In this document: piece by piece, positions 1 through 64,000 of the stretch
Layout: each line of letters begins with the position of its first letter
How positions within the stretch are numbered: the stretch's first letter is position 1
DNA from: Agrypnia vestita
Lineage: Eukaryota > Arthropoda > Insecta > Trichoptera > Phryganeidae
NCBI GenBank assembly: GCA_016648135.1
Contig: JADDOH010008103.1
Location: forward strand, 1 to 64,000
Direction of reading: 5' to 3'
Length of the DNA: 64,000 nucleotides
Notes under the pieces: generated by a model
Databases searched by the model: none
Told to the model about the DNA's origin: nothing
The model's input: the letters and a program-made list of their open reading frames with translations, nothing else
Position numbers and translations under genes: made by a program

Positions 1-555
1 TTTTTTTCAAAAAAAAAGTTTATTATAAAAAAAAATATTTTAAAATATAAAAAAATTAATCTACATCCGTTTAATATTCTCTCCATATAGAGTATAAAAA
101 CAAGAGTTTCAGTGCATTCCGCTATCTGCGATGCTACTTAAAAATAAAAGTAACTAGTACCAAATGCAAGCAGCACTAAACAGAACAATTTAAGTATTCT
201 TGAAAACACTTAACTTTTGGGTACTTTACATTGACTTAAACAGTTAAACTTCTTATAAAATACAAAATGCAAGCAATTTTAAAATTCTTTAAACGATATC
301 TAAAAATTGCAATGCAGTGTGTTTTAATTGCACATGCACAAAGTGCGATAATTTAAAAATTGTGATAAACTCAACTATTTCTCACGCTAGGATGCGATAT
401 ATTCGTGACAACGGAAGTCGTAACTATTGATAAAAAATGTTTATAAAAAGTACGCTAGTGCTTATTTTATAAATTTTCCACTTTGTATGCAGTACAAGGT
501 GAATCGCTGGATGACTGAATTGGCTCATGCGATAGAAAAAAATAAATTATTACTT
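1..555. other. AT-rich sequence without a recognised gene
   Basis: Mostly A/T with scattered homopolymers. A short open frame starts at 427 on the plus strand, but its translation is low-complexity (Lys, Tyr, Phe) and it runs into the dispersed repeat that follows, so it is not called as a gene. Confidence 0.6.
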
Positions 556-765
556 AAAAAAAAAATAATTTATTTTTATTTTTTTAACAAACAGATCGTC
601 AACAGGTCGTTAATGACCCTAATAGATGGCCCTAGAGTGACATTAAAGTACATAGTATGAATATTTTAAAATATTTACACTTTTTACGATTAATTAATAA
701 TTAATAATGAATTGAATATGATATAGTTACACAATACACTTTAATTAATCATTAATTATGAATCA
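556..765 (+). repeat. Dispersed repeat U, copy 1
   Basis: This block matches the reverse complement of 62640-62830 near the other end of the window. Shared landmarks in order are CGTCAACAGGTC, GACCCTAATA, CCTAGAGTGACATTAAAGTA, a GAATATGATATA stretch and AATTAATAATGAA. The copies differ by many small changes, so they are old. No coding capacity is seen and the family is not recognised. Confidence 0.6.
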
Positions 766-781
766 TCAATATATTATCTAT

Positions 782-826
782 GTGGCCCCCAAACCATCGA
801 TAGTGGTTCGATGATTTGGGGGCCAC
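782..826. repeat. Perfect-loop hairpin at the 5' edge of an RT remnant
   Basis: A 19-base left arm (782-800) pairs with a 19-base right arm (808-826) with one mismatch and a 7-base loop. The right arm is the start of the Jockey-like coding remnant that follows (Ile-Trp-Gly-Pro-Arg). The left arm is therefore an inverted copy of element sequence, as expected when a LINE inserts with a 5' inversion. Confidence 0.75.
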
Positions 827-1249
827 GTGAGAGTAAGTACTCTCTTATGGTGGAGAAAGTCCAAAAGAAGTTTCTGAGATATCTCTACATAAGAGAGTAC
901 GGGCATTATCCTTGGCTCTACCCAACCGAGTTTCTCCAGGATATGCTTGGCTACAATAGATTAGAGACTAGAAGGTACATATGTGTATTTGATTACACAT
1001 TTTTATCGATTGTTGCGCGGTATGATCGATAATAATGAAATTATGCGGAGCATTGGTTTGTATGTTCCCAATAATTACCTAATACAGCATCAGCTTAGAT
1101 TGTTTCACATTACAATATACAGGACCAACCTGCCGATGGTTATGCTTATTGGAAGAGCTACAGCTATGCTGAACAATATCGCTTTGGGTATTGATATATT
1201 CCATGTGTCTAAAGGGGTTTTCCGAAGAAGGATTCTCCTACACCTTTGA
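811..1249 (+). pseudogene. Jockey-like LINE reverse transcriptase, C-terminal remnant
   Basis: Two overlapping frames (811-1032 and 983-1249) together encode the region after the RT domain of a Jockey-like non-LTR retrotransposon. Frame one carries VEKVQKKFLRYLY and MLGYNRLETRR. Frame two continues with HFYRLLRG, GLYVPNNYL, RTNLPM and DIFHVS. In intact elements these are one continuous protein, so a frameshift lies near 980-1030. The catalytic palm is absent and the copy is 5'-truncated at the hairpin at 782-826. The remnant at 4560-4790 on the minus strand has a closely similar C-terminus. Confidence 0.85.
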
Positions 1250-1468
1250 CCAGATTGTATATGTTATTTTTAATTATTATATATAATTATATCTTTATAA
1301 TATATACGATTTGAATTTTTTCAATGAAAAATATATATTCAATGAAAAATAATAAATGATAAAATAAATTGAGAATAATATTCAGCTTGTTTGTTTCGTT
1401 TTACTTTTACGCTTTTTTTTCTCGGTTGCACCAGGCATTTCTAGACGTTTCACGAAGATTGTAGATCA

Positions 1469-1567
1469 CCTTAGATGGCTATAGGCCGTTCTCAATTCTT
1501 CGATAGTGTTGTGACACATTACAAGGAATTCGGACAGTGCACCATTTCTTTTGATTGCCTTTCCATG
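1469..1567 (-). pseudogene. Short coding-like remnant, unrecognised
   Basis: Read on the minus strand, 33 codons give a well-mixed protein-like sequence containing NGALSEFLVMCHNTIEELR. A stop lies two codons upstream and another at the end. The final codons read AAGGTGAT, which could also be a splice donor. The composition differs from the AT-rich surroundings. The family is not recognised and chance cannot be excluded. Confidence 0.25.
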
Positions 1568-1569
1568 AC

Positions 1570-2150
1570 AATATTATACCAACTATTATTTAAAGGAAAT
1601 CTAATGTAATGTTAAATAAACTGTAATATATCCTTGCTCACCTAGTTTTTTTTTTAAAACATACGATTTGATTCATTCATGGAAAAAATGCATTACCTGA
1701 TGCAGATTTGGCGCAATCATAATATTTAAAAATTCCAAAATCAGTGTCAGAACTTAAAAAGTGGTTAATAGAAATCGACATAAGTTATTTATGAAGCATA
1801 TTAACATTGAAATGATGTGAAGTGTTTCATTATGATAATGAATGATGTTTATATTTATATATATATTTCTTTCTCTTTCCTTAATTTTTGCTGTATATAT
1901 TTTTAATTTGCTATTTTCTTTATTTATTGCTCTTTACTTAATTTGCTCAAAATTTTCAACTTTGTACTGAAAATTTTTTTATGTTGTTTTTTGTACTTAA
2001 TTGTTTTCGTTTTTTATCTCTTATGTTAATAAAGTGAATAATATTTTGTAATAGAGTAACTTTCAATTGTAAAAATAGACAAACGTCTTTTTAGACGTTT
2101 TGTGGGACTAGATATTATAAAATGTAGAGAAAATAAATAGAAAGAAAAAA
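1570..2150. other. AT-rich sequence, nothing recognised
   Basis: Low-complexity AT sequence with T-runs and a short (TA)n tract near 1855. No conserved motif or gene was seen. Confidence 0.6.
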
Positions 2151-2540
2151 AAATTCGGAAGGCCGATCTCGGTGAGCAGTGACCCCGCAACGCCCGACGC
2201 CGGCGCGTGCGCAACAGGCGACAAGTGGCCGTAGGTCGGGAGAGTAAACAGAGTGTGCGGCGTGTTGTGTGTATCGATAAAAAATGTAAATAAATACGTA
2301 GAAAGAATGGCGGTTGACGACCCGCGTTGACTTGACTCCCCGTGAACCCGGAGTTAAAAATAATATCGCAGACTTACAAGGCTTTTTTCACTGTACGTAC
2401 TCGTTGCGCGATGTGCAGTGCGACAACGAAACGTCACGAAAATCGTGTCCGCAAAAAAAGAGGCACCCGATTCAATTCATTTTTGTACATCCACCTCGAA
2501 CCCAAAGGATAATCAAAACCGGTCCTTTAATTCATCTTTA
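2150..2540. other. GC-shifted unique segment
   Basis: Between about 2155 and 2270 the base composition turns abruptly GC- and CpG-rich, with GACGCCGGCGCGTGCGC. It is followed by a mixed stretch to 2540. Overlapping open frames exist on both strands, but none is recognisable. It could be a degraded LTR, an old promoter or an exon remnant. It ends where a LINE-B tail begins. Confidence 0.35.
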
Positions 2541-2554
2541 AGAAAAAAAAAATA

Positions 2555-3045
2555 TTCTTCTTCTTCATGTGCCCTGTCGGGTCCCCCCGATCACCTGGGA
2601 GAAAGTTTCCCTGTCCAGGGCAGTGCGGAACAGCTCTTCCACGCTTCTCATCCCGGTCCACTTTCGGATGTTTCCAAGCCAGGAATGCCGCCTCCTTCCG
2701 ACCCCTCTGCGACCCTTAATCTTCCCCTTCATGACGAGCTGAAGAACGGAGTACTTTTCGCCTCTCCAAAGTATGAAATTTTACGCAGTTTTACTGTGTT
2801 GAGTAACTATCTGTTTGTGATTGCTCTACGTAAAACTTCAATATTACTAGTCATGTCAGTCCAGGATGTCCTTAACATTTTACGATGTATCCACATTTCG
2901 ATCGCCTCTAGGCGATTTAGAGTAGTCACCTTCAGCGTCCATGCTTCAACACCGTAAAATAGAACTGACCATATATAGCATTTGATCAACCTCTGTCCCA
3001 GCTTCAAGCTTAAGTCGTCATTACAGAGTAGACTTTTCATCGTAT
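2555..3045 (-). pseudogene. LINE-B non-LTR retrotransposon, 3' fragment
   Basis: On the minus strand the fragment reads toward a (GAA)n tail at its low-coordinate end. The best conserved part, at 2807-3040, encodes the typical C-terminal LINE signature with FYGVEAWTLK, NRLEAIEMWIHRKMLR and SNIEVLRR. The rest, down to 2560, is frame-shifted but matches the 3' end of the copy at 3555-4245, which includes GTCGGGTCCCCCC near the tail on the plus strand. The copy is 5'-truncated and inactive. Confidence 0.85.
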
Positions 3046-3283
3046 TAATTTTTTTTTTAAATTACAGTTCTTAAAATATTTCAAATTGGGGATTCAGCAT
3101 GCAGGAGAGATTCGATTAACCGCACTAATTCGGATTAATAAGATATTCGGATAAACAAAAATCCGGATAGCTGAATGTATGGAAAAAAGCAATTGTTGTA
3201 CATATGTACTTATGTGTGTATTATTAATTCTAGAAAGATGATTTACCTCACCCGCGTACACACAATTCTAGGTATTTATTAAA

Positions 3284-3440
3284 AACATTTTCTTTATATC
3301 ACTTATCGTGGAAGTACTTATACCAAACTTATGTGCTAACTTACGACCCGTTTCTCCTTTTTATAATGAATAAATAATATCAATTTTATCTTTGAACAAT
3401 AACACCACTCTCTTAGGCTTTGGAATCTTTAAGCACATAC
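3284..3440 (-). pseudogene. Pogo/Tigger transposase HTH (CENP-B N-terminal type) remnant
   Basis: The minus-strand translation reads KPKRVVLLFKDKIDII, then a stop, then KGETGRKLAHKFGISTSTIS followed by DIKK. This matches the CENP-B/Tigger N-terminal helix-turn-helix, in which the KRK..LT..DK..II, GES..KLA..FGVS.STIS and DIKK blocks are conserved. In the family this domain binds the terminal inverted repeats. One in-frame stop and loss of everything downstream make it a pseudogene. Confidence 0.8.
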
Positions 3441-3554
3441 GTGACACGTGCAACGCAGCAGAGTACTGCTTGTACCTAACTATCAAAAACAATAACGAAA
3501 CGCGTGAACAGTGATCGCGCGGGGCGTAAACACAGTTGCGACATGTCGGTGCAC

Positions 3555-4245
3555 TTCTTCTTCTTCTTTTGGTGTCATGTCAGGTCCCCCCAACGTTGAC
3601 TATCACCCGAGAGAAAGCGTCCCTGTCCTGGGCAGCACGAAACAGCTTTCCAACACTTCTTATGCCCGTCCAGTCGCGTACATTGCGGAGCCAGGAAATT
3701 TGTCTCCTTCCAACACCTCTACGACCCTCTATCTTGCCCGTAAGAATCAGGTGAAGCAATTCATATTTTTCTCTTCTGAGCACATGACCCAAATACGATA
3801 CCTTTCGGATTTTGATATTTGTCAGCAACTCTCTATTCACTCTAGCTCTTTGAAGAACTCTTGTGTTGCTGATCATATCCGTCCAGGGTATCCGGAGCAT
3901 TCTCCGATGTATCCACATTTCGAACGCCTCCAGCCGGTTCATGCTACTCACTTTGAGGGTCCACGATTCCACTCCGTACAGTAGGACTGACTATATATAA
4001 CATTTGTCCAGTCGCTGTCGAAGTTTCAGGTTAAGATTGTCATCGCAGAATATCTGTCTCATTTTGTTAAAAGCAGCTCGCGATGCTTCAATTCTGCATT
4101 TGACTTCGGTTTCTGGGTCGAGGTCTTCCGCTAGGATACTTCCAAGGTATTTAAACTTTGTCACTCTCTCTATACCAGCCCCATTCAATGTGAGGCGTGC
4201 TCCCGTGTGATCTTGCCTACTAAATGTCGGTGCATGCACGGATTA
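3555..4245 (-). pseudogene. LINE-B non-LTR retrotransposon, 3' fragment nested in Tigger
   Basis: Two minus-strand frames cover it. The first, 3991-4239, has LTLNGAGIERVTKFKYLGSI and EASRAAFNKMRQIF. The second, 3580-3972, has ESWTLKVSSMNRLEAFEMW, HRRMLRIPWTDM, VSYLGHVLRREKYELL and GRRQISWLRNVRDWTG. A frameshift at 3972-3991 separates them. The element ends in (GAA)n at 3555-3567. It is the same family as 2555-3045 and 15340-15668, truncated at its 5' end and without the catalytic RT core. Confidence 0.88.
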
Positions 4246-4559
4246 AACTACCCACAAGTTATTTGATTGTCGTTGACAATCCGGATAGTCACAAATCCGT
4301 ATAACTCAGGTTCGGATAATAGAGTGTCTACTGCCACTTATAATATCTATTGACGGTTAACTTAACTAATATGTAAAATGACACAATGCCAAACGTTGAT
4401 CTGAGAGATTTTTTCAAACTATCTATGGATCTGTCTCCTATAAGCGGCACTGGGTCCGAGGAGGATATAACATTTAAATAACAAATATACATTCAAATCG
4501 TAAATGTTATAAATGATAAATTGGCATATATTACGTTAAACATTTTAATTAACATAAAT

Positions 4560-4790
4560 GATTCATATCAAAGGTGTAGGATAATCCTGCTTCGGAAAAC
4601 TCGCCATATGGAACAGATCAATGTCCAAAGTCCAATTGTTCGGCTTAGAGGTAGCTCTTCCAACAGGCATAACCATCGGCAGGTTGGTCCTGTATATTTC
4701 ATTTTGAAACAATCTATGTTGATGCTGTCTTAGATAATTATCAGGAACATACAAACCAAGGAGGCACCCGAGATATATAAACACCCGGTG
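4560..4790 (-). pseudogene. Jockey-like LINE reverse transcriptase, C-terminal remnant
   Basis: The minus-strand frame has GLYVPDNYLRQHQHRLF, IYRTNLPMVMPVGRATSKPN and DIDLFHM. This is the same C-terminal block as the remnant at 983-1249. Both belong to one Jockey-like family. The RT palm is missing and the copy is short. Confidence 0.82.
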
Positions 4791-4969
4791 AATATAAATA
4801 GGGATGACGGTCTTAAATTAAAAACGTCGTGGTGTGCAGAATCAATTGAAACGACGACTCTGCACATATGGTTATCTGAACACTGACACAACGCAACAAA
4901 AACTCTTGAAAACATCTGTCTCCAACACGGTATCATCACACAATATATTAACAGATTCACACCCTTCTT

Positions 4970-5060
4970 TCGACACGGTATTGCAAGCCAGTACTTAAAT
5001 TAAATGAAAACTAGGACACTTTGATTTGGATACGGTATTGCAAGCCAATATTTAACCTTA
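4970..5060 (+). repeat. Short direct repeat
   Basis: ACGGTATTGCAAGCCA occurs twice, about 55 bases apart (near 4976 and 5031), each followed by a similar TAYTTAA stretch. It may be a local duplication or the edge of an unrecognised element. Confidence 0.5.
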
Positions 5061-5224
5061 ACAACAACACGCATTAATAATTAAACATTACAATGAGCAG
5101 TTTGTAAAATTATCAAAGCTACAGAACTAATGTACTTGTAGCAGAAGAACTGGGTGGTATAGCCGCATGCAGAGTACTTAGAGTATCGTAGACTCTAAAG
5201 AATAAAAAAAAAATACTCCTCACA

Positions 5225-5305
5225 TCAGTCCCGATGATGAAAAGTCGGCCAGAGAGATCAGATATACACGGCAGAATATCCCAGAAAACTACACATAGTA
5301 GATAA
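5225..5305 (+). repeat. Penelope-like end fragment (GGCCAGAGAG type)
   Basis: Contains GTCGGCCAGAGAG, then ATACACGGCAGAATATCC and CAGAAAACTAC. The same string occurs in the nested copies at 50820-51005 and 56275-56530 and as a scrap at 18305. Here the preceding CCGATGATGAAAAGTCGG is a shortened form of the hammerhead-like region of those copies. Confidence 0.55.
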
Positions 5306-6100
5306 TGTCCAGAATCTCATAATTTAATCATTTGCGAGCTTCTCTTTTTACATTCCAACCTATTGTTACATTTCGATTCGGCAAAATTTGGTTTTAAACA
5401 CATCGATTTCTGAGACCGCTATAGTGTTTTGTCTATTTAATTTATATTATTTGTTGTATAAATGAAGATGGAAAAGAAAGTAAAAAAATATTTACATACA
5501 AAAAAGAATATGCGATGAAAATAAAGCCGTTGAAAAAAATGTTTAAAATAATGCTAACCTACAAAAAATGGAAGATTCGTATTTTGTTCATTTAAGACAT
5601 TCAATTGTTTGTACATGCATTTCGGTGGTGCTGTATATTCGTATGCAAATCTTACATCGTGGTGACATTGCACATGAATTGCGTATAAGGATCGATTATC
5701 ATATCCTTTCAATTCTGAAAAACTACGTACGTATTTTTATATTGTTTAAATGCTTAAAGACAAGGAAGTCTTTCATCGATACGAAGGCCACTCCAACAAA
5801 GAAATTCTCACTTATAACTTAAGATGTTTAAAAATAATAACAATTTTTAATTTTTAATCACCTTACAGAAACAAATCATTCTTTTGATATGAAAAATGTT
5901 AAAAACGATTTCAATCAAATAACAAAGAATTACATTTAGATAATCGGAAATTTTAGAAATTAGAAAAAGCAAATTAAATATTATAAACCAACAAATCCTT
6001 TTGCTAATTAATACATTTAAAATTTGTTTTCATGTTGGTTATTAAACTTCAATTTATTTTATTTTGTTTTTACTAATTTCTTTATTCAAATTTCAATTTT
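5306..6100. other. AT-rich sequence, nothing recognised
   Basis: An 84-codon open frame at 5568-5822 (plus) is not similar to anything recognised and has no supporting context. The rest is low-complexity AT DNA. Confidence 0.5.
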
Positions 6101-6104
6101 CAGT

Positions 6105-6180
6105 ATACGTTGTATCCTGATGAAGAAATCATTGCATCCAAAACGTGTTGTTTAATCAATAGATAGTAGTTTTATACAAA
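6105..6180 (+). repeat. Penelope-like end, degenerate
   Basis: TATCCTGATGAAGAAATC, AAAACGTGTTG, a run like TCAATAGATAGTAGTTTTAT and ACAAAGT follow in the same order as at 27706-27800. The GAAAC of the hammerhead core is changed, so ribozyme folding is unlikely here. Confidence 0.5.
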
Positions 6181-6194
6181 GTATTTTCTAATTA

Positions 6195-6330
6195 CGATAA
6201 ATTATAGAGGCCTCACAGAGATGAAACTGTGAATGTGAGAATCATGTGTGTAGTCTTTATACGATGGCCCAGGGCTTGCAACCTGTATGAGCTGGCTTAA
6301 ACGACCACTCTACATAATGAAACGTTCACC
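6195..6330 (+). repeat. LTIR element, subtype b, one arm
   Basis: The arm reads CCTCACAGAGATGAAACTGT, then ACGATGGCCCAGGGCTT, AACCTGTATGAGCTGGCTTAA and CACCAATTTCATC. The same order occurs at 10530-10640 and, inverted, at 10840-10930 and 52440-52620. The opposite arm is replaced by the 39-bp tandem array that follows. Confidence 0.6.
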
Positions 6331-6360
6331 AATTTCATCTTTAGAACATTCATACAATGT

Positions 6361-6620
6361 CAAATTTATCTTAATTAATTTTCCAGTATCTGGTCATCCA
6401 GTAACTGAAGTTCTATAATTTATCTTAATTCATTTTCCAGTAACTGAAGTTCTATAATTTATCTTAATTCATTTTCCAGTAACTGAAGTTCTATAATTTA
6501 TCTTAATTAATTGTCCAGTAACTGGAGTTCTACAGTTTATCTTAATTAATTTACCAGTCAATGGTCATCCAGTAACTGAAGTTCTATAATTAATCTTAAT
6601 TACTTTTTCAGTAACAGGTC
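6361..6620 (+). repeat. 39-bp minisatellite
   Basis: The unit, roughly CCAGTAACTGAAGTTCTATA plus ATTTATCTTAATTAATTTT, repeats with an exact 39-base period: the AGTA start is seen at 6400, 6439, 6478, 6517 and 6556. The first and last units carry the same extra TGGTCATCC insertion. The unit is like the terminal part of LTIR subtype b (CTATAATTTATC, TTAATTAATT, CCAGTA), so the array probably arose from the end of the neighbouring LTIR arm. Confidence 0.85.
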
Positions 6621-6710
6621 TTGTCGAATCTTCCACGGATATCCTCTATTTCTAGAGCTATTCACTCATACCCCTTGACCAAACTACCTTATTACCTTTA
6701 ATCCTTCTAT

Positions 6711-6850
6711 TCAAGAACACTTTCCTATTGTGAAGTTGCAATTTTTTCTTAGAAAGTGATCCGTGGTTCAAATCCCGGTAGCAGCCAAATATTTTTTCGT
6801 GGATTTGATTTTTTTGTATCTTTCTAATTGATTAAACCTTAAACCTTAAT
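6711..6850 (+). mobile_element. TFB retroposon, single-arm form
   Basis: It begins TCAAGAACACTTTCC and TGTGAAGTTGCAA, as the full TFB copies at 37871 and 46852 do. It then passes straight to one tRNA-like arm with GTGGTTCAAATCCCGGTAGC (B-box-like) and ends in the family terminus TTTCTAATTGATTAA. It lacks the inverted left arm and spacer. It could be a progenitor-like monomer or an internal deletion. Confidence 0.6.
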
Positions 6851-8600
6851 CCTGTTCTGTAGGCTTCATCAGTAATATTTTTTTTCTCTTATCATAAATG
6901 GATTTACCACATATGCATATCCGAGTGACCTTTCTTAATATTTATCTTACAATTACGATGTTTCATCTCAAATAAAACATATTTCACGACATAAGATGCG
7001 ATGCCGTCATCGGTGTAGGATTAAGTTTAATAAAAAATATAAGTTAATAAAAAAATGTACGCTCGTAGATGAAGGAAATTTTTCTTTACACATAAAATGC
7101 ATGAGTATGCATTGAGCCGTTGCCATGCAAATATTGCAAATGCTATTTTTTTTATCAGTGTTTCAATTCTTCGCATTATGCGCGACCCTGAGATAAAAAT
7201 ATTTGCTTGCATGAGTAGGGTGGTTGAAAATAATATGAGCAGTGTAATTGTATACCATACAAACATATCAGAAAAAACCGCCTATAATTAGGTACATAAA
7301 AAAATTATAATGTTTATGAAATATTTACCTTGGTTTATTAAAAAAAACAATAAAAAAAAATATTTTCGCATTCAAAATTTCTCGACGTCGTATTACACGA
7401 CTCATTCTTTTTCGTTTTACATTTAGTTTATTTCAAATCTTACTATCGTATATTTTAAGCTTGTAATGTTATATAGACTATTGTTTTGTTTTTCACTTTG
7501 CACGAAGCGATAACCCCGCATTTTTGTGTTTGATGTTGCAACGGGATACGGATAGACATATATGTATGAGATGGTGGGCGACCATTGCGTGTTGCGCGCT
7601 GATTGCGTTTCTTATTCTAGCTTTCTAAAATCGTAATTCCAGCTTCATCCCAGCAAGTTACGGACGTTACGTTAAAGTCAAACAATAAACTGATAACCAA
7701 CTCAGACTCATGTAGCAATCAAACATTAATGCGTTTTTTTGGATTTTGTGGAATTCGTACCTACCCATATTTTGGAGTCCTTTTTGTACATACAATAAAT
7801 TTGAAAAAATGTTCTTTTAAATAAAAATCTACGTGATAATTTAGATGGATGGAGGAATTAAAACATAATCTATGTTATTATAGTTTTATTATATTTTACT
7901 ACTCGTGCAATATGAATGGAGCCGTTACTCCTAAACATAGAAAGTCCTGAATGAGGGTGGCTTGGAAATGTCTTGCGAATGCCAGAGAAAGACTTCCACC
8001 TTATATCTTCGTGGCAACTCGAGAAGAAAAGCCGTCTATGGGTCGATGGGACAAACAATTAAAATGATTATATTGAGGCAAAATACAGGAAAACCTGTAA
8101 GCGCCTTGTCCAAAATTTAACCCCCGACTCTTAGAATAATAGTATATTATAATAATAGTACAGTAAAATAATAAGGGGATGAAGTAAATAATGATATTGT
8201 ATATTTACTTTAAAAAAAAAACACTTTACTATTATCTTAATTAAGGAAAATTACAGAAAAACTATAGAAAATTGGGCGTAAATTTTAATAAAGGCGGGTT
8301 CGTATAATCATATTAAAATCTCGGTATTATGAACGCAGTGATTATATTTTTTATGTATGTATGTGCTTTACTATATTACAGAGGCGCAAGGCGTTCGGGC
8401 TTGCGGTAGGTCCACGCCGGGTGAGTGACCCCTGGGAAAGATAGGGGCGCTAAATATTGGTTCAAGAACCAAAAGAATTTATCGAGAATTATCATTTTAT
8501 CGGATCGGAATTCCGATAATGTACCGATGGACCAATGAGATTGGTAGACATGAGGTGAGACCTTTATCCAGCAGTAGATAGAAAACTGAATGATAGAAAT
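6851..8600. other. No recognised gene
   Basis: AT-rich to moderately mixed. Open frames at 7027-7266 (minus), 7097-7291 (plus), 7870-8058 (minus) and 8376-8627 (minus) give unrecognised translations. A less AT-rich patch at 8380-8460 contains AGGCGCAAGGCGTTCGGGC but shows no motif that can be named. Confidence 0.5.
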
Positions 8601-8604
8601 CGAG

Positions 8605-8655
8605 GCTGTTTGTAAGACCTGGCACAATTAGATAAACCAGATATTGGACAGTATT
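8605..8655 (+). pseudogene. LINE-A scrap
   Basis: AAGACCTGGCACAATTAGAT and AAACCAGATATTGGA match the LINE-A stretch at 61815-61850 that encodes KTWHDQINQILE. Only about 50 bases are recognisable. Confidence 0.5.
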
Positions 8656-8889
8656 AAAAAGCTTCTGAATAGGTATGAAAATATCCGAGATAACAATGAT
8701 AAGTAGGACAGGAAAGTCTGGCATTGTATCCTTTATGTCTGTAGGTACATTCAGGTGTGATGATAAGTTAGTTAGTATCTAATCTAAATAAAAATTAAAA
8801 TAAGTAAGATACAAAAGTTACATGATTGTGTTTTTGTCTCTTGGTGTAACCCAGAACCTGAGTTTTTTCTTAAAATCAAACTACACATT

Positions 8890-9150
8890 TCTACGAAACA
8901 ATGTCCGTCACTTACATTACGAGATGGTGCAAATAATGCTGAATTTTACAAAATAGTGAGGCATAAAAAGCAAAATAAATTACGTAATTTTCTACGTAAT
9001 AAATGTCCGCCACCTAACGCTGCCTGATGGTGCAGATCATGATGAGGAATAAAAATAATAAAAGCATAATTATCTATATTATAATGTCCTCACTAACGCT
9101 ATGCCAGATGGCGATTTACTTACAGTATTAACTCACGGCCGAAAAATAAA
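8890..9150 (+). repeat. Tandem CTCF-like motif block, copy 1
   Basis: Three diverged units contain AATGTCCGTCACTTAC, AATGTCCGCCACCTAACGC and AATGTCCTCACTAACGC, each followed within a few bases by GATGGTGC or CCAGATGGCG. The block ends with CACGGCCGAAA. A second block with the same unit order and end is at 22010-22310, so the group of units moves as one repeat. The units are about 85-100 bases apart. Confidence 0.65.
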
Positions 9151-9205
9151 GTAAAAGCCCCGATTATATGTAATCATACTATAACACGGATTATAAGCAA
9201 ACAAA

Positions 9206-9543
9206 TCTATACTAATATTTAAAGAGGTAAAGTTTGTAAGTTTATAAGTTTGGAAGTAGGAGGTAAACTCCAAAACTACTCATCCGATTTCAAAACTTCT
9301 TTCACCAATATAAAAATGGACTACAAGGTGGACATAGATTGTATATTATCCCATTAAAATAAAATGACTTTTCGCGGTGACCCATTTTACAACTAAAGTC
9401 GACGAAAAAAATGGTCGAGCGATGCGTTTTTTACAAACGCTGCCTTAATGGTAAGACATATTTAAATAGGTTAGTACACAAATTAATAAAATATAACTAT
9501 TGGTACTAAAAATCTAGCGTGAAAAACCGCGCGGGTAAGTTAG
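9206..9543 (+). mobile_element. Non-autonomous Helitron-like element
   Basis: The 5' end is TCTATACTAATATTTAAAG after a flanking A. The 3' end has the palindrome CCGCGCGG at the expected distance from TTAG (decayed CTAG) and a flanking T. This is the layout of lepidopteran short Helitrons: TC start, 3' hairpin, CTRR end, insertion between A and T. An internal stretch with CATCCGATTTCAAAA and ACAACTAAAGTCGACGAAAA matches the reverse complement of 53373-53762. No Rep/helicase is encoded. Confidence 0.8.
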
Positions 9544-9544
9544 T

Positions 9545-9938
9545 ATTAGGTATATAAAAAGATATGGAAAAAATATTTTTAGTATTGTATTACATAAATC
9601 AGGTTCTAAAAACAAGCAAAATATTTTGTGCCATTTTCTTTCTGATGTATCTATAGCAGTAGACATTTGGTTAGTGAAAAAAATAAAATAAAATTACGAA
9701 CCAGGATTTCGTTCTGATTTCAAATTGTTGCGATCCCCGATTTCTATTGGTGTGTCTGGACTCCATGCGAACCAATACTCTGACACTCAGTTACATACGC
9801 CCTCGCACACACGGACAGAGTACGCGTAAGCTCAAACACACTAATACTACGACACGGAGTATTCTTATTATTTTATTTATAACAACGTGAGGTCGAAAAA
9901 TTTTCCAGTCGCCAATGGCAAGCAAAGGCAGAGCTTTA
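9545..9938. other. No recognised gene
   Basis: AT-rich spacer between a Helitron and an LTIR element. An open frame at 9791-10009 (minus) overlaps the LTIR arm and is taken as spurious. Confidence 0.5.
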
Positions 9939-9939
9939 T

Positions 9940-10515
9940 TTAGAATATGTTTAAGTTTTTTCAAGAACACAATACTGGATTTTATCCACAAGGAGACATC
10001 CTCAGTCAAGATATATTATAGATGATCATTTAAAAACTCCGATCAAAATATAGATATTTCATTGTCAACGGCGACATCTGTACTTATTTATGGGAATGAC
10101 AAAGTTTTCGACTGCAAAATACAACTCATATGCGAAATAACGTATGCAAGTTAAACGTATAATACCCAACTTCCAAAAATTTTATAGATGTGGTAGTCCA
10201 TCATGGGTGGAATTGATGAACGTTACATTGCGTAAAGTGATCACTTAAGCCAGCCGTACGGTAGGTCGTAAAAGACTTCCATACCTACTTTTGTTTTTTT
10301 TCCTCGATGAATGTTAATGTAATTTCACTTCAAGTCAACCATATGACGGGTCGTAAATCCTATAAACACCCAAAAACTTCCGTATCTACTTTCCCACGTC
10401 AATAGTTTCGTCTCTGTAAGACATCTATAATTATCTTAACTAATCAGGATCCCTCTGCGGACAAAAATCCAGTATTGTGTGCTTAAAAACTTTGAACGTA
10501 CTCAAAACATGTCTG
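9940..10515. mobile_element. LTIR element, subtype a, near full length
   Basis: The left end reads AGAATATGTTTAAGTTTTTT, CAAGAACACAATACTGGATT and TATATTATAGATGATCA. The right end gives the inverted counterparts GTTTCGTCTCTGTAAGACAT, CTATAATTATCTTAA, AAATCCAGTATTG and ACTTTGAACGTACTCAAAA. The interior holds the family core, including GTGATCACTTAAGCCAGCCG. There is no coding region. The long inverted ends and AT-rich core fit a MITE-like or foldback element. Confidence 0.65.
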
Positions 10516-11055
10516 ATATTAATTAAGATAAATTACAGAAGTCTCACAGAGACAAAGCTATAGATATGAGAAACGTTTGTTTACGCGATGGCTCAGGGCT
10601 TACCACCTGTTTGAGCTGGCTTAAGTGGTCACCAATTCCATCTTAAAAACATCGAAACATTATCAATTTTTTGAAAATTCTACAGGTATATGTTAATTAT
10701 TATGCAAGAGACATCTGTAGTCTTTTCTCATGAAATAGTTAGTATAGATAGATTTTCGCGGCTGTTAATAATACATCTATATTATTATATATTTTATATT
10801 ATATTTTAAAATATGATGATGTGTGGATGTTCTTATGATGGCATTGGAGTCACTTAAGCCAGCTCATAAAGGTTGTAAGCCCTAGGCCATCGCATAAAAA
10901 GACTTGCACACGCGTTTTTCATATTCATAGCTTCGTCTCTGTGGGACGTCTATAATTTATCGTAATGAATTTATCATCCCTCTGGGACAAAATCCAGTAG
11001 CCGCGTCCTTAGAGCATACCTACCTACACAAAAATATGTCTGATATTATCTGACC
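10516..11055. mobile_element. LTIR element, subtype b
   Basis: The left arm is TACAGAAGTCTCACAGAGAC, GAGAAACGTTTGT and GCGATGGCTCAGGGCTTACC. The right arm is the inverted set GTAAGCCCTAGGCCATCGC, ATAGCTTCGTCTCTGTGGGA and CTATAATTTATCGTAATG. It abuts the subtype a element and both end in AATATGTCTGATATTA-like sequence, so the two may be a tandem insertion. Confidence 0.6.
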
Positions 11056-11488
11056 GTCTAAGACGTGGAAAATGCTTAGAAATAAATAATTCATTTGAAC
11101 AACATAATGTCAGAATGCTTAAAGACCTTGTCTTCAATGTGTTAGATCATATATTATTTGCATTTTTTGTTATCGCTAAGCAACCTACCGCAATATTTTC
11201 CTAGTTGTAGAATTTCCACAAAACGAATGTAGTTTTTTTCTTATCTTATTTATTCGCGCATACTTCCATAAAACGCTGTTACTGTATGAGATATGTTAAC
11301 TGTTTGTTTCACGCACGGAATCACAGTGTGACTCAAAAGTCCATTTGCGAAAATTGTGGGAAATTGTTTTCAGCTAGGTACGACCCCAAGCACTAACCTG
11401 GCTAGGGCGCCACTGCTAAGGGGTGGCAACTTTCATAAAAATGTATTTTTTTAACTCATTACATTTCACCGATTGTCTTAAAATTATA
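11056..11488. other. Spacer with a possible zinc-finger scrap
   Basis: Mostly unrecognised. At 11334-11393 (plus) one frame reads QKSICENCGKLFSARYDPKH before a stop. This has the CxxC and GK.FS features of a C2H2 finger but lacks the second His. It may be a coding relic or chance. Confidence 0.3.
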
Positions 11489-11489
11489 A

Positions 11490-12075
11490 TAATAAAAAAG
11501 TAACCCATAAAAAACAAGTTTTTGTTATGCTCCCTTTCTTTGTAAAATACAACAACAATTAAAGACGAATGAAAACATATAACATAACACTAAACTTACA
11601 GTAATTTAATATATTTCTAAAATGTCAGATGTTTTGGGCTTTGATAAGACACTTCATGATTTGAATATTAAATTCTAAAAACATTTGTCAGTCAATTTAG
11701 ATTTTCGACATTCGTAGTGAAGTACCTATTATGTTTACAAATTTAGAAAATTTTCCGCGACGTTATCGGGATCGATCGTTATCGCCGTTGCCAATAATCA
11801 AACTTTTCTAATGATTCCAATTTGAAAAAACCACTAAAATTTCTAAAAATCCGAAATTATATAATAATTTATTTTTTGTGAACGAAAATTTGATAGATCT
11901 TCTCAAGAAGATCTATCAAATGATCAATCGACGATCAATCGTCGCCACGAGTCTACTTGCCAAGTTTCAGCTCGATTGGATTACGGGAAAAGGGTTAAAA
12001 TTCGATCCAAAGTTTTTTCGACGGCAAGCCGGCAAGCAAGCAAGCAGACGCCATGAGTTAACATATAAATGAAGT
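11490..12075 (-). repeat. CTP family repeat, long form
   Basis: This is the reverse complement of the long copies at 17308-17870 and 43290-43803. Shared strings in that orientation are AACCCATAAAAAACAAG, CTCCCTTTCTTTGTAAAAT, ATGTCAGATGTTTTG, TAGTGAAGTACCTATTAT, TTTCAGCTCGATTGGATTAC and GCAAGCAAGCAGACGCC. No coding region is recognisable. The open frame at 11878-12072 is translated repeat sequence. Confidence 0.8.
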
Positions 12076-13236
12076 AATAATATCAACGATTATTTGAAGA
12101 ACGATTTAAAATACATTTTGTTCTCAATTGCAAATGGATTAGAGGTAATTACTATAATCAATCATTTTATCATATTACTCTAGAAATGCATCCTAACACT
12201 AAGAACGAGAAGCGAGACTTTTTCCTAAGCATATATTTTTGAAAAGAAACCGAAATAAGAGGTAAATCTCGTAATATTTCTGTCACAATTATTATCATAT
12301 TATTCAGACTTTAATATTTCATAATAGATAAATATATATATTTAAATTCAGATACATATACAAATTCAGATATATAGCTTAGATAGCCAGATAAATGTTT
12401 AATATCGTTTTTTTCCAAATATATGTTTTAATAAAAGTCACGCTTATTGTTCTCACTGCACTCCGCTGCATATTTTATATTTAAGTTTTGAGCTGTTTAC
12501 AAAATCCCTTACGTATAAACACGCGCGATGACATTTTTCTTCCCACACATGTGAACACACACACGAACACATAAAAACGGATACACACTCGGACACATAA
12601 AAACACACAAATACACACACTCACACAAACTCACTCTTTGACATATTGTTTTTTCTTATTTTTATCGATCCTGGTATAATATTCTTGTATATATGTGTTT
12701 TCTTGTAATTGTCCCAAGTCTCTGTACATCAATAATTGTTTTTTTTCAAGATTTATTAATTATATGGCTGTAAGAAAACCAAAAAATGAAAAAAAAATAT
12801 GTATGTCCTATATGTAGGGTTTTTTCGCTAAATTTGGATTTTTCTAAACCCGGTTTTTAAGAAATAAAGAAATTCGAAAACCGGTTTTTGTAGAAGGCGC
12901 CATACCTACATGTATTTTTTCTACTGTCATCTTTTATCTATGATTAAAGTATTTTAACTTAAAAAAATTGGTTAGAACTGTTAAAAGTGACTTTTAAACG
13001 CTATTTTTCTCTAATAATGTTAAAGATAAGCCAAAAGCCAAAAGATAAAAGTAGTTTATTGTTATTAAATAAAAAAACATGTAAAAAAAACCTATTTAAA
13101 TACAGCCTGTTCAATATTTCACTTGTCGGTAGAGATCCTGATACTCTCTAAACTTGAGTAGTAAAATATAAAATTAAACTGACGCATAGGTAGCAAAGAT
13201 ATGAATAATTTCTACAATATTAAGGCCAAATCCATC
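12076..13236. other. AT-rich sequence with a CA-rich tract
   Basis: Around 12537-12640 the plus strand is rich in ACAC, with repeated ACACACTC and ACACATAAAAAC units, a degenerate microsatellite. The remainder is low-complexity AT DNA. No gene was seen. Confidence 0.6.
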
Positions 13237-13316
13237 AATATTATGTTATTATTATTGTTATTATTATTATTGGTATTATTATTATTGTTATTATTATTAT
13301 TGTTATTATTATTACC
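13237..13316 (+). repeat. (TTA)n/(TTG)n microsatellite
   Basis: An interrupted trinucleotide tract of TTA with occasional TTG and GTA units. It produces a poly-Leu stretch in the open frame 13201-13536, which is therefore not taken as a gene. Confidence 0.9.
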
Positions 13317-13559
13317 TTATTATGGCATTAATTGTACTTTTAATAAATTTACATGGAATACGTGTCAAACAATTTGCAAACTAAACCAAACTATGGGAAT
13401 TGTTTTGTTTGGAAAAAAAAAACGTGCTATGGAAATAAGCATTACTTGGTGGTCTCCTAAAACTATTTTCGAATCCCGGAACATCAGACCGCTAGGCGAT
13501 ACTTTGCAAATCTTGAACATGCTTAAAGTTTTTTGAAAAAAAATTAAATTTAAAAAATT

Positions 13560-14095
13560 CTTTCAGGAATCTGACTAAACCTAATTGTTTTTTATTTATT
13601 TTTTCCACATTATTTCAAAACACCTCCTATTAGTAATTTATACATTTTTTTTTTCAATTGATTCAGCAACATGGTAGATTGATATTTTTTTAAAATATTG
13701 ATTATGTTATTTGTTTGTATCTACTTCTTTTATATGAGTAATGCCACCAACATGTTTCAGAAAAACCTTTCCATAGTCAGGATGTTGTATAGCTGTAAAT
13801 ATATCGGAATGAAATGTCTTTTGTTTCATGTTTTCTTAAAATTATTTTAAAATATTATTGAAGTTCTTGATTACTCGCAATTATTGGAAAATTTTTAGAA
13901 TTGGGCTAGTAGTTAAATTTAATTGATTATTAATAATACTTTGTTTACTATTACATGCTTTATTATGAAAATAAAGCATGTAATAGTAAAAAAAGTAAGG
14001 GTTTTTCTGAAACATATTGGTGGAATTATTCATATAAAAGAAGTAGATATAAACAAATAATATAATCAATATTTAAAAAAAATATATATTTAGGA
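13560..14095 (-). repeat. Penelope-like end, second family, with inverted partner
   Basis: The segment 13660-13930 matches 33340-33710. Shared items are TTTGTTTGTA, ACATGTTTC..AAA.ACCTTTCCAT, GAAGTTCTTGATTA and GAATTGGGCTAGTAGTT. A short inverted copy follows at 13985-14090 with GTTTTTCTGAAACATATTGG and AAAAGAAGTAGATATAAAC. The hammerhead-like stem seen in the 33.5 kb copy is present, but a core base is changed (CTGACTA). Confidence 0.55.
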
Positions 14096-14867
14096 ATTTC
14101 AAAAAATAAAAAAAAACTATTTGTGAAAAACAAACAAACTGTAGACTTATAAGTGTATTTTTCTGGGCGATTCTTCTGTTTCAATTGGACAACACCATTG
14201 AAGAACCGCCCTGTACCAGCTTTAACCATGAAAAGATTTTATTGCGGTTTTTTTATTGATAAATTCCTTATTTCATATTTTTCTAACGCGCGCACAGCGT
14301 AACATATATCGCAATACATTCGAGCGCGTATCCTTCCCTTCTTGCTTGGCGCCGTCTCTGTCGCACCCGTATGCAAATGCGCGGTCCTCGTGCACCCATC
14401 TCGCTCGGATTGAATGCACGGTCTGGGAAGAATACAAAAATAGATGCAAAAATGAATTTAATGCGTCTTTTTGTCCGCTCTCTCTGACTTTATGCGTCAA
14501 CCAGGGATATAATTTACAGCCAACTTTACGCGTTCTAAATAATGTGCATTTGCATAAAATTGATGTTAATATAAAAAAAAACAACTTTACAATATATAAA
14601 ATTGTATAGTTATACAATTACATTGCACAGGAACCGTTCGTGTGAACTATGCGTCTACTACAGAAAAACAAAGAACAACTATTATTTTCAACTTGCCAAA
14701 ACCCGCCCTCTGTATATTCTTGCTCGCGTAATAAAAAGTCTTATGGCTGTTAAAATATTATTATGTACCTAAGTTATTATCCAATTTTTGGAAGGTTTTA
14801 TATGTTTCTTTGTATCAACTTTAATTATAAGTTAATACATAGATAGATATTTTATGATATCCTACAG
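14096..14867. other. Unique segment with mixed composition
   Basis: 14270-14480 is less AT-rich and contains several CG-rich strings and ATGCAAATGCGCG. Long open frames exist on both strands (14256-14609 plus, 14273-14617 minus). Neither is recognised, and their mutual overlap argues that at most one is real. The rest is AT-rich. Confidence 0.4.
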
Positions 14868-15195
14868 TTTTCCTCCCTGTCTAGTTAAACTCGTAACGTC
14901 TGCTTGTCTGCCAAAAAAATATTGGTTCGATTGTTAACCCTTTTTCCGTGATCCGATCGAGCTAAAACTTTGCAGCAAGACACGTGGCAATGATAAAAAT
15001 AATCTACCAAATTTTCGTTTAAAAAATTTAATAATTATAGTTTAATTTTGCATTTTTCGAAATTTTTTATTACTCCCTTTCGTAGCGTCGCTCGACTCGA
15101 GCCTGACGCGTGGGGTAGGCACGAAACCTGTTTCAACCAGTAAATGAGAAAGGGAGTATTATAAAAATTAGGTTTTAAGGGTTAGTTTTTTTACA
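14868..15195 (+). repeat. CTP family repeat, short form
   Basis: It has the family start (CCTCCCTGTCTAG, CTCGTAACGTCTGCTTG, ACCCTTTTTCCGTGATCC) and the family end (GAAAGGGAGTATTATAAAAA, TTAAGGGTTAG). Instead of the long central part it has an inner block TACTCCCTTTCGTAGCGTCG to GAGAAAGGGAGTA. The copy at 38970-39290 has the same arrangement. Confidence 0.75.
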
Positions 15196-15339
15196 ATAAC
15201 TTGATTTTTTATATATTTTTTTGTTTCAATTGTTGTGGAAAATATACGTATAAAATTAAATACTAGTACAATGGATACAATGACATATGATGTAGAAAAA
15301 TATATATATATTTTTTTACTTGTAGTTGTCTATTTTATT

Positions 15340-15668
15340 TCCATTGACGTATATTGAAGTTTCCTGCGTGGATAGAGTGAGAATGATGAAAGACCGAGAA
15401 GTGCTGCGAACTATCAAGATAAGAAAGCTGGAGTATCTCAGACGTATTAAGAGAGGATTAAAATATAGTCTAAACCAACTAACTCAGCATCCAGGGGAAA
15501 ATAAGTGGTAAAAGAAGCGTAGGAAGGCGTCGCATCCTATGGCTGCGTACCTTGGGGGACTGGTATAAGTGTAACTTGACTGAGTTGTTTCGTGCGTATA
15601 AAAGTCGTAATCACCAGAATGATCGCCGACCTCCGATAGGAGATGGCATCATAAGAAGAAGAAATTGT
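15340..15668 (+). pseudogene. LINE-B 3' fragment
   Basis: The frame 15326-15511 includes REVLRTIKIRKLEYL. After a frameshift the next part matches SVGRRRI.WLRTLGDW. The 3' end has CGTAATCACCAGAATGATCG, CCGATAGGAGATGGC and a short AAGAAGAAGAAA tail. The 3' end is nearly the same as at 63163-63325. It is truncated and inactive. Confidence 0.8.
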
Positions 15669-15827
15669 CAATTTCAGTTTGCTACGCAATTACAAAAAGA
15701 CAACCGAATGTCAATCTTGGCACCTTGAATCAATATACAATGCAATTGAAACTGTCCAACAAAATAAAATTCATTTGGTTTTCCTCAAGTTAGTTTTAGA
15801 AGAAATAAATCAATATATCAATATATA

Positions 15828-16174
15828 TGCACAACCAGCCACAACCACCCACCGGTGGTTATGGTGGTGGATAGCCATTGGTGTCACATCAAAAATATGC
15901 GAGTTTGGTGGGGGTGGCTGTGCGTGGGTGGGAGTGGGTGACGAAAATGTGCTTTCTAGTACATTGTTTTTTTTATGGGAAGGCCGCAATTGCTTCAGAT
16001 TGTTTCAAAATAGGCGCGCCAACTGTGTCGGTGAGTCTAGAAGGTTCCTGTTTTTTCGAAAAATTTCTTGAAAGTTCTGGAAGGAGAATGTTCTGGAAGG
16101 TTCACGAAAGTTCTATGACGATCCAAACAGTGTACTAAAAATCTACGTGTGTGAAGCCGCGCGGGCGCAGCTAG
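15828..16174 (+). mobile_element. Helitron-like element with heat-shock-element array, copy 1
   Basis: The 3' end is GAAGCCGCGCGGGCGCAGCT then AG and a flanking T, giving the palindrome CCGCGCGG (16157-16164) and CTAG (16171-16174). The body matches the other two copies: ACCACCCACCGGTGG, GACGAAAATGTGCTTTCTAG, GCTTCAGATTGTTTCAAAAT and ACGATCCAAACAGTGTAC. The 5' boundary is uncertain. The open frame 15878-16138 is a shadow of the repeat. The array is listed separately. Confidence 0.78.
16065..16113 (+). promoter_or_regulatory. Heat-shock-element array in Helitron copy 1
   Basis: Two perfect runs of alternating pentamers. 16065-16082 is TTCnnGAAnnTTCnnGAA. 16086-16113 holds six units, GAAnnTTCnnGAAnnTTC extended by nnGAAnnTTC. 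This is the binding site of the HSF trimer, where three perfect units are normally enough. Binding is inference; the pattern is seen directly. Confidence 0.8.
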
Positions 16175-16457
16175 TTACATATAAACAAGACTTTATTATT
16201 ATAATATCAAACCTGAAATATTTTCTGTACATGTATAGTATATAGTATATAGTAGGTATAATATACACTTTAGTGGGTAAGAAGGTTTGAATATTATGAC
16301 ATTTGAGTTCGGGGGATTTCGGCAGAACAGGGAATCAAAAGAATCAGAAGTCAAAAGTATTAAGTCTCAACCTAATGCATGAATCGAAATCTCTTGTGAA
16401 GCCTGGTAGGAAAGAAAGCTAGTGTTGTATATTCTGAATTGTATTCAGAATTTTTTT

Positions 16458-16735
16458 TTTTACTCCCTTTCTTTTAGCTCGTAGCATCTGCTTGACTGCC
16501 GAAAAAACTTTGGATCGATTTTTAACCCTTTTCCCGTGATCCAATCGAGATGAAACTTTTCAGGCAGACTCGTGGCGACGATAAAAACGATCAAACAAAT
16601 TTTCGTTTAAAAAAATTAATAATTATAGTTTAATTTTTGATTTTTCGAAATTTTAACGATTCAAATATTGTTTAATTTTCGAGCCCGACGCGTGGAGTAA
16701 AGTAAAAACTTGTTTTTTATGGGTTAGTTTTTTTT
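16458..16735 (+). repeat. CTP family repeat, decayed short form
   Basis: It starts TACTCCCTTTCTTTTAGCTC and continues with CCTTTTCCCGTGATCCAATC and AATTTTCGTTTAAAAAAATT. Near the end are CGAGCCCGACGCGTGGAGTA, AAAACTTGTTTTTTATGGGT and TAG. Part of the middle is deleted. Confidence 0.75.
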
Positions 16736-16786
16736 TGTATGCATGCCGTGTGTATGGATAATGCTGAAGTGCATTGTGTGCAATTA

Positions 16787-17260
16787 TTAAAATATGAGCA
16801 GAGTGCTACCCTTTAAATTTCCTGTTTTTGATTCCCACGACATTCTGAGAGCTGGACGCAAATCCATCTGTGATCTAATAACGCGCATGCACCTCATGGA
16901 TAAGAAATCTATGCACGTATTTTCATTGTGACCTGGGCTTGAAAACCGGCCTATACAAACTGCATTTAAATGCATTCTGCAGTCACAGAGAATTGGTAAC
17001 GGAACACTTCTCTCGCTCGGCGCGCACACACAGGCTCGCTGCATATCGTGCATACATACATACGTAAATGTTTCTCTTTGTAGGGGTGAACCGAGTGCGA
17101 TAGTTATATTCTGTCCAGTCAATTGTACGAGAGCACAGCGTCCTGGATCTGTGCACACCTCCGTACATGCATCATCAGGCTGTATTTCCTTATTGGGGAT
17201 ACGCGCCCCTAGGCAGAGCAGGCGAAATAGGCTTCCACCCCCAAGGCGAAAAAATGACAT
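16787..17260 (-). CDS. Unrecognised 157-codon open frame
   Basis: One of the two longest frames without a repeat match. It lies between two CTP copies in sequence that is less AT-rich than average. The translation is Cys-rich with scattered CxC and CxxC pairs (for example VCMHDM, RACVCAPSE, LCDCRMH) but has no pattern of a known zinc-binding or secreted Cys-rich family. The start has no clear hydrophobic signal peptide. No TATA box, splice sites or poly(A) signal were found in a convincing position. It may be chance. Confidence 0.15.
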   Translation of the reverse strand: MSFFRLGGGSLFRLLCLGARIPNKEIQPDDACTEVCTDPGRCALVQLTGQNITIALGSPLQRETFTYVCMHDMQRACVCAPSERSVPLPILCDCRMHLNAVCIGRFSSPGHNENTCIDFLSMRCMRVIRSQMDLRPALRMSWESKTGNLKGSTLLIF

Positions 17261-17307
17261 TTATTTTAACGAGAACAAAGTGAGTCCAACAAGAAAATCC
17301 AGTATTT

Positions 17308-17870
17308 TTACTCCCTTTATATTAACTCGTGGCGTCTGCTTGCTTGCTTGATTGCCGGCTTGCCGTCAACAAAAATTTTGGATCGATTTTTGACCTTTTT
17401 CCCGTGGTCCAATCGAGCTGAAACTTGGCAAGTAGACTTGTGGCGACGATCAAAAAGATCTGTCAAATTTTTGTTAAAAAAAATTAATAATTATAGTATA
17501 ATTTCGGATTTTTGGTAATTTTATTGGTTTTTTCAAATTGGAATCATTAGAAAAGTTTGATTACGGCGGCCCGATAACGTCGCGGAATATTTTCTAAATT
17601 TGAATTACTCTGTCGGTGATATAATAGGTACTTCACTACGAATGTCGAAAATCTAAATTGACCGACAAATGTTTTTAGAATTTAATCTTCAAAGCATAAA
17701 GTGTCTTATCAAAGCTAAAAAACATCTGACATTTTAGAAATGTATTAAATTACTGTAAGTTTAGTGTTATGTTATATTTTTTAATTCGTCTTTAATTGTT
17801 GTTATATTTTACAAAGAAAGGGAGTGTAATAAAAACTTGGTTTTTGTGAGTTACTTTTTTATATGTAGAT
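17308..17870 (+). repeat. CTP family repeat, long form
   Basis: It begins TTTACTCCCTTT at 17308 and continues with GTGGCGTCTGCTTGCTTGC, GTCCAATCGAGCTGAAACTT and GACTTGTGGCGACGATCAA. Then come GCCCGATAACGTCGCGGAAT and AGGTACTTCACTACGAATGT. It ends AAAGAAAGGGAGTG, AAAACTTGGTTTTTGTGAGT and TACTTTTTT. The ends ACTCCCTTT and AAAGGGAGT are inverted, but homology runs about 35 bases past the second, so they are not the true termini. No protein is encoded. Confidence 0.82.
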
Positions 17871-17879
17871 ATGTTCTAA

Positions 17880-18190
17880 GAACGCAGTAACTGGATTTCG
17901 TCCCCAGAGGGATGATTAATTAATTAAAATACATTATAGAAGTCTCACAGAGACGAAGCTGCGAGTGTGAGAAACGTGAAATTTGAGCGCAGATGTCCCT
18001 AGCATAGTCCTTTCAAATAAACGAATGATTCTCAGATTCGAATATATATCGAACATTAAAAATTTGAACAATGGAATTGGTGAACGTTGAAGCTCTGGGC
18101 CATCGTATAAAAAAAATCCACACACGTTTCTCATATTTATAGCTTCGTCGCTGTGAGATTTCTATAATTAATATTAATTAATAAAATCCA
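17880..18190. mobile_element. LTIR element, subtype b, compact
   Basis: The left arm AACGCAGTAACTGGATTTCG, TTATAGAAGTCTCACAGAGA and GTGTGAGAAACGTG is mirrored on the right by CACACGTTTCTCATATTTAT, AGCTTCGTCGCTGTGAGATT and TCTATAATTAATATTAATTA. The core still has the family string GGTGAACGTTG followed by CTGGGCCATCG. Both ends within about 310 bases make this the clearest small copy. Confidence 0.72.
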
Positions 18191-18304
18191 GATCTGGCAA
18201 CCTTTGCATATATTGCTTTAGTTTTTATCTAATATATTCTGAAACTGAGTCAGCTGTCAGTGTAAAGTTTTGGTTATCTATCAAAGCAATTTAATTATCG
18301 ATTA

Positions 18305-18360
18305 AAGATGTAACACACACACGGCAGAATAGCTCAGAAAACACTGCGTAGATTATACTG
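18305..18360 (+). repeat. Penelope-like end scrap
   Basis: ACACGGCAGAATAGCTCAGA and AAACACTGCGTAG match the ACACGGCAGAATATCCCAGA block of the copies at 5225, 50820 and 56275. Confidence 0.45.
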
Positions 18361-19384
18361 GCCGTGAAAACAAAATGTTGTGAATTATTCAACTTTAATA
18401 TTGTTTATGGTACTTTTAATTTTCACTTTAAATTAGGCACGAAGATTTGGTGAAATACACCACAAAAACATCTCGAGAAAATGTGATAAATAATTTAAAA
18501 ACTGAGAGCACTAAGGGGTGGGCACGCCCATTTTTTTTTTCAAAAAATAACGTATCTTAATATGTGTCATTCAAAAAAATAAAAATAATCAATTAATTCC
18601 TTGTTAAAAATCGCCCTATTTTTTATTTGTTTATTTTACATTTTTAATATAAGTTACTAATAACTGCCACACTAGGTAAAACCTATTCTGTGGCGGTTAT
18701 TCTCATTTGATAGTTATGTAATAGTAACAAATAACAATAGTAAAGAAGTACAAACGTAAAAATGAAAGCAGAATAAAATTTTGTAATATACAATCATAAG
18801 ACACAACATCCATTTTCGAAACGATGACATGAACCTATAGATCCATTAAATCAATCATTCATTAAATACTAATCGCACTACACTCAAACACAAAATAAAT
18901 AATATACATAAATGTACATGTAAAATATAATTAATTGAAAAAATACATGTTACTAGAGCGTGCCGAAGACACTTGTAATTGGGATAATGGGCATAGTCTT
19001 CAATATAATGTTTAATATCTGAATATCATGTACCTTTTATCCTGTTAGTGTCTCTAATAAATAAAAAAAAAAGAATACAGATACAGAAATAAATACAAAA
19101 GATAAGATGCAATAAAAAAGAAAGAAAATTTAGGTAGACACAATCTACTACAATCTAATATCTACCCTAAATTCAGGTTCCGCGGGTGGTGTACGCCATT
19201 AATTAGGGTTTATTTTAAAGTACCGATTGTAAGCCTATAGTTGAAAATCATGCGTTAAAAACAATTTAATAAATATATCACCGAGATGTTTTTCTTAAAA
19301 CCGCATCGTAACGATGTTTTTCTCAAAACCGCACTATAGAGCGACTCTTTTTCAATAAATATTAATAAGACGTTACATAATTTA
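18361..19384. other. AT-rich sequence with a hairpin and A-rich end
   Basis: A strong hairpin lies at 18661-18699: TAACTGCCACA with TGTGGCGGTTA, and TAGGT with ACCTA. Near 19055 AATAAATAAA is followed by an A-run, which could be the 3' end of a retroposed sequence. Nothing coding was recognised. Confidence 0.5.
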
Positions 19385-19590
19385 TTTCCGATCCGTCAGC
19401 GGACGCGCAACCGTGACCTTTTATCCGGGGCTCATGCATAACATATTGCGGTAGGTTATGGTCGCGTTGCATTTTTCAAAAATGCAACAGCCGAAATCAG
19501 ACATGCATCGGACGAGATCGCCCGCAGCGGCAACCGTTGACCCGGGTCAGGACTGCATTTCGTTCAATTATTAATTCGATTTAAATTTGT
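19385..19590. other. GC-richer patch with an 11-bp palindrome
   Basis: This patch has many CG dinucleotides (GTCAGCGGACGCGCAACCG, GGACGAGATCGCCCGCAGCG). At 19466-19488, GTTGCATTTTT and AAAAATGCAAC form a perfect palindrome around one C. No open frame is convincing. It may be regulatory or an exon or promoter relic. Confidence 0.35.
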
Positions 19591-19981
19591 CCATGTTTTA
19601 CTCCCTTCTTCTGTCGTATCCTAGAGCTGGTCCGTTTTTCAAACGGCGATGATCTCGAGATTTCGGAAATCTCTTGGAACAACCATTTGAATTAATTAAT
19701 ACACAATTCATATAGGCCAATGACTATTACAATAATCTTCTTAAATTCCGACTTAAATTCATAAATCGCTTAAGTTACAGCTTTTTTCAAAATACTTTAA
19801 TATTATTCATTATCTAATTATCTTCTATTACCACCCGTAGTATTAAATGATTCACATATGTACCTGTATACAAAATAAGAACAGAGGCCCCCTTGTCAGA
19901 TTCAAGAGCTTTTCTTCACTGATGAGGTCTACATGAGTAATAAAGTCTAAAAAAATGTAAATTTATTATGTTTTTATTTAA

Positions 19982-20405
19982 CTAGCTGTGCCCGCGCGGC
20001 TTCGCACGCTTAGATTTTTAGTACACTGTTTGGATCGTCATAGAACTTTCGCAAACCTTCTAGAACATTCTCCTTCCAGAACTTTCAAGAAATTTATTGA
20101 ATGTACAGGAACCTTCTAGACACCGACACATTCCGCCACTCGATCTAGAACGTTATAGAACTTCCAGAACTTTCTAGAGCAGGTTTTTTCGGAATCTTCT
20201 AGACTAACCAACACAGTCGGTGCGCCTATTTTGAAACAATCTGAAGCATTTGTGGCCTTCCCATAACAAAACAATGTGCTAGAAAGCACATTTTCGTCAC
20301 CCACTCCCACCCACACAGAGCCACCCCCACCAAACTCGCAAATTTTCGATGTGACACCAAGGGCTATCCACCATCATAACCACCGGTGGGTGTATATATT
20401 GTATT
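19982..20405 (-). mobile_element. Helitron-like element with heat-shock-element array, copy 2
   Basis: The 3' end on the plus strand is a flanking A, then CTAGCTGTGCCCGCGCGGCT, the mirror of copy 1. The body contains the same AAGCACATTTTCGTCACCCA and ACACAGTCGGTGCGCC strings. The distal end is near 20405, after CCACCGGTGGGTG. The open frame 20116-20316 is a repeat shadow shared with the other copies. Confidence 0.78.
20043..20091 (-). promoter_or_regulatory. Heat-shock-element array in Helitron copy 2
   Basis: 20043-20070 is a six-unit run with one decayed unit (GAAnnTTCnnAAAnnTTC, then nnGAAnnTTC). 20074-20091 is a perfect TTCnnGAAnnTTCnnGAA. A further three-unit site, TTCnnGAAnnTTC, lies at 20162-20174. 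Confidence 0.78.
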
Positions 20406-20624
20406 TGTACCTTTTATTAAATTGAATAAAAATAAAATATAGCGTGGGCTCAATACTAAGATTAAACAAGTCGAATTTTGGCAGTTTTGAGGTATTTACA
20501 CAAAAATTTCAAAAAATAAGCTATTTAATGCTAAAATTAGATAATTTCTATCAAAAATTATCTATACGCTTTGTTTAAGAGACTAGGCACTACTAAATTT
20601 TTAAATTGGGAAGACTTCAGTGGC

Positions 20625-20830
20625 TGGTCATGTGGAGAGAATGGCTGCACAATAGTCCCTGCTGAATTCAAGTCCAAAATTGAGATGGGGTGACAATGCC
20701 CTCAAAGACATATCTGCTTTGGAGATTCAGAACTGAATGGAGCTGGCACAAGACCTAGATGACCTCGGAGGAAGACTCTTGAGGAGGCCAAGAGACCAGG
20801 GGTTGTAGAGCCAACAGTAAAATGTGTTAA
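20625..20830 (+). pseudogene. LINE 3' fragment, separate family (LINE-D)
   Basis: Frame-shifted translation gives LRWGDNALKDISALEIQN, MELAQDLDD and ARDQGL-like text. These correspond to the common LINE C-terminus of the form LRWGDNVLKDI followed by W..LAQDR..WR....EAK. Several stops and shifts are present. The tail differs from LINE-A, -B and -C. Confidence 0.65.
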
Positions 20831-20854
20831 ATTTGTTGCCCTGTGATCAAAATT

Positions 20855-20965
20855 AATTAGACGTTTCGGAAATTCAGAAAACCCTATATTTGTTGAGCAT
20901 TTAAAAGCTTCTAAACGTGTTGATTATTCAATAAATAGTGGTTTTATGCAATTTTTATTTATTTT
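20855..20965 (+). repeat. Penelope-like end, degenerate
   Basis: CTAAACGTGTTGATTATTCA, then ATAAATAGTGGTTTTATGCA, match the segment after the hammerhead-like core at 27740 and the scrap at 46185. The core itself is missing. Confidence 0.5.
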
Positions 20966-21155
20966 TATCGATAGAAATAATGATAACACAAAGTTATTTT
21001 GGTAATATTTAAGAGTGAAATGCACGTATTTAATTTCTTCTTTAATCCAAAGGAATGAAAGACTTTGGGACTCAAGGTGTATGTCTAGACGATGGACTCA
21101 CCTTTATGCAAAGCAGTACATTGGCATGTGATTTTACAACAATTTATATATTTAA

Positions 21156-21688
21156 CTAGCTGTGCCTGCGCGGCTTCGCACGCGTAGATTTTTAGTACAC
21201 TGTTTGGATCGTCATAGAACTTTCGCGAACCTTCTAGATCATTTTCCTTCCAGAACTTTCAAGAAATTTATCGAATATACAGGAACCTTCTAAACACACC
21301 GACATATTCCGCCACTCAGTTTAGAACCTTATAGAACTTTCGGGAATTTTCTAGAACCTTCTCCTTCCAGAACTTTCTAGAGCAGGTTTTTCCGGAACCT
21401 TCTAGATTCACCGACACAGTCGGCGCGCCTATTTTGAAACAATCTGAAGCATTTGCGGCCTTCCCATAACAAAACAATGTGCTAGAAAGCACATTTTCGT
21501 CACTCACTCTCACCCACGCACAGCCAGCTCCACCAAACTCGCATACTTTCAGTGTGACACCAAGGGCTATCCACCACCATAACCACCGTAGGGTGGTTGT
21601 GGCTGGTTGTGGAGGAAACTTGGCGGATAGGGAAACACGGGTTTCTTTTTATATATGTATATTGATTATATTTTGATTTTTTTATAGA
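21156..21688 (-). mobile_element. Full-length Helitron-like element with heat-shock-element array, copy 3
   Basis: On the minus strand it starts TCTATAAAAAAATC after a flanking A (21688 downward). It ends GAAGCCGCGCAGGCACAGCT then AG, with CTAG at 21156-21159 followed by T. It is therefore a complete 533-bp unit inserted between A and T. The body has AACCACCCTACGGTGG, GACGAAAATGTGCTTTCTAG, GCTTCAGATTGTTTCAAAAT and a long heat-shock-element array. No Rep/helicase is present, so it depends on another element. The open frame 21316-21513 is shared with copies 1 and 2. Confidence 0.82.
21217..21377 (-). promoter_or_regulatory. Heat-shock-element arrays in Helitron copy 3
   Basis: Four perfect runs: 21217-21234 (four units, GAAnnTTCnnGAAnnTTC), 21248-21265 (four units), 21334-21361 (six units) and 21365-21377 (three units, TTCnnGAAnnTTC). 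This is the densest set in the window. Strength of HSF binding is inference. Confidence 0.82.
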
Positions 21689-21689
21689 T

Positions 21690-22005
21690 TCGATTATTGT
21701 CATTTTAATTGCAACGCATTATGAACAAGCCACACGAAATACTACATATTATATAAAAATTAAAAAAAAACATTTTTTCTGACATTTAATAAGAATAATT
21801 TTATTAACAGATATAAAAAATAGGTCAGACTACATTCAAGGTCTGAGGTATGATGCCGTTCGTAAATTGGCGCAATTGAAATCACATGAGATCGGCGGAT
21901 ACCGACAGAAAGAAAGAAAGCCTGTACAATATATTTTCATGGAAAATGTATTTAAGAAGGCGAAGGCGAAGAAAAGTATCACGAAGCCTATTATCGTAAT
22001 TAAAA
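21690..22005. other. No recognised gene
   Basis: AT-rich spacer. A mixed patch with GAGATCGGCGGATACCGACA near 21889 shows nothing that can be named. Confidence 0.5.
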
Positions 22006-22009
22006 TACG

Positions 22010-22310
22010 TCATACTACGTGTAACAATGTCCGTCCCTAACGCTAGTAGATGGCGCAGAGGGGCAAATAGTCATGAGGTATATAAAATAATACTGAGCAA
22101 CAAAATAAAATAACTAAAAGAAAAGAAGAGTCATAATTCTTTATGTAACAGTGTCCATCACTAACGCTACCAGATGGCGCAAACAAGTATGAAGCATAAC
22201 ATAATTTTAAAAATTCACAATTCTATATGTAACGGTCCGCTACTAACGCTATCAAAATGCTGCACTGGATGCGCTCAGCCTTAACTTGCGGCCGAAATGT
22301 ACACTAGAAG
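22010..22310 (+). repeat. Tandem CTCF-like motif block, copy 2
   Basis: Three units begin TGTAACAATGTCCGTCCCTA, TGTAACAGTGTCCATCACTA and TGTAACGGTCCGCTACTA, each followed by ACGCTA. The first two carry AGTAGATGGCGC (22045-22056) and CTACCAGATGGCGC (22167-22180), close to the CTCF core. The third is decayed. The block ends CTTGCGGCCGAAA, as the block at 8890 ends CACGGCCGAAA. Confidence 0.68.
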
Positions 22311-22755
22311 TACGTCATTTTTTACGCTTTGCAGTCAGTTTGAAAACTGTTATAAAATTGATTTGAAATGTATACCGTGCAAAATACAATGATCAGTATA
22401 CAAAATGGGTAGGACGAACAAAACAAAAATATATTCCATGCAGGAGTGATATTACGATATATTTACTTATTTTATTTATCTTAATTGTTTAATTCCATAC
22501 ATAATGCTGTGTGGGCTAATACATGATTTCAGTTAAGCATATTGCATTCCACAATCTAGTAATTTAAAAGTTTTTATAATAAAATTATTTCACTGTGTTT
22601 GAATTGTTTTTGGCAGGTTATCGAAAATTTTAAGACTCTTGTACATCAGACAATTTTGAGAGGTATTTTTCTTTTACTTCTGAAGTCTTATGCTGTCGCC
22701 TCCTCTTGAACTGAATTGTAACGAGGCTAAAAAGAATCACGCACTCATGTCAAGT
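22311..22755. other. No recognised gene
   Basis: AT-rich sequence between the motif block and the LTR-like segment. Nothing was recognised. Confidence 0.5.
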
Positions 22756-22759
22756 GTCA

Positions 22760-23270
22760 GTTGTTTGAAATGATCACAATACTACCGAAGATTCCAGAAC
22801 GGCCTAGCGCAATCTACGCGGGAAACATCGAGAAACATGTACAAAGCCTGGAAGCCATGAGGAAGTTCTCGTAAACACTTGAAACGAGTAGAGATTTTGA
22901 TATCAGCATTAGCCAATAAAAATACGTCACACGGGAGCGATACCGAAATAGCCGCGAGTTGCGGGCCAGGGTAGCCAAGCGAGCGGTAATTCGACAGCGA
23001 ATAGTCTGGAAAAATGATTGCGTAACGGAATAAGACGTGTGGAAATTGAGTGGAATATTCTAGTGAATAGTGAATAAAGTGTTTAAGTGATTATAAAGTG
23101 TCTATTTACGAGTGATATATTACGAAATAGTTTAATTTAAATAATAGCGTTAAGTTAAATAGTGTTAAGTGACCTTGTACGTTTGATTAATTAATTAATC
23201 GGTAATTAATAAATCCGTTATTGAATCCCAGCGTTTTCATTAATTCCTTCTGCAGCCACGACACGTGAAA
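22760..23270 (+). repeat. LTR-like segment, possible solo LTR
   Basis: It opens with TGTTTG and ends near CCACGACA. A mixed, GC-richer first part contains CAGGGTAGCCAAGCGAGC. It is followed by GTGAATAAAGTGTTTAAGTG and TTAAGTGACCTTGTACG, which would fit R and U5 of a gypsy-like LTR with an AATAAA signal. No flanking gag/pol and no clear target duplication were found. An exon of an unknown transcript is the alternative. Confidence 0.3.
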
Positions 23271-23487
23271 GTTTGAATGAAAATCCTTATATAGTATTTG
23301 GGTATAGTCTTTTGTATGTTTGATTTTACATATTTGTACCAAAACGTTTTATTTTATTCATGTGTACATGTAACATGTATTATACATTTAATACTAGAAA
23401 TAAAATAATTTACTGTAGTTTGATTTCATTTCTTGTGCCAGTTACGCCGCAAAATATTCGGAAGTGAAAATTTTTCACCGGACGGCA

Positions 23488-23895
23488 TTAAAGCACCGAG
23501 ACTGATTTTGACGACCGCTGCACATGGAGGTGAGCCAGCGCCCTCTCAAATTTCCACCGAACCGTGTTTTCTAATACTAATAGAAGAAACGTAGTATCGG
23601 TGTTGACTGATGCATTATGCATTCGTCCGAAGTTTGTCACGGTCAACGAAGACATAGCGGTGCACACACTGCACAGATACTGAGAAGGGTACGAGCGAGA
23701 AGTGCCTCTGAATAAATGCATAAGCTTATTGCTTTTTAATGCAGGGCAGAAAGTGTTGTTTCCGAACTCTGAAAGTATACATTTGAATAAAATATTCGCA
23801 TTATTCAATTGTCGCACCGGTGAATTTTCATGACTCATTTTTGTTGTTGATATTATGTCAATGTTAACTAATGTTGCCATATTACTCGGTTTCAC
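23488..23895 (-). CDS. Unrecognised 135-codon open frame
   Basis: One of the two longest frames without a repeat match. It lies in moderately mixed composition between an LTR-like segment and a TFB copy. The translation has no signal peptide, membrane helix or motif that can be named. It is Ser/Thr/Asn-rich in the first half and basic near the end (RWKFERALAHLHVQRSSKS). No promoter or splice evidence supports it. Confidence 0.15.
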   Translation of the reverse strand: MKPSNMATLVNIDIISTTKMSHENSPVRQLNNANILFKCILSEFGNNTFCPALKSNKLMHLFRGTSRSYPSQYLCSVCTAMSSLTVTNFGRMHNASVNTDTTFLLLVLENTVRWKFERALAHLHVQRSSKSVSVL

Positions 23896-24074
23896 GCGTG
23901 CGGTGAGGTTTTCTTTTTGTTAAAATTCGATGAAAAATTCAAATTGATGGGATCAAATAAAAAAAATAGTTTTTTAAAACACGCGGTAATACAAAGCCAA
24001 ATGGAGAGATCTCGTGAAGTTGATAATACCATATTTAAATTAATTAAATTAAAATATACTTCAAAAATGATTTT

Positions 24075-24475
24075 ATTAAACAAATTTTTATTAACCAATT
24101 AGAAGAAACATACAGAAAAATCAAATTAACGAAGAAATATTTAAATGGGATTCGAACCAACGGACCTCCGTTCTATCCGGGAATAGCGCGTTATCCAATT
24201 TTGCCACGGCAGCCTGTTAAGTTAACGAACATTTTTCGACCTTCATATGTAGTCTCTTAGGCGGAATACTTAAAAAATGTTGATCAATTAAAAATTAACT
24301 ACATTTAAAGTTCGAAAAATTTTCGTTAACTTACCAGAATGCCGTGGTGAAATTGGATAATGCTGAAATTGAAAGCGTGAAGATCCGTTGGTTCTAATCC
24401 CGGTAGCAGTTGAAATATATTTTTTTAAATTTAATTTTACTTTATGTCTTTTCTAATTGATTAATAAAAATTTCT
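24075..24475. mobile_element. TFB foldback retroposon with tRNA-like arms, diverged copy
   Basis: The left arm, read on the minus strand, has GGATAACGCGCTATTCCCGG and a B-box-like GGTTCGAATCCCA. The right arm, on the plus strand, has TGCCGTGGTGAAATTGGATA and GGTTCTAATCCCGGTAGCAG. Outer ends are AACCAATTAGAAGAAACATA on the left and the inverted TTTTCTAATTGATTAATAAA on the right. The arms face each other across about 140 bases. It differs in the tRNA part from the 37.9 and 46.9 kb copies, so it is an older or separate subfamily. Confidence 0.65.
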
Positions 24476-24515
24476 TCATGTATTCAGCGCGGAACGATTG
24501 TAGTCTGTGCTGCCT

Positions 24516-24602
24516 GTGACGTCATTAGACCTAGTGGAGATCGTTGCACCAATAAGCTCTCTGCAATAAGCTCTCTGCGTCGTCTAGGTCAAGTGACGTC
24601 AC
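24516..24602. promoter_or_regulatory. Inverted pair of full CRE sites in a hairpin
   Basis: GTGACGTCATTAGACCTAG on the left is mirrored by CTAGGTCAAGTGACGTCAC on the right, with perfect TGACGTCA at 24517-24524 and 24594-24601. Between them ATAAGCTCTCTGC is directly duplicated. The CRE octamer is the CREB/ATF site in animals. Whether it acts here is unknown. Confidence 0.5.
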
Positions 24603-24999
24603 ACGCTGGACCGTCGCATGAACCCAAATTATTTTTGCAACAAAGTCCCATAATTTTTTCATTTGTAGATATATTTTAGTGATTCTTTCACATTTTTGCT
24701 TTATTTTACTAGTTTTTTTTTTATATATAAACTTCTTCATTCTGCGTAGCCTGACAAACAGAGAGGCCAGTACAAGAAAACAAAAAACTAGCTTAATGCC
24801 AACATAAGAAACACTTGTTTAACATTGCTTTATTTTAACAAAACTATCTATCGAAAAAATATTTTGTTACTTTCTCTTGTCGGGAGAATGCGTTACGATT
24901 CAGGCATCTAAACAATTTAAGATAACGATTAATGTAAGATTTATTAATGTAAGATTTTATAATGAAAAAAAAATGTATATAAAAACAATTATGCATATT

Positions 25000-25596
25000 G
25001 TTTCTGCGGGAAACAAAGTTAATGGTGCACTAAATGCAATTATGGCCAATAAGAATCTGTCAAAAGAAGCAAGACTAGCGGTACATAATGGCGTTCTAGT
25101 GCCAACCCTTATGTATGGAAGTGAAGCCTGGAATTGGCAAAAGAGGAATGAAAGTAGACTGAATGCGGTTGAAATGCGGTCACTAAGACGCTTGTGTGGA
25201 AAATCTTTGGTCGATAGAGTGAGGAATGAACAAATTAGAAGTGAATGCAATGCTGGCTGTAGTGTGGTAGATAGAATAAAGAAAGGAGTGCTGAGATGGT
25301 TTGGTCATGTGGAACGTATGAACGAGGAAAGGATGGTTAAGAAAATATATGAGGCGAATGTTGAAGGCAACAGGAATAGAGGGCGTCCGTGAAAGACCTG
25401 GCACGATCAGGTACTACAAGTATTTGAGGATGGCCCTGTTAAAAGCTGCAACAATCGTAGAACGTGTATGAGAAGATGTATGAATGTGGCCGAAGCAAAA
25501 GTGGTGTGCCAGGATAGAAGAGTGTGGCGTTCAATCCTCTCTGCCTACCCCTGCGGGGAAACGGCGTGATGGTTAGTTAGTTAGTTAGTTAGTTCT
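25000..25596 (+). pseudogene. LINE-A non-LTR retrotransposon, C-terminal fragment
   Basis: The frame has AGNKVNGALNAIMANKNL, PTLMYGSEAWNWQKRNESRL, EMRSLRRLCGKSLVDRVR, VLRWFGHVERMNEERM and GNRNRGRP. An in-frame TGA replaces an Arg codon at 25390. Translation then resumes with KTWHDQV, NRRTCMRRCMNVAEAKVV and QDRRVWRSILSAYP to the natural stop. A (GTTA)n tail follows at 25572-25594. Short tandem tails are typical of RTE-like LINEs. The RT palm is lost by 5' truncation. Confidence 0.88.
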
Positions 25597-25599
25597 ACA

Positions 25600-27705
25600 G
25601 ACATTAAGATAATATATTAAGATAATATTGATACATATTTAAACAATAATAAAAAAATGTATGGAGTACTTTAATACATTATTAATTTTTATTTATAAGT
25701 ATATACTTATTTCAACTTAATATTTGCAATGAATCTCAAACAAATTTCAGTAATGTACGCTAGATGACGCCAGGCTTATTCAATACATTTTATTTAATAG
25801 GGAATACGAAACTGATTCTTTTTTTTATAAATAAAACGAAGAGTACAGGGTGAAACAAAGTCCACAATGCTTTGTAGGCAGATTCCTCCCTAAAGTATTA
25901 TTAAAAAAATCCAAGTAACTCTATATCCATATATTTCTATTTTGGAATCAAAAATTTTCCATACTAACAAACACGAATTCTTGCATTCTAAATGATTTAC
26001 TTAAATATACGTACACAGAGATACAAAAAAACCTCATGCATTTCTGTATTATTTTATAAACTAGTATTTTACTCATCCTAAGAGGTGATGTTTAGACAAT
26101 TTTTGAATGAAATGAGCAGCAATTTAATCTATCACCAAAAACAGAAGAAGCGCTTCATCTTACAGACAAAACATTAAAACATGTGACAATAAAACGTTAC
26201 GTATGTAAATCATCCCTTAAAATGTACCCAGCGTCACGTGACAGGTTTTAATGATATTTATATTATTTATGATATTTATTTTATTTACTGATGTCATCAG
26301 CGATAATCGACCCCCAAAAAAAATCTGAAACGTAGGTCAGGTCGAAAACACCCGGAAAATTCCCCAGAAAACTCCGCGAAAATTTTGGAACATTCTTAAT
26401 TAGGTATCTAATTAATTAGTAAAATGATCCATGTGTTAGTAAGTATGTCAAAGAAGAATTGTGATTTTTATATATTTATTGTTAAATTTTGTAAAGATTA
26501 TGCCCAGATATACAGAGTAATAATATGATAGACAAGAGATTTTATTATAAGTAATTATTATTGCACTTATTGAATATCTTAATATATATGGTTATTAAAT
26601 AAAGTCTTGGGAAGATATTTAGAAGTATGAATGGTTGAAACAAAATTAAATCAATAATCTCGTATAATATACCAAGACAAACGAGACATCAGGAAATGTT
26701 CTTTGTAGGGACTCATAGGAATAACTATGAATTCAATTCATCGATAACACGCATGCATCGCCTTGGAAACAAATTATAGAAATTCGTAGACATTTTTCGT
26801 TGTAGGAGGTACACCCGAATTAAAGAACTGCTTAGACTTAGAATATGCCAGTAGAACTAATTACAGTTTAATAGACAAAATTTTTGTTTATTTTTTTCCC
26901 CGTGAATGTATTATAGATATATATAAACTATATAACCTAATATGATATATATATTATATATCTATATATATAATATATATAGATATATATTATATATATA
27001 TATTAAATGTTTCTATAATGTTCATTTTTTACATATTGAAAATATTTTAATTCTACATTATTTTTTTTTATCTTCTTATTTTATTTATCTGGTATATTGA
27101 TTTAATTATCTTTATTTTACTTTATTATTAATTTGTTAAAGGTTTTTAATTATTACTGTTTGCTTTTGTTCTAATCATTTATATATATATATATATATTT
27201 ATTGTGTTTATTTCTCTTAAATATATTTAATTACTATTATTTATTTTAATTATTTACTTTAAATCGTGTTTATTAGGTAGGTATATAAAAAGCCTTGTAC
27301 CTTTCTTGTACTGTAAAAGCCCACTTCAGAACGTTGATTAATAAATAAATAGTAAAACAGAGGAATTATTGAAGAATGTGCTGGTTGAAAAACAATGAAA
27401 AAAAACAAAAAAAAAAAATTCAATCACGTCTACGTTTATCTATCAGAACATATTGTATGTAATATAGGATCATATTATATATTATTATCAAATTCGTATA
27501 TCTGGCGAAATCCACGTGATGTATTGCAAGGATAGTAGGGATAAAGAATTAAATTACAAAATTATTTCACCCTGATTACATTTTTGAAAAAAATTCTCAA
27601 GGTCATTGCTGCAATAAAAAACGTATGTTTTTTATCATCAATTCCACAAAACTTCTATTGGTGGTGATTTTAGAATTAAGGAGCACTTAAAATGCTAAAA
27701 TTGTA
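25600..27705. other. AT-rich sequence without a gene
   Basis: Long stretch of A/T with several T- and A-runs. TACAGGGTGAAACAAAGTCC near 25847 resembles the ends of some insect DNA elements, but no partner end was found. An AT palindrome lies at 26920-27010 and a (TA)n run near 27178. No open frame is of interest. Confidence 0.6.
26920..27010. repeat. AT-rich palindromic tract
   Basis: Runs of (TA)n interrupted by GATATA and CTATAT units that can pair with themselves, forming several overlapping hairpins. Confidence 0.8.
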
Positions 27706-27800
27706 CTGATTATATCCTGATGAAAGGACCATTGTTCCCGAAACACGTCGATTATTCAATAATTATATATAGGCTTAATAAAAAGTGTTTCCATCTCATT
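27706..27800 (+). repeat. Penelope-like end with hammerhead-like core
   Basis: TATATCCTGATGAAAGGACC, CCCGAAACACGTCGATTATT and CAATAATTATATATAGGCTT are followed by AAAAAGTGTTT. Related ends lie at 6105, 20855, 33150 (minus), 46185 and 47345 (minus). Penelope-like elements are known to carry hammerhead ribozymes in their terminal repeats. No GIY-YIG or RT coding is present nearby. Confidence 0.6.
27714..27752 (+). ncRNA. Hammerhead-ribozyme-like fold
   Basis: Core CTGATGA at 27717-27723 and GAAA at 27740-27743. Stem I is three pairs (27714-27716 with 27750-27752). Stem II forms from GGACC and GTTCC (27726-27730 with 27734-27738). Stem III is a two-pair AC/GT with loop AC (27743-27748). The cleavage triplet is GTC ending at 27749. 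The two bases A24-A25 before stem II and the short stems make it weak alone. Activity is inference. Confidence 0.5.
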
Positions 27801-28135
27801 AAGATATTATATTTAGGAAAAATTTAAAAAGAAATGTATGATATCATCGAAAGATGAGGTTCTTAAATAAAAAATATTTTAACTATCACTAAATAAAATC
27901 ATGGTACTACACAAACATTTTAATAACTCGTTTCATAAATAACTGATAACGGGACCGATCCTATCAAAAAACTAATTTAAAAATGTTTTAAAAGTAATCA
28001 TGTCATTAAATGGTAAAATAAAAATAATTTTCTGAGACTTACCAAAGATAAAGTTCAAATGCTTGTGAAAAAATAAAAATATATGTTATTATTATCAGAG
28101 CACTGCAAAACAGAACTAATTGTGATGGCTTTGGT
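27801..28135. other. AT-rich spacer
   Basis: No gene, repeat match or notable motif was seen. Confidence 0.5.
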
Positions 28136-28139
28136 ACAC

Positions 28140-28690
28140 ATGTCCTATTATTCGCACGTGTGTATACCGGTCAAACACGTAGACGACGTCACAAAAACTT
28201 TGTGACACTTTACATCGTAAAAGTGTCAATGTGATGGTGCATCATTGACGTCAAAAATTACATCGCGCATGTGTGTGCGCATTTAAAACGGTCCAATCGC
28301 GGGAGGGACACGAAATTAAGATTTGTCAATCGGATTGCGTTCGAAATTCAAAAGCAAGACGTCAGAAGGCGTTCCGAATTCAAAGGCGAAACGTCAAAGC
28401 TAGGTTCGGAATTCAAAAGCGAAAAGTCAGATTCTTTCGAAATTTGAAAAAATTAAACTCCCGCGAATAAAAAATAAAATACGTGTACACCATTCGCGGA
28501 GGGATTTTTTCAAATGTCGAACGTTGGAAAAAATCGCGTTTGGCGCCCGTTCGTTGGCGGGCGTCGGAGTGGGAGGATTGCGCGAGGGGAAAAGGGACGG
28601 GATTATGGACGCGCGGCGAGGTAGAGGGGGACAGTCTCGAATATAAAAGGTGACGGCATAACAGAATGTTGGACTGCAGAGAAAGATTGG
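28140..28690 (+). promoter_or_regulatory. Promoter-like CpG-rich segment with CREs and TATA box
   Basis: Composition changes sharply from AT-rich to CpG-rich. It contains ACGTCA at 28186-28191 and a full TGACGTCA at 28246-28253. Three tandem units of 32-35 bases (28337-28438) share TTCGAAATTCAAAAGC and a CGTCA or AGTCA half site. A G-rich stretch (GGCGGGCGTCGGAGTGGG) precedes the TATA box ATATAAAAGG at 28641-28650. Inverted GCGGGAG/CTCCCGC blocks lie near 28298 and 28456. The basic open frame 28273-28470 spans the tandem units. It may be a real promoter or an LTR; no downstream gene was found in this window. Confidence 0.45.
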
Positions 28691-28699
28691 GAAGAAATT

Positions 28700-29935
28700 G
28701 TTATTAATAATTAAAACAATTACGAAAAAAAATACGTAATGTTTTTAATTTATCATATTTTTATTCCACTCAAATATGATTCAAAAGATGATTTTTTTTT
28801 TATAAAATCGTAGAAGATTCTTCAAGGTTATGTATGCATCAAATTTTCAGATCAATGCGTAAAATGATCATTTTGAAATGACAGCTATTTTGTCCAAGGA
28901 ACTTAAATACACCTGCTTCGCCCGAGATTAATATTTTCGTGCAATTTCAATTTAATGTAGGTAATACCTATCATTGAAAACGATGAAAAAAAAATGAATT
29001 AAAAAAATCAAAAAATATTTTATCGTGTTTATGGGACAAATAATATCGAAGATCTCTAAGTAAATTAGGGCTTTTGTAATGAAGCAATTTTACAGGAGAG
29101 CATATATGCTCACTTTTTATTCTGACGTTAGTTTTTTATTCTGAAAAAAAAAAGTTTTTTTAAATTTTATATTACTGAGAAGAGTGTGTTATATTTATTG
29201 GTACAAAAAAGTCAAATATTCATTTTTGAGTAAGGAACATCGTTATGTAGTCTTATTTCCTGAGAATTGATTGAATATTTCAAAGCTTTATATCTGATGA
29301 TGTAAATATATCGTAAGCTGAAAACAGTCTCTTGATCTATAAATGCTAAAATGAATAGGCTGAAAAATATAACGACGACAGAGCGCACCGTTTGGGAGTT
29401 TTGACTGTTTCAGATAAACTTATTTTCTGCGTTATAGTTAAAATTAATTTATTCGATACAGATATTTTTAAAAATCTTCATTAATCGATATCAGATTAAA
29501 CAGATTAAGGATTAAAAAAAGATTTTTTTGTATCATTGCAATATACAGCTGCGTCTAAAATCTAATTATCGTTTTATTTTCTAATTAAAATTCTATATCA
29601 TAATTACGTATGCATAAAAAAATGATTAATTGTGTTAAACCGCAAAAATGTCGGTGCATAAATGCTGCATTATACTTTAATTATGAAAATTATTTTTCTT
29701 TCATACATCGCTTAGTGTTTAATAAACGAATTATATTTTTTTTATATGTATCAAAATTACATTTTAGTCAAAACATTAAACCAATGTTGTCCCAGCAAAC
29801 GCAGCATTTTTTCTTGATATCAAAATTTTATTGCAAATTTTAAGTTAAATAAAATGTGAAAAATGCATTATAAAACGAATCTTTGCACAAACGCAACAAA
29901 AATATATATTTATACATCATCGTAATAAATACACC
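28700..29935. other. AT-rich sequence without a gene
   Basis: If the segment at 28140-28690 is a promoter, its transcript would start here. No open frame longer than about 80 codons occurs, and none is recognised. A TGATGATGTAAATATATCGT..GCTGAAAAC string near 29296 faintly resembles the Penelope-like cores. Confidence 0.45.
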
Positions 29936-29939
29936 GATC

Positions 29940-30125
29940 ATTTTCTTCCGCCTACGGTGCTCCGTCTCCCTCCAACTCCGTAGGAAAGTAGCGCCCTCTC
30001 CGTCGCGCCGCACGACCCTGACTCGCCGCGTCCCGCTCGCGCGCGCGGCGGGCGGCGTGCGCGCGTCCCGCTCGCGCGCGCCGACTGCACTCTGTTTTTT
30101 GCCTTGAGCGCGAAAACGTTGTGGT
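29940..30125. promoter_or_regulatory. Very CpG-rich patch
   Basis: The richest GC stretch in the window. TCCCGCTCGCGCGCG occurs twice (30031 and 30066), and many CG pairs surround it. Open frames on both strands here reflect base composition. It could be a promoter with 5' UTR, on either strand, or part of an unknown element. It is isolated in AT-rich DNA. Confidence 0.35.
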
Positions 30126-30129
30126 AGGT

Positions 30130-33100
30130 CAAGCATTTTTTATGCCCGCAAATAAAAATGCACTCGGCTTTCTACAGCAAGACATTTTTCAAAACTTCGC
30201 AATGAATGAATTATAAAATCTCCCCTTTCTCCTGCAGGTATTTCTATTGAAATTATTCATTTCGTATTGAAATTTATTTAAATATATCGTAACTGTGACA
30301 CCGCCTGGTGTCGAATTTTAGAAATTATAAAGTAAAGCGGTTTGCATCTTGGCTAAAAGAATATTTTTTAATCGCTAGCGCCTTCGTACAACAGTCATAT
30401 TTATTATATAATATATATAATAATATAAATATATAACATCGTATAGCGGCACCCCTACTTGCGGTTGTAGCATTGTATAGTAAACGACAATTCTCACTGT
30501 TTGTTCGTCGGTCACTCTTTTCTTCATTATTAGAATTAAATCAATGTGTTTGTATATATAAATATATAATCTTCTGGAAATTTGCCGAATTTACTCTCTA
30601 GAATTTTAACTTGTGAAAAAATTCGAGTCATCAAATTTATAAAGGATTGTAAATCTTTTAATAATTGATCTAAATGGTTATTTAAAAAATTTAAATGTTA
30701 TTTTTTATCGAATGTTTGGCGTTTGGGTTGCGTTATAAAAGAAAAAAAATCTTTTTTCTTAACACTGCTAACTTGTTGTGTAATAATTTTATAACATATT
30801 AATGTTATTATGTTAATACATAAGTTTTGAAAGGTTTATATGTTAATAATATTTATATGTTTATAATATTTTTTTAAGGTTAATGTAATTTATAGTGTTT
30901 GACTCTTCACATTAAATTAAATGACAACATTCAAAGTATAGACATTAACAATATTTAATTTTTAGTACACATTGTTCGTATCCGTTGGCCCGGAAATATG
31001 TTGGTATTTTAATAAATAAGTGGTTAATATACAGTATATTCTTATTAATTATATTAAAGAAGGCACCACAAAGTTATTTTGCAATTATTGAAGAAGTCAT
31101 AAAGTTTCTAGTTGCACAATTAATAATGATTTATTGACAGTTCCGAAAATTGCTTTGAATATACATCTAGCGTTGCTTAATTTTTTGCAACATTCAAAAT
31201 TTTTTGTCACAAATGTAAGCAGTGAGTAGGTATACTAGAAATAAAAAATATATATCGCGGTAGCTGGATTTACACTGCAATCCAATAAAACTGATTAAAA
31301 ACGATAAAAATAAAACGCTACAATAAATTCCAAACATTAAATCCTTGAGAACTTGATTAAAGCTCAATTTAAATAAAGAATAAATGTTCCTTTATGTTTA
31401 CGAATGTAATTATTTTTTATTTATGTTCTGATTGTAATTAATTTAAATATTATCACTCAACAGCTCCTCACCAATACATGCGCGGCTCGTGCACATCCAG
31501 ACATCCTTGTAGTAAGTCGATGCCAGCTGATAATGCATTACTTTTATGCAAATAACTACATTTTAAATGCATCGGACTGCAAATGTACACGAATGCTCGG
31601 CCCTTAATTGAATAATATGAAAAAAAAAATATTGCGATTGAGAATACGCAGATTGTTTGAAACATTTTTGCATTTTTTTGAAAACTTAAATGGATGATTA
31701 AACTTACTTAAACAATGACAATATATAATAATGACGTTATTATTTTGAAAATTCAATTTTCTGTGACAAAAAACAAACACGTGTTTTTATGTACAATAGA
31801 ACATGGTACCCACGTATAAAAAAAAGTTTTTCATTAATTTAGGTATTTTGTAGAAATAATCCAACCTGTTAAACGGGTCTTACCATAGAAAAAAGTATTT
31901 TCTTATTGGGTGCATTAAAAACACAAAAAGCATCTCTACAATGAGCCCTGTGCAAAAATATACATATTTTTGTGCGTTCTAATTTTTAGATGTCATTCTC
32001 TCAGTTTCATGTTTATTGGATTGGATGTTTTCTGCAGAACTAAGTCCAATTATACATCACCTTTGAATAAAAATAAATAAATACATAAATATGTATAGAA
32101 AAATAAAGAATAAATAATATTAAAAAGAGTCGCATAGGTGATTTGGTTACCTTAAAGAAATGAATGAAAAGAGAATAGTTAGAAAGAAAAATGGCGCGAT
32201 TATGTCGAATAAATTTAATACCTACAAAAGAAAAAACTGAATCCATCAACCCCTAATGTTTTATATTTCGGTATTCTTATCAATCTTTATATTAAATCGA
32301 CGACACCTACGTAAACTAAGATGTCAATAAAAAAGCAACAGGAGAGATGTTGCTTTTTTTTGTATTTTGTATTTGTATTTTTCCACTTATTTAAAAGCTT
32401 TTTATTCAGAAAATAAGAGATTTTTTTTTGTTCTATTAACTATGTTCCTATTAGTTCGGTTAAAATTGCATTTTTGGTGGACGTAGAGTTTACGTAGGGA
32501 ATGTCGAAATCATACATTTTAATTTTTTTTAACAATTACCATTAAATCTCTAATAATTTCCCGTTGTTTTTGATGATTTATTTACGTTAACAAGATCTCA
32601 ATTACAGAAATTGTCTCAATTGGTCAGGAATCTCGCAATCATCTCATGAAATATAAAAATAAGCAGCAATGCAAGTTTTATAATGATTGGGTATCAAAGA
32701 AAATCTCTACCCGACTGGAATTTAAGTACCCTAACGATATTTTAAGTAACGCTTGCATGCTTAAACCATGTCTTCGCATGATCTATGATCCTCACTAGTT
32801 TCTAATACAAAGATCAAACATACAACCGCTGATTCAGCTGATTGCCGGGATAAGAAATTATTTCTTTCATCTCAGAATCACTTCCTACTCAGCGATCTCG
32901 CAGCATCCAGTTAGGTCAGATGTTTAAACTTCGGATTTAACCGCTCCGCTGCAGAGTACATTTTCTGATTCGGAAATAATAGTAACTACACATAATCGAA
33001 GATTTTCGAACGCACTACATAAATTTGGAATTTACTTAATTATTTCGTATTGTTCCAGGGCATCGCACAAATTGAACACAGGACCACCAGTGTGAGACAC

Positions 33101-33145
33101 AACTGTCATATCCATTGGATCATGAGGCCTGATGTATTTGTTTGG
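30130..33145. other. Long AT-rich stretch without a recognised gene
   Basis: Contains a short hairpin GACACCGCCTGGTGTC near 30297 and AT palindromes near 30400. Segments near 31460-31610 and 32580-33120 are less AT-rich and look unique, for example CCGCTGATTCAGCTGATTGC at 32827, but carry no frame or motif that can be named. They could be regulatory. Confidence 0.5.
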
Positions 33146-33149
33146 TTAA

Positions 33150-33250
33150 GTTCTATAAAATATTAATCACAAAAAAATGTATAAACGACAAATTTATTGA
33201 ATTATGATGTTTCGGGTCCTTTCATCGGGATTTAAAATTCAAAATATTGA
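33150..33250 (-). repeat. Penelope-like end, degenerate
   Basis: On the minus strand it reads AAATCCCGATGAAAGGACCC, GAAACATCATAATTCAATAA and ATTTGTCGTTTATACA. The order fits the 27706 copy, but the core has CCGATGA for CTGATGA. Confidence 0.5.
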
Positions 33251-33339
33251 CTTAAACTAATTTAGAACTAATGTGAAAACAAATAAAATGGGAAACTATT
33301 TGCAAGAAAATTGTTATTTCTAATATTAAATATTCTATT

Positions 33340-33710
33340 TAAACTTTTTAATTTTCTTATTTATTCAACTGTAATTCTACGTTATTATTTTTTTTTCGAT
33401 TGGTTAAGCAACTTTGTAGATTGACATTTTATATTTTTATTTTATTTTATTATTTATTATTTTATTATTTGTTTGTACCTACGTATATTCATTAATCATA
33501 ACTACATGTTTCGGAAATACCTTTCCATCGTCAGGGTAGGTATTTTATAAATGTAAAAATATCAAAATGAATGAGGTCTTTCGTTTTTTTTTATTTAAAT
33601 TAGTTCAAAAATTATTTTTAAATATTATTGCTGAAGTTCTCGATTATATACAATTAATGGAAATTATTTAGAATTGAACTAGTAGTTTAATTTATGTTAT
33701 TTATTTCTAT
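33340..33710 (-). repeat. Penelope-like end, second family
   Basis: Matches 13660-13930 over its length (TTTGTTTGTACC, AACTACATGTTTCGGAAATA, CTTTCCATCGTCAGG, TTGAACTAGTAGTTTAAT). The hammerhead-like fold within it is listed separately. No coding part was recognised. Confidence 0.55.
33497..33538 (-). ncRNA. Hammerhead-ribozyme-like fold
   Basis: On the minus strand CTGACGA (plus 33528-33534) fits the core rule CUGANGA. Stem II is a perfect five-pair GGAAA/TTTCC with loop GGTA (33513-33526). GAAA follows at 33509-33512. Stem III is AC/GT with loop AT, and the cleavage triplet is GTA. Stem I pairs only partly. It has the best stem II of the candidates here. Activity is not shown. Confidence 0.5.
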
Positions 33711-34895
33711 GTTATTTGTATGTTAAATTTGCAAACCCTTATTGATATCAATTAATGGTGTGTTTCCAAAAGTTGTTTAGAAAATTCAGAATAGTAAATG
33801 CTATTTAAATGCCTTAAGTGCTCTTTTATTCCATTAACAAAATTTTACCAAGTTTTGGCAAATATTACAAATTAATTTCTTTTTTTTTAAATATCATCTT
33901 TATCCTTGTGAAATATTTTATTGCAAGTGTGAATCAAGATTTTCATAAAACTAAGGTACTACAATCGGCTTATTATTTATGAAAGTGCATGGAAAAAGTG
34001 CAGGCAAGGCAGTGGTTGAGGGCATCCGCGCCAGGCGCTGTCTTAACGGCTAATCTTAAATCGTGTATGCAAAACCAGCTAGGCTATATTTCAATAACGG
34101 TAGTTTCACATAAATATGGTACATATCTATGTATTTATATTGCCGGGTACATGAAAAAACTAGTTTGTTCACGTCTGATGCACTTATGTACATGACGACA
34201 GTGTGCATTTCAATGCAGCCCGGCCGAGGTGGCCGCTAAGCTCCGAGACTGATATTATAAATAGGTACGATTATCTGTTTTCTTTTTTGTTAACCAATTT
34301 TTATAAAATAGTGGAGTCTATCAATAAATTGGACAGACTGGAAGAAAAATAGAGAAAAGGATCGAAAAACACTTGACGGGAATAATTTTTTTTATATTCA
34401 ATTCAAAAATGGCAGACCACGCGAGAACTGAAGGCCATTTTTTCGACAGTAATAGCGTAGATTTTATAAACATATGTAAAAATAGAAAGAAACTCGATAT
34501 TAGAAATTAGAAAATTTAGCGATTACTAGTAATAAAAATGTAATCAATATTGAAAAACCATCTATTACTCCCTTCTTCTGCGCCTAGTGACCACGCCCAC
34601 ACACCCACCGGATTCTAATCTCCACCTCATTCCTTACGCCGTTCTTTTTTAATGTTAAGTTTAATATGAGCAAAAATATACTGTTTATTGCACGATTCCA
34701 GTGGAATTACAGAAGCTTAAGATCAAGTGTGAAAAAATCTATATTTAATAAAGTAAATAATCAACAAGCTAGAAGTGAATATAGCCAAAAATGGTATATC
34801 ATGGATCCATAGTCGAGATCGGCCGTAATACTGCGTCGCTGTCTCATTCCATCCTTGGCCTTTTGATCGACTAGAAACATTTAATCTTGTAAATA
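33711..34895. other. AT-rich sequence with a tRNA-head-like scrap
   Basis: At 34215-34255 GCCCGGCCGAGGTGGCCGCT and AAGCTCCGAG resemble the A-box half of a Leu/Ser-type tRNA or SINE head, without a B box. TACTCCCTTCTTCTGCGCC near 34566 shares its start with 19599. The open frame 33989-34195 is unrecognised. Confidence 0.4.
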
Positions 34896-34899
34896 ATAT

Positions 34900-35060
34900 G
34901 GCTGCCCTCAGTGCAGTGGGTATGACACTGGCTTCCCAAACCGAGGGTTCTGGGTTCGATTCTCGGTGAGGTCACAATCTATGTGATTTACTCAAGCCTG
35001 GGTATTTTGTGATGGATTTTGCTTCTGTGATTGGGCCTTCTGGCCTATTGAAGCGTAAGA
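34900..35060 (+). mobile_element. tRNA-derived SINE
   Basis: It starts GGCTGCCCTCAGTGCAGTGG, with A-box-like TGCAGTGGGTA, and has a good B box GGTTCGATTCT at 34953-34963. The body after the head includes CAAGCCTGGGTATTTTGTGA and TGGGCCTTCTGGCCTATTGA and ends in an AT-rich tail. It is about 160 bases long, as expected for a short insect SINE. The head is not a foldable tRNA gene. Confidence 0.65.
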
Positions 35061-35064
35061 AAAA

Positions 35065-36690
35065 TTATATATAATTTCATTTGTAACCTCAATTCATCTG
35101 CAACAAATATTTACAAATATTTTTGAGTAAGCGATACACTTCACAAGCTCTGGAAGATTCCGTTGCTAGAGCAGGAATTTATCCTTGAACTACCAAAGTG
35201 ATGATCTAAAAAATCCTCCAGAAATCATAGGATGCAAATTATATTTTTACTTTAAATTTTTTTTATTACACTTGTCTATTTGTATGTTTGTCTCCAAATT
35301 TAATTATCGAGATATAAACAAATTTCCGATTAAATAGAGTTCTGAAACTTTCAGCATTTTTATATCCCTACAACAACATGGCTTGTTTCATAGTTTGCGA
35401 GATGTAATTAATTTTAATATTTTATATAGAAAAAATAAATAAATAAAAACTCAAAAAATGATAGTTTTACGTTTCTAGTTAAGTAAAGTATTATTCATAG
35501 ACACAAAATTGAGTAAAATAAATGTATTGTTGAGATATTTCTATCGTCAATTGAATACTGGTAATTAATATTGCACTAAGTGCAAAAATAAGAGTTTTAA
35601 GATTAGTACTATATGCTTTCTGCCCTAGTAGTATGGAAATGCATATCGCACAAGTATTAAGTTCCACGTCATTATTTTTGAAAATAAGGCACTAAACGGA
35701 ATGAGAATTTTATTGTTTTTAGTGTTAAAATGGCTAACTCGCGTGAGTTGAAAATATTTAAAAAAAATGTGTGTAAAATAGAAAAGAAAGTGCGAAAAAG
35801 ACTGTATTCAATTTTACCTTGTGTCTTAAAATGAACATTCTAGTATTCAATTGCGAAAATCACAGTAATTAATTATAATTATCTATCGGATAATTTCTTG
35901 TTTTTTTTTATTGTTAAAATTCATATTTTATTTGTAAGAAAACTTATAAAAGCGCGACATCAAAAATGTTTTGCTTGTTTGCCAATAAATTAAAATAGTT
36001 TAACAATTTATTAGAATCTTTGTTAGTCGGGGAACTTTTTGAGCGAGCGTGTATAATGCATGGCTCTTTGCAAAATGGAATGATCAAATGCATAAGTATC
36101 GCAGTTGATTATTCTTTAAATAATGCCATCACGAAGTGTTTTTGTAGGAAGATCGGTAAGGTGTACGAGAAGCAACACAATTTTGTATAATACATACATC
36201 GCGTACGGAGATAGCGGTATTTATTTATTTATTTATTCATTTTATTTTGGGGAAAATTAACAGCAAATCAACAATCTTAACAAATATAAAACAATGGTTT
36301 TTAAAATTATGCCAATTACTAATTTTCCACTGAATATAGTAATTTACTTTAACTTACTTTAACAGTCAGTGGAGAGGGTGGAGGGGAATGTGGGACGGGA
36401 GTAGAAGAGAAGATATAATGTACGAATTATTTTGGGTGCGGTAGTGTAGATATTGTTTGTTTTATGTTTCTTATTGTTGAGTTGAAAATGTCAATGTGGT
36501 GATAGTTTGTGTTAAATGAATTTGTGGATCTGTACATAAAGGAGTTTTGTTTTGTTATATTAATATTATTATTAAAGCAATTTTTAAATTATTATTTTTA
36601 ACCCTCACTTACTTATTAATTTGAATTCAATCGCATTGTTTTTGTAGTAACAATTTTCAGAATAAACATATTTGCGTGGTAGCTAATAAA
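35065..36690. other. AT-rich sequence without a gene
   Basis: Low-complexity AT DNA with (ATTT)n near 36220. No repeat family in this window matches and no open frame is notable. Confidence 0.6.
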
Positions 36691-36694
36691 AACA

Positions 36695-37145
36695 TTTAGT
36701 GTATATTATAGATATCTCACAGAGACGAAACTGTATTAATTATGGGAAAGTAGGTATAGAAGTCATTTGGGTGTAACAGGACTTATGACCTGTCTTTTGG
36801 TAGGCTTAAGTGATCACTTTACACAATTGTAACATTCGCCATTTCCACCCATGATAGAATATACCATGCTTATTCATTTTTTTGGAAGTTGTATATATGT
36901 TCAAATTGCGTGAAGCTTTCATATATGAGTTGTAAGCGCCTTTTCCATGCGGCCTGTACAAAGCCATTTTCATTCCCCTAAATCCCCACAGATGTCGCTA
37001 ATGAGAAAATCTACAATTGATTTTACGGAATTTATGGAGCAATATATATCTATAATATACACTAATTGATTAATAATGTCTCTGTGACATAATTCCAGCA
37101 CTGTTCTGAAAGATTTGAACAAACTCAAAATATTCTGAATAATAA
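36695..37145. mobile_element. LTIR element, subtype a, near full length
   Basis: The left arm is TATATTATAGATATCTCACA and GAGACGAAACTGTATTAATT, then GGGAAAGTAGGTATAGAAGT. The right side has ATCTATAATATACACTAATT, AATGTCTCTGTGACATAATT and TTGAACAAACTCAAAATATT. The core TCACTTTACACAATTGTAAC to CCACAGATGTCGCTAATGAG is shared with 55770-56130 and, inverted, with 56690-57135. Confidence 0.7.
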
Positions 37146-37868
37146 AAACATATTTAGATAAATCAATAAGAATTATACACAGAACAGATCGATACATTAG
37201 ATAAAACGATGTACAGTGATCATTTCAGCTTAATCGACAAAATTAGATATTTTCTGTGTAACTAGTATGAAAGTGATATTTGAAAAAATTCTACATAAAT
37301 ACAATTTATCACTTTTATTAAAATATTTCTGCATTTGTGGCAAAAAAGTGTCCTCAAGCAGTGAATAAAAATAAATTCCCAACCCCTTTGATAATAAATT
37401 GTGTCCTCGCTGAGAAACAGGAGTACGAGTCCTGTTTTATCTCATTTTCTCGCAATAAATTTCTTCCCGTTTTCCTCCCAAGTGTTTTCCATACAACCTT
37501 AAAAATGTGTTTTTCGCGTTTAACTCGGTTTTTCACGACATTTCCGCGCTGGGGGCGGGGGAAGAGAAAGTAGGGGTGGGAACATATTTGTTGTTTTTCT
37601 CTGTAATGTCCTTCGGCACCGTTTCTTATATTAAGCTTTTTGTGCGAAGGCAGCGGCGCCATAGCCTCGTTTATTTTAATTATAATTTTAACAAGAAAAA
37701 AAATATAACGTCTTCTAACAATTATTATAAATCTGGTAGACGGAACTGTTGGATGTCACCATAAATGTCCGGAATAGTGGTCTCATTTAAAACAATTGGG
37801 TATAGCTAGACCGCATTTTAAAAAGAATTTGCGCAAAAAAACGATGCAAAAAATGAACACAAAATAAG
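37146..37868. other. Unique segment, open frames unrecognised
   Basis: Frames at 37337-37573 and 37507-37764 (plus) and 37354-37662 (minus) overlap one another, so at most one could be real. A GC-rich spot TGGGGGCGGGGGAAGAG lies near 37550. No motif can be named. Confidence 0.35.
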
Positions 37869-37870
37869 TT

Positions 37871-38215
37871 ATATATATATATTCAAGAGCACATTCATAT
37901 TTGTGAAGTTGTAATTTTTCAGAACAAAGTTCTGTGAAATTTTTTAACACCAAATTAATTAATCAATTAGAAGGACATACAGAAAAATCCAATTCACGAA
38001 AAAATATAAGGTTATATACTGGGATTCGAACCCAGGACACCTCCTTTCCGGGGCCGGTTCTCTGACCACTAAGCTATAGCAACCCTCTATGTTTCCGTGA
38101 ATATATCGACCTTATATGTAGTTCTCCTGGTTTCGAATCCTAGTAGTAGCATAATATTTTTTCGTAAATTAGATTTTTCTGTATATCTTTCTAATTGATT
38201 AATTAATTTGGTTTT
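37871..38215. mobile_element. TFB foldback retroposon with tRNA-like arms
   Basis: The flanks carry an exact 12-base duplication, ACAAAATAAGTT, at 37859-37870 and 38216-38227. The left end has CAAGAGCACATTCATATTTG, TGAAGTTGTAATTTTTCAGA and a small hairpin. Then comes a minus-facing tRNA-like arm with B box GGGTTCGAATCCCA. The right arm faces plus, with GGTTTCGAATCCTAG, and ends AATTGATTAATTAATTTGG. Outer arms are inverted repeats of each other (TTAATTAATCAATTAGAA). A 12-base target duplication suits LINE-mediated retroposition better than a cut-and-paste element. Confidence 0.72.
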
Positions 38216-38383
38216 ACAAAATAAGTTTTTGTAGTAAGTAAGTAACCTCTTTTAAACTAAAAAATATATATTTATTTGGAATGTCCGGGCATCCTAGGCA
38301 ACTTTCCCCCGCTATCCTCTTACCGGGCAAAGCTAGGGAATGGATTGTGGTCGACCTATAGAACATATTTGCCGCAGAATATA

Positions 38384-38906
38384 TAGGGTGTACCAGAGCT
38401 AGCAGCAGAAACTTGGCAGTTGGATTTCTGACTATGTTATGAGTCTAAAATTTTCAAGCAACCGTGGTGTAATATCAATAGTTATGGAGATATGCAATAT
38501 GAAAGTTTGCATTTTTTTTCAATATTTCCGATTTTTTTTGCAAAAAGTTTAGTTATCGTTACAGTATCTTATGTTGATTACGAAAAATTTATTCGCTTTA
38601 ATACAAATCGAATAAAATAATAAAAACTTTGCAAAAATTGAAAAAAGTCATTTTTTACTAGGTTTTTATCATTTTATTTAAGTTGTATTGAAGAAAATGA
38701 ATTTTTCATAATCGATATAAGTTACTGTAATGATGATTTTTCGCAAAAAATAAGTCAGAAATATTGGGAAAAAATGCAAAACTTTGATATTGCATATATC
38801 CATAAATATTGATATTAGGTCATGGTTGCTTGAACATTTTAGACTCCTAACTTAGTCAGGAATCTACCGGCCAAGTTTCTGCTGCTAGCTCTGGTACACC
38901 CTGTAT
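38384..38906. mobile_element. Large near-perfect palindromic element P, copy 1
   Basis: The ends GGGTGTACCAGAGCTAGCAG and CTGCTAGCTCTGGTACACCC are inverted, and pairing continues inward through AGAAACTTGGC/GCCAAGTTTCT and ATATGCAATAT. The unit is foldback for most of its 520 bases. Flanks are TATA-like on both sides. No coding. An older relative is at 48150-48637. Confidence 0.75.
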
Positions 38907-38969
38907 AAAAATATATTATCATGTCCGTGAAGCACATGTGAATAAAATATTGATATCCAACATGTTTAT

Positions 38970-39290
38970 GGAGATACCATAAAAAACAAGTTTTTATTAT
39001 ACTCCCTATCTCATTTACTAATTGAAACAGGTTTAGCGCTTACCCCACGCGTTGGGCTTGAGTCGGGCGACGCTACGAAAGGGAGTAAAATTTTTTTTCT
39101 AAAAATCCAAAATTATAATATAATTATTAATTTTTTTAAACGAAAAATTTGTTTGATCATTTTTATCATCGCCACGAGTCCGTTTGAAAAGTTTCAGCTC
39201 GATCGAATCACGGGAAACGGGTTATAAATCGATTCAAAGTTTTTTCGGCAGACAAGCAAGCAGAGGCTACGAGTCAAAAGAAAGGGAGTA
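38970..39290 (-). repeat. CTP family repeat, short form
   Basis: Reverse-complement partner of 14868-15195. It has CCATAAAAAACAAGTTTTTA, then an inner ACTCCCTATCTC to ACGAAAGGGAGTA block with CCCCACGCGTTGGGCTTGAG. It continues with ATCGCCACGAGTCCG, TTTCAGCTCGATCGAATCAC and AAAGAAAGGGAGTA. Confidence 0.78.
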
Positions 39291-39690
39291 AAAAGTAGAA
39301 ATAAGCTTTGATAGTATCGTATAGAATTTTTATTAAATGTACATATTTACAACCCCTTTGGAGACTAAAAAATTAATATTCCCTTGAATGCAATAAAAAT
39401 AAGTTTTAAATTCATTAGTCCCTTAAAAAAACATTATGGTGCGCGAGGCGCACTTCTAATCTATGAAAGCAATTGAAATCCTAAACTGCGAAAAGTTCTT
39501 TTAAACCAAAAAAAATACAAAAATCCTCCCTAACAAAACTTGCCTGCAACTCTTTAGAAAACCCCCTCTTTTCACCCTTACCGCCCCATCCCCGCCTGTG
39601 TCACTTCCTACCCCGAACCACCCTCCCCCGTTTTAATTTCTGCTAATTTTTATCTCTTCCACCCCCACATCTGACATTTTTCTTCCATTT
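39291..39690. other. Spacer becoming C-rich toward a possible exon
   Basis: AT-rich until about 39530, then increasingly pyrimidine-rich on the plus strand (CCCCATCCCCGCCTG, CCACCCTCCCCCG, TTTTTCTTCCATTTTCCGAC). This is what would be expected upstream of a 3' splice site. Confidence 0.4.
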
Positions 39691-39699
39691 TCCGACAGC

Positions 39700-39864
39700 A
39701 GTGCCATCTCTCGACCTTTTAACCATGTCCTGGCCGGTTCACAACCACCCCGGGACCGACCCCTCGCGCGGAGCGGCGGCGAACTCCTCGAAAAGCTCGC
39801 CCGGCACTCGGGGCGCAGTTATTACGATGCGTCCCCGCCGACGCTGGGCTTCCAGTTTTGCCGG
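39700..39864 (+). CDS. Candidate internal exon of an unidentified gene
   Basis: A polypyrimidine tract and TTTTCCGACAG precede the segment, and CCGGGTATCG could be its donor at 39865. The frame starting AGT at 39700 stays open for 55 codons and gives SAISRPFNHVLAG, then LLEKLARHSGRSYYDASPP and TLGFQFCR. Most third positions are G or C, unlike the AT-rich surroundings. An ATG-led frame (39701-39889) overlaps it but gives low-complexity Arg/Ser-rich text. The protein is not recognised. If real, the host gene's other exons lie outside this window or within its long AT-rich stretches. A GC-rich relic is the alternative. Confidence 0.4.
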
Positions 39865-39889
39865 GTATCGGCGGTTGGGGAAATTGTGA

Positions 39890-40835
39890 AGTGGACCTTA
39901 AAGCTCCTGTTTTTTCATTTGATTTTTTTCATTCCAAGTGATTCTATCTTTCTCGCTCCACAACTTATTTCTGTAGTTCAATCGCGCAGAAAAGGTTCTG
40001 AACTTACATATTTTAAAAATAAAAATAACACTTAATAAGCCTATTTTGTTTTGATTAAATAGGTGTAAAAATAAAAGATGAAAATTTTTTACATGTTTTT
40101 ATGTATTATGAAAAAGAATAATAAACATACTTTTTAATTTATTGAAGTTAAAAAGTTGTCAGTTCTGTATAAAGGATTCTAAAACCTGGAAAATTTATTT
40201 TTTATTTTTTAAAAATAGTGTCTTTTCAATCTTTAACTGTCATAAATTCTTACTGGCCTAACGAATGACGAATAGTTTTTATTAATAAAGATAATTTTTG
40301 ACTTTGTAATATTATTTAAAAAACTATGTCACAAATCCATACAGTTATATGATGTGCATGTGATGTGTATGTGGTGGGTCACCTTCAATGACCAGTTATA
40401 TGATGTGCAAAAATTGGAGCAATTTTCTTCAGTTCTTTAACATCAGTGGTCAGATAATTTATATGATATAACATATAAAAATGACGGTTCTTTTATAAGT
40501 CGGTTCCTTAAAAAAAAAATTTAACGAAGTTACGGAGACAGACACCCAGACAGACAATGAAATTATTATAATTGGGATAGTAATAAACTTACTTTCGTCG
40601 TTTTAGAAAAATATATGTTTTAAAAGTTATAATAAATTTTGATTGGATATCTTTCCATGCACAAAAGCGATACAAAATGCAAAATAAGCTATGAAAAAAG
40701 TGATCATCGCCGCTAACTTAACACATTCTAGTAGCAATCACAATACGTAATACTCATATATGTAAGATCAAAGATCTTTCAATTTTCATATTCAGTTCAA
40801 CGCTTGTGCTATGAAAATAAGACTAACTTGTTGGT
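39890..40835. other. AT-rich sequence without a gene
   Basis: AGTTATATGATGTGCA is directly repeated near 40342 and 40393. GGAGACAGACACCCAGACAG and ACAATGAAATTATTATAATT near 40536 resemble sequence at 61288-61325, perhaps a shared repeat end. No coding was seen. Confidence 0.5.
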
Positions 40836-40837
40836 GT

Positions 40838-40932
40838 ACTGAAACGGGGCTCCAACCACCGACCACTTGATAACCAGGCGAGTTTTTACCGCTAGAGTGA
40901 GTAGCTCGTCAAACTCAAGGTATTCAATGCAA
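40838..40932 (-). mobile_element. Possible tRNA-derived SINE head
   Basis: On the minus strand CTCTAGCGGTAAAAACTCGC (A-box-like) is followed by AAGTGGTCGGTGGTTGGAGC and CCCGTTTCAGTACACCAAC. The B box reads GGTTGGAGCCC, with one change from GGTTCGANNCC. The rest of the body is not recognised. Confidence 0.4.
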
Positions 40933-40934
40933 TT

Positions 40935-41745
40935 TGTTCGATATTTATAAATAGGATCATATTTAACTAAGCAGACCCACCTTCTCCCACACCGTTCCAT
41001 ACACTGCCCTACTAAGCAAAAAAGCTGAATCTCCATTAAACAAATTACTGCGTAAATCAAGGAAATGTGAATGGAGCAATGTCTATCATTAAAATGTATA
41101 TTAATTTAATTTTTTCACTTAGTTAATAAGTATTGATTTGAAAATGATAAAAAAGGTTATTTTATTATTATTTGAGGTATTTCGTATACAGTTTAAACCT
41201 TAAAACTGCAAATGAGATACGTGTTATATACCCAGATGGATATACCTAATGCAAATTAAAAATGCTTTTATTTAAATAATTTGATGAAATTACCGCAAAC
41301 AATATTATTACAAACGTGAAATTTGACAAGTATCCAAAACCACAAAAAATAATATTTTTGAAAAAGTATGGATTTACTGCCTTTTAGTTAAGTGGAGCAG
41401 TAGGTATAATGCACGCTCTACCAAAATCTTTATCTATGACTTTACTGCCTTGACTGCTTTGTCTGGTGTGTACCCTTTTGTATGATGGTACAAGACTTTC
41501 TGATAAGGAATAAAGTGCCCTTCTGCTAAGGGAGAAACCAAAGTAATGTGTCGTGTTGTAAGAAAAACGCGTTTTTCGCTTACCCACCGACGCCATAAAA
41601 CTTCATCCAATCCATCTCCCAAAAACTTGTCAAAATCTACAATCCGTGTTCAAACTCAATCTTTATTAAATTTTGCATAAATACTCTTTAGGACCCTGCA
41701 ATAATATTGGTACTTTCACTGCTATCGCTTTAACTGTGAATTAAA
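40935..41745. other. No recognised gene
   Basis: Mixed AT-rich sequence. Frames at 41384-41596 and 41434-41622 (both minus) overlap in a less AT-rich patch. Neither translation is recognised. Confidence 0.45.
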
Positions 41746-41749
41746 TTGA

Positions 41750-41945
41750 ATGCCACGGAAGACCTGGCATGGCACGATATTGAAAGATGGTGCTGTTAGG
41801 AGCCTCACAAATCACAGAGTTTGCATGCATGTATGAATGTGTTTGAGGCGAGAGTAGTGTAGGACAGAAGTGTGTGGTGCTCCATCCTCTCTGCCTACCC
41901 CCGTAGTGATATGGTGTGATAGTTAGTAAGAAAGTAAGTAAATTG
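41750..41945 (+). pseudogene. LINE-A 3' end fragment
   Basis: CCACGGAAGACCTGGCATGG, GGTGCTGTTAGGAGCC, ATGTATGAATGTGTTTGAGG and ATCCTCTCTGCCTACCCCCG follow the LINE-A 3' end in order. A decayed (GTAA)n tail lies near 41925-41941. Several indels are present. Confidence 0.8.
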
Positions 41946-43288
41946 AACGACCTCGAAATTTTGTTCAGATCGTTTCTAATTGAATCGCATTTTTGTCATC
42001 CTAGTTTTTTGGCACGATCGATAGTCGAAAATTTTTTTAAAATTATTTTGATGAGATTGTCTTTTTCAGTGTGCTTTACCTAGTTTTATTCTAGGGCACC
42101 CGATAGGAGGTACATGTGTCACCGAGATTTGAGAGACGGTACAGTCCAAACAATTTGTCAGTATATAAATTTTTAGAGTAATTAAATAATTCGCGAAACT
42201 TTGCAGTAACGGAAATCGTTCCTACATTAAAACAACTAAACCAAAAAAAAATTTTTAGACACAATTTTGTCCGCTGTCTTTGCATACATTAGTATTTGAT
42301 TTTTTAACATCACCCATGCAGTATTCAAATACTAAGCATTGTTTTACGAACTGTTTTTTCTAAACCAAAGTTATCCTGACATATTAGAAATATTAGTTCA
42401 ACATAAACCTAATTTATCAAATTTGACATTTTTTTCAGATGCACGTCACAAATGTCAAAGTTGAGTCTGCTAACTAAGATTAATAAATTTCAAATCGAAA
42501 CATTTTTCATACAAATATTGATGAACCTCGAAGTTACGTAAGCATTTAATGTTCGATAATATTGGAAAATTATTAATTTTAATCAAAATAATTACTTGAT
42601 CATGTCATAAATGATGAAATAATGTATAGTCATCCACTTTACGTAAATTTTGAAAGTTTCAGAGCTCTAGCTAGTCGGGAAGTTGGTGAAAAATTAATTA
42701 CTAGATTCCACCACAACAAACAAAAAGACAGACAAAGAGAGTTTGACAAACGCATGTTATAGACACTGAGATCATTTGAAAAATTTCGTTCGATTATGTA
42801 ACGGCCGTATGTGAGCTAACGATCGAAAATAAAATTAAAATTATGCATATTTTACATGTATTTATTGAATTGAATTTGAATGTTAATAATATCGATATAA
42901 ATTTGCCGTTAGGATTAGAATGAGATACGATAGCAGGTGTGTCCAGCAATAAGAAGACAATTTAACGGAAGTTGCCGAAGCAGAACCGATGATTGACGAA
43001 GGTTGCGAATTCTTATCACACCGGGAGGTTTTATATCTGCATATTGACAAGCAATGTTTTCTCAAATAATTATTTAACAAGCTGCTCGCAGTAAAATATT
43101 GAAAAGGAACTGAATATTTGGGGGTACTTTTCAGTTAAAATGAGTAATTAACCTTATTAGATACTGAACTCCTAAAATTTAAAAATGAATGATTTTAGTC
43201 TCAATACATAGTTGTTTTATTATAATTATTACAAACCTCGATATTATACTTCATGGTTTCTTGTAACGAAAAAGATGCAATTTTATTA
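41946..43288. other. AT-rich sequence without a gene
   Basis: Nothing named. CAACAAACAAAAAGACAGAC near 42715 recalls the ends of some insect repeats, but no partner was found. Open frames at 42091-42285 and 42883-43080 (minus) are unrecognised. Confidence 0.5.
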
Positions 43289-43289
43289 T

Positions 43290-43803
43290 TTTTTACTCCC
43301 TTTATGAAAAATTTTTGGATCGATTTTTAACCCTTTTCCCGTGATCCAATCGAGCTGAAACTTGGCAAGTAGACTCGTGGCGACGATCAAGAAGATCTAT
43401 TAAATTTTCGTTTAAAAAATTAATAATTATAGTATAATTTCGGATTTTTCGAAATTTTATTGGTTTTTTCAAATTGGAATCATTAGAAAAGTTTGATTAC
43501 TAGCATAGCGGCCCGATAACGTCGCGGAATATTTTCTAAATTTGAATTACTCCGTCGGTATACATAATAGGTACTTCACTACGAATGTCGAAAATCTAAA
43601 TTTACTGACAAATGTTTTTAGAAAATCTTCAAAACATGAAGTTATCAAAAGTCATATCAAGTCTTATCAAAACATCTGACATTTTAGAAATATATTAAAT
43701 TACTGTAAGTTTAGTGTTATGTTATATGTTTTAATTCGTCTTTAATTGTTGTTATATTTTACAAAGAAAGGGAGTATAATATGGTTTTTATGGATTACTT
43801 TTG
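43290..43803 (+). repeat. CTP family repeat, long form
   Basis: Begins TTTTTACTCCCTTTATG, having lost the CTCGTGGCGTCTGCTTGC part. It then matches 17330-17870 closely: TTTTGGATCGATTTTTAACC, GCTGAAACTTGGCAAGTAGA, GCCCGATAACGTCGCGGAAT and AAAGAAAGGGAGTATAATAT. Confidence 0.82.
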
Positions 43804-44525
43804 AATGAATGAATTCAGACTCAAATGCATAGTGGTTTAATATAATTATCACAAATCTCGGCTTGTGATAATTATATCATGGCTTGCTGTAAGTTGTAAC
43901 GTTAAAAATTAAAAAAAATACCAATTATATTCTTTTTTATTTAATTTATGATTAACTTAAACCATTTAAATGCCAAACTATTAAAATTGGCAAACACCGC
44001 GCATTGTGTCACTTTAGTATGTATTATTTAGCGGAAATGAGTTTTGCTGGAATTTTTTTCGTTCCGCTGTACCCAAGTCCGAGAGGAAGGTTCCGTAATT
44101 AGAATTTGTGTCCACTTATTTTAGGAGTCGTGAAAAAACGCCGTGCAAATTGCCTGGAAACTCTGATCAAACAACCCTTCCAGCAGCCCGCAGAGGAAAT
44201 TCTCAAATGGGGCTGAGAAAATTTCAGGAAAATACTTTCGAAAAATTGAGCTTCAAAATCGTTAATCGTTTATTTGCTCTAATTATCCTACAGGACCGAG
44301 TTTTCATTTCTTTTCTTACACATGTATATATAAATTAAAATAATTACAATAAGGATAAACTCTCGTACTACCTACACTAATTCCGTATGGAATGTCTATT
44401 AATTTCTTTATACATTTTTTGCGTACATATTAATACAACGACGGATTTATTGCCAACCACACAATTAAAAAGAACAATTGAACTGTAGTGACATGCAGTC
44501 TTTCATAAATTTAATTTATTAATCT
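43804..44525. other. No recognised gene
   Basis: AT-rich, with a less AT-rich patch at 44060-44230 that includes an open frame (44108-44338 plus) not recognised. Confidence 0.45.
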
Positions 44526-44530
44526 TTTTA

Positions 44531-44705
44531 CAGACTACTGAGATGAAAATTTTCATATCGTCTGCAAGTAATGGGACTTCTATTGGATCTGTGAGGATAG
44601 TAACAATGTCATTTACAAAACAATTGAAAGCGAAGGGCCTTTGTGGGAACCTTGGGGAACGCCGCTGGTTGCTATGAATTTATATAAAAATGAGTCGTTT
44701 TTTTA
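44531..44705 (-). pseudogene. Jockey-like reverse transcriptase palm remnant
   Basis: The minus strand gives SGVPQGSHKGP, then after a one-base shift FNCFVNDIVTIL, PIEVPLLADDMKIFISV. These are RT motif 4 (SGVPQGS..GPLLF) and the catalytic ADD box of motif 5 (FADD in active elements). It is the only part of the window where the RT active site is seen. Too short for continuous open frames, with no flanking LINE sequence recognised. Confidence 0.8.
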
Positions 44706-45235
44706 TAATAATGATATATTTCAGCTAAACAATGTTAAAGTGACAAAACTAGCTACATGGATGGGCACAAAAAAGTGGTAAACTAGATTTTGGAAACGGT
44801 AAAATTTCTTTATTCTGCCTTTGAAGATAATTATGGTATGTGATAATGTAATATGCAAAGTTGATTTCACTGCCTAACCGTCTGTACCTCGATGAGGAGA
44901 TGAAGAATTGGGGATGGATGGGGCGGGGGGGGGATTAAAAATATTTAAATATCACTCGAAATTGTGTTTTAAACACCAGCAAACGAAGAAAATATTTAAT
45001 TACAGTCTTTCTTCAATAAAAGTAACATAACTTTGTGTTAACATTATTTATATCAATAAAAATAAAGCATTCTAAATTACAATTATTATAATGTTTAGGA
45101 GTCTTATAAAAATTCTTGCATGCACTTATGCACTTGCTCGAGGTAGTAGTTATACTTTAAAACTAAAATAAAAACATAAATTAATATTAATGACATTAAA
45201 GGTATTGAAATCTACACTGATTGATTATTCTATCG
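44706..45235. other. AT-rich sequence without a gene
   Basis: A GGGGCGGGGGGGG run lies near 44922. The rest is AT-rich with no recognised feature. Confidence 0.5.
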
Positions 45236-45239
45236 AGTT

Positions 45240-46028
45240 TCATAAAAATATTTAAAACTCACACTTACAGAAATGTAACCTCGAATATTTAAAATAATTG
45301 AAGCAAACAAAAACTTTCTTAAAAAACATATGCACTTTCTAAAAAAGTCGAACTGCCTATCCAATTTCATTTTTCATCGAATTTCGGCCTAAAATGGTTC
45401 TGTATTAAAAAGTTTCGAAACTATACAACTTTGACAGCCACATTGAATGTCGAATGAATGAATGTGTTTTTAGTTTCGAAAACCATTCTGAAAACAATAT
45501 CTGACAATTACGGCGTTTATGCAATAAATAATAATCCACAAATTGAACAAAAAAAAATGTGTAATTTATCTTATATTTTATTGTTAAATTAGTATTAAGT
45601 ACCTTTATTTGTAAACAAGGATTTTTTGAAATAAAAAAAAAAAAATCATAATAATTTCTCGAAAATCATTTTTAATCAATTTTGGCGTGGTGATCAATAA
45701 AAGCTTCCTTAAAAAATATCGACAATAGCATGAAATACATAAATCTGTACGGGGAGCCCCTTTTTGGAATTCCGATTACACACCTAAAATAGTAATTTAA
45801 TAAACAGTTCTATTTTACAATTCATTAACTAATCACCCGTCAGATTTTGAATTGAGTATCTTTATGATTGGTACCCGATTCAAGATGGTCGACAATACAT
45901 TATTATATTACTGGAACACTAATTTCAAGTGAATAAATTTTTACAGTTTAATGGATACGCGCGCATTTCGTGGTCTCGCATTTCCGCTACATGCTTCGCA
46001 CGCTGCGCGTGCGCAACTTGCGTTACAG
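45240..46028. mobile_element. TIR element W, rearranged relative
   Basis: The right part (45880-46028) matches the right part of 57460-58132: GATTCAAGATGG, ATTTCAAGTGA, CGCGCATTTCGTGGTCTCGC, TTTCCGCTACATG and GCGCAACTTGCGTTAC. The left part (45240-45330) matches 57835-57905 in the opposite orientation (ACTTACAGAAATGTAACCTC, GAATATT). The element is therefore inverted internally or is two overlapping copies. Confidence 0.55.
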
Positions 46029-46184
46029 TTTTTTTTTAACCAGGAATGCGCCAAAAAACTTATATCTTGAAAAATTTTAATTTGATGTATATTCATTAAC
46101 AAACTCAAAAATAAATTTAGAAGGTCAATAGGTTATTTAATTTGCTATTAATAATTTTTCAAATTTCTAAATATTAGGACTATT

Positions 46185-46350
46185 GGCCCCATAACACGTT
46201 GATAATTCAATAAATAGTGGTTTTAAATAAAGTGTTTTATTTTTATTATTCAATTAGGGTTTCAATAAACTATGAGTGTGCAAAGTGGACTAGAAAATAA
46301 TAAAGTGTAGAGTTCTATCCTCTCTGCCTATTTCTACGATGGAATTGGTG
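46185..46350 (+). repeat. Penelope-like scrap followed by LINE-A tail scrap
   Basis: 46185-46245 has CCCCATAACACGTTGATAAT and TCAATAAATAGTGGTTTTAA, as at 20890 and 27740. 46293-46350 has TTCTATCCTCTCTGCCTATT and GATGG, the end of LINE-A, without a clear tail. Confidence 0.5.
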
Positions 46351-46389
46351 AGAATAAATAAATTATTTTACCCATAACAGTTTACAATG

Positions 46390-46745
46390 TTCAAATTAAC
46401 GCTGCAGTAAAATTGCATTCGGGATCAAACAAAACCGATAAACGAGAAAAAATATATCGGATGCACTTTCAAGTGCAGCGAGTGCGTCACGGCAGAAGAT
46501 AAAAAAATCTCGCACAAATATAAACACGACACGCTGAGGACTTAAAAATGTGGTACAAGGTCGGAGCGTGACCTCAAATGCAGTCTGGACTCTACCAGCG
46601 CGCCCACGAGTATTTTGCATATCGTTTTTGGCCGAATGCAACGCGCCTGCATATACACAAAGTGCACTTTATGCGTATGCATTAAAATTAATTTGTAAGG
46701 TCACCAAAGTACGATATAAAGAAATCACACCCAACTCCGACTAGC
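46390..46745. other. Unique mixed-composition segment
   Basis: Less AT-rich, with GTGCAGCGAGTGCGTCACGG, ACCAGCGCGCCCACGAG and CAACGCGCCTGCATATACAC. Frames at 46396-46641 (minus) and 46550-46744 (plus) overlap and are not recognised. It may be regulatory or a relic. Confidence 0.35.
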
Positions 46746-46851
46746 AGGACAGATATAATTCGATACCATTCGATCCAGCGATGTCCAACGAGTATTTCGA
46801 AATAAGATGAAAGGTAATCACTGAAATAATAAGAGACAACCTATACAAATT

Positions 46852-47265
46852 ATATCCAAGAACACATTCTTATTTGTGAAGTTGTAATTTTTCAGAACAA
46901 AGTTCTGTGAAATTTTTTAAAACCAAATTAATTAATCAATTAGAAAGACATGCAGAATAATCTAATTCACGAAAAAATATTTGGCTACTATCGGGATTCG
47001 AACCCGGGCTACCTACTTTCCGGGGCCGGTGCTCTAACCAATGGACAAAAATAAGAAAATTAATCAATTAATAAAGTGAGAATTACATATATTCGGTCGA
47101 TATATTCACGGAAATATACAAGGCTCTTATAGCTTAGTGGTTAGAGCACCGGCCCCGGAAAGGAGGTGGCCCGGGTTCGAATCCTGGTAGTAGTTAAATG
47201 TTTTTTCATGAATTAGATTATTCTGTATGTCTTTCTAGTTGATTAATTAATTTTGTTTTAAAAAT
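46852..47265. mobile_element. TFB foldback retroposon with tRNA-like arms, best copy
   Basis: An exact 10-base duplication, TATACAAATT, flanks it (46842-46851 and 47266-47275). After a 65-base leader (CAAGAACACATTC, TGTGAAGTTGTAATTTTTCA) comes an inverted pair of arms, about 46917-47040 and 47126-47262. Each arm holds a tRNA-like module. The right one has A-box-like TAGCTTAGTGGTTAGAGC, then CCGGCCCCGGAAAGGAGG and B box GGTTCGAATCC, with a foldable T arm CCGGGTTCGAATCCTGG. The left one is its mirror (GGATTCGAACCCGGGC). No acceptor stem closes, so neither is a functional tRNA gene. Confidence 0.78.
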
Positions 47266-47344
47266 TATACAAATTGTTTGAATCTAACGGGCCGATTTCG
47301 ATTCAATGTTTTAAGAATTCAAAAACTATTTTTATAATAATGTG

Positions 47345-47465
47345 GTTACAAACCTTATTATATTAATAACATGAAAACGCTTTGTATATAATAACTATTT
47401 ATTGAATTATCAATATATTTCGGGGAAAATGATCCCTTCATCGGGATACGATGCATACCGAAAAT
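47345..47465 (-). repeat. Penelope-like end
   Basis: On the minus strand: CGTATCCCGATGAAGGGATC, ATTTTCCCCGAAATATATTG, ATAATTCAATAAATAGTTAT and ACAAAGCG. A GGGA/TCCC stem is kept, but the core is CCGATGA. Confidence 0.55.
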
Positions 47466-47469
47466 AAAA

Positions 47470-48148
47470 ATTCAAGTATATTGCACAAAAATTAAAATAT
47501 ATTTTAAAAACAGTGTTTTAAATTTTAAGCAAACAAACTGACAGAATTTGCAATAATTTTAATAAATTTAAGATTATCGTTTAGTTAATAATATTATTGA
47601 AAAAAAAGACATCTGATAAGTCCATACGGTCACATAAGGCCCGCAAAGTGTAGCGATTTAATTCATTTTAAAACATCGTAGGTTTGGTAATTTATATATG
47701 GTAAGAAAATATTAATATGATATGGAAAAAAAATGGGAATTTGTCTCACATTACGAGACAACCACCTTAAAGAGAACAAAAAAAAAAATGTTTCTTTCAA
47801 TTATAATTTTATTAATATAAATAATTTAACCACTAAATTATTTTGTTGTTATTGAAGAATGATATCTACTTGAGTTGAATAATATTTTACTACTCAATTT
47901 CATGAGTATCGGATTCTATCTATCCGTCGATGTCTAAAATATAATTGATCTCACGTAGAGATAATTCAGTTTATATCATATAACCTTTTTAAAAATTTTC
48001 ATCATTAATCTCTTCAATGTTAGCGTCAAATTCATCGATAATATTACTTCATCCGATTGGACATTTAAACTGCAATAAAAATTTCACGATGTTCGTGTCC
48101 CTACTCGAAGACATGATCGATTGCATTATTTTTCTAGTGCTATGTGTA
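47470..48148. other. AT-rich sequence without a gene
   Basis: Nothing recognised beyond homopolymer runs. Confidence 0.55.
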
Positions 48149-48149
48149 T

Positions 48150-48637
48150 ACAGGATATCTCATAGCTAGTAGCAAAAATTTTACAGGTGCATAGCCTTGA
48201 TAGTGAGTTGACAATGTTTAAGCAACCATATGTAAATACTTATGGAGATATGCAATGCATTTTATTCAATATTTCTAACTTATGTTATGCAAAAAAGTTT
48301 AAGTATCATTACAGTAACTTTTATTGATAGAAAATAATTATATTACTTTAACAAAACTTAAATGAAATGATTATAACCTTGTAAAAAGTTGTATTATTAT
48401 TTTTATAATTTTATTCGACTTCTGTCAAAGCGAAAGAATTTTTCATAATCGATATGTTACTGTAGTAAAATTTCAACTTTTGCAAAAAAGAAGTCAGAAA
48501 TATTGAAGAAAAATGCATCGCATATCTCCATAAGTATTCACATTTATGGTTGCTTGAACATTTTCGACTCATGCTAGGCAGGAATATAGTTCTGCGAGGT
48601 TATTAACGTTTTCAAAATAACCCTGTATATAAAAATG
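48150..48637. mobile_element. Palindromic element P, older copy
   Basis: It runs from ACAGGATATCTCATAGCTAG to AAAATAACCCTGTATATAAA. Inside, ATGGAGATATGCAATGCATT and its mirror AATGCATCGCATATCTCCAT, and GTTTAAGCAACCATAT with TATGGTTGCTTGAACA, keep the foldback layout of 38384-38906. Ends are more diverged. Confidence 0.6.
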
Positions 48638-48854
48638 TTCATGAAATTACGTAGCAAAGTGGTGATTTAGATTGATAACGCTGAAAATTAAAAATACTAC
48701 GGGATGAAGGGTGTACCTCTCTGCCTACCCAGCATTGACATTTTGATTAAAATAAATGAAAATGGACGTAGCCATGGAACATCTGCGTTCCTTTAAAAAA
48801 ACACTTAAACATTAATTCTGGAAGAAACTTCACAAAAATATCTTACATTTTAAA

Positions 48855-49075
48855 TTGCACGTAATAAGTTTTTAAACGGTAGGACGAAATTTCGCGTCCA
48901 CTTCGTCGCGGAAGGTCTCCACTCCGCCGGCGCGGGCACTCGAAAACGACACCTATTCGGGTGGCGCTCAAGGGTCAAAGTCGCCCGCGCCGCTAGGTGG
49001 CCAGGACCGCGTTTGAATATTTCGCAGTCACCCTTTTCTCCGGCAAAAATGAAATAAAAGTCTTGAAAAATCATA
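48855..49075. other. GC-rich patch, possible coding relic
   Basis: CpG-rich between 48890 and 49015. Plus-strand reading from 48883 gives STSSRKVSTPPARALENDTY and GGAQGSKSPAPLGGQDRV before a TGA at about 49015. The minus frame 48850-49074 gives an Arg/Pro-rich alternative. Neither is recognised. It may be an exon end, a 5' UTR or an element relic. Confidence 0.3.
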
Positions 49076-49269
49076 TCTCTCCGAGCGCCGATTTGTAAGG
49101 AAGGGGAGGGGAAGTAAAGGGGGAGGGTGTATAAACAAACGCAGATATCTTCGTATTCATTAAAAAGGACATTTCAATGTCGAACTTTTTCTTATTATCG
49201 TTACAAGATATTATTTCAAATTAATTAAAAAGAAAATGTGCCCCTTTGACACATTTATAATTTTTGGCT

Positions 49270-49560
49270 TAATGAGTACTTATGAAGTTAGAAACGATAA
49301 ATATATTTTTATTATAGTTAGAAACATTCTATCACTAAAGACAATTAAAATTGTGTATTATGCTTTAGTTCAAGCAATACTACAATATGGTATGATTAGG
49401 TGGGGAGGATCATATAAAACATCATTAAACACACTCTTAAAAGCATAATTTAAGTCATTTATAAGAAACCAAAACCTACCCTACGAATAGATTATTCCAA
49501 GAATTTTATGTGCCTACAGTTATGGAAATTAAAAAAAATATCCTTACTTCAAATCTTTAA
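49270..49560 (+). pseudogene. Jockey-like LINE remnant (post-palm region)
   Basis: The frame has RNILSLKTIKIVYYALVQAI and LQYGMIRWGGSYKTSLNTLL, matching the conserved LKTLK.VYYALVQSIL.YG...WGG region after the RT palm. The frame stops at 49448. The following stretch (SFIRNQNLPYE) continues the match after stops. Both ends are lost. Confidence 0.78.
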
Positions 49561-50420
49561 AGAAAAATATATAATGGATTCTTTAACTTCCAGGTCTACA
49601 GGATCATTTCTAAATATAAAATAGCCCAGAACTATTATTCCTTTGTAGGAATTAAAACATTCATTTCAATACCCGAAAAATTATAAAAAATTCAAGATCT
49701 TACGTATTTCAAAAATTAAGTAAAAAAAATTAATAAGTGAGTTTCACTATATATTCACTATATATTTATTTAACACCTTATTATTACAATTTAAATATCC
49801 ATGAAATGAATTGATGTGATTATTCTGAGCGTCAACTTTTATGGCGAGTAAAATGTTTTTATTTTACGAATATACTATTGTATTCATGAAATTATGTACT
49901 ATGATATGATTATAATAAATAAAAAAATGTTTTATATGTTTATACCCGGTCTTTTGCACGGATGCCCTGTATTCATGTTACCTTTCACATTAAAAATATT
50001 TAAAACAGCCAATTTCTTACGGTTACACGAGTTAACGTCAAACCTAATTGCATCCAGAAAGTTTAATAAAAAATAAAAATAAAATATTGAGTTAATCATT
50101 AAATCTAACGACAGACGATGACAATGAGACATGGACTATATAAATTTAACTCTCATCATCATTCATACAAATGAAAATGAACATGAATCTAGAGAAAAGC
50201 CACTCATATAGTGATCTAGTGGTTGGGTGTTAGAGTCTCATCTCAGGAGACTCATGTTCAATGCAAAAATGCTTACCTTAATTAGAAAATACTGAGAATA
50301 ATATTTGAAAATATTGAGAATATTACTCCAAAAATAAAAGGCAGTATTTCCCTGTCTGCGGAAGACTGGAAGTAATGAAGAAGGATCGCCTATGAAATTC
50401 AAAGAGAAATAATTTCAGAA
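49561..50420. other. AT-rich sequence with a weak tRNA-like scrap
   Basis: At 50212-50265 GTGATCTAGTGGTTGGGTGT, TAGAGTCTCATC and ACTCATGTTCAATGC could be a decayed tRNA-derived head with a poor B box. The rest is AT-rich. Confidence 0.4.
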
Positions 50421-50424
50421 TATT

Positions 50425-51062
50425 TTGTTTGAGTATGTTAAAATTTTTCAAGAACACAATACAATTTCAAGAACACAAGATCACAATTTTATCCACAGAG
50501 GAAACATCTTTAATCAATATATATTATAGACGTCTCGTAGAGACAATATATATGGGGAAGTAGGCGACATCTATAAAAGTTTATGGGGATGACAAATTTC
50601 AACCACAGATAGCGGTACTAAAATACAATTCACATATGAAACAAGATGTGCAAAGTCGACATACATACAACATCCAAAATTTTGATATGTGATTGACTGT
50701 CATGGGTCGAATTGGCGAACGTTATATTGTATAAACTGATCGCTTAAGTCAGCTGTACGACAAGTTGTAAGCCATATAAACACCATATAAACAATAGACT
50801 TCCATTTCTACTAAAAATGTTCTCAGGTTTTCATGGCCGTTCAAAATCTTCTGTGTATGGTTTTCTGGAATATTCTGCCATGTATATGTGACCTCTCTGG
50901 CCTACGTTTTGGATCCCATTACAGGGTATGGGATGCAATGGAATCCAAACGAAACGTCGGCCAGAGAGGTCACGTATACACGGCAGAATATCCCAGAAAA
51001 CTACTTCCTACTTTCCCCTACAAATAGTTTGGTCTTTATGAGACATCTATAATATATATTGA
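50425..51062. mobile_element. LTIR element, subtype a, with nested Penelope-like insertion
   Basis: The left arm is AATATTTTGTTTGAGTATGT, TTTATCCACAGAGGAAACAT and TATATTATAGACGTCTCGTA. The right arm is TTTCCCCTACAAATAGTTTG, GTCTTTATGAGACATCTATA and ATATATATTGAGAAAT. The core ATTGGCGAACGTTATATTGT to AAGTCAGCTG is interrupted near 50815 by the foreign block at 50820-51005. Confidence 0.7.
50820..51005. repeat. Penelope-like inverted ends nested in LTIR
   Basis: Two arms face each other: GTTTTCTGGAATATTCTGCC, TATATGTGACCTCTCTGGCC on the left and GTCGGCCAGAGAGGTCACGT, ACGGCAGAATATCCCAGAAA on the right. Between them is GGGATGCAATGGAATCC, then CGAAACGTCGG. Penelope-like elements are known with inverted terminal repeats. 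The unit has lost all coding. The open frame 50833-51027 is a shadow. Confidence 0.6.
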
Positions 51063-51139
51063 GAAATATTATCATCATATATCCTAATTTCGAATGTTCG
51101 TCTGTATGTCCGTAGCTTGTTGCAATTACAACAACACCA

Positions 51140-51392
51140 GAAAAATATATGACTCTAGTGTTGACTGTACCAGAAAGAGAGGATGACCTCGGAAGACGTG
51201 GCATGATCAGATTAACTAGGTAATGGAGGATGGTCCTGTTAGGAGCCTCGAAAATCTTCGAGCTTGTATGCGAAAATGTATGAATGTGGATGAGGTGAGA
51301 GTTGTTTGCCAGGACAGAGGAGTGTGACACTATATCCTCTCTGCATACCCCCGCGGAAAAGGGCGTGATGGTAAGTTAGCAAGTGATTCATT
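51140..51392 (+). pseudogene. LINE-A 3' end fragment
   Basis: Contains CCAGAAAGAGAGGATGACCT, GAAGACGTGGCATGATCAGA, TGGTCCTGTTAGGAGCCTCG, GTATGAATGTGGATGAGG and ATCCTCTCTGCATACCCCCG, then GGCGTGATGGTAAGTTAGC. It matches 61770-61990 closely apart from small indels. The frame is broken and the tail is short. Confidence 0.83.
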
Positions 51393-52438
51393 TAATTACG
51401 GTAAGCAATGTAATCAGAAAAGCAGAATCACCATAATTATATTTTTCTACGTAAAACATGAGACTACCCTACTCCACTCTCGCCGGTGTTCCCATATCGC
51501 TTATTAAAGAAATATTTCACAAATAGGGGTGGAAAAATTGTTCCATTACCCACACCCCCATTTTTTCTCAACCCTTGTCTTCTCCTCCTTCGATTATTAT
51601 TCTTTCTGCGAAATAACGTTTAGCATTTTAGATACACCTACCCTCTGAGAGCCGTACAGCGGATTCGTAATTAACGTTCAGAATCCAGAAAACGGAATTG
51701 TAAAACATTATGACCGTAGCACGACTCACGGTTTTTAATGTATATTATTTGAAATATTTATTACACTCGTTGTAACGCCATACTAAATTTTAAATAATTT
51801 ACATCTTGTCCTGAACAAATTACGTTTCTTTTGAATAATTTCCAATTAAAATAGTGGAGCTGGCCTGCATAGTTCTCACTGCCAATTTGCAAGAGAGAGG
51901 TATTGTGTATGTCGGCTCATCATTCGTGTTAATATTCAACTTGGTTTGACAGTTGTGAATACACTTTTTAATATGATTAGGCGTAATTGAGATGTACTAA
52001 AAATATCGACTGATGATCGTTACGTCACTTGACATTTTCGAAAAATCTTATGGCTTGAAGTTTAGCAATAATTGCAAAAATTGTCAGAGTTCTAGAAATT
52101 TGAATAGTAATTGAATTTTTAAACAATTTTTATTATTATTTTACGTTTTTTTTTTCAAAACTCTCATTTTCTGATTAAAATTTCTGAAAATATCTCATAA
52201 CTATTAAGCCAATTTCGTTCAAATTTTCCACACATATTATTAATTATATCATCTTTGCGTATTATAAATACGATTTTTTTTTCAGAAAAAAATTAAAATT
52301 ATTTTCAAATTGAACTCATTTGAACAAAAAAAAATGTATTTAATTTCGACATCTTACAACATTTAAAAAAAGAATTTTATCATTTCATTCAAATTTCACA
52401 TAGGTATTGCTTTATTCATTTCCAGTATTCATATATAG
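51393..52438. other. AT-rich sequence without a gene
   Basis: Nothing recognised. A C-rich spot CCATTACCCACACCCCCATT lies near 51542. Confidence 0.5.
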
Positions 52439-52439
52439 A

Positions 52440-52620
52440 ACTTTCAAAATTTTACATTGGAATTGGTGAACGTTGTATTATATTATCACTTAAGCCAGCT
52501 CATACAAATTGTAAGCCCTGGGCCATCCTATAAAAAGACTTCCGCATAGTTCCTCATAGATTCGTCTCTGTGAGACTTTTATAATTTAGCTTAATTAATA
52601 AATCATATTCCAGTTTTTCG
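52440..52620 (-). repeat. LTIR element, subtype b, one arm
   Basis: GGAATTGGTGAACGTTG, AGCCCTGGGCCATCCTATAA, ATTCGTCTCTGTGAGAC and TATAATTTAGCTTAATTAAT form the right arm seen at 10840-10990 and 18070-18180. No left arm was found upstream. Confidence 0.62.
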
Positions 52621-53370
52621 GACTACACTTTACTTTCCTCCTTCGTCATCAATTCAGAGATGCTATGCTACGCTATATATATGCTTTGCTATGGTTTCGT
52701 TTCTGAGAAGGCTATTAAATATGCAAGAGGCATTTCTTACAATTTTTCTTCAATGCTGTCACCTCTCGGAAGGGAAATGCAAAAAGCGGTAAAAATCGGC
52801 CAAGAAAAAACATGAAAAATGAAAGCCTTAAGTGACTGTCTCCATAAACAGGGTAGTTTTCGGCGATGAAGAAGGGGTGAGTTTGTTCAGAGCCGTAATT
52901 GGGCATTAAGAATCATTATTTTCTTTTTTTTTGAGTAATAGGGTATATTTAATTTTGGACATTTTTGAGCTTGACATTTTTAAGACATATATCGTATGTA
53001 GGAATGTTTAAAACAGAGATGTGTATAAGGTATGATTTATCTATCCCTAATATACGAAATACTATTTGAGTCAATCCAACCTTTTCTCCGGATAATAATT
53101 TATTGAAAATATCCTAAGACAAAAAAAACGGGCATATTTAAGTACGCGTAAAATTTCTACAAGAAATGTCAAAACAAGCGTCCAATGTGAATATTTTTAT
53201 CATTTAAACAGAAATATTAGTTTTAATTTAATTTATATATATATCTATATATTTTTAAATATGTAGACACTTCGTTTGCAGAAATAAGTAGATGCGTGTG
53301 AAATAAAAATAATTTATACTAATTTATACTTTTAAAATATGATTAGAACTTATTTATTTATTTTATATAA
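52621..53370. other. AT-rich sequence without a gene
   Basis: The open frame 52715-52906 (minus) is unrecognised. The rest is low-complexity AT. Confidence 0.5.
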
Positions 53371-53372
53371 CA

Positions 53373-53762
53373 CCAGCTTACCCGGGCGGCTTCGCACGCG
53401 TAGTATTTTGTTAACTTTTAGTCATATTTTATCAATTTGTGAATTAACCTTAATAAATAGAAAGATATATGTTATCGTGGACTACAGGTCTACAACTACT
53501 CTATATAAAGTATTTAAATATCTTTTACTGTTAAGGCAGCGTTCGTAAAAAAAGCTTTGCTCGAAAATTTTTCGTCGACTTTAGTTGTAAAATAGGTTAC
53601 CACAAAAATTTCCTTTATTTTGACGAGATAATATATAATCTGTGTCGACCCTGAAAATCAATTCTAAATATTGGTGAAAAAATTTTTGAAATCGGATGAG
53701 TAGTTTTGGAGATTAGCTACATCCAAACTTACAAACTTAACCTCTTTATATGCTCGTATAGA
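53373..53762 (-). mobile_element. Non-autonomous Helitron-like element
   Basis: On the minus strand it starts TCTATACGAGCATATAAAGA (from 53762) and ends GCGAAGCCGCCCGGGTAAGC then TGG, so the terminus is CTGG, a valid CTRR. It matches 9206-9543 in reverse (CATCCGATTTCAAAAA, AACTAAAGTCGACGAAAAAT, CGAACGCTGCCTTAA). It lacks the heat-shock-element arrays of the other three elements. Confidence 0.78.
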
Positions 53763-54394
53763 TAACAAACACACCCTCTGTACCAACTGCGTACTCCTAC
53801 CTGGCTACACTATGAAGAACTAGGCTTACCAATTATTTTTCAATAAATTAATTTAGAAAATGTCATCAATATTATTCCTACATTATAATATCCTGTTAAA
53901 CTGTATGCATAACACGTGTGCACGCAACGTTTGAATATTTCCTTGACAATACTAATGGTGCTCAATTGATTTTTTCATATTAATTTTCGCACAAACTTAT
54001 GTTGCGTACATTTCAGATATAGAAATAATATTGGTGTGATGCTAACATAGTGCAAGCGCCTTAATAATATATTTTAAAAATATTACGATATAAATTATTT
54101 AATACAATTTCAACTAGTACAACCCTGCTGCAAGGGACCATAAAAAGTTGGAAAATGGTTAAAAATGATACAAAGTTCTGAATATTGTATAAATTATGAT
54201 TTTCGCTGGTAGACATCAGGGATGTGCAAATATCTAATATAATTATTCTAGATATTTGTATCTAGAATAATTTGCCTTTAAGAAGATAAATTAACTAATT
54301 CATTTAATAAATTCTAATGACGTGATTGAATTTTACTACGTAATTTTACATGCGTGTATTTCGGCTTTACATACGGAGTTTTAGAATCCAAAAA
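53763..54394. other. AT-rich sequence without a gene
   Basis: Nothing recognised. TATCTAGAATAATTATA-like short inverted copies flank 54240-54275. Confidence 0.5.
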
Positions 54395-54395
54395 G

Positions 54396-54440
54396 TATGA
54401 ATGTGAATGAGTTGAGAGTTGTACGTCAGGATAGAAGAGT
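54396..54440 (+). pseudogene. LINE-A scrap
   Basis: AGTATGAATGTGAATGAGTT, GAGAGTTGTACGTCAGGATA and GAAGAGT match LINE-A at 61890-61940. It is followed directly by CTTCTTCTTCTTTTG, which looks like an inverted (GAA)n tail of another LINE whose body is not recognised. Confidence 0.6.
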
Positions 54441-55768
54441 CTTCTTCTTCTTTTGTTAGATCCTTGAACTGTGTTGTCAGGTCCTGGTCTTGCAAACACA
54501 ACCTCATAATTCTCATGTTTCTACTAAAATTACATCAAATAAGTACCTACTGATGCTGTATTTAAACCTTATAGAAAAAAGATTATTTCATATGCACGTA
54601 TTAATTTCTCCTCCTACAACGTTCTGATATAAAATTATGGCAAAATTGTCGCTGTCGAGATGGACCATAGGAAAGAGATATACTGTTAGACTTTATTTAT
54701 GTTTGACGTTTGATGGATAACCGTCGTGTACTTCTTTCTCCCTCTGACTACTCCACTGACATATACATACGTCTCTTTTATTTTTATTTTCGTCTATTAA
54801 GTGTTGGTGTAAAATGTTGGTATAATATCTGACATCCCAAGATTGCTATTTTCAGAATAGCATGTACAATAAGTATAATACAAGAAAAATATTGGTTAAA
54901 ATAGCCCTGGTTTTATGGTTTAACCAGACAATCTTCGGAAAAAATTACTCCCATTAACCGAGCGACGTGCTAAAAGGGTTTGAAGGGGAGAATCGACTCT
55001 TGGACCATTTTTATGACTCTCGCATAAAAAACGCCACCGTTTAGGTAACGAGATTCGAACGCAGATTGCCTTACAAAAACTTTAATAACATCGGACACAT
55101 TTTTTGTCTTGTCGACGTAATTTATGGAAACGATAAAAGAAAAAGAAAACCGAAAATGAAGTAATTATTATTATTAGATCGCACTTCTGTCAGTTATTAT
55201 GTAAATAATGATTATATTTTAAATATAAATCAAGATAAAGTATAAAAGTTTCTAAAGAGCTATTATATGCTCCATTATCTGCCGGAGCGGTGGGGGAAAT
55301 ATAAAAAAAAAAGTTCAAATATTTTGATCAAAGTCGTTATTGCTGTTTCATGGGTGTCGGATATAAATAAGTAATAAATACTTATTCTTTAGACATGTAA
55401 AAGTACCGTCATTTGTGACGGGTTAGTATTCAAATAAAATACAAGTATCTGTCGACACTTTTCCCTAAGTTTAAAGAATATTTTCTATTCAATATTTTAT
55501 GAAGAATTCTCTCCCAATTTCTTTAGATTATCTATGAGATACCCTGTATATTAAAGTTATCTTGAACCTTAAACAAACTAATTCAGATTAGGTAGTGTCT
55601 GTTAAAGTTGAAAGCGCATTAGTTTTCAGTCAGTTTTTTTCATCTTTATTTCATCAGAAAAATCAGATTTTTCGCTAAAATCTGATAAATATAACAGTGA
55701 ATCACTAACAAAAATAACTTGCTAACTAACAAAATAATTAAATATTGGTCAAAAGCATCTTAACTAGA
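54441..55768. other. No recognised gene
   Basis: Mixed AT-rich sequence. A patch at 54960-55060 with CGAGCGACGTGCTAAAAGGG and AACGAGATTCGAACGCAGAT is less AT-rich but not recognised. Confidence 0.45.
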
Positions 55769-55769
55769 A

Positions 55770-56688
55770 GTCCACTGCGTCTCACAGAGATGAAATTATA
55801 TGATAAATTATATTTTTTATAGGAAAGTAGGTATGGAAGTCTTTGGGTGTTCGTAGGGCTTACCTATCTTGACCTATCGTACGGCTGGCTAAAGTGATCA
55901 CATTACACAATGTAAAGTTCACCATTTCCACACATGATAGAATACCACGTCTATCAATTTTTTTCTTTGGATGTGTATATATTTTAATTTTACAGCCTGT
56001 TTCGTATATGTGTCGTAATAATCATCAGCGCGACCGGCTTCCAAAGCCTTTTCACTCTCCTTAATTGACCACAGATGTCGGTAATGAGATATCTATTTTT
56101 ATGATTGGAATTTTTTTAACAATATCCTTAATATATGTAGTGCGATTCTTCCAAATTATTCGCAGTACACTAGAATACGCTTGAAATATCATTTCATTTT
56201 TTTAAACTCCTTTTTAGACCAGCATTTTCATTCAGAATATTTTGAGTTAATCCAAATTTTTTCAGAAAACAGTACCTAAATACGTTCTTAGGTTTTCACG
56301 GCCTTCAGAATCTTCTGTGTATAGTTTTCTGAGATATTCTGCCGTGTATATGTGACCTCTCTGGCAGACGGTTCGAATCCCATTGCGGGGTCTATCAGCA
56401 TCATCAACCATAATCAAAATAAGCCCTGATGGTGGACTCTGCAATGGGATCCGAAACGTCGGCCAGAGAGGTCACATATACACGGCAGAATATCCCAAAA
56501 AAATATACACAGAAGAGTACCGAAAGGATTTTGTCACAGAGACATCATTAATCAATTAATCAAAATGAATGATGTCCCTGAGATCCGGTACTAAAAATTT
56601 TAATTTTAAAAAGTCAAGAATATTTTTGAGTTTGTTCAAATCTTTCAGAACGGTAGTACTGGATTTCTTGTCACAGAGACATCATTAA
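55770..56688. mobile_element. LTIR elements, subtype a, broken by a Penelope-like insertion
   Basis: A left arm and core (GCGTCTCACAGAGATGAAAT, AAAGTAGGTATGGAAGTCTT, CCACACATGATAGAATACCA, CCACAGATGTCGGTAATGAG) run to about 56110. At 56235 an outer end, AGAATATTTTGAGTTAATCC and TTTTTCAGAAAACAGTAC, begins. It is interrupted by the block at 56275-56530 and resumes with GAGTACCGAAAGGATTTTGT. The piece at 56535-56640 is a short palindrome of two outer ends. Confidence 0.6.
56275..56530. repeat. Penelope-like inverted ends with hammerhead-like core
   Basis: The left arm, facing minus, has CTGCCGTGTATATGTGACCT and CTCTGGCAGACGG. The right arm, facing plus, has GTCGGCCAGAGAGGTCACAT, ATACACGGCAGAATATCC. 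Before the right arm, CCCTGATGG (56423-56431) and CCGAAACGTCGG (56450-56461) enclose a stem GGA-TCU/GGG-TCC. Stem I, GCC with GGC, also pairs. The core has one deviation (CTGATGG for CTGATGA). It inserted into an LTIR arm, as did the copy at 50820. Confidence 0.6.
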
Positions 56689-56689
56689 T

Positions 56690-57135
56690 CAATTAATGTA
56701 TATTATGGATGTCTCACAAAGACGAAATTTCATCAGACAGAAAAAAGTATATTGCTTCTAAAAAATTCCGAAAAAATCAATTGTGAGAGTCTCATCGAGC
56801 GACATTAACGATATCAAAAATAATTAGCGACATCTGTGGGGATTTAGACGGAAGAAAAATGGCTGTCACAGGCCGGTATAAAAAGGTTGTTAGAACACGT
56901 ATGTGATGTGTGACATATAATTCAAATATATACAACTTTCAAAAATTAGTAAGACATGGTATACTCTATCATGGTGGAAATGGCGTACCTTACATATGTG
57001 TAAAGTGATCACTTAAGCCTACCACACGATCGGTCGTAAGTCCGATATACACCATAAATTACTTCTATACCTACTTTCCCACAATAAAAATGAAATACAG
57101 TTCTATCTCTATGAGACATCCATAATATACATTAA
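56690..57135. mobile_element. LTIR element, subtype a, inverted orientation
   Basis: The left arm is TATATTATGGATGTCTCACA and AAGACGAAATTTCATC. The right arm is TACTTTCCCACAATAAAAAT, CTATCTCTATGAGACATCCA and TAATATACATTAATTG. The core is reversed relative to 36695-37145 (TTAGCGACATCTGTGGGGAT, CTATCATGGTGGAAATGGCG, AAGTGATCACTTAAGCC). Confidence 0.7.
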
Positions 57136-57459
57136 TTGTTTAAAAAGTTAATTTTATTGTAATGTTAAGGGTATTTGGTTTACTTCCAGGTAAAAATATA
57201 CCTTTTCATCTTGACGAATCTTACTCGTGTCGGTGGAGTATATTTCGCGATGTGAATATTTTGTGGGGCAAGCTGTATTGCAACTATTTTATACGACCAC
57301 GAAACAGCGTAAGAACGATCTAAAGTTACTAACTAACGGTTTATACCAACCCACGCGGCTCTCGGCTTAAACCTTAACTGACCTTTCGTAATCCGGTATT
57401 TGTTGGTAGAGACCGACCAGGGTGCGGTTTTTCAATTTGTTTTTAAGTTAAATTTTTTA

Positions 57460-58132
57460 TTGTAACGGAAGTTGCGCTCGCAGCGTGTAGCGGAAATGCG
57501 ATACCCGAACTAAAGACACCTTATTGAATTACTTAATAAAGTTTTTGTTTGTCACCATGTCAAAAAGGATTAAAAGTGATATTCGAGAAATTGTTAATTC
57601 CAAAAACGACAAAATTGTAGGTTTTTACGTTTCCAAAATAAAAGACACATTCATTCATTAGACATTCAAAGCGGCTTTCAAAGTTTTTCGGCCGAAAATC
57701 TATAAATCGTGAAAGTGGGTAGATACTTGGACTTTTTTGAAAATTCGCCTGTTTCAATAACGAAGCCATATTGAATTCTTGTCAGCTGTCAGATTCTGTT
57801 TACATGCAAGTTCACGAATGATCGTTTTTTAAGAAAGTTTTTGTTTGCCCAATTACATAAATATTCGAGGTAACATTTCTGTAAGTATGAGTTTTAATTC
57901 TTACTCGATTCAAGATGGCTGTCATTACATTATTTATATTACTAGAACATCAATTTCAAGTGATTAAATTTTTGTAGGTTACGCAACAACCATAATCAAT
58001 ATATGAAATATACACATTTTACTCTCTTTGACGGCTAATTTCTGGTGCGCGCATTTCGTTGCATACTAAAATTTCACTTTAACACCTAACTTCATGGTCT
58101 CGCACTTCCGCTACATGCAACTTCCGTTACAA
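57460..58132. mobile_element. TIR element W
   Basis: The left end TTGTAACGGAAGTTGC and GTGTAGCGGAAATGCGATAC is mirrored on the right by GTCTCGCACTTCCGCTACAT, GCAACTTCCGTTACAA. The left has 9 extra bases between the two blocks. Both ends are flanked by TA, which would fit a Tc1/mariner-type target. The interior has no transposase. The open frame 57560-57769 (minus) is unrecognised. Confidence 0.7.
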
Positions 58133-58955
58133 TAAAAAAAATACAAAAACTTCGAAAACAGCAGAGTTACCAAAAATACTCAATAACTTTTAGTGGATCC
58201 AAGTCGAGGATTACTTTATCTTTTGAAACAACTTGATAACACAACGTTGCTCGCTCGCACCCATTACGGCACATCTGTCCGAAATTGACTGCACGCCGCT
58301 ACTTGACTGTTGCAGGTTTCAACTTGCAACTTGATGAAAGTCACGTAGATATGTCAGCTTAAGCAATGTATTAAACCACCTGGATTCCTCAACCCTTAGT
58401 AGTCAGGGATGGAGCATAAGAATTCACCCTCGAATTTCGGTAAAAAAAGCGAAATCAAATATTTGAATCAAAAATTGTGACATTGGAAATTTCAGTTGAG
58501 AATGGCTTATTTCAAAGTACTATTTGCACTCTTTAATATTAAATCTATATTTTTGAAATTTTAAGCTTGTTTTATGAGCCACCTTTGGAGACGACCCTTA
58601 ATTTTTTTCTAATACATGCATGTTTTGAATTGAGTCGATTTAAAAGTTTTGAAAAACTGGTCCAAACTAGCACAGTATTGATGTCCTATCTTTCTTATTC
58701 CCACGTAGATATCACATACAACCACACGTATCTCTATAAAAGACAATCTTTTGAAATAAATGATATTAGCAAACGGGAATTTTTTTTTGTTTTCCGAAAC
58801 GGAAATAATTCACCCGACATTTTATTAGTTTTAGAATTTCACATTTTCAAAATAATAAAATAGACGATTTATTTGGTGGTTTCTAATTGATCTTCAGGTG
58901 AGTTTAAAGAGAGTATAATTTTTAATTTATGTTTTTTAACGTGACAAAGGGCCAT
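58133..58955. other. No recognised gene
   Basis: Mixed AT-rich sequence. The open frame 58567-58863 (plus, 98 codons) has Phe/Leu-rich text without a recognisable motif. Confidence 0.45.
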
Positions 58956-58956
58956 A

Positions 58957-59040
58957 ATTCTAGGAAGCGAATCCTGGAATTGTCAAAATAGAGCGAAAGT
59001 AAACTGAATGCGGTAAAAATGCGGTCGCTTAGACGCATGT
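58957..59040 (+). pseudogene. LINE-A internal scrap
   Basis: GGAAGCGAATCCTGGAATTG, GAGCGAAAGTAAACTGAATG and AAAATGCGGTCGCTTAGACG match the GSEAWNWQKRNES..LNAVEMRSLRR region at 25118-25190. Both ends are missing, which is unusual for a 5'-truncated LINE. Confidence 0.75.
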
Positions 59041-60250
59041 TTCAATAAATATTGTCGGATCAATCCTTTCTTTTTCAAATAATTCATAACCTTATTGATT
59101 CTCCTGAAATCACCAGCTTGCTATTTTTCCACGTCCCATTCCGACCTACCAGCCAGAAGTACCTCTTTTCCCTTCCAACTTATCAAACCAACAATAGGAA
59201 ATTCTCTCCCATTCTACGAATATGCTCAGATTATAATTACTTTTAAAATCCAATAGATATAATACTAAATATGAAGAGTATCGTCATATGGTGAAGCAGA
59301 TACTAGAAACTCGTCCCCCTCCCTGATAATGTATACTATATACATCATGAGCCCTTTTGCGTCTATGTTAAAGTTGAATTGGAAACAATCGGTTAAATGA
59401 AACAATAAAGTTTTTATATCTGTCATTGTCAAATTGACTTATCTATGGCTATGTCCTATCTACGTTATCCCTTAATTGTGAGAGACATTTAACTAATTTT
59501 TTTTTGTATTTTGTCTTACCAAGCGATTGTGTCTCCCTGTTGGATGACCGAATAAAATAAAATAAAATAAAATAAATAAATTATTGAGTAGAGAATGAAA
59601 GAATTAACAGTGAATATAATGCCGAAAAACAGCAAATAATGTGAAATCGATACGAGTGTAGGTTGTGACAAATGTTTGTGACGTATGCAACGTGTGACTG
59701 GTGATTGACAGACAGTTAGAGAAGGCATGACCAAACGCGGGTATTGGATAATACAACATTATGGGCGGAATATAATATTATAGGCGGACGGTCACGCTTC
59801 GGTGGAAGGCGCGTGGCCACTTATGTAAATGTAAATGCTAAAACCGCCCAGGTATGCAAACCGTATAAGATCAAATCGGCAACATTTTATTTACAGTTAT
59901 ACTTAAAAATTAACATACTGTAAAGTTGAATTTCACAAAATTCACAAAAGATTTGGTAAAACCCACATTAGACACCACCCCCTCTCACTCTTTCTCCGTT
60001 AGATTCCTGATTGTTCTTTAGGCAAGTTGGTGCATGCTTGTCTCTGACAAGATTAACACGTATGTGATAAATAATGGTGAAAGTTTAACAAAACTGTGGT
60101 TGTGGTGTATAGTGTTGTGAACATAGTAGTGTAGTGTTGGTCCTGACGAAGATCTATTAACTTAAATCTGGTAGTGGTTTTTACTATGTTACCTAACACT
60201 CTGTTATAATCTCTAACTACAAAGTGAATGCTTTAAATATTAATAATATT
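59041..60250. other. No recognised gene; includes an AAAAT microsatellite
   Basis: (AAAAT)n lies at 59551-59580. The patch 59690-59880 is less AT-rich (GCGGACGGTCACGCTTCGGT, GGAAGGCGCGTGGCC) but not recognised. TCCTGACGAAGATC near 60140 recalls a Penelope-like core without the rest. Confidence 0.5.
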
Positions 60251-60254
60251 AACA

Positions 60255-60592
60255 TCTTCTTCTTCTCCTCTTCCCTCTCCCAGTTCCCAGGGTCGGGCCT
60301 CCTTGTACGAGTGGTCCAGGATCTTCTGTCCTGCATTGTCACAATGGGAACATCTTGTGCTGCCAGCTCCCTTTCAACATTGGTCCACCGTGTTGCTGGG
60401 GTCTGCCTACCTCTAGGTTTAGTTGGGATGTTCAGTTCTCTTCTCGCCGAGAAGTCTTCATCTCTACGCATGACGTGACCACACCATCTCATTCTGATTG
60501 ATTGCTTTCAGCTTTTCAGCTATCGGTGCCACTTTAAAGGACCCCCTGACATGTTCATTGCGGATTCTGTCTATGCGTGTTACACCGCTTAT
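60255..60592 (-). pseudogene. LINE-C non-LTR retrotransposon, C-terminal fragment
   Basis: The minus strand reads SGVTRIDRIRNEHVRGSFKV, APIAEKLKAI, then after small changes MRWCGHVMRRDEDFSARREL, KPRGRQTPATRWTNVERELA and QDRRSWTTRTRRPDPGNWE. The order TR.DRIRNE, RWYGHV.RR, GR.RPK.RW and DR..W is the standard LINE C-terminus. It ends in (GAA)n at 60255-60266. A frameshift lies near 60490. Confidence 0.85.
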
Positions 60593-61348
60593 GATTAAAG
60601 CTGATATGATCTTATCACAAATAAATGGATTAACCACGTGTTCAAAAAATCACTGCAAAACTGTTTTTTAAAAATCATCTTGAAACGCATAAGCCGCTCT
60701 CAAACAAGCGCTTTCGCTAATCTTTTCTTTGCCGAAAAGGTCGCGCAAAGACATAATTCTACATTTTTATAATGGTATAGCATGAATGAAAATGAAAACC
60801 GGGCGTTCAATAGTTAACAACAGTGTTCAACAAAATTGTGAATATTCTAGAAAGAAGAGTAAAAATATTTTACATTATTGCGAAATAGCGTGAATGAAAG
60901 AAGAATGCTCTAATTAAATACGTATCCAGTGACTTTGGTGACATATACAAACATTATTTAATTTTAAGAGTTTGATTTGTCTCGCATGGACATGTACGGC
61001 CAATAACATCACATAAAAAGCCTGTCAAACGTAGGAGACTTAAATTAATGGTTCGTGTCTAAGCTAAGCCTGTTCTTTGTGTTAAGCATTTTTCGATGGG
61101 CCAGGGAGAAGCGTTGGAGTGTATGTCGTTTAGTTTCCGTTTAGTTGCCGTCCGCACGTCTGAGATTCTAGTCTTATTCAGCCGGGTAATTTGGAGGCGT
61201 GTGTAGCCTGAGCCGCACGCTGATTGGCGTGTCACACTCGGAGGCACACCCGCACCTCACCAAGCAGCTGTTGCTATTCCAGGAAGTTACGGACGGACAC
61301 ACAGACAAACAATGAAATTATTATATTTAGACTCTTGATTAATTTGGA
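60593..61348. other. No recognised gene
   Basis: Mixed AT-rich sequence. 61060-61270 is less AT-rich, and an open frame 61059-61247 (minus) is unrecognised. GACGGACACACAGACAAACA then ATGAAATTATTAT near 61291 resembles 40540. Confidence 0.45.
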
Positions 61349-61349
61349 A

Positions 61350-62008
61350 CAGTTTTATCATGTTCGATAGAAGAGGGAATGTTGAGAAAGATATAGAGAG
61401 GAGAGTGACTGCCGGGAATAGAGTGAACGGTGCTTTGAATGCAATAATTTCTAATAGAAATATGTTTACCGAGGCAAAACTGGCGGTACATAATGTAGTT
61501 CTGGTACCGACACTAATGTATGGAAGTGAAGCCTGGAGCTGGCAGAAGAGGAACGAAAGTAGATTGAATGTAGTGGAGATGAGGTCCCTTAGACGTATGT
61601 CCCTTAGAGTGGTAAATCCATGTATGATAGAGTAAAGAATGAAGATATTAGGAATGAATGTAAAGCTGATCGTAGCGTAATACAGAGAATAAAAATAGGG
61701 TCACTCAGGTGGTTTGGGCACGTTGAGCGAATGAATGGGGAAAGAATGGTAAGAAAGATATATGATGCAAGTGTTGACGGCGCCAGAAAGAGAGGGCGAC
61801 CACGGAAGACGTGGCATGACCAGATTAACCAGATACTGGAAGATGGTCCTGTTAGAAGCCTGAACAACCGTCGAGCTTGCATGCGAAGATGTATGAATGT
61901 AGACGAAGCGAAAGTTGTATGTCAGGACAGAAGAGTATGGCGCTCTATCCTCTCTGCCTACCCCCACGGAGAAACGGCGTGATGGTAAGTAAGTAAGTAA
62001 GTAAGTTA
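61350..62008 (+). pseudogene. LINE-A, longest copy in the window
   Basis: Frame one (to 61635) has MFDRRGNVEKDIERRVTAGN, RVNGALNAIISNRNMF, PTLMYGSEAWSWQKRNESRL and EMRSLRRM. A direct duplication of TCCCTTAG near 61585-61610 shifts the frame. Frame two (61620-61982) continues YDRVKNEDIRNECKADRSVI, LRWFGHVERMNGERMV, KRGRPRKTWHDQINQILEDG, RRACMRRCMNVDEAKVVCQD and RSILSAYPHGETA to the natural stop. The tail is (GTAA)n at 61985-62007. The RT palm is absent. Confidence 0.9.
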
Positions 62009-62009
62009 T

Positions 62010-62638
62010 CACCGTAATTTTAGTTTTACACTCGTAAGAAAACATATTCTGCGTACATATAAATATTCAGTAACTAAGGATGATTTTATTGATATGAGTA
62101 CAAATGTATAATTTAGAAATTGCCGGAATACAGCCAGCCAACTACCGACCAGTCGCGTATTACAATATTTAGTTCGATATAAAAAGAATAAACGAACGGG
62201 ATTCGCTTCGAGAGCCTCTCAATTTTGATTTGAAAAAAAAAGTTAAAATACACAGATGTCGCTCGTGACGTTTCGGAGGGGTCTCACAGTCCGTATTCAG
62301 ATCCGAGCTTTTTGCATAACCACGCGCCGAACGCCGCATGGACACGTCGGAAGTCGCTGTCCGTGAGGAAAAAATATTACTCGTCGGTCCGTAGCGTGTA
62401 CCCATCTTCAGGACACGCGGTGTTTCGCTCGGAAATGGAAAAAGTCACCAATAAAGCTGCTCTTCAATTTAAATTTTGTAATTATTTTTTTTTGTATGAA
62501 TATTATTTACAATTCATTCAATCGTTAAAAAAATATTTATTTCTATTTATCATAAAAAGTGTATTGTCTATCTGGAACTTACCCATAAAATTGTATTTAG
62601 TGATTTACGTTAGTCTGAATATTAACCCCAATATATTT
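62010..62638. other. Unique GC-shifted segment with overlapping frames
   Basis: 62190-62450 is less AT-rich (CCACGCGCCGAACGCCGCAT, GTCCGTAGCGTGTACCC). Frames at 62169-62405 (minus) and 62312-62668 (plus) overlap. Neither is recognised. The rest is AT-rich. Confidence 0.4.
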
Positions 62639-62639
62639 T

Positions 62640-62830
62640 ATCATTTATTATTTTTCATTATTAATTAACATAAAAAGTGTATTAAGTGTATTATATTATA
62701 TCATATTCAAATATTCACAATATACTCATACTTGTACTTTAATGTCACTCTAGGACCATATATTAGGGTCGTTCGTGACCTGTTGACGGTCTGTATGTTA
62801 AAAAATAAAATAAATATTTTCTATGTTTTG
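62640..62830 (-). repeat. Dispersed repeat U, copy 2
   Basis: Reverse-complement partner of 556-765. On the plus strand it reads TACTTTAATGTCACTCTAGG, ACCATATATTAGGGTC and GACCTGTTGACGGTCTG. Confidence 0.6.
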
Positions 62831-63044
62831 GTTTAAGTTTTTTGGCATAATATTCTTTCGTGTTGCCACTACAGTTATCAGGGTTGTTGTGTTGCTATGT
62901 TGTTGTGTTATGTTGTTATAGTGTTAATGATATTGTGGTTGTCTTGAAAGACTGATGGTCGATTCGAAGTGTCGGTCGCGCCCTGTGTCTTAACCCCGAA
63001 TTCAGAGTCAATACTTAGACGATTTAAAGTTTAAGGTACGCAAG

Positions 63045-63160
63045 ATATATTATAGATGTCTCACAAATACGAAATTATGTATTTCTTCTTTGTTTTTGGG
63101 TGTTAATAGAGCTTACGACCCATCGTACGGCTGGCTTAAGTGATCATACAACAAATTCAC
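63045..63160 (+). repeat. LTIR element, subtype a, one arm
   Basis: ATATATTATAGATGTCTCAC, AAATACGAAATTATG, GGGTGTTAATAGAGCTTACG, CATCGTACGGCTGGCTTAAG and TGATCA are the left arm and core start, cut off by the LINE-B fragment that follows. Confidence 0.65.
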
Positions 63161-63162
63161 CA

Positions 63163-63325
63163 TCGAGGGGGAAATAGGTGGTAAAAGAAGCATAGAAAGA
63201 TGCCGCATCTCGTGGCTGCGTAACTTAAGGGACTGGTACAAGTATAACTGGACTGAATAAAATCGTAATCACCAGAATAATCGTCGACCTTCGATAGGAG
63301 ATGGCGCCGTAAGAAGAAGAAAATG
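63163..63325 (+). pseudogene. LINE-B 3' fragment
   Basis: GGTGGTAAAAGAAGCATAGA, GGCTGCGTAACTTAAGGGAC, CGTAATCACCAGAATAATCG and GATAGGAGATGGCGCCGTAA match 15505-15660, with the same AAGAAGAAGAAA tail. It encodes a broken form of GKRS..RCRISWLRNLRDWY. It sits on an LTIR arm. Confidence 0.8.
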
Positions 63326-63329
63326 TTTT

Positions 63330-64000
63330 GATTTGCCTGGGAATAAATGACAGTCTCCTGGAATGGGACTCAAACTACCTACCACTCTATGGATACATTG
63401 TTTAATTATATTAAAAATAAAATATAAAAATAATACAAATAAAACCCTCTTCTGTATGGGTCGTCCGTAAATTAAACAAATTTTTTCGAGTTAAATAATA
63501 CATACCCACCTACTACACAAGTACTTGAGACTTGATTGACCTCCTCGACGTAAGGTCTTCAGGGTTTTTTTGCCAATTCAAATAAGCGAATCGAACTGGC
63601 GTTCCATTTTCGAAGCAGTGCTCGATTCTTTTTTCAAAATAATCGCCGGTTTCTTTATTCAAAAAGCGAAGCGTTCTTTTAATGGCCGTTGCGGTTTTCG
63701 GTGCGTACGGACACACACAGGTCCATCCTTAGACTACGTGGCGCCCTCCAGATTTAAAAAAATGTACCTTATACTTATAAAATATAAAAAATATAACATA
63801 AATATAACAATAGATTTAACTTCACGCGTTTTTCAGCTTCAATATTTGACACACTTCCTGACTAGCAACCGCTCTGAAATTTGGCAGAGAGAAGTATTCC
63901 AGATGACAGAATAATAATTATTCATTAATTTAACTAAATAAAATTAATTTATTGCTGTTTATAATGCTGACGCAGATGTTTTTTTACATCACTTTTTTTG
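63330..64000. other. No recognised gene
   Basis: AT-rich apart from 63540-63730, where frames on both strands overlap (63513-63716 minus, 63570-63914 plus). The minus translation includes RFAYLNWQKNPEDLTSRRSI and looks fairly protein-like but is not recognised. Confidence 0.4.

What the first reader, a model, noticed from the sequence alone, without database searches (positions are those of the whole stretch)
21156..21688. Helitron-like elements that carry long perfect heat-shock-element arrays
Three related short Helitrons (15828-16174, 19982-20405, 21156-21688) each hold multi-unit HSEs. The best runs are six perfect alternating GAA/TTC pentamers at 16086-16113 and 21334-21361, plus four-unit runs at 16065-16082, 20074-20091, 21217-21234 and 21248-21265. 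A given four-unit run fixes 12 bases, about 1 in 16.8 million by chance, so many in one family mean it was built into the element. Helitrons that spread HSF sites and rewire heat-shock response are described in nematodes; I do not know of this in insects. Each copy could make nearby genes heat-inducible.
Basis: partly seen in the sequence, partly recalled or inferred. Interest (0 to 1): 0.88.

Follow-up and report, generated by a model that had tools for sequence, protein, structure and literature searches.

The report
Moth-type Helitrons packed with heat-shock sites
A jumping-DNA family in what appears to be a butterfly or moth genome carries long, precisely spaced binding sites for the heat-shock switch protein and seems to have scattered thousands of them, which could tie genes to the heat response, although binding itself has not yet been tested.

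Summary
All six HSE runs stated are present, plus four runs of three units. They lie in one family of short non-autonomous Helitrons, A|TCAATATA...CAGCTAG|T, about 510 bp. By one LINE remnant the genome is lepidopteran. In the 1.32-Gb genome the pattern of six perfect alternating units has 8508 matches; the reversed control has 0 and about 0.09 are expected. Of 50 such runs in the first contigs, 47 lie within 700 bp of the Helitron's HSE-free body and 3 in two long relatives. The 2-nt spacing is specific and linkers are near random, unlike a plain minisatellite. The array is a unit of about 112-117 bp, present once, twice or more often per element. Against: HSE bases are not clearly better conserved between copies than the rest; 0 of 8 stretches upstream of transposase domains carry an array; binding, heat induction and distance to genes are untested. 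The known parallel is Caenorhabditis, where authors thought the link might be genus-restricted (PMC6927752). This would be a second case, in an insect.

The parts
21156..21665 (-). Copy C of the HSE Helitron, two tandem units (510 bp)
   Evidence: A|TCAATATA ... CAGCTAG|T termini and unrelated flanks; all 40 scored genome matches (of 4175 first-look candidates, itself included) cover 501-533 of 533 query bases or nearly so at 92-100%
19982..20403 (-). Copy B of the HSE Helitron; its first unit has a 27-bp gap in the array
   Evidence: A|TACAATATA ... CAGCTAG|T; unit alignment
15810..16174 (+). Copy A of the HSE Helitron, single-unit form (5' end at 15810 or 15818)
   Evidence: A|TCAATATA ... 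CAGCTAG|T; lacks one unit of about 112 bp
21334..21361 (.). HSE array, six perfect units (copy C)
21217..21234 (.). HSE array, four perfect units (copy C)
21248..21265 (.). HSE array, four perfect units (copy C); part of a nine-unit in-phase array with two mismatching bases
21365..21377 (.). HSE, three perfect units (copy C)
21390..21402 (.). HSE, three perfect units (copy C)
20058..20070 (.). HSE, three perfect units (copy B)
20074..20091 (.). HSE array, four perfect units (copy B)
20162..20174 (.). HSE, three perfect units (copy B)
16065..16082 (.). HSE array, four perfect units (copy A)
16086..16113 (.). HSE array, six perfect units (copy A)
9206..9543 (+). Helitron of another family without HSE runs, similar 3' end (internal control)
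   Evidence: A|TCTATAC ... GTTAG|T (last four bases TTAG, not strictly CTRR); no array
53373..53762 (-). Helitron of another family without HSE runs, similar 3' end (internal control)
   Evidence: A|TCTATACG ... CTGG|T; no array

Best explanation
A family of non-autonomous Helitrons in a probably lepidopteran genome carries, in the half next to its 3' end, one or more copies of a unit of about 112-117 bp that is itself a nearly continuous heat shock element. When HSF trimers form under heat or proteotoxic stress they should bind these arrays cooperatively, so that each copy acts as a stress-dependent binding platform, opens or transcribes local chromatin, and can serve as a ready-made heat-shock enhancer for a gene it lands near. 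SHOWN: Helitron anatomy, array structure, presence in every family copy aligned, and that the six-unit HSEs sampled lie in the family. INFERRED: HSF binding (very likely from motif quality). SPECULATIVE: heat induction of neighbours, and that stress-linked transcription or open chromatin in the germ line helped the element multiply.
For: Exact 5-bp alternation: 35 GAA/TTC pairs at spacer 2 in the three copies, at most 1 per orientation at spacers 0, 1 and 3-7, with the expected harmonic at spacer 8 (10). Within five arrays compared, core bases are 75-100% identical and linkers 17-39%, so this is not a recently expanded 10-mer (the arrays were chosen for their cores). 0 of 1500 Markov versions reach the observed array score in each copy. 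Genome: 8508 matches to the six-unit pattern, reversed control 0, 0.09 expected; 47 of 50 distinct six-unit runs lie within 700 bp of the element's HSE-free body and 3 in two long relatives. In 30 loci (28 independent sites) 132 runs of 3 or more lie in 16.3 kb of element against 4 in 88.5 kb outside. Termini: of 32 copies, 26 have a locatable 5' TCAATAT, preceded by A in 24 of the 25 where the base was shown; 28 end in the family's CTAG, all followed by T; L027 was not counted because its CTAG is not in the family's end sequence. In C. [quoted passage not shown] tetrameric and pentameric HSEs bind the HSF-1 domain with extra cooperativity (PMC9148306, passages).
Against: No binding or expression data. 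HSE cores are not clearly better conserved between copies than the rest (core 7/111, linkers 5/57, rest 71/875; core 53/1839, linkers 29/848, rest 338/10455; leaving out 5 subfamily columns after the fact, core 41/1809 against rest 310/10366, hand-computed z about 1.9). One base change that breaks an HSE unit is carried by 12 of 30 independent copies, so the element spread with it. 0 of 8 stretches (1.9-3.5 kb) upstream of Helitron transposase domains carry a run of 4 or more units. The copy count by an HSE-free probe and distances to genes could not be obtained; haplotypes kept apart in the assembly may inflate genome counts.
Confidence: 0.72

Rival explanations
1. The array is a minisatellite-like or subterminal repeat of the Helitron (for example a transposase or replication-factor binding region) that resembles HSEs but is not used by HSF.
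For: The unit of 112-117 bp is repeated in tandem in varying number and lies beside the 3' terminus; cores are not clearly better conserved than the rest between copies.
Against: Strict alternation at 2-nt spacing with nearly random linkers; a run of seven perfect units in a relative; two other Helitrons in the window with a similar 3' end lack it.
Confidence: 0.13
2. The sites bind HSF but are mainly selfish or passive: most copies sit in silent DNA and act as decoys or do nothing, with no notable effect on the host's heat response. (Compatible with the binding part of the best explanation.)
For: No gene was recognised near A-C, though only 10 of the 22 open frames of 110 aa or more were scanned and short exons would be missed. 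In C. elegans, Helitron-linked heat-response genes have lower expression and more repressive marks (PMC6927752 section 8).
Against: In C. elegans and C. briggsae a fraction of such copies is linked to heat induction (PMC6927752, section 12); with thousands of arrays some are likely to be near promoters.
Confidence: 0.45
3. The array was captured whole from an hsp promoter of the host and amplified by hitch-hiking. (Concerns origin; compatible with the best explanation.)
For: Helitrons acquire sequences (PMC3789558 and PMC6544945, passages).
Against: Not tested: no hsp promoter of this genome was compared.
Confidence: 0.2

Closest known systems
HSE-bearing Helitrons of Caenorhabditis (HelitronY1_CE and others; Garrigues et al. 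2019, PMC6927752; abstract, sections 8, 9, 12 and passages seen)
   Same: Helitrons, most of them non-autonomous, with clustered tandem HSEs that make up a large share of the genome's HSEs.
   Different: Another phylum; here a unit of about 112-117 bp of near-continuous pentamers; no array found in 8 stretches upstream of transposase domains, whereas five autonomous C. elegans Helitrons count as HSE-linked heat-response genes. That paper found enrichment only in Caenorhabditis among the UCSC genomes it scanned and suggested it may be restricted to that genus; its main text has no occurrence of 'lepidoptera', 'bombyx', 'silkworm' or 'insect' (its supplementary species list was not seen). Whether the two families share sequence was not tested.
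Xuan-Feng Helitrons of wheat (PMC13286980, passages)
   Same: Helitrons with a predicted heat response element (nTTCnnGAAn), mobilised by heat combined with lowered DNA methylation.
   Different: Predicted elements in promoter regions of Feng members, in a plant; here long multi-unit arrays in non-autonomous elements, mobilisation untested.
Lep1 and other lepidopteran non-autonomous Helitrons (PMC4038834, PMC3789558, PMC6544945; passages only)
   Same: Short Helitrons with 5'-TC, 3'-CTRR and A/T insertion.
   Different: 'Heat shock' has 0 occurrences in the main texts of the three (search listings count 1 in PMC6544945, not seen); the Lep1 sequence was not compared here.
Satellite-carrying Helentrons of oyster (PMC7492417, title and start of abstract in a listing)
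   Same: Mobile element carrying a tandem unit.
   Different: Here the unit is built of transcription-factor-type sites.

Membership tests
Helitron (canonical, non-autonomous) | 5'-TC and 3'-CTRR termini | tested here: met
   26 of 32 copies have a locatable 5' TCAATAT; 28 of 32 end in the family's CTAG (L019 and L045 read GTAG, L034 CTAA, L027 looks truncated); A and C in the window exact, B has one extra base at the 5' end
Helitron (canonical, non-autonomous) | Insertion between A and T with no target duplication | tested here: met
   24 of 25 shown 5' neighbours are A (L033 has G); 28 of 28 3' neighbours are T. No empty site was examined and duplications were not tested separately
Helitron (canonical, non-autonomous) | Hairpin of 16-20 nt just inside the 3' end | tested here: inconclusive
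   A stem of 7 pairs at 21166-21187 was picked up by a terminator scan, but DNA folding is no better than shuffles for 5 of 5 ends tested
Helitron (canonical, non-autonomous) | Many copies at unrelated sites | tested here: met
   30 loci at 28 independent sites; L018/L019 and L024/L025 share flanks, L035/L042 share 73 bp; window flanks score as shuffled
Helitron (canonical, non-autonomous) | RepHel transposase available in trans | tested here: inconclusive
   102 matches to PF14214 in the genome, four in open frames of 1565-1605 aa; none shown to share the HSE family's termini (8 upstream stretches)
Heat shock element | At least three alternating nGAAn/nTTCn pentamers in 5-bp phase | tested here: met
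Heat shock element | Bound by HSF and heat-inducible | not testable with these tools
   No ChIP or RNA data
HSE-spreading Helitron (Caenorhabditis type) | HSEs enriched in the Helitron compared with the rest of the genome | tested here: met
   47 of 50 six-unit runs within 700 bp of the element body, 3 in long relatives (first contigs only); 132 runs in 16.3 kb inside against 4 in 88.5 kb outside
HSE-spreading Helitron (Caenorhabditis type) | Enrichment near heat-induced genes | not testable with these tools
   No annotation or expression data for this genome
HSE-spreading Helitron (Caenorhabditis type) | HSEs at an autonomous element's transposase promoter | tested here: inconclusive
   0 of 8 upstream stretches, chosen out of 102 domain matches, have a run of 4 or more; L092 has one 3-unit run. 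The stretches may not all reach the element's 5' end and the family's own autonomous partner was not identified

The most novel reading that the evidence does not exclude
A second, independently evolved HSF-site-spreading Helitron outside nematodes: in this lepidopteran lineage one Helitron family supplies essentially all long heat shock elements of the genome (thousands of copies), has built an HSE satellite unit of about 115 bp that expands to kilobase arrays inside single elements, and has rewired the heat-shock response of the species through insertion, so that recruitment of HSF is a recurrent strategy of Helitrons.
Probability: 0.35. Interest if true: 0.9.

Novelty: new variant of a known kind. 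Interest (0 to 1): 0.76.

Why it matters
Helitrons loaded with HSF sites were thought possibly restricted to Caenorhabditis. The same pairing in an insect genome, where the six-unit pattern has 8508 matches, would mean that acquiring HSF sites is a repeated evolutionary route for Helitrons. It also gives a natural experiment on how mobile elements rewire stress responses: insertions with intact or decayed arrays, probably differing between individuals and species, in animals whose thermal tolerance matters.

Tried and rejected
Rejected: chance; simple 10-mer minisatellite; STAT-like spacing, since TTC-3-GAA occurs 0 times in the three elements. Led nowhere: DNA patterns of the element in viral contigs (no match, an array pattern: two matches, L001 and L002, judged chance by eye) and in bacterial genome contigs (15 records, all titled as bacteria, taken as chance, L003-L017 not examined); phage records (15 short weak matches); the element's open frame (110 aa; 84 aa: no homologue); Pfam on 10 of the 22 open frames of 110 aa or more (two hits below cut-off, ignored); a bacterial-type promoter and terminator scan of copy C, not informative for an animal genome except for the stem named in the membership test; the long relative L063 read in three frames for a transposase, none recognised by eye. 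Autonomous partner: 8 stretches chosen out of 102 transposase-domain matches carry no array. The HSE-free body probe, meant to give an unbiased copy count and the share of copies with intact arrays, never got an answer. Biases: the 30 loci are the best matches to copy C, so the share of copies with intact arrays is inflated; the 50 six-unit runs were found by their HSEs, so says where long HSEs lie, not how many copies keep them, and comes from contigs C1-C18 only. Literature: ten searches; no listed title or abstract start reports HSE-bearing Helitrons in insects, but searches listed only 30 of 196, 12 of 53, 12 of 109 and 12 of 148 papers, and most subscription papers are not held.

Full report
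Observation. Counted as three-unit HSE windows, 20 of 23 are inside. Order-2 Markov versions of the window gave no run longer than three units in 60 simulations; Markov versions of the elements gave a run of four or more in at most 0.2% of 2000, and 0 of 1500 reach the observed best array in each copy.

What the elements are. A (plus strand), B and C (minus strand) are one family. Read in the same direction, A starts A|TCAATATA and ends CAGCTAG|T, C the same, B starts A|TACAATATA (one extra base) and ends CAGCTAG|T; their flanks are no more alike than shuffled sequence. Two other Helitrons in the window (9206-9543, 53373-53762) have A|TCTATAC starts and a similar 3' end but no array. When the whole genome became searchable (G000, 1.32 Gb, 19,947 contigs), copy C gave 4175 first-look candidates, of which 40 were scored, all close to full length at 92-100% identity, the query itself included. 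In an alignment of 30 of these loci plus A and B the element is about 510 bp; 28 of 32 copies end in the family's CTAG, all 28 followed by T, and 24 of 25 shown 5' neighbours are A. Two pairs of loci share flanks (L018/L019, L024/L025), leaving 28 independent sites. The 3' hairpin could not be confirmed by folding.

Host. The LINE remnant at 25003-25392 finds 1087 proteins; of the 120 listed, 8 bear a species name, and all 8 belong to genera that I recall as Lepidoptera (Phthorimaea, Amyelois, Aphomia, Parnassius, Cydia three times, Eumeta) (not looked up in the taxonomy tool).

The array. The element contains a unit of about 112 bp: two tandem units in C, one in A, two in B, the first with a 27-bp gap. 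The second unit reads as nine in-phase alternating pentamers with two mismatching bases, a one-base phase shift, then six pentamers, perfect in the consensus. GAA/TTC pairs at spacer 2 number 35 in the three copies, against at most one per orientation at spacers 0, 1 and 3-7 (spacer 8, the harmonic, 10). Within five arrays compared the cores are 75-100% alike, the linkers 17-39%; the arrays were chosen for their cores, so the low linker identity is the telling part. Between the first unit of C and the corresponding unit of A, B and C, cores differ at 1, 2 and 3 of 30 positions and linkers at 6, 5 and 5 of 19 (one-sided Fisher p = 0.010, 0.069, 0.13; not independent tests). Long relatives carry more units: L063 has arrays from about 314 to 1190, and L064 has 23 runs of three or more, one of seven units, between a family-type 5' end and a family-like 3' end 3.3 kb apart; most landmark spacings in both are near 117 bp or multiples of it. 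L064 has a gap of 1.3 kb without HSEs, so it could hold an insert or be two nested elements.

Genome scale. The pattern of six perfect units, which is its own reverse complement, matches 8508 places; the reversed-pattern control has 0, and composition predicts 0.09. Overlapping matches in longer runs, and haplotypes kept apart in the assembly, make the number of separate sites smaller. Around all places that one search listed (contigs C1 to C18) loci were fetched, and 50 distinct runs of six or more units were found in them: 47 lie within 700 bp of the HSE-free body, and 3 in the two long relatives, whose body lies further off. In the 30 loci, 132 runs of three or more fall in 16.3 kb of element and 4 in 88.5 kb outside.

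Conservation. Between A, B and C: core 7/111, linkers 5/57, rest 71/875 differences. In 30 independent copies against their consensus, non-CpG: core 53/1839, linkers 29/848, rest 338/10455; five columns are split between subfamilies, one of them a core base changed in 12 of 30 copies. So there is no clear excess conservation between copies. The between-unit pattern and the near-random linkers speak for selection on the array earlier, in the lineage of source elements, but weakly.

Mechanism. HSF trimers bind alternating pentamers in this spacing (established knowledge; PMC9148306 passages, report cooperative binding of up to five domains). Binding of HSF to arrays of six or more units is therefore very likely when HSF is active; that this makes neighbours heat-inducible or helps transposition is not shown. 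A heat-inducible transposase is not supported so far: 0 of 8 stretches upstream of transposase domains (chosen by me out of 102 matches) carry a run of four or more units, but these may belong to other Helitron families.

Comparison. The same kind of thing is known in Caenorhabditis (PMC6927752; abstract and sections 8, 9 and 12), where HSF-1 binds Helitron HSEs and nearby genes respond. Those authors scanned UCSC genomes, found enrichment only in Caenorhabditis and no high-density clusters elsewhere, and suggested restriction to that genus; the main text has no mention of Lepidoptera, Bombyx or insects, and its species list was not seen. A wheat Helitron family is mobilised by heat with lowered methylation and has a predicted heat response element (PMC13286980, passages). 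Ten literature searches (four of them with capped lists) showed no report of HSE-bearing Helitrons in insects, within open-licence PMC papers only.

Verdict. Real, non-random, genome-wide and, as far as these searches can tell, unreported in insects; a new variant of a known kind. Function is inferred, not shown.

Noticed in passing
L064 (G000:C7:112500-122400), about 3800-7130 minus: A Helitron relative with 23 HSE runs of three or more units, one of seven perfect units, in repeats of about 117 bp between family-type ends 3.3 kb apart: an HSE satellite inside one mobile element (or nested elements).
   Followed up: partly
L063 (G000:C4:130000-139900), 85-1190: Another long relative with a family-type 5' end followed by about seven decayed HSE units.
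   Followed up: partly
G000 contigs C401, C6958, C19569, C6576 and others: Helitron transposase domains in long open frames (1565-1605 aa in four); at least two kinds by their upstream sequence, the C19569 and C19526 kind probably beginning A|TCTATATATTAATTACTC.
   Followed up: partly
L018 and L019; L024 and L025: Loci with 96-100% identical flanks on different contigs: probably unmerged haplotypes, so genome counts may be inflated.
   Followed up: no
window 21319-21648 (-), 20119-20373 (-), 15655-16068 (+): The body of the element has an open frame shared in part by the three copies; no homologue in the protein collection for C and A, probably chance.
   Followed up: partly
window 6397-6558: Tandem repeat of 39 bp, 4.2 copies, 94% matches.
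   Followed up: no
window 3580-3990 (-), 24823-25392 (+), 61608-61982 (+): Open frames that look by eye like LINE reverse-transcriptase tails; only the one at 25003-25392 was searched.
   Followed up: partly
window 47122-47196 (+): tRNA-Ser (GGA anticodon), the only Rfam match at gathering threshold.
   Followed up: no
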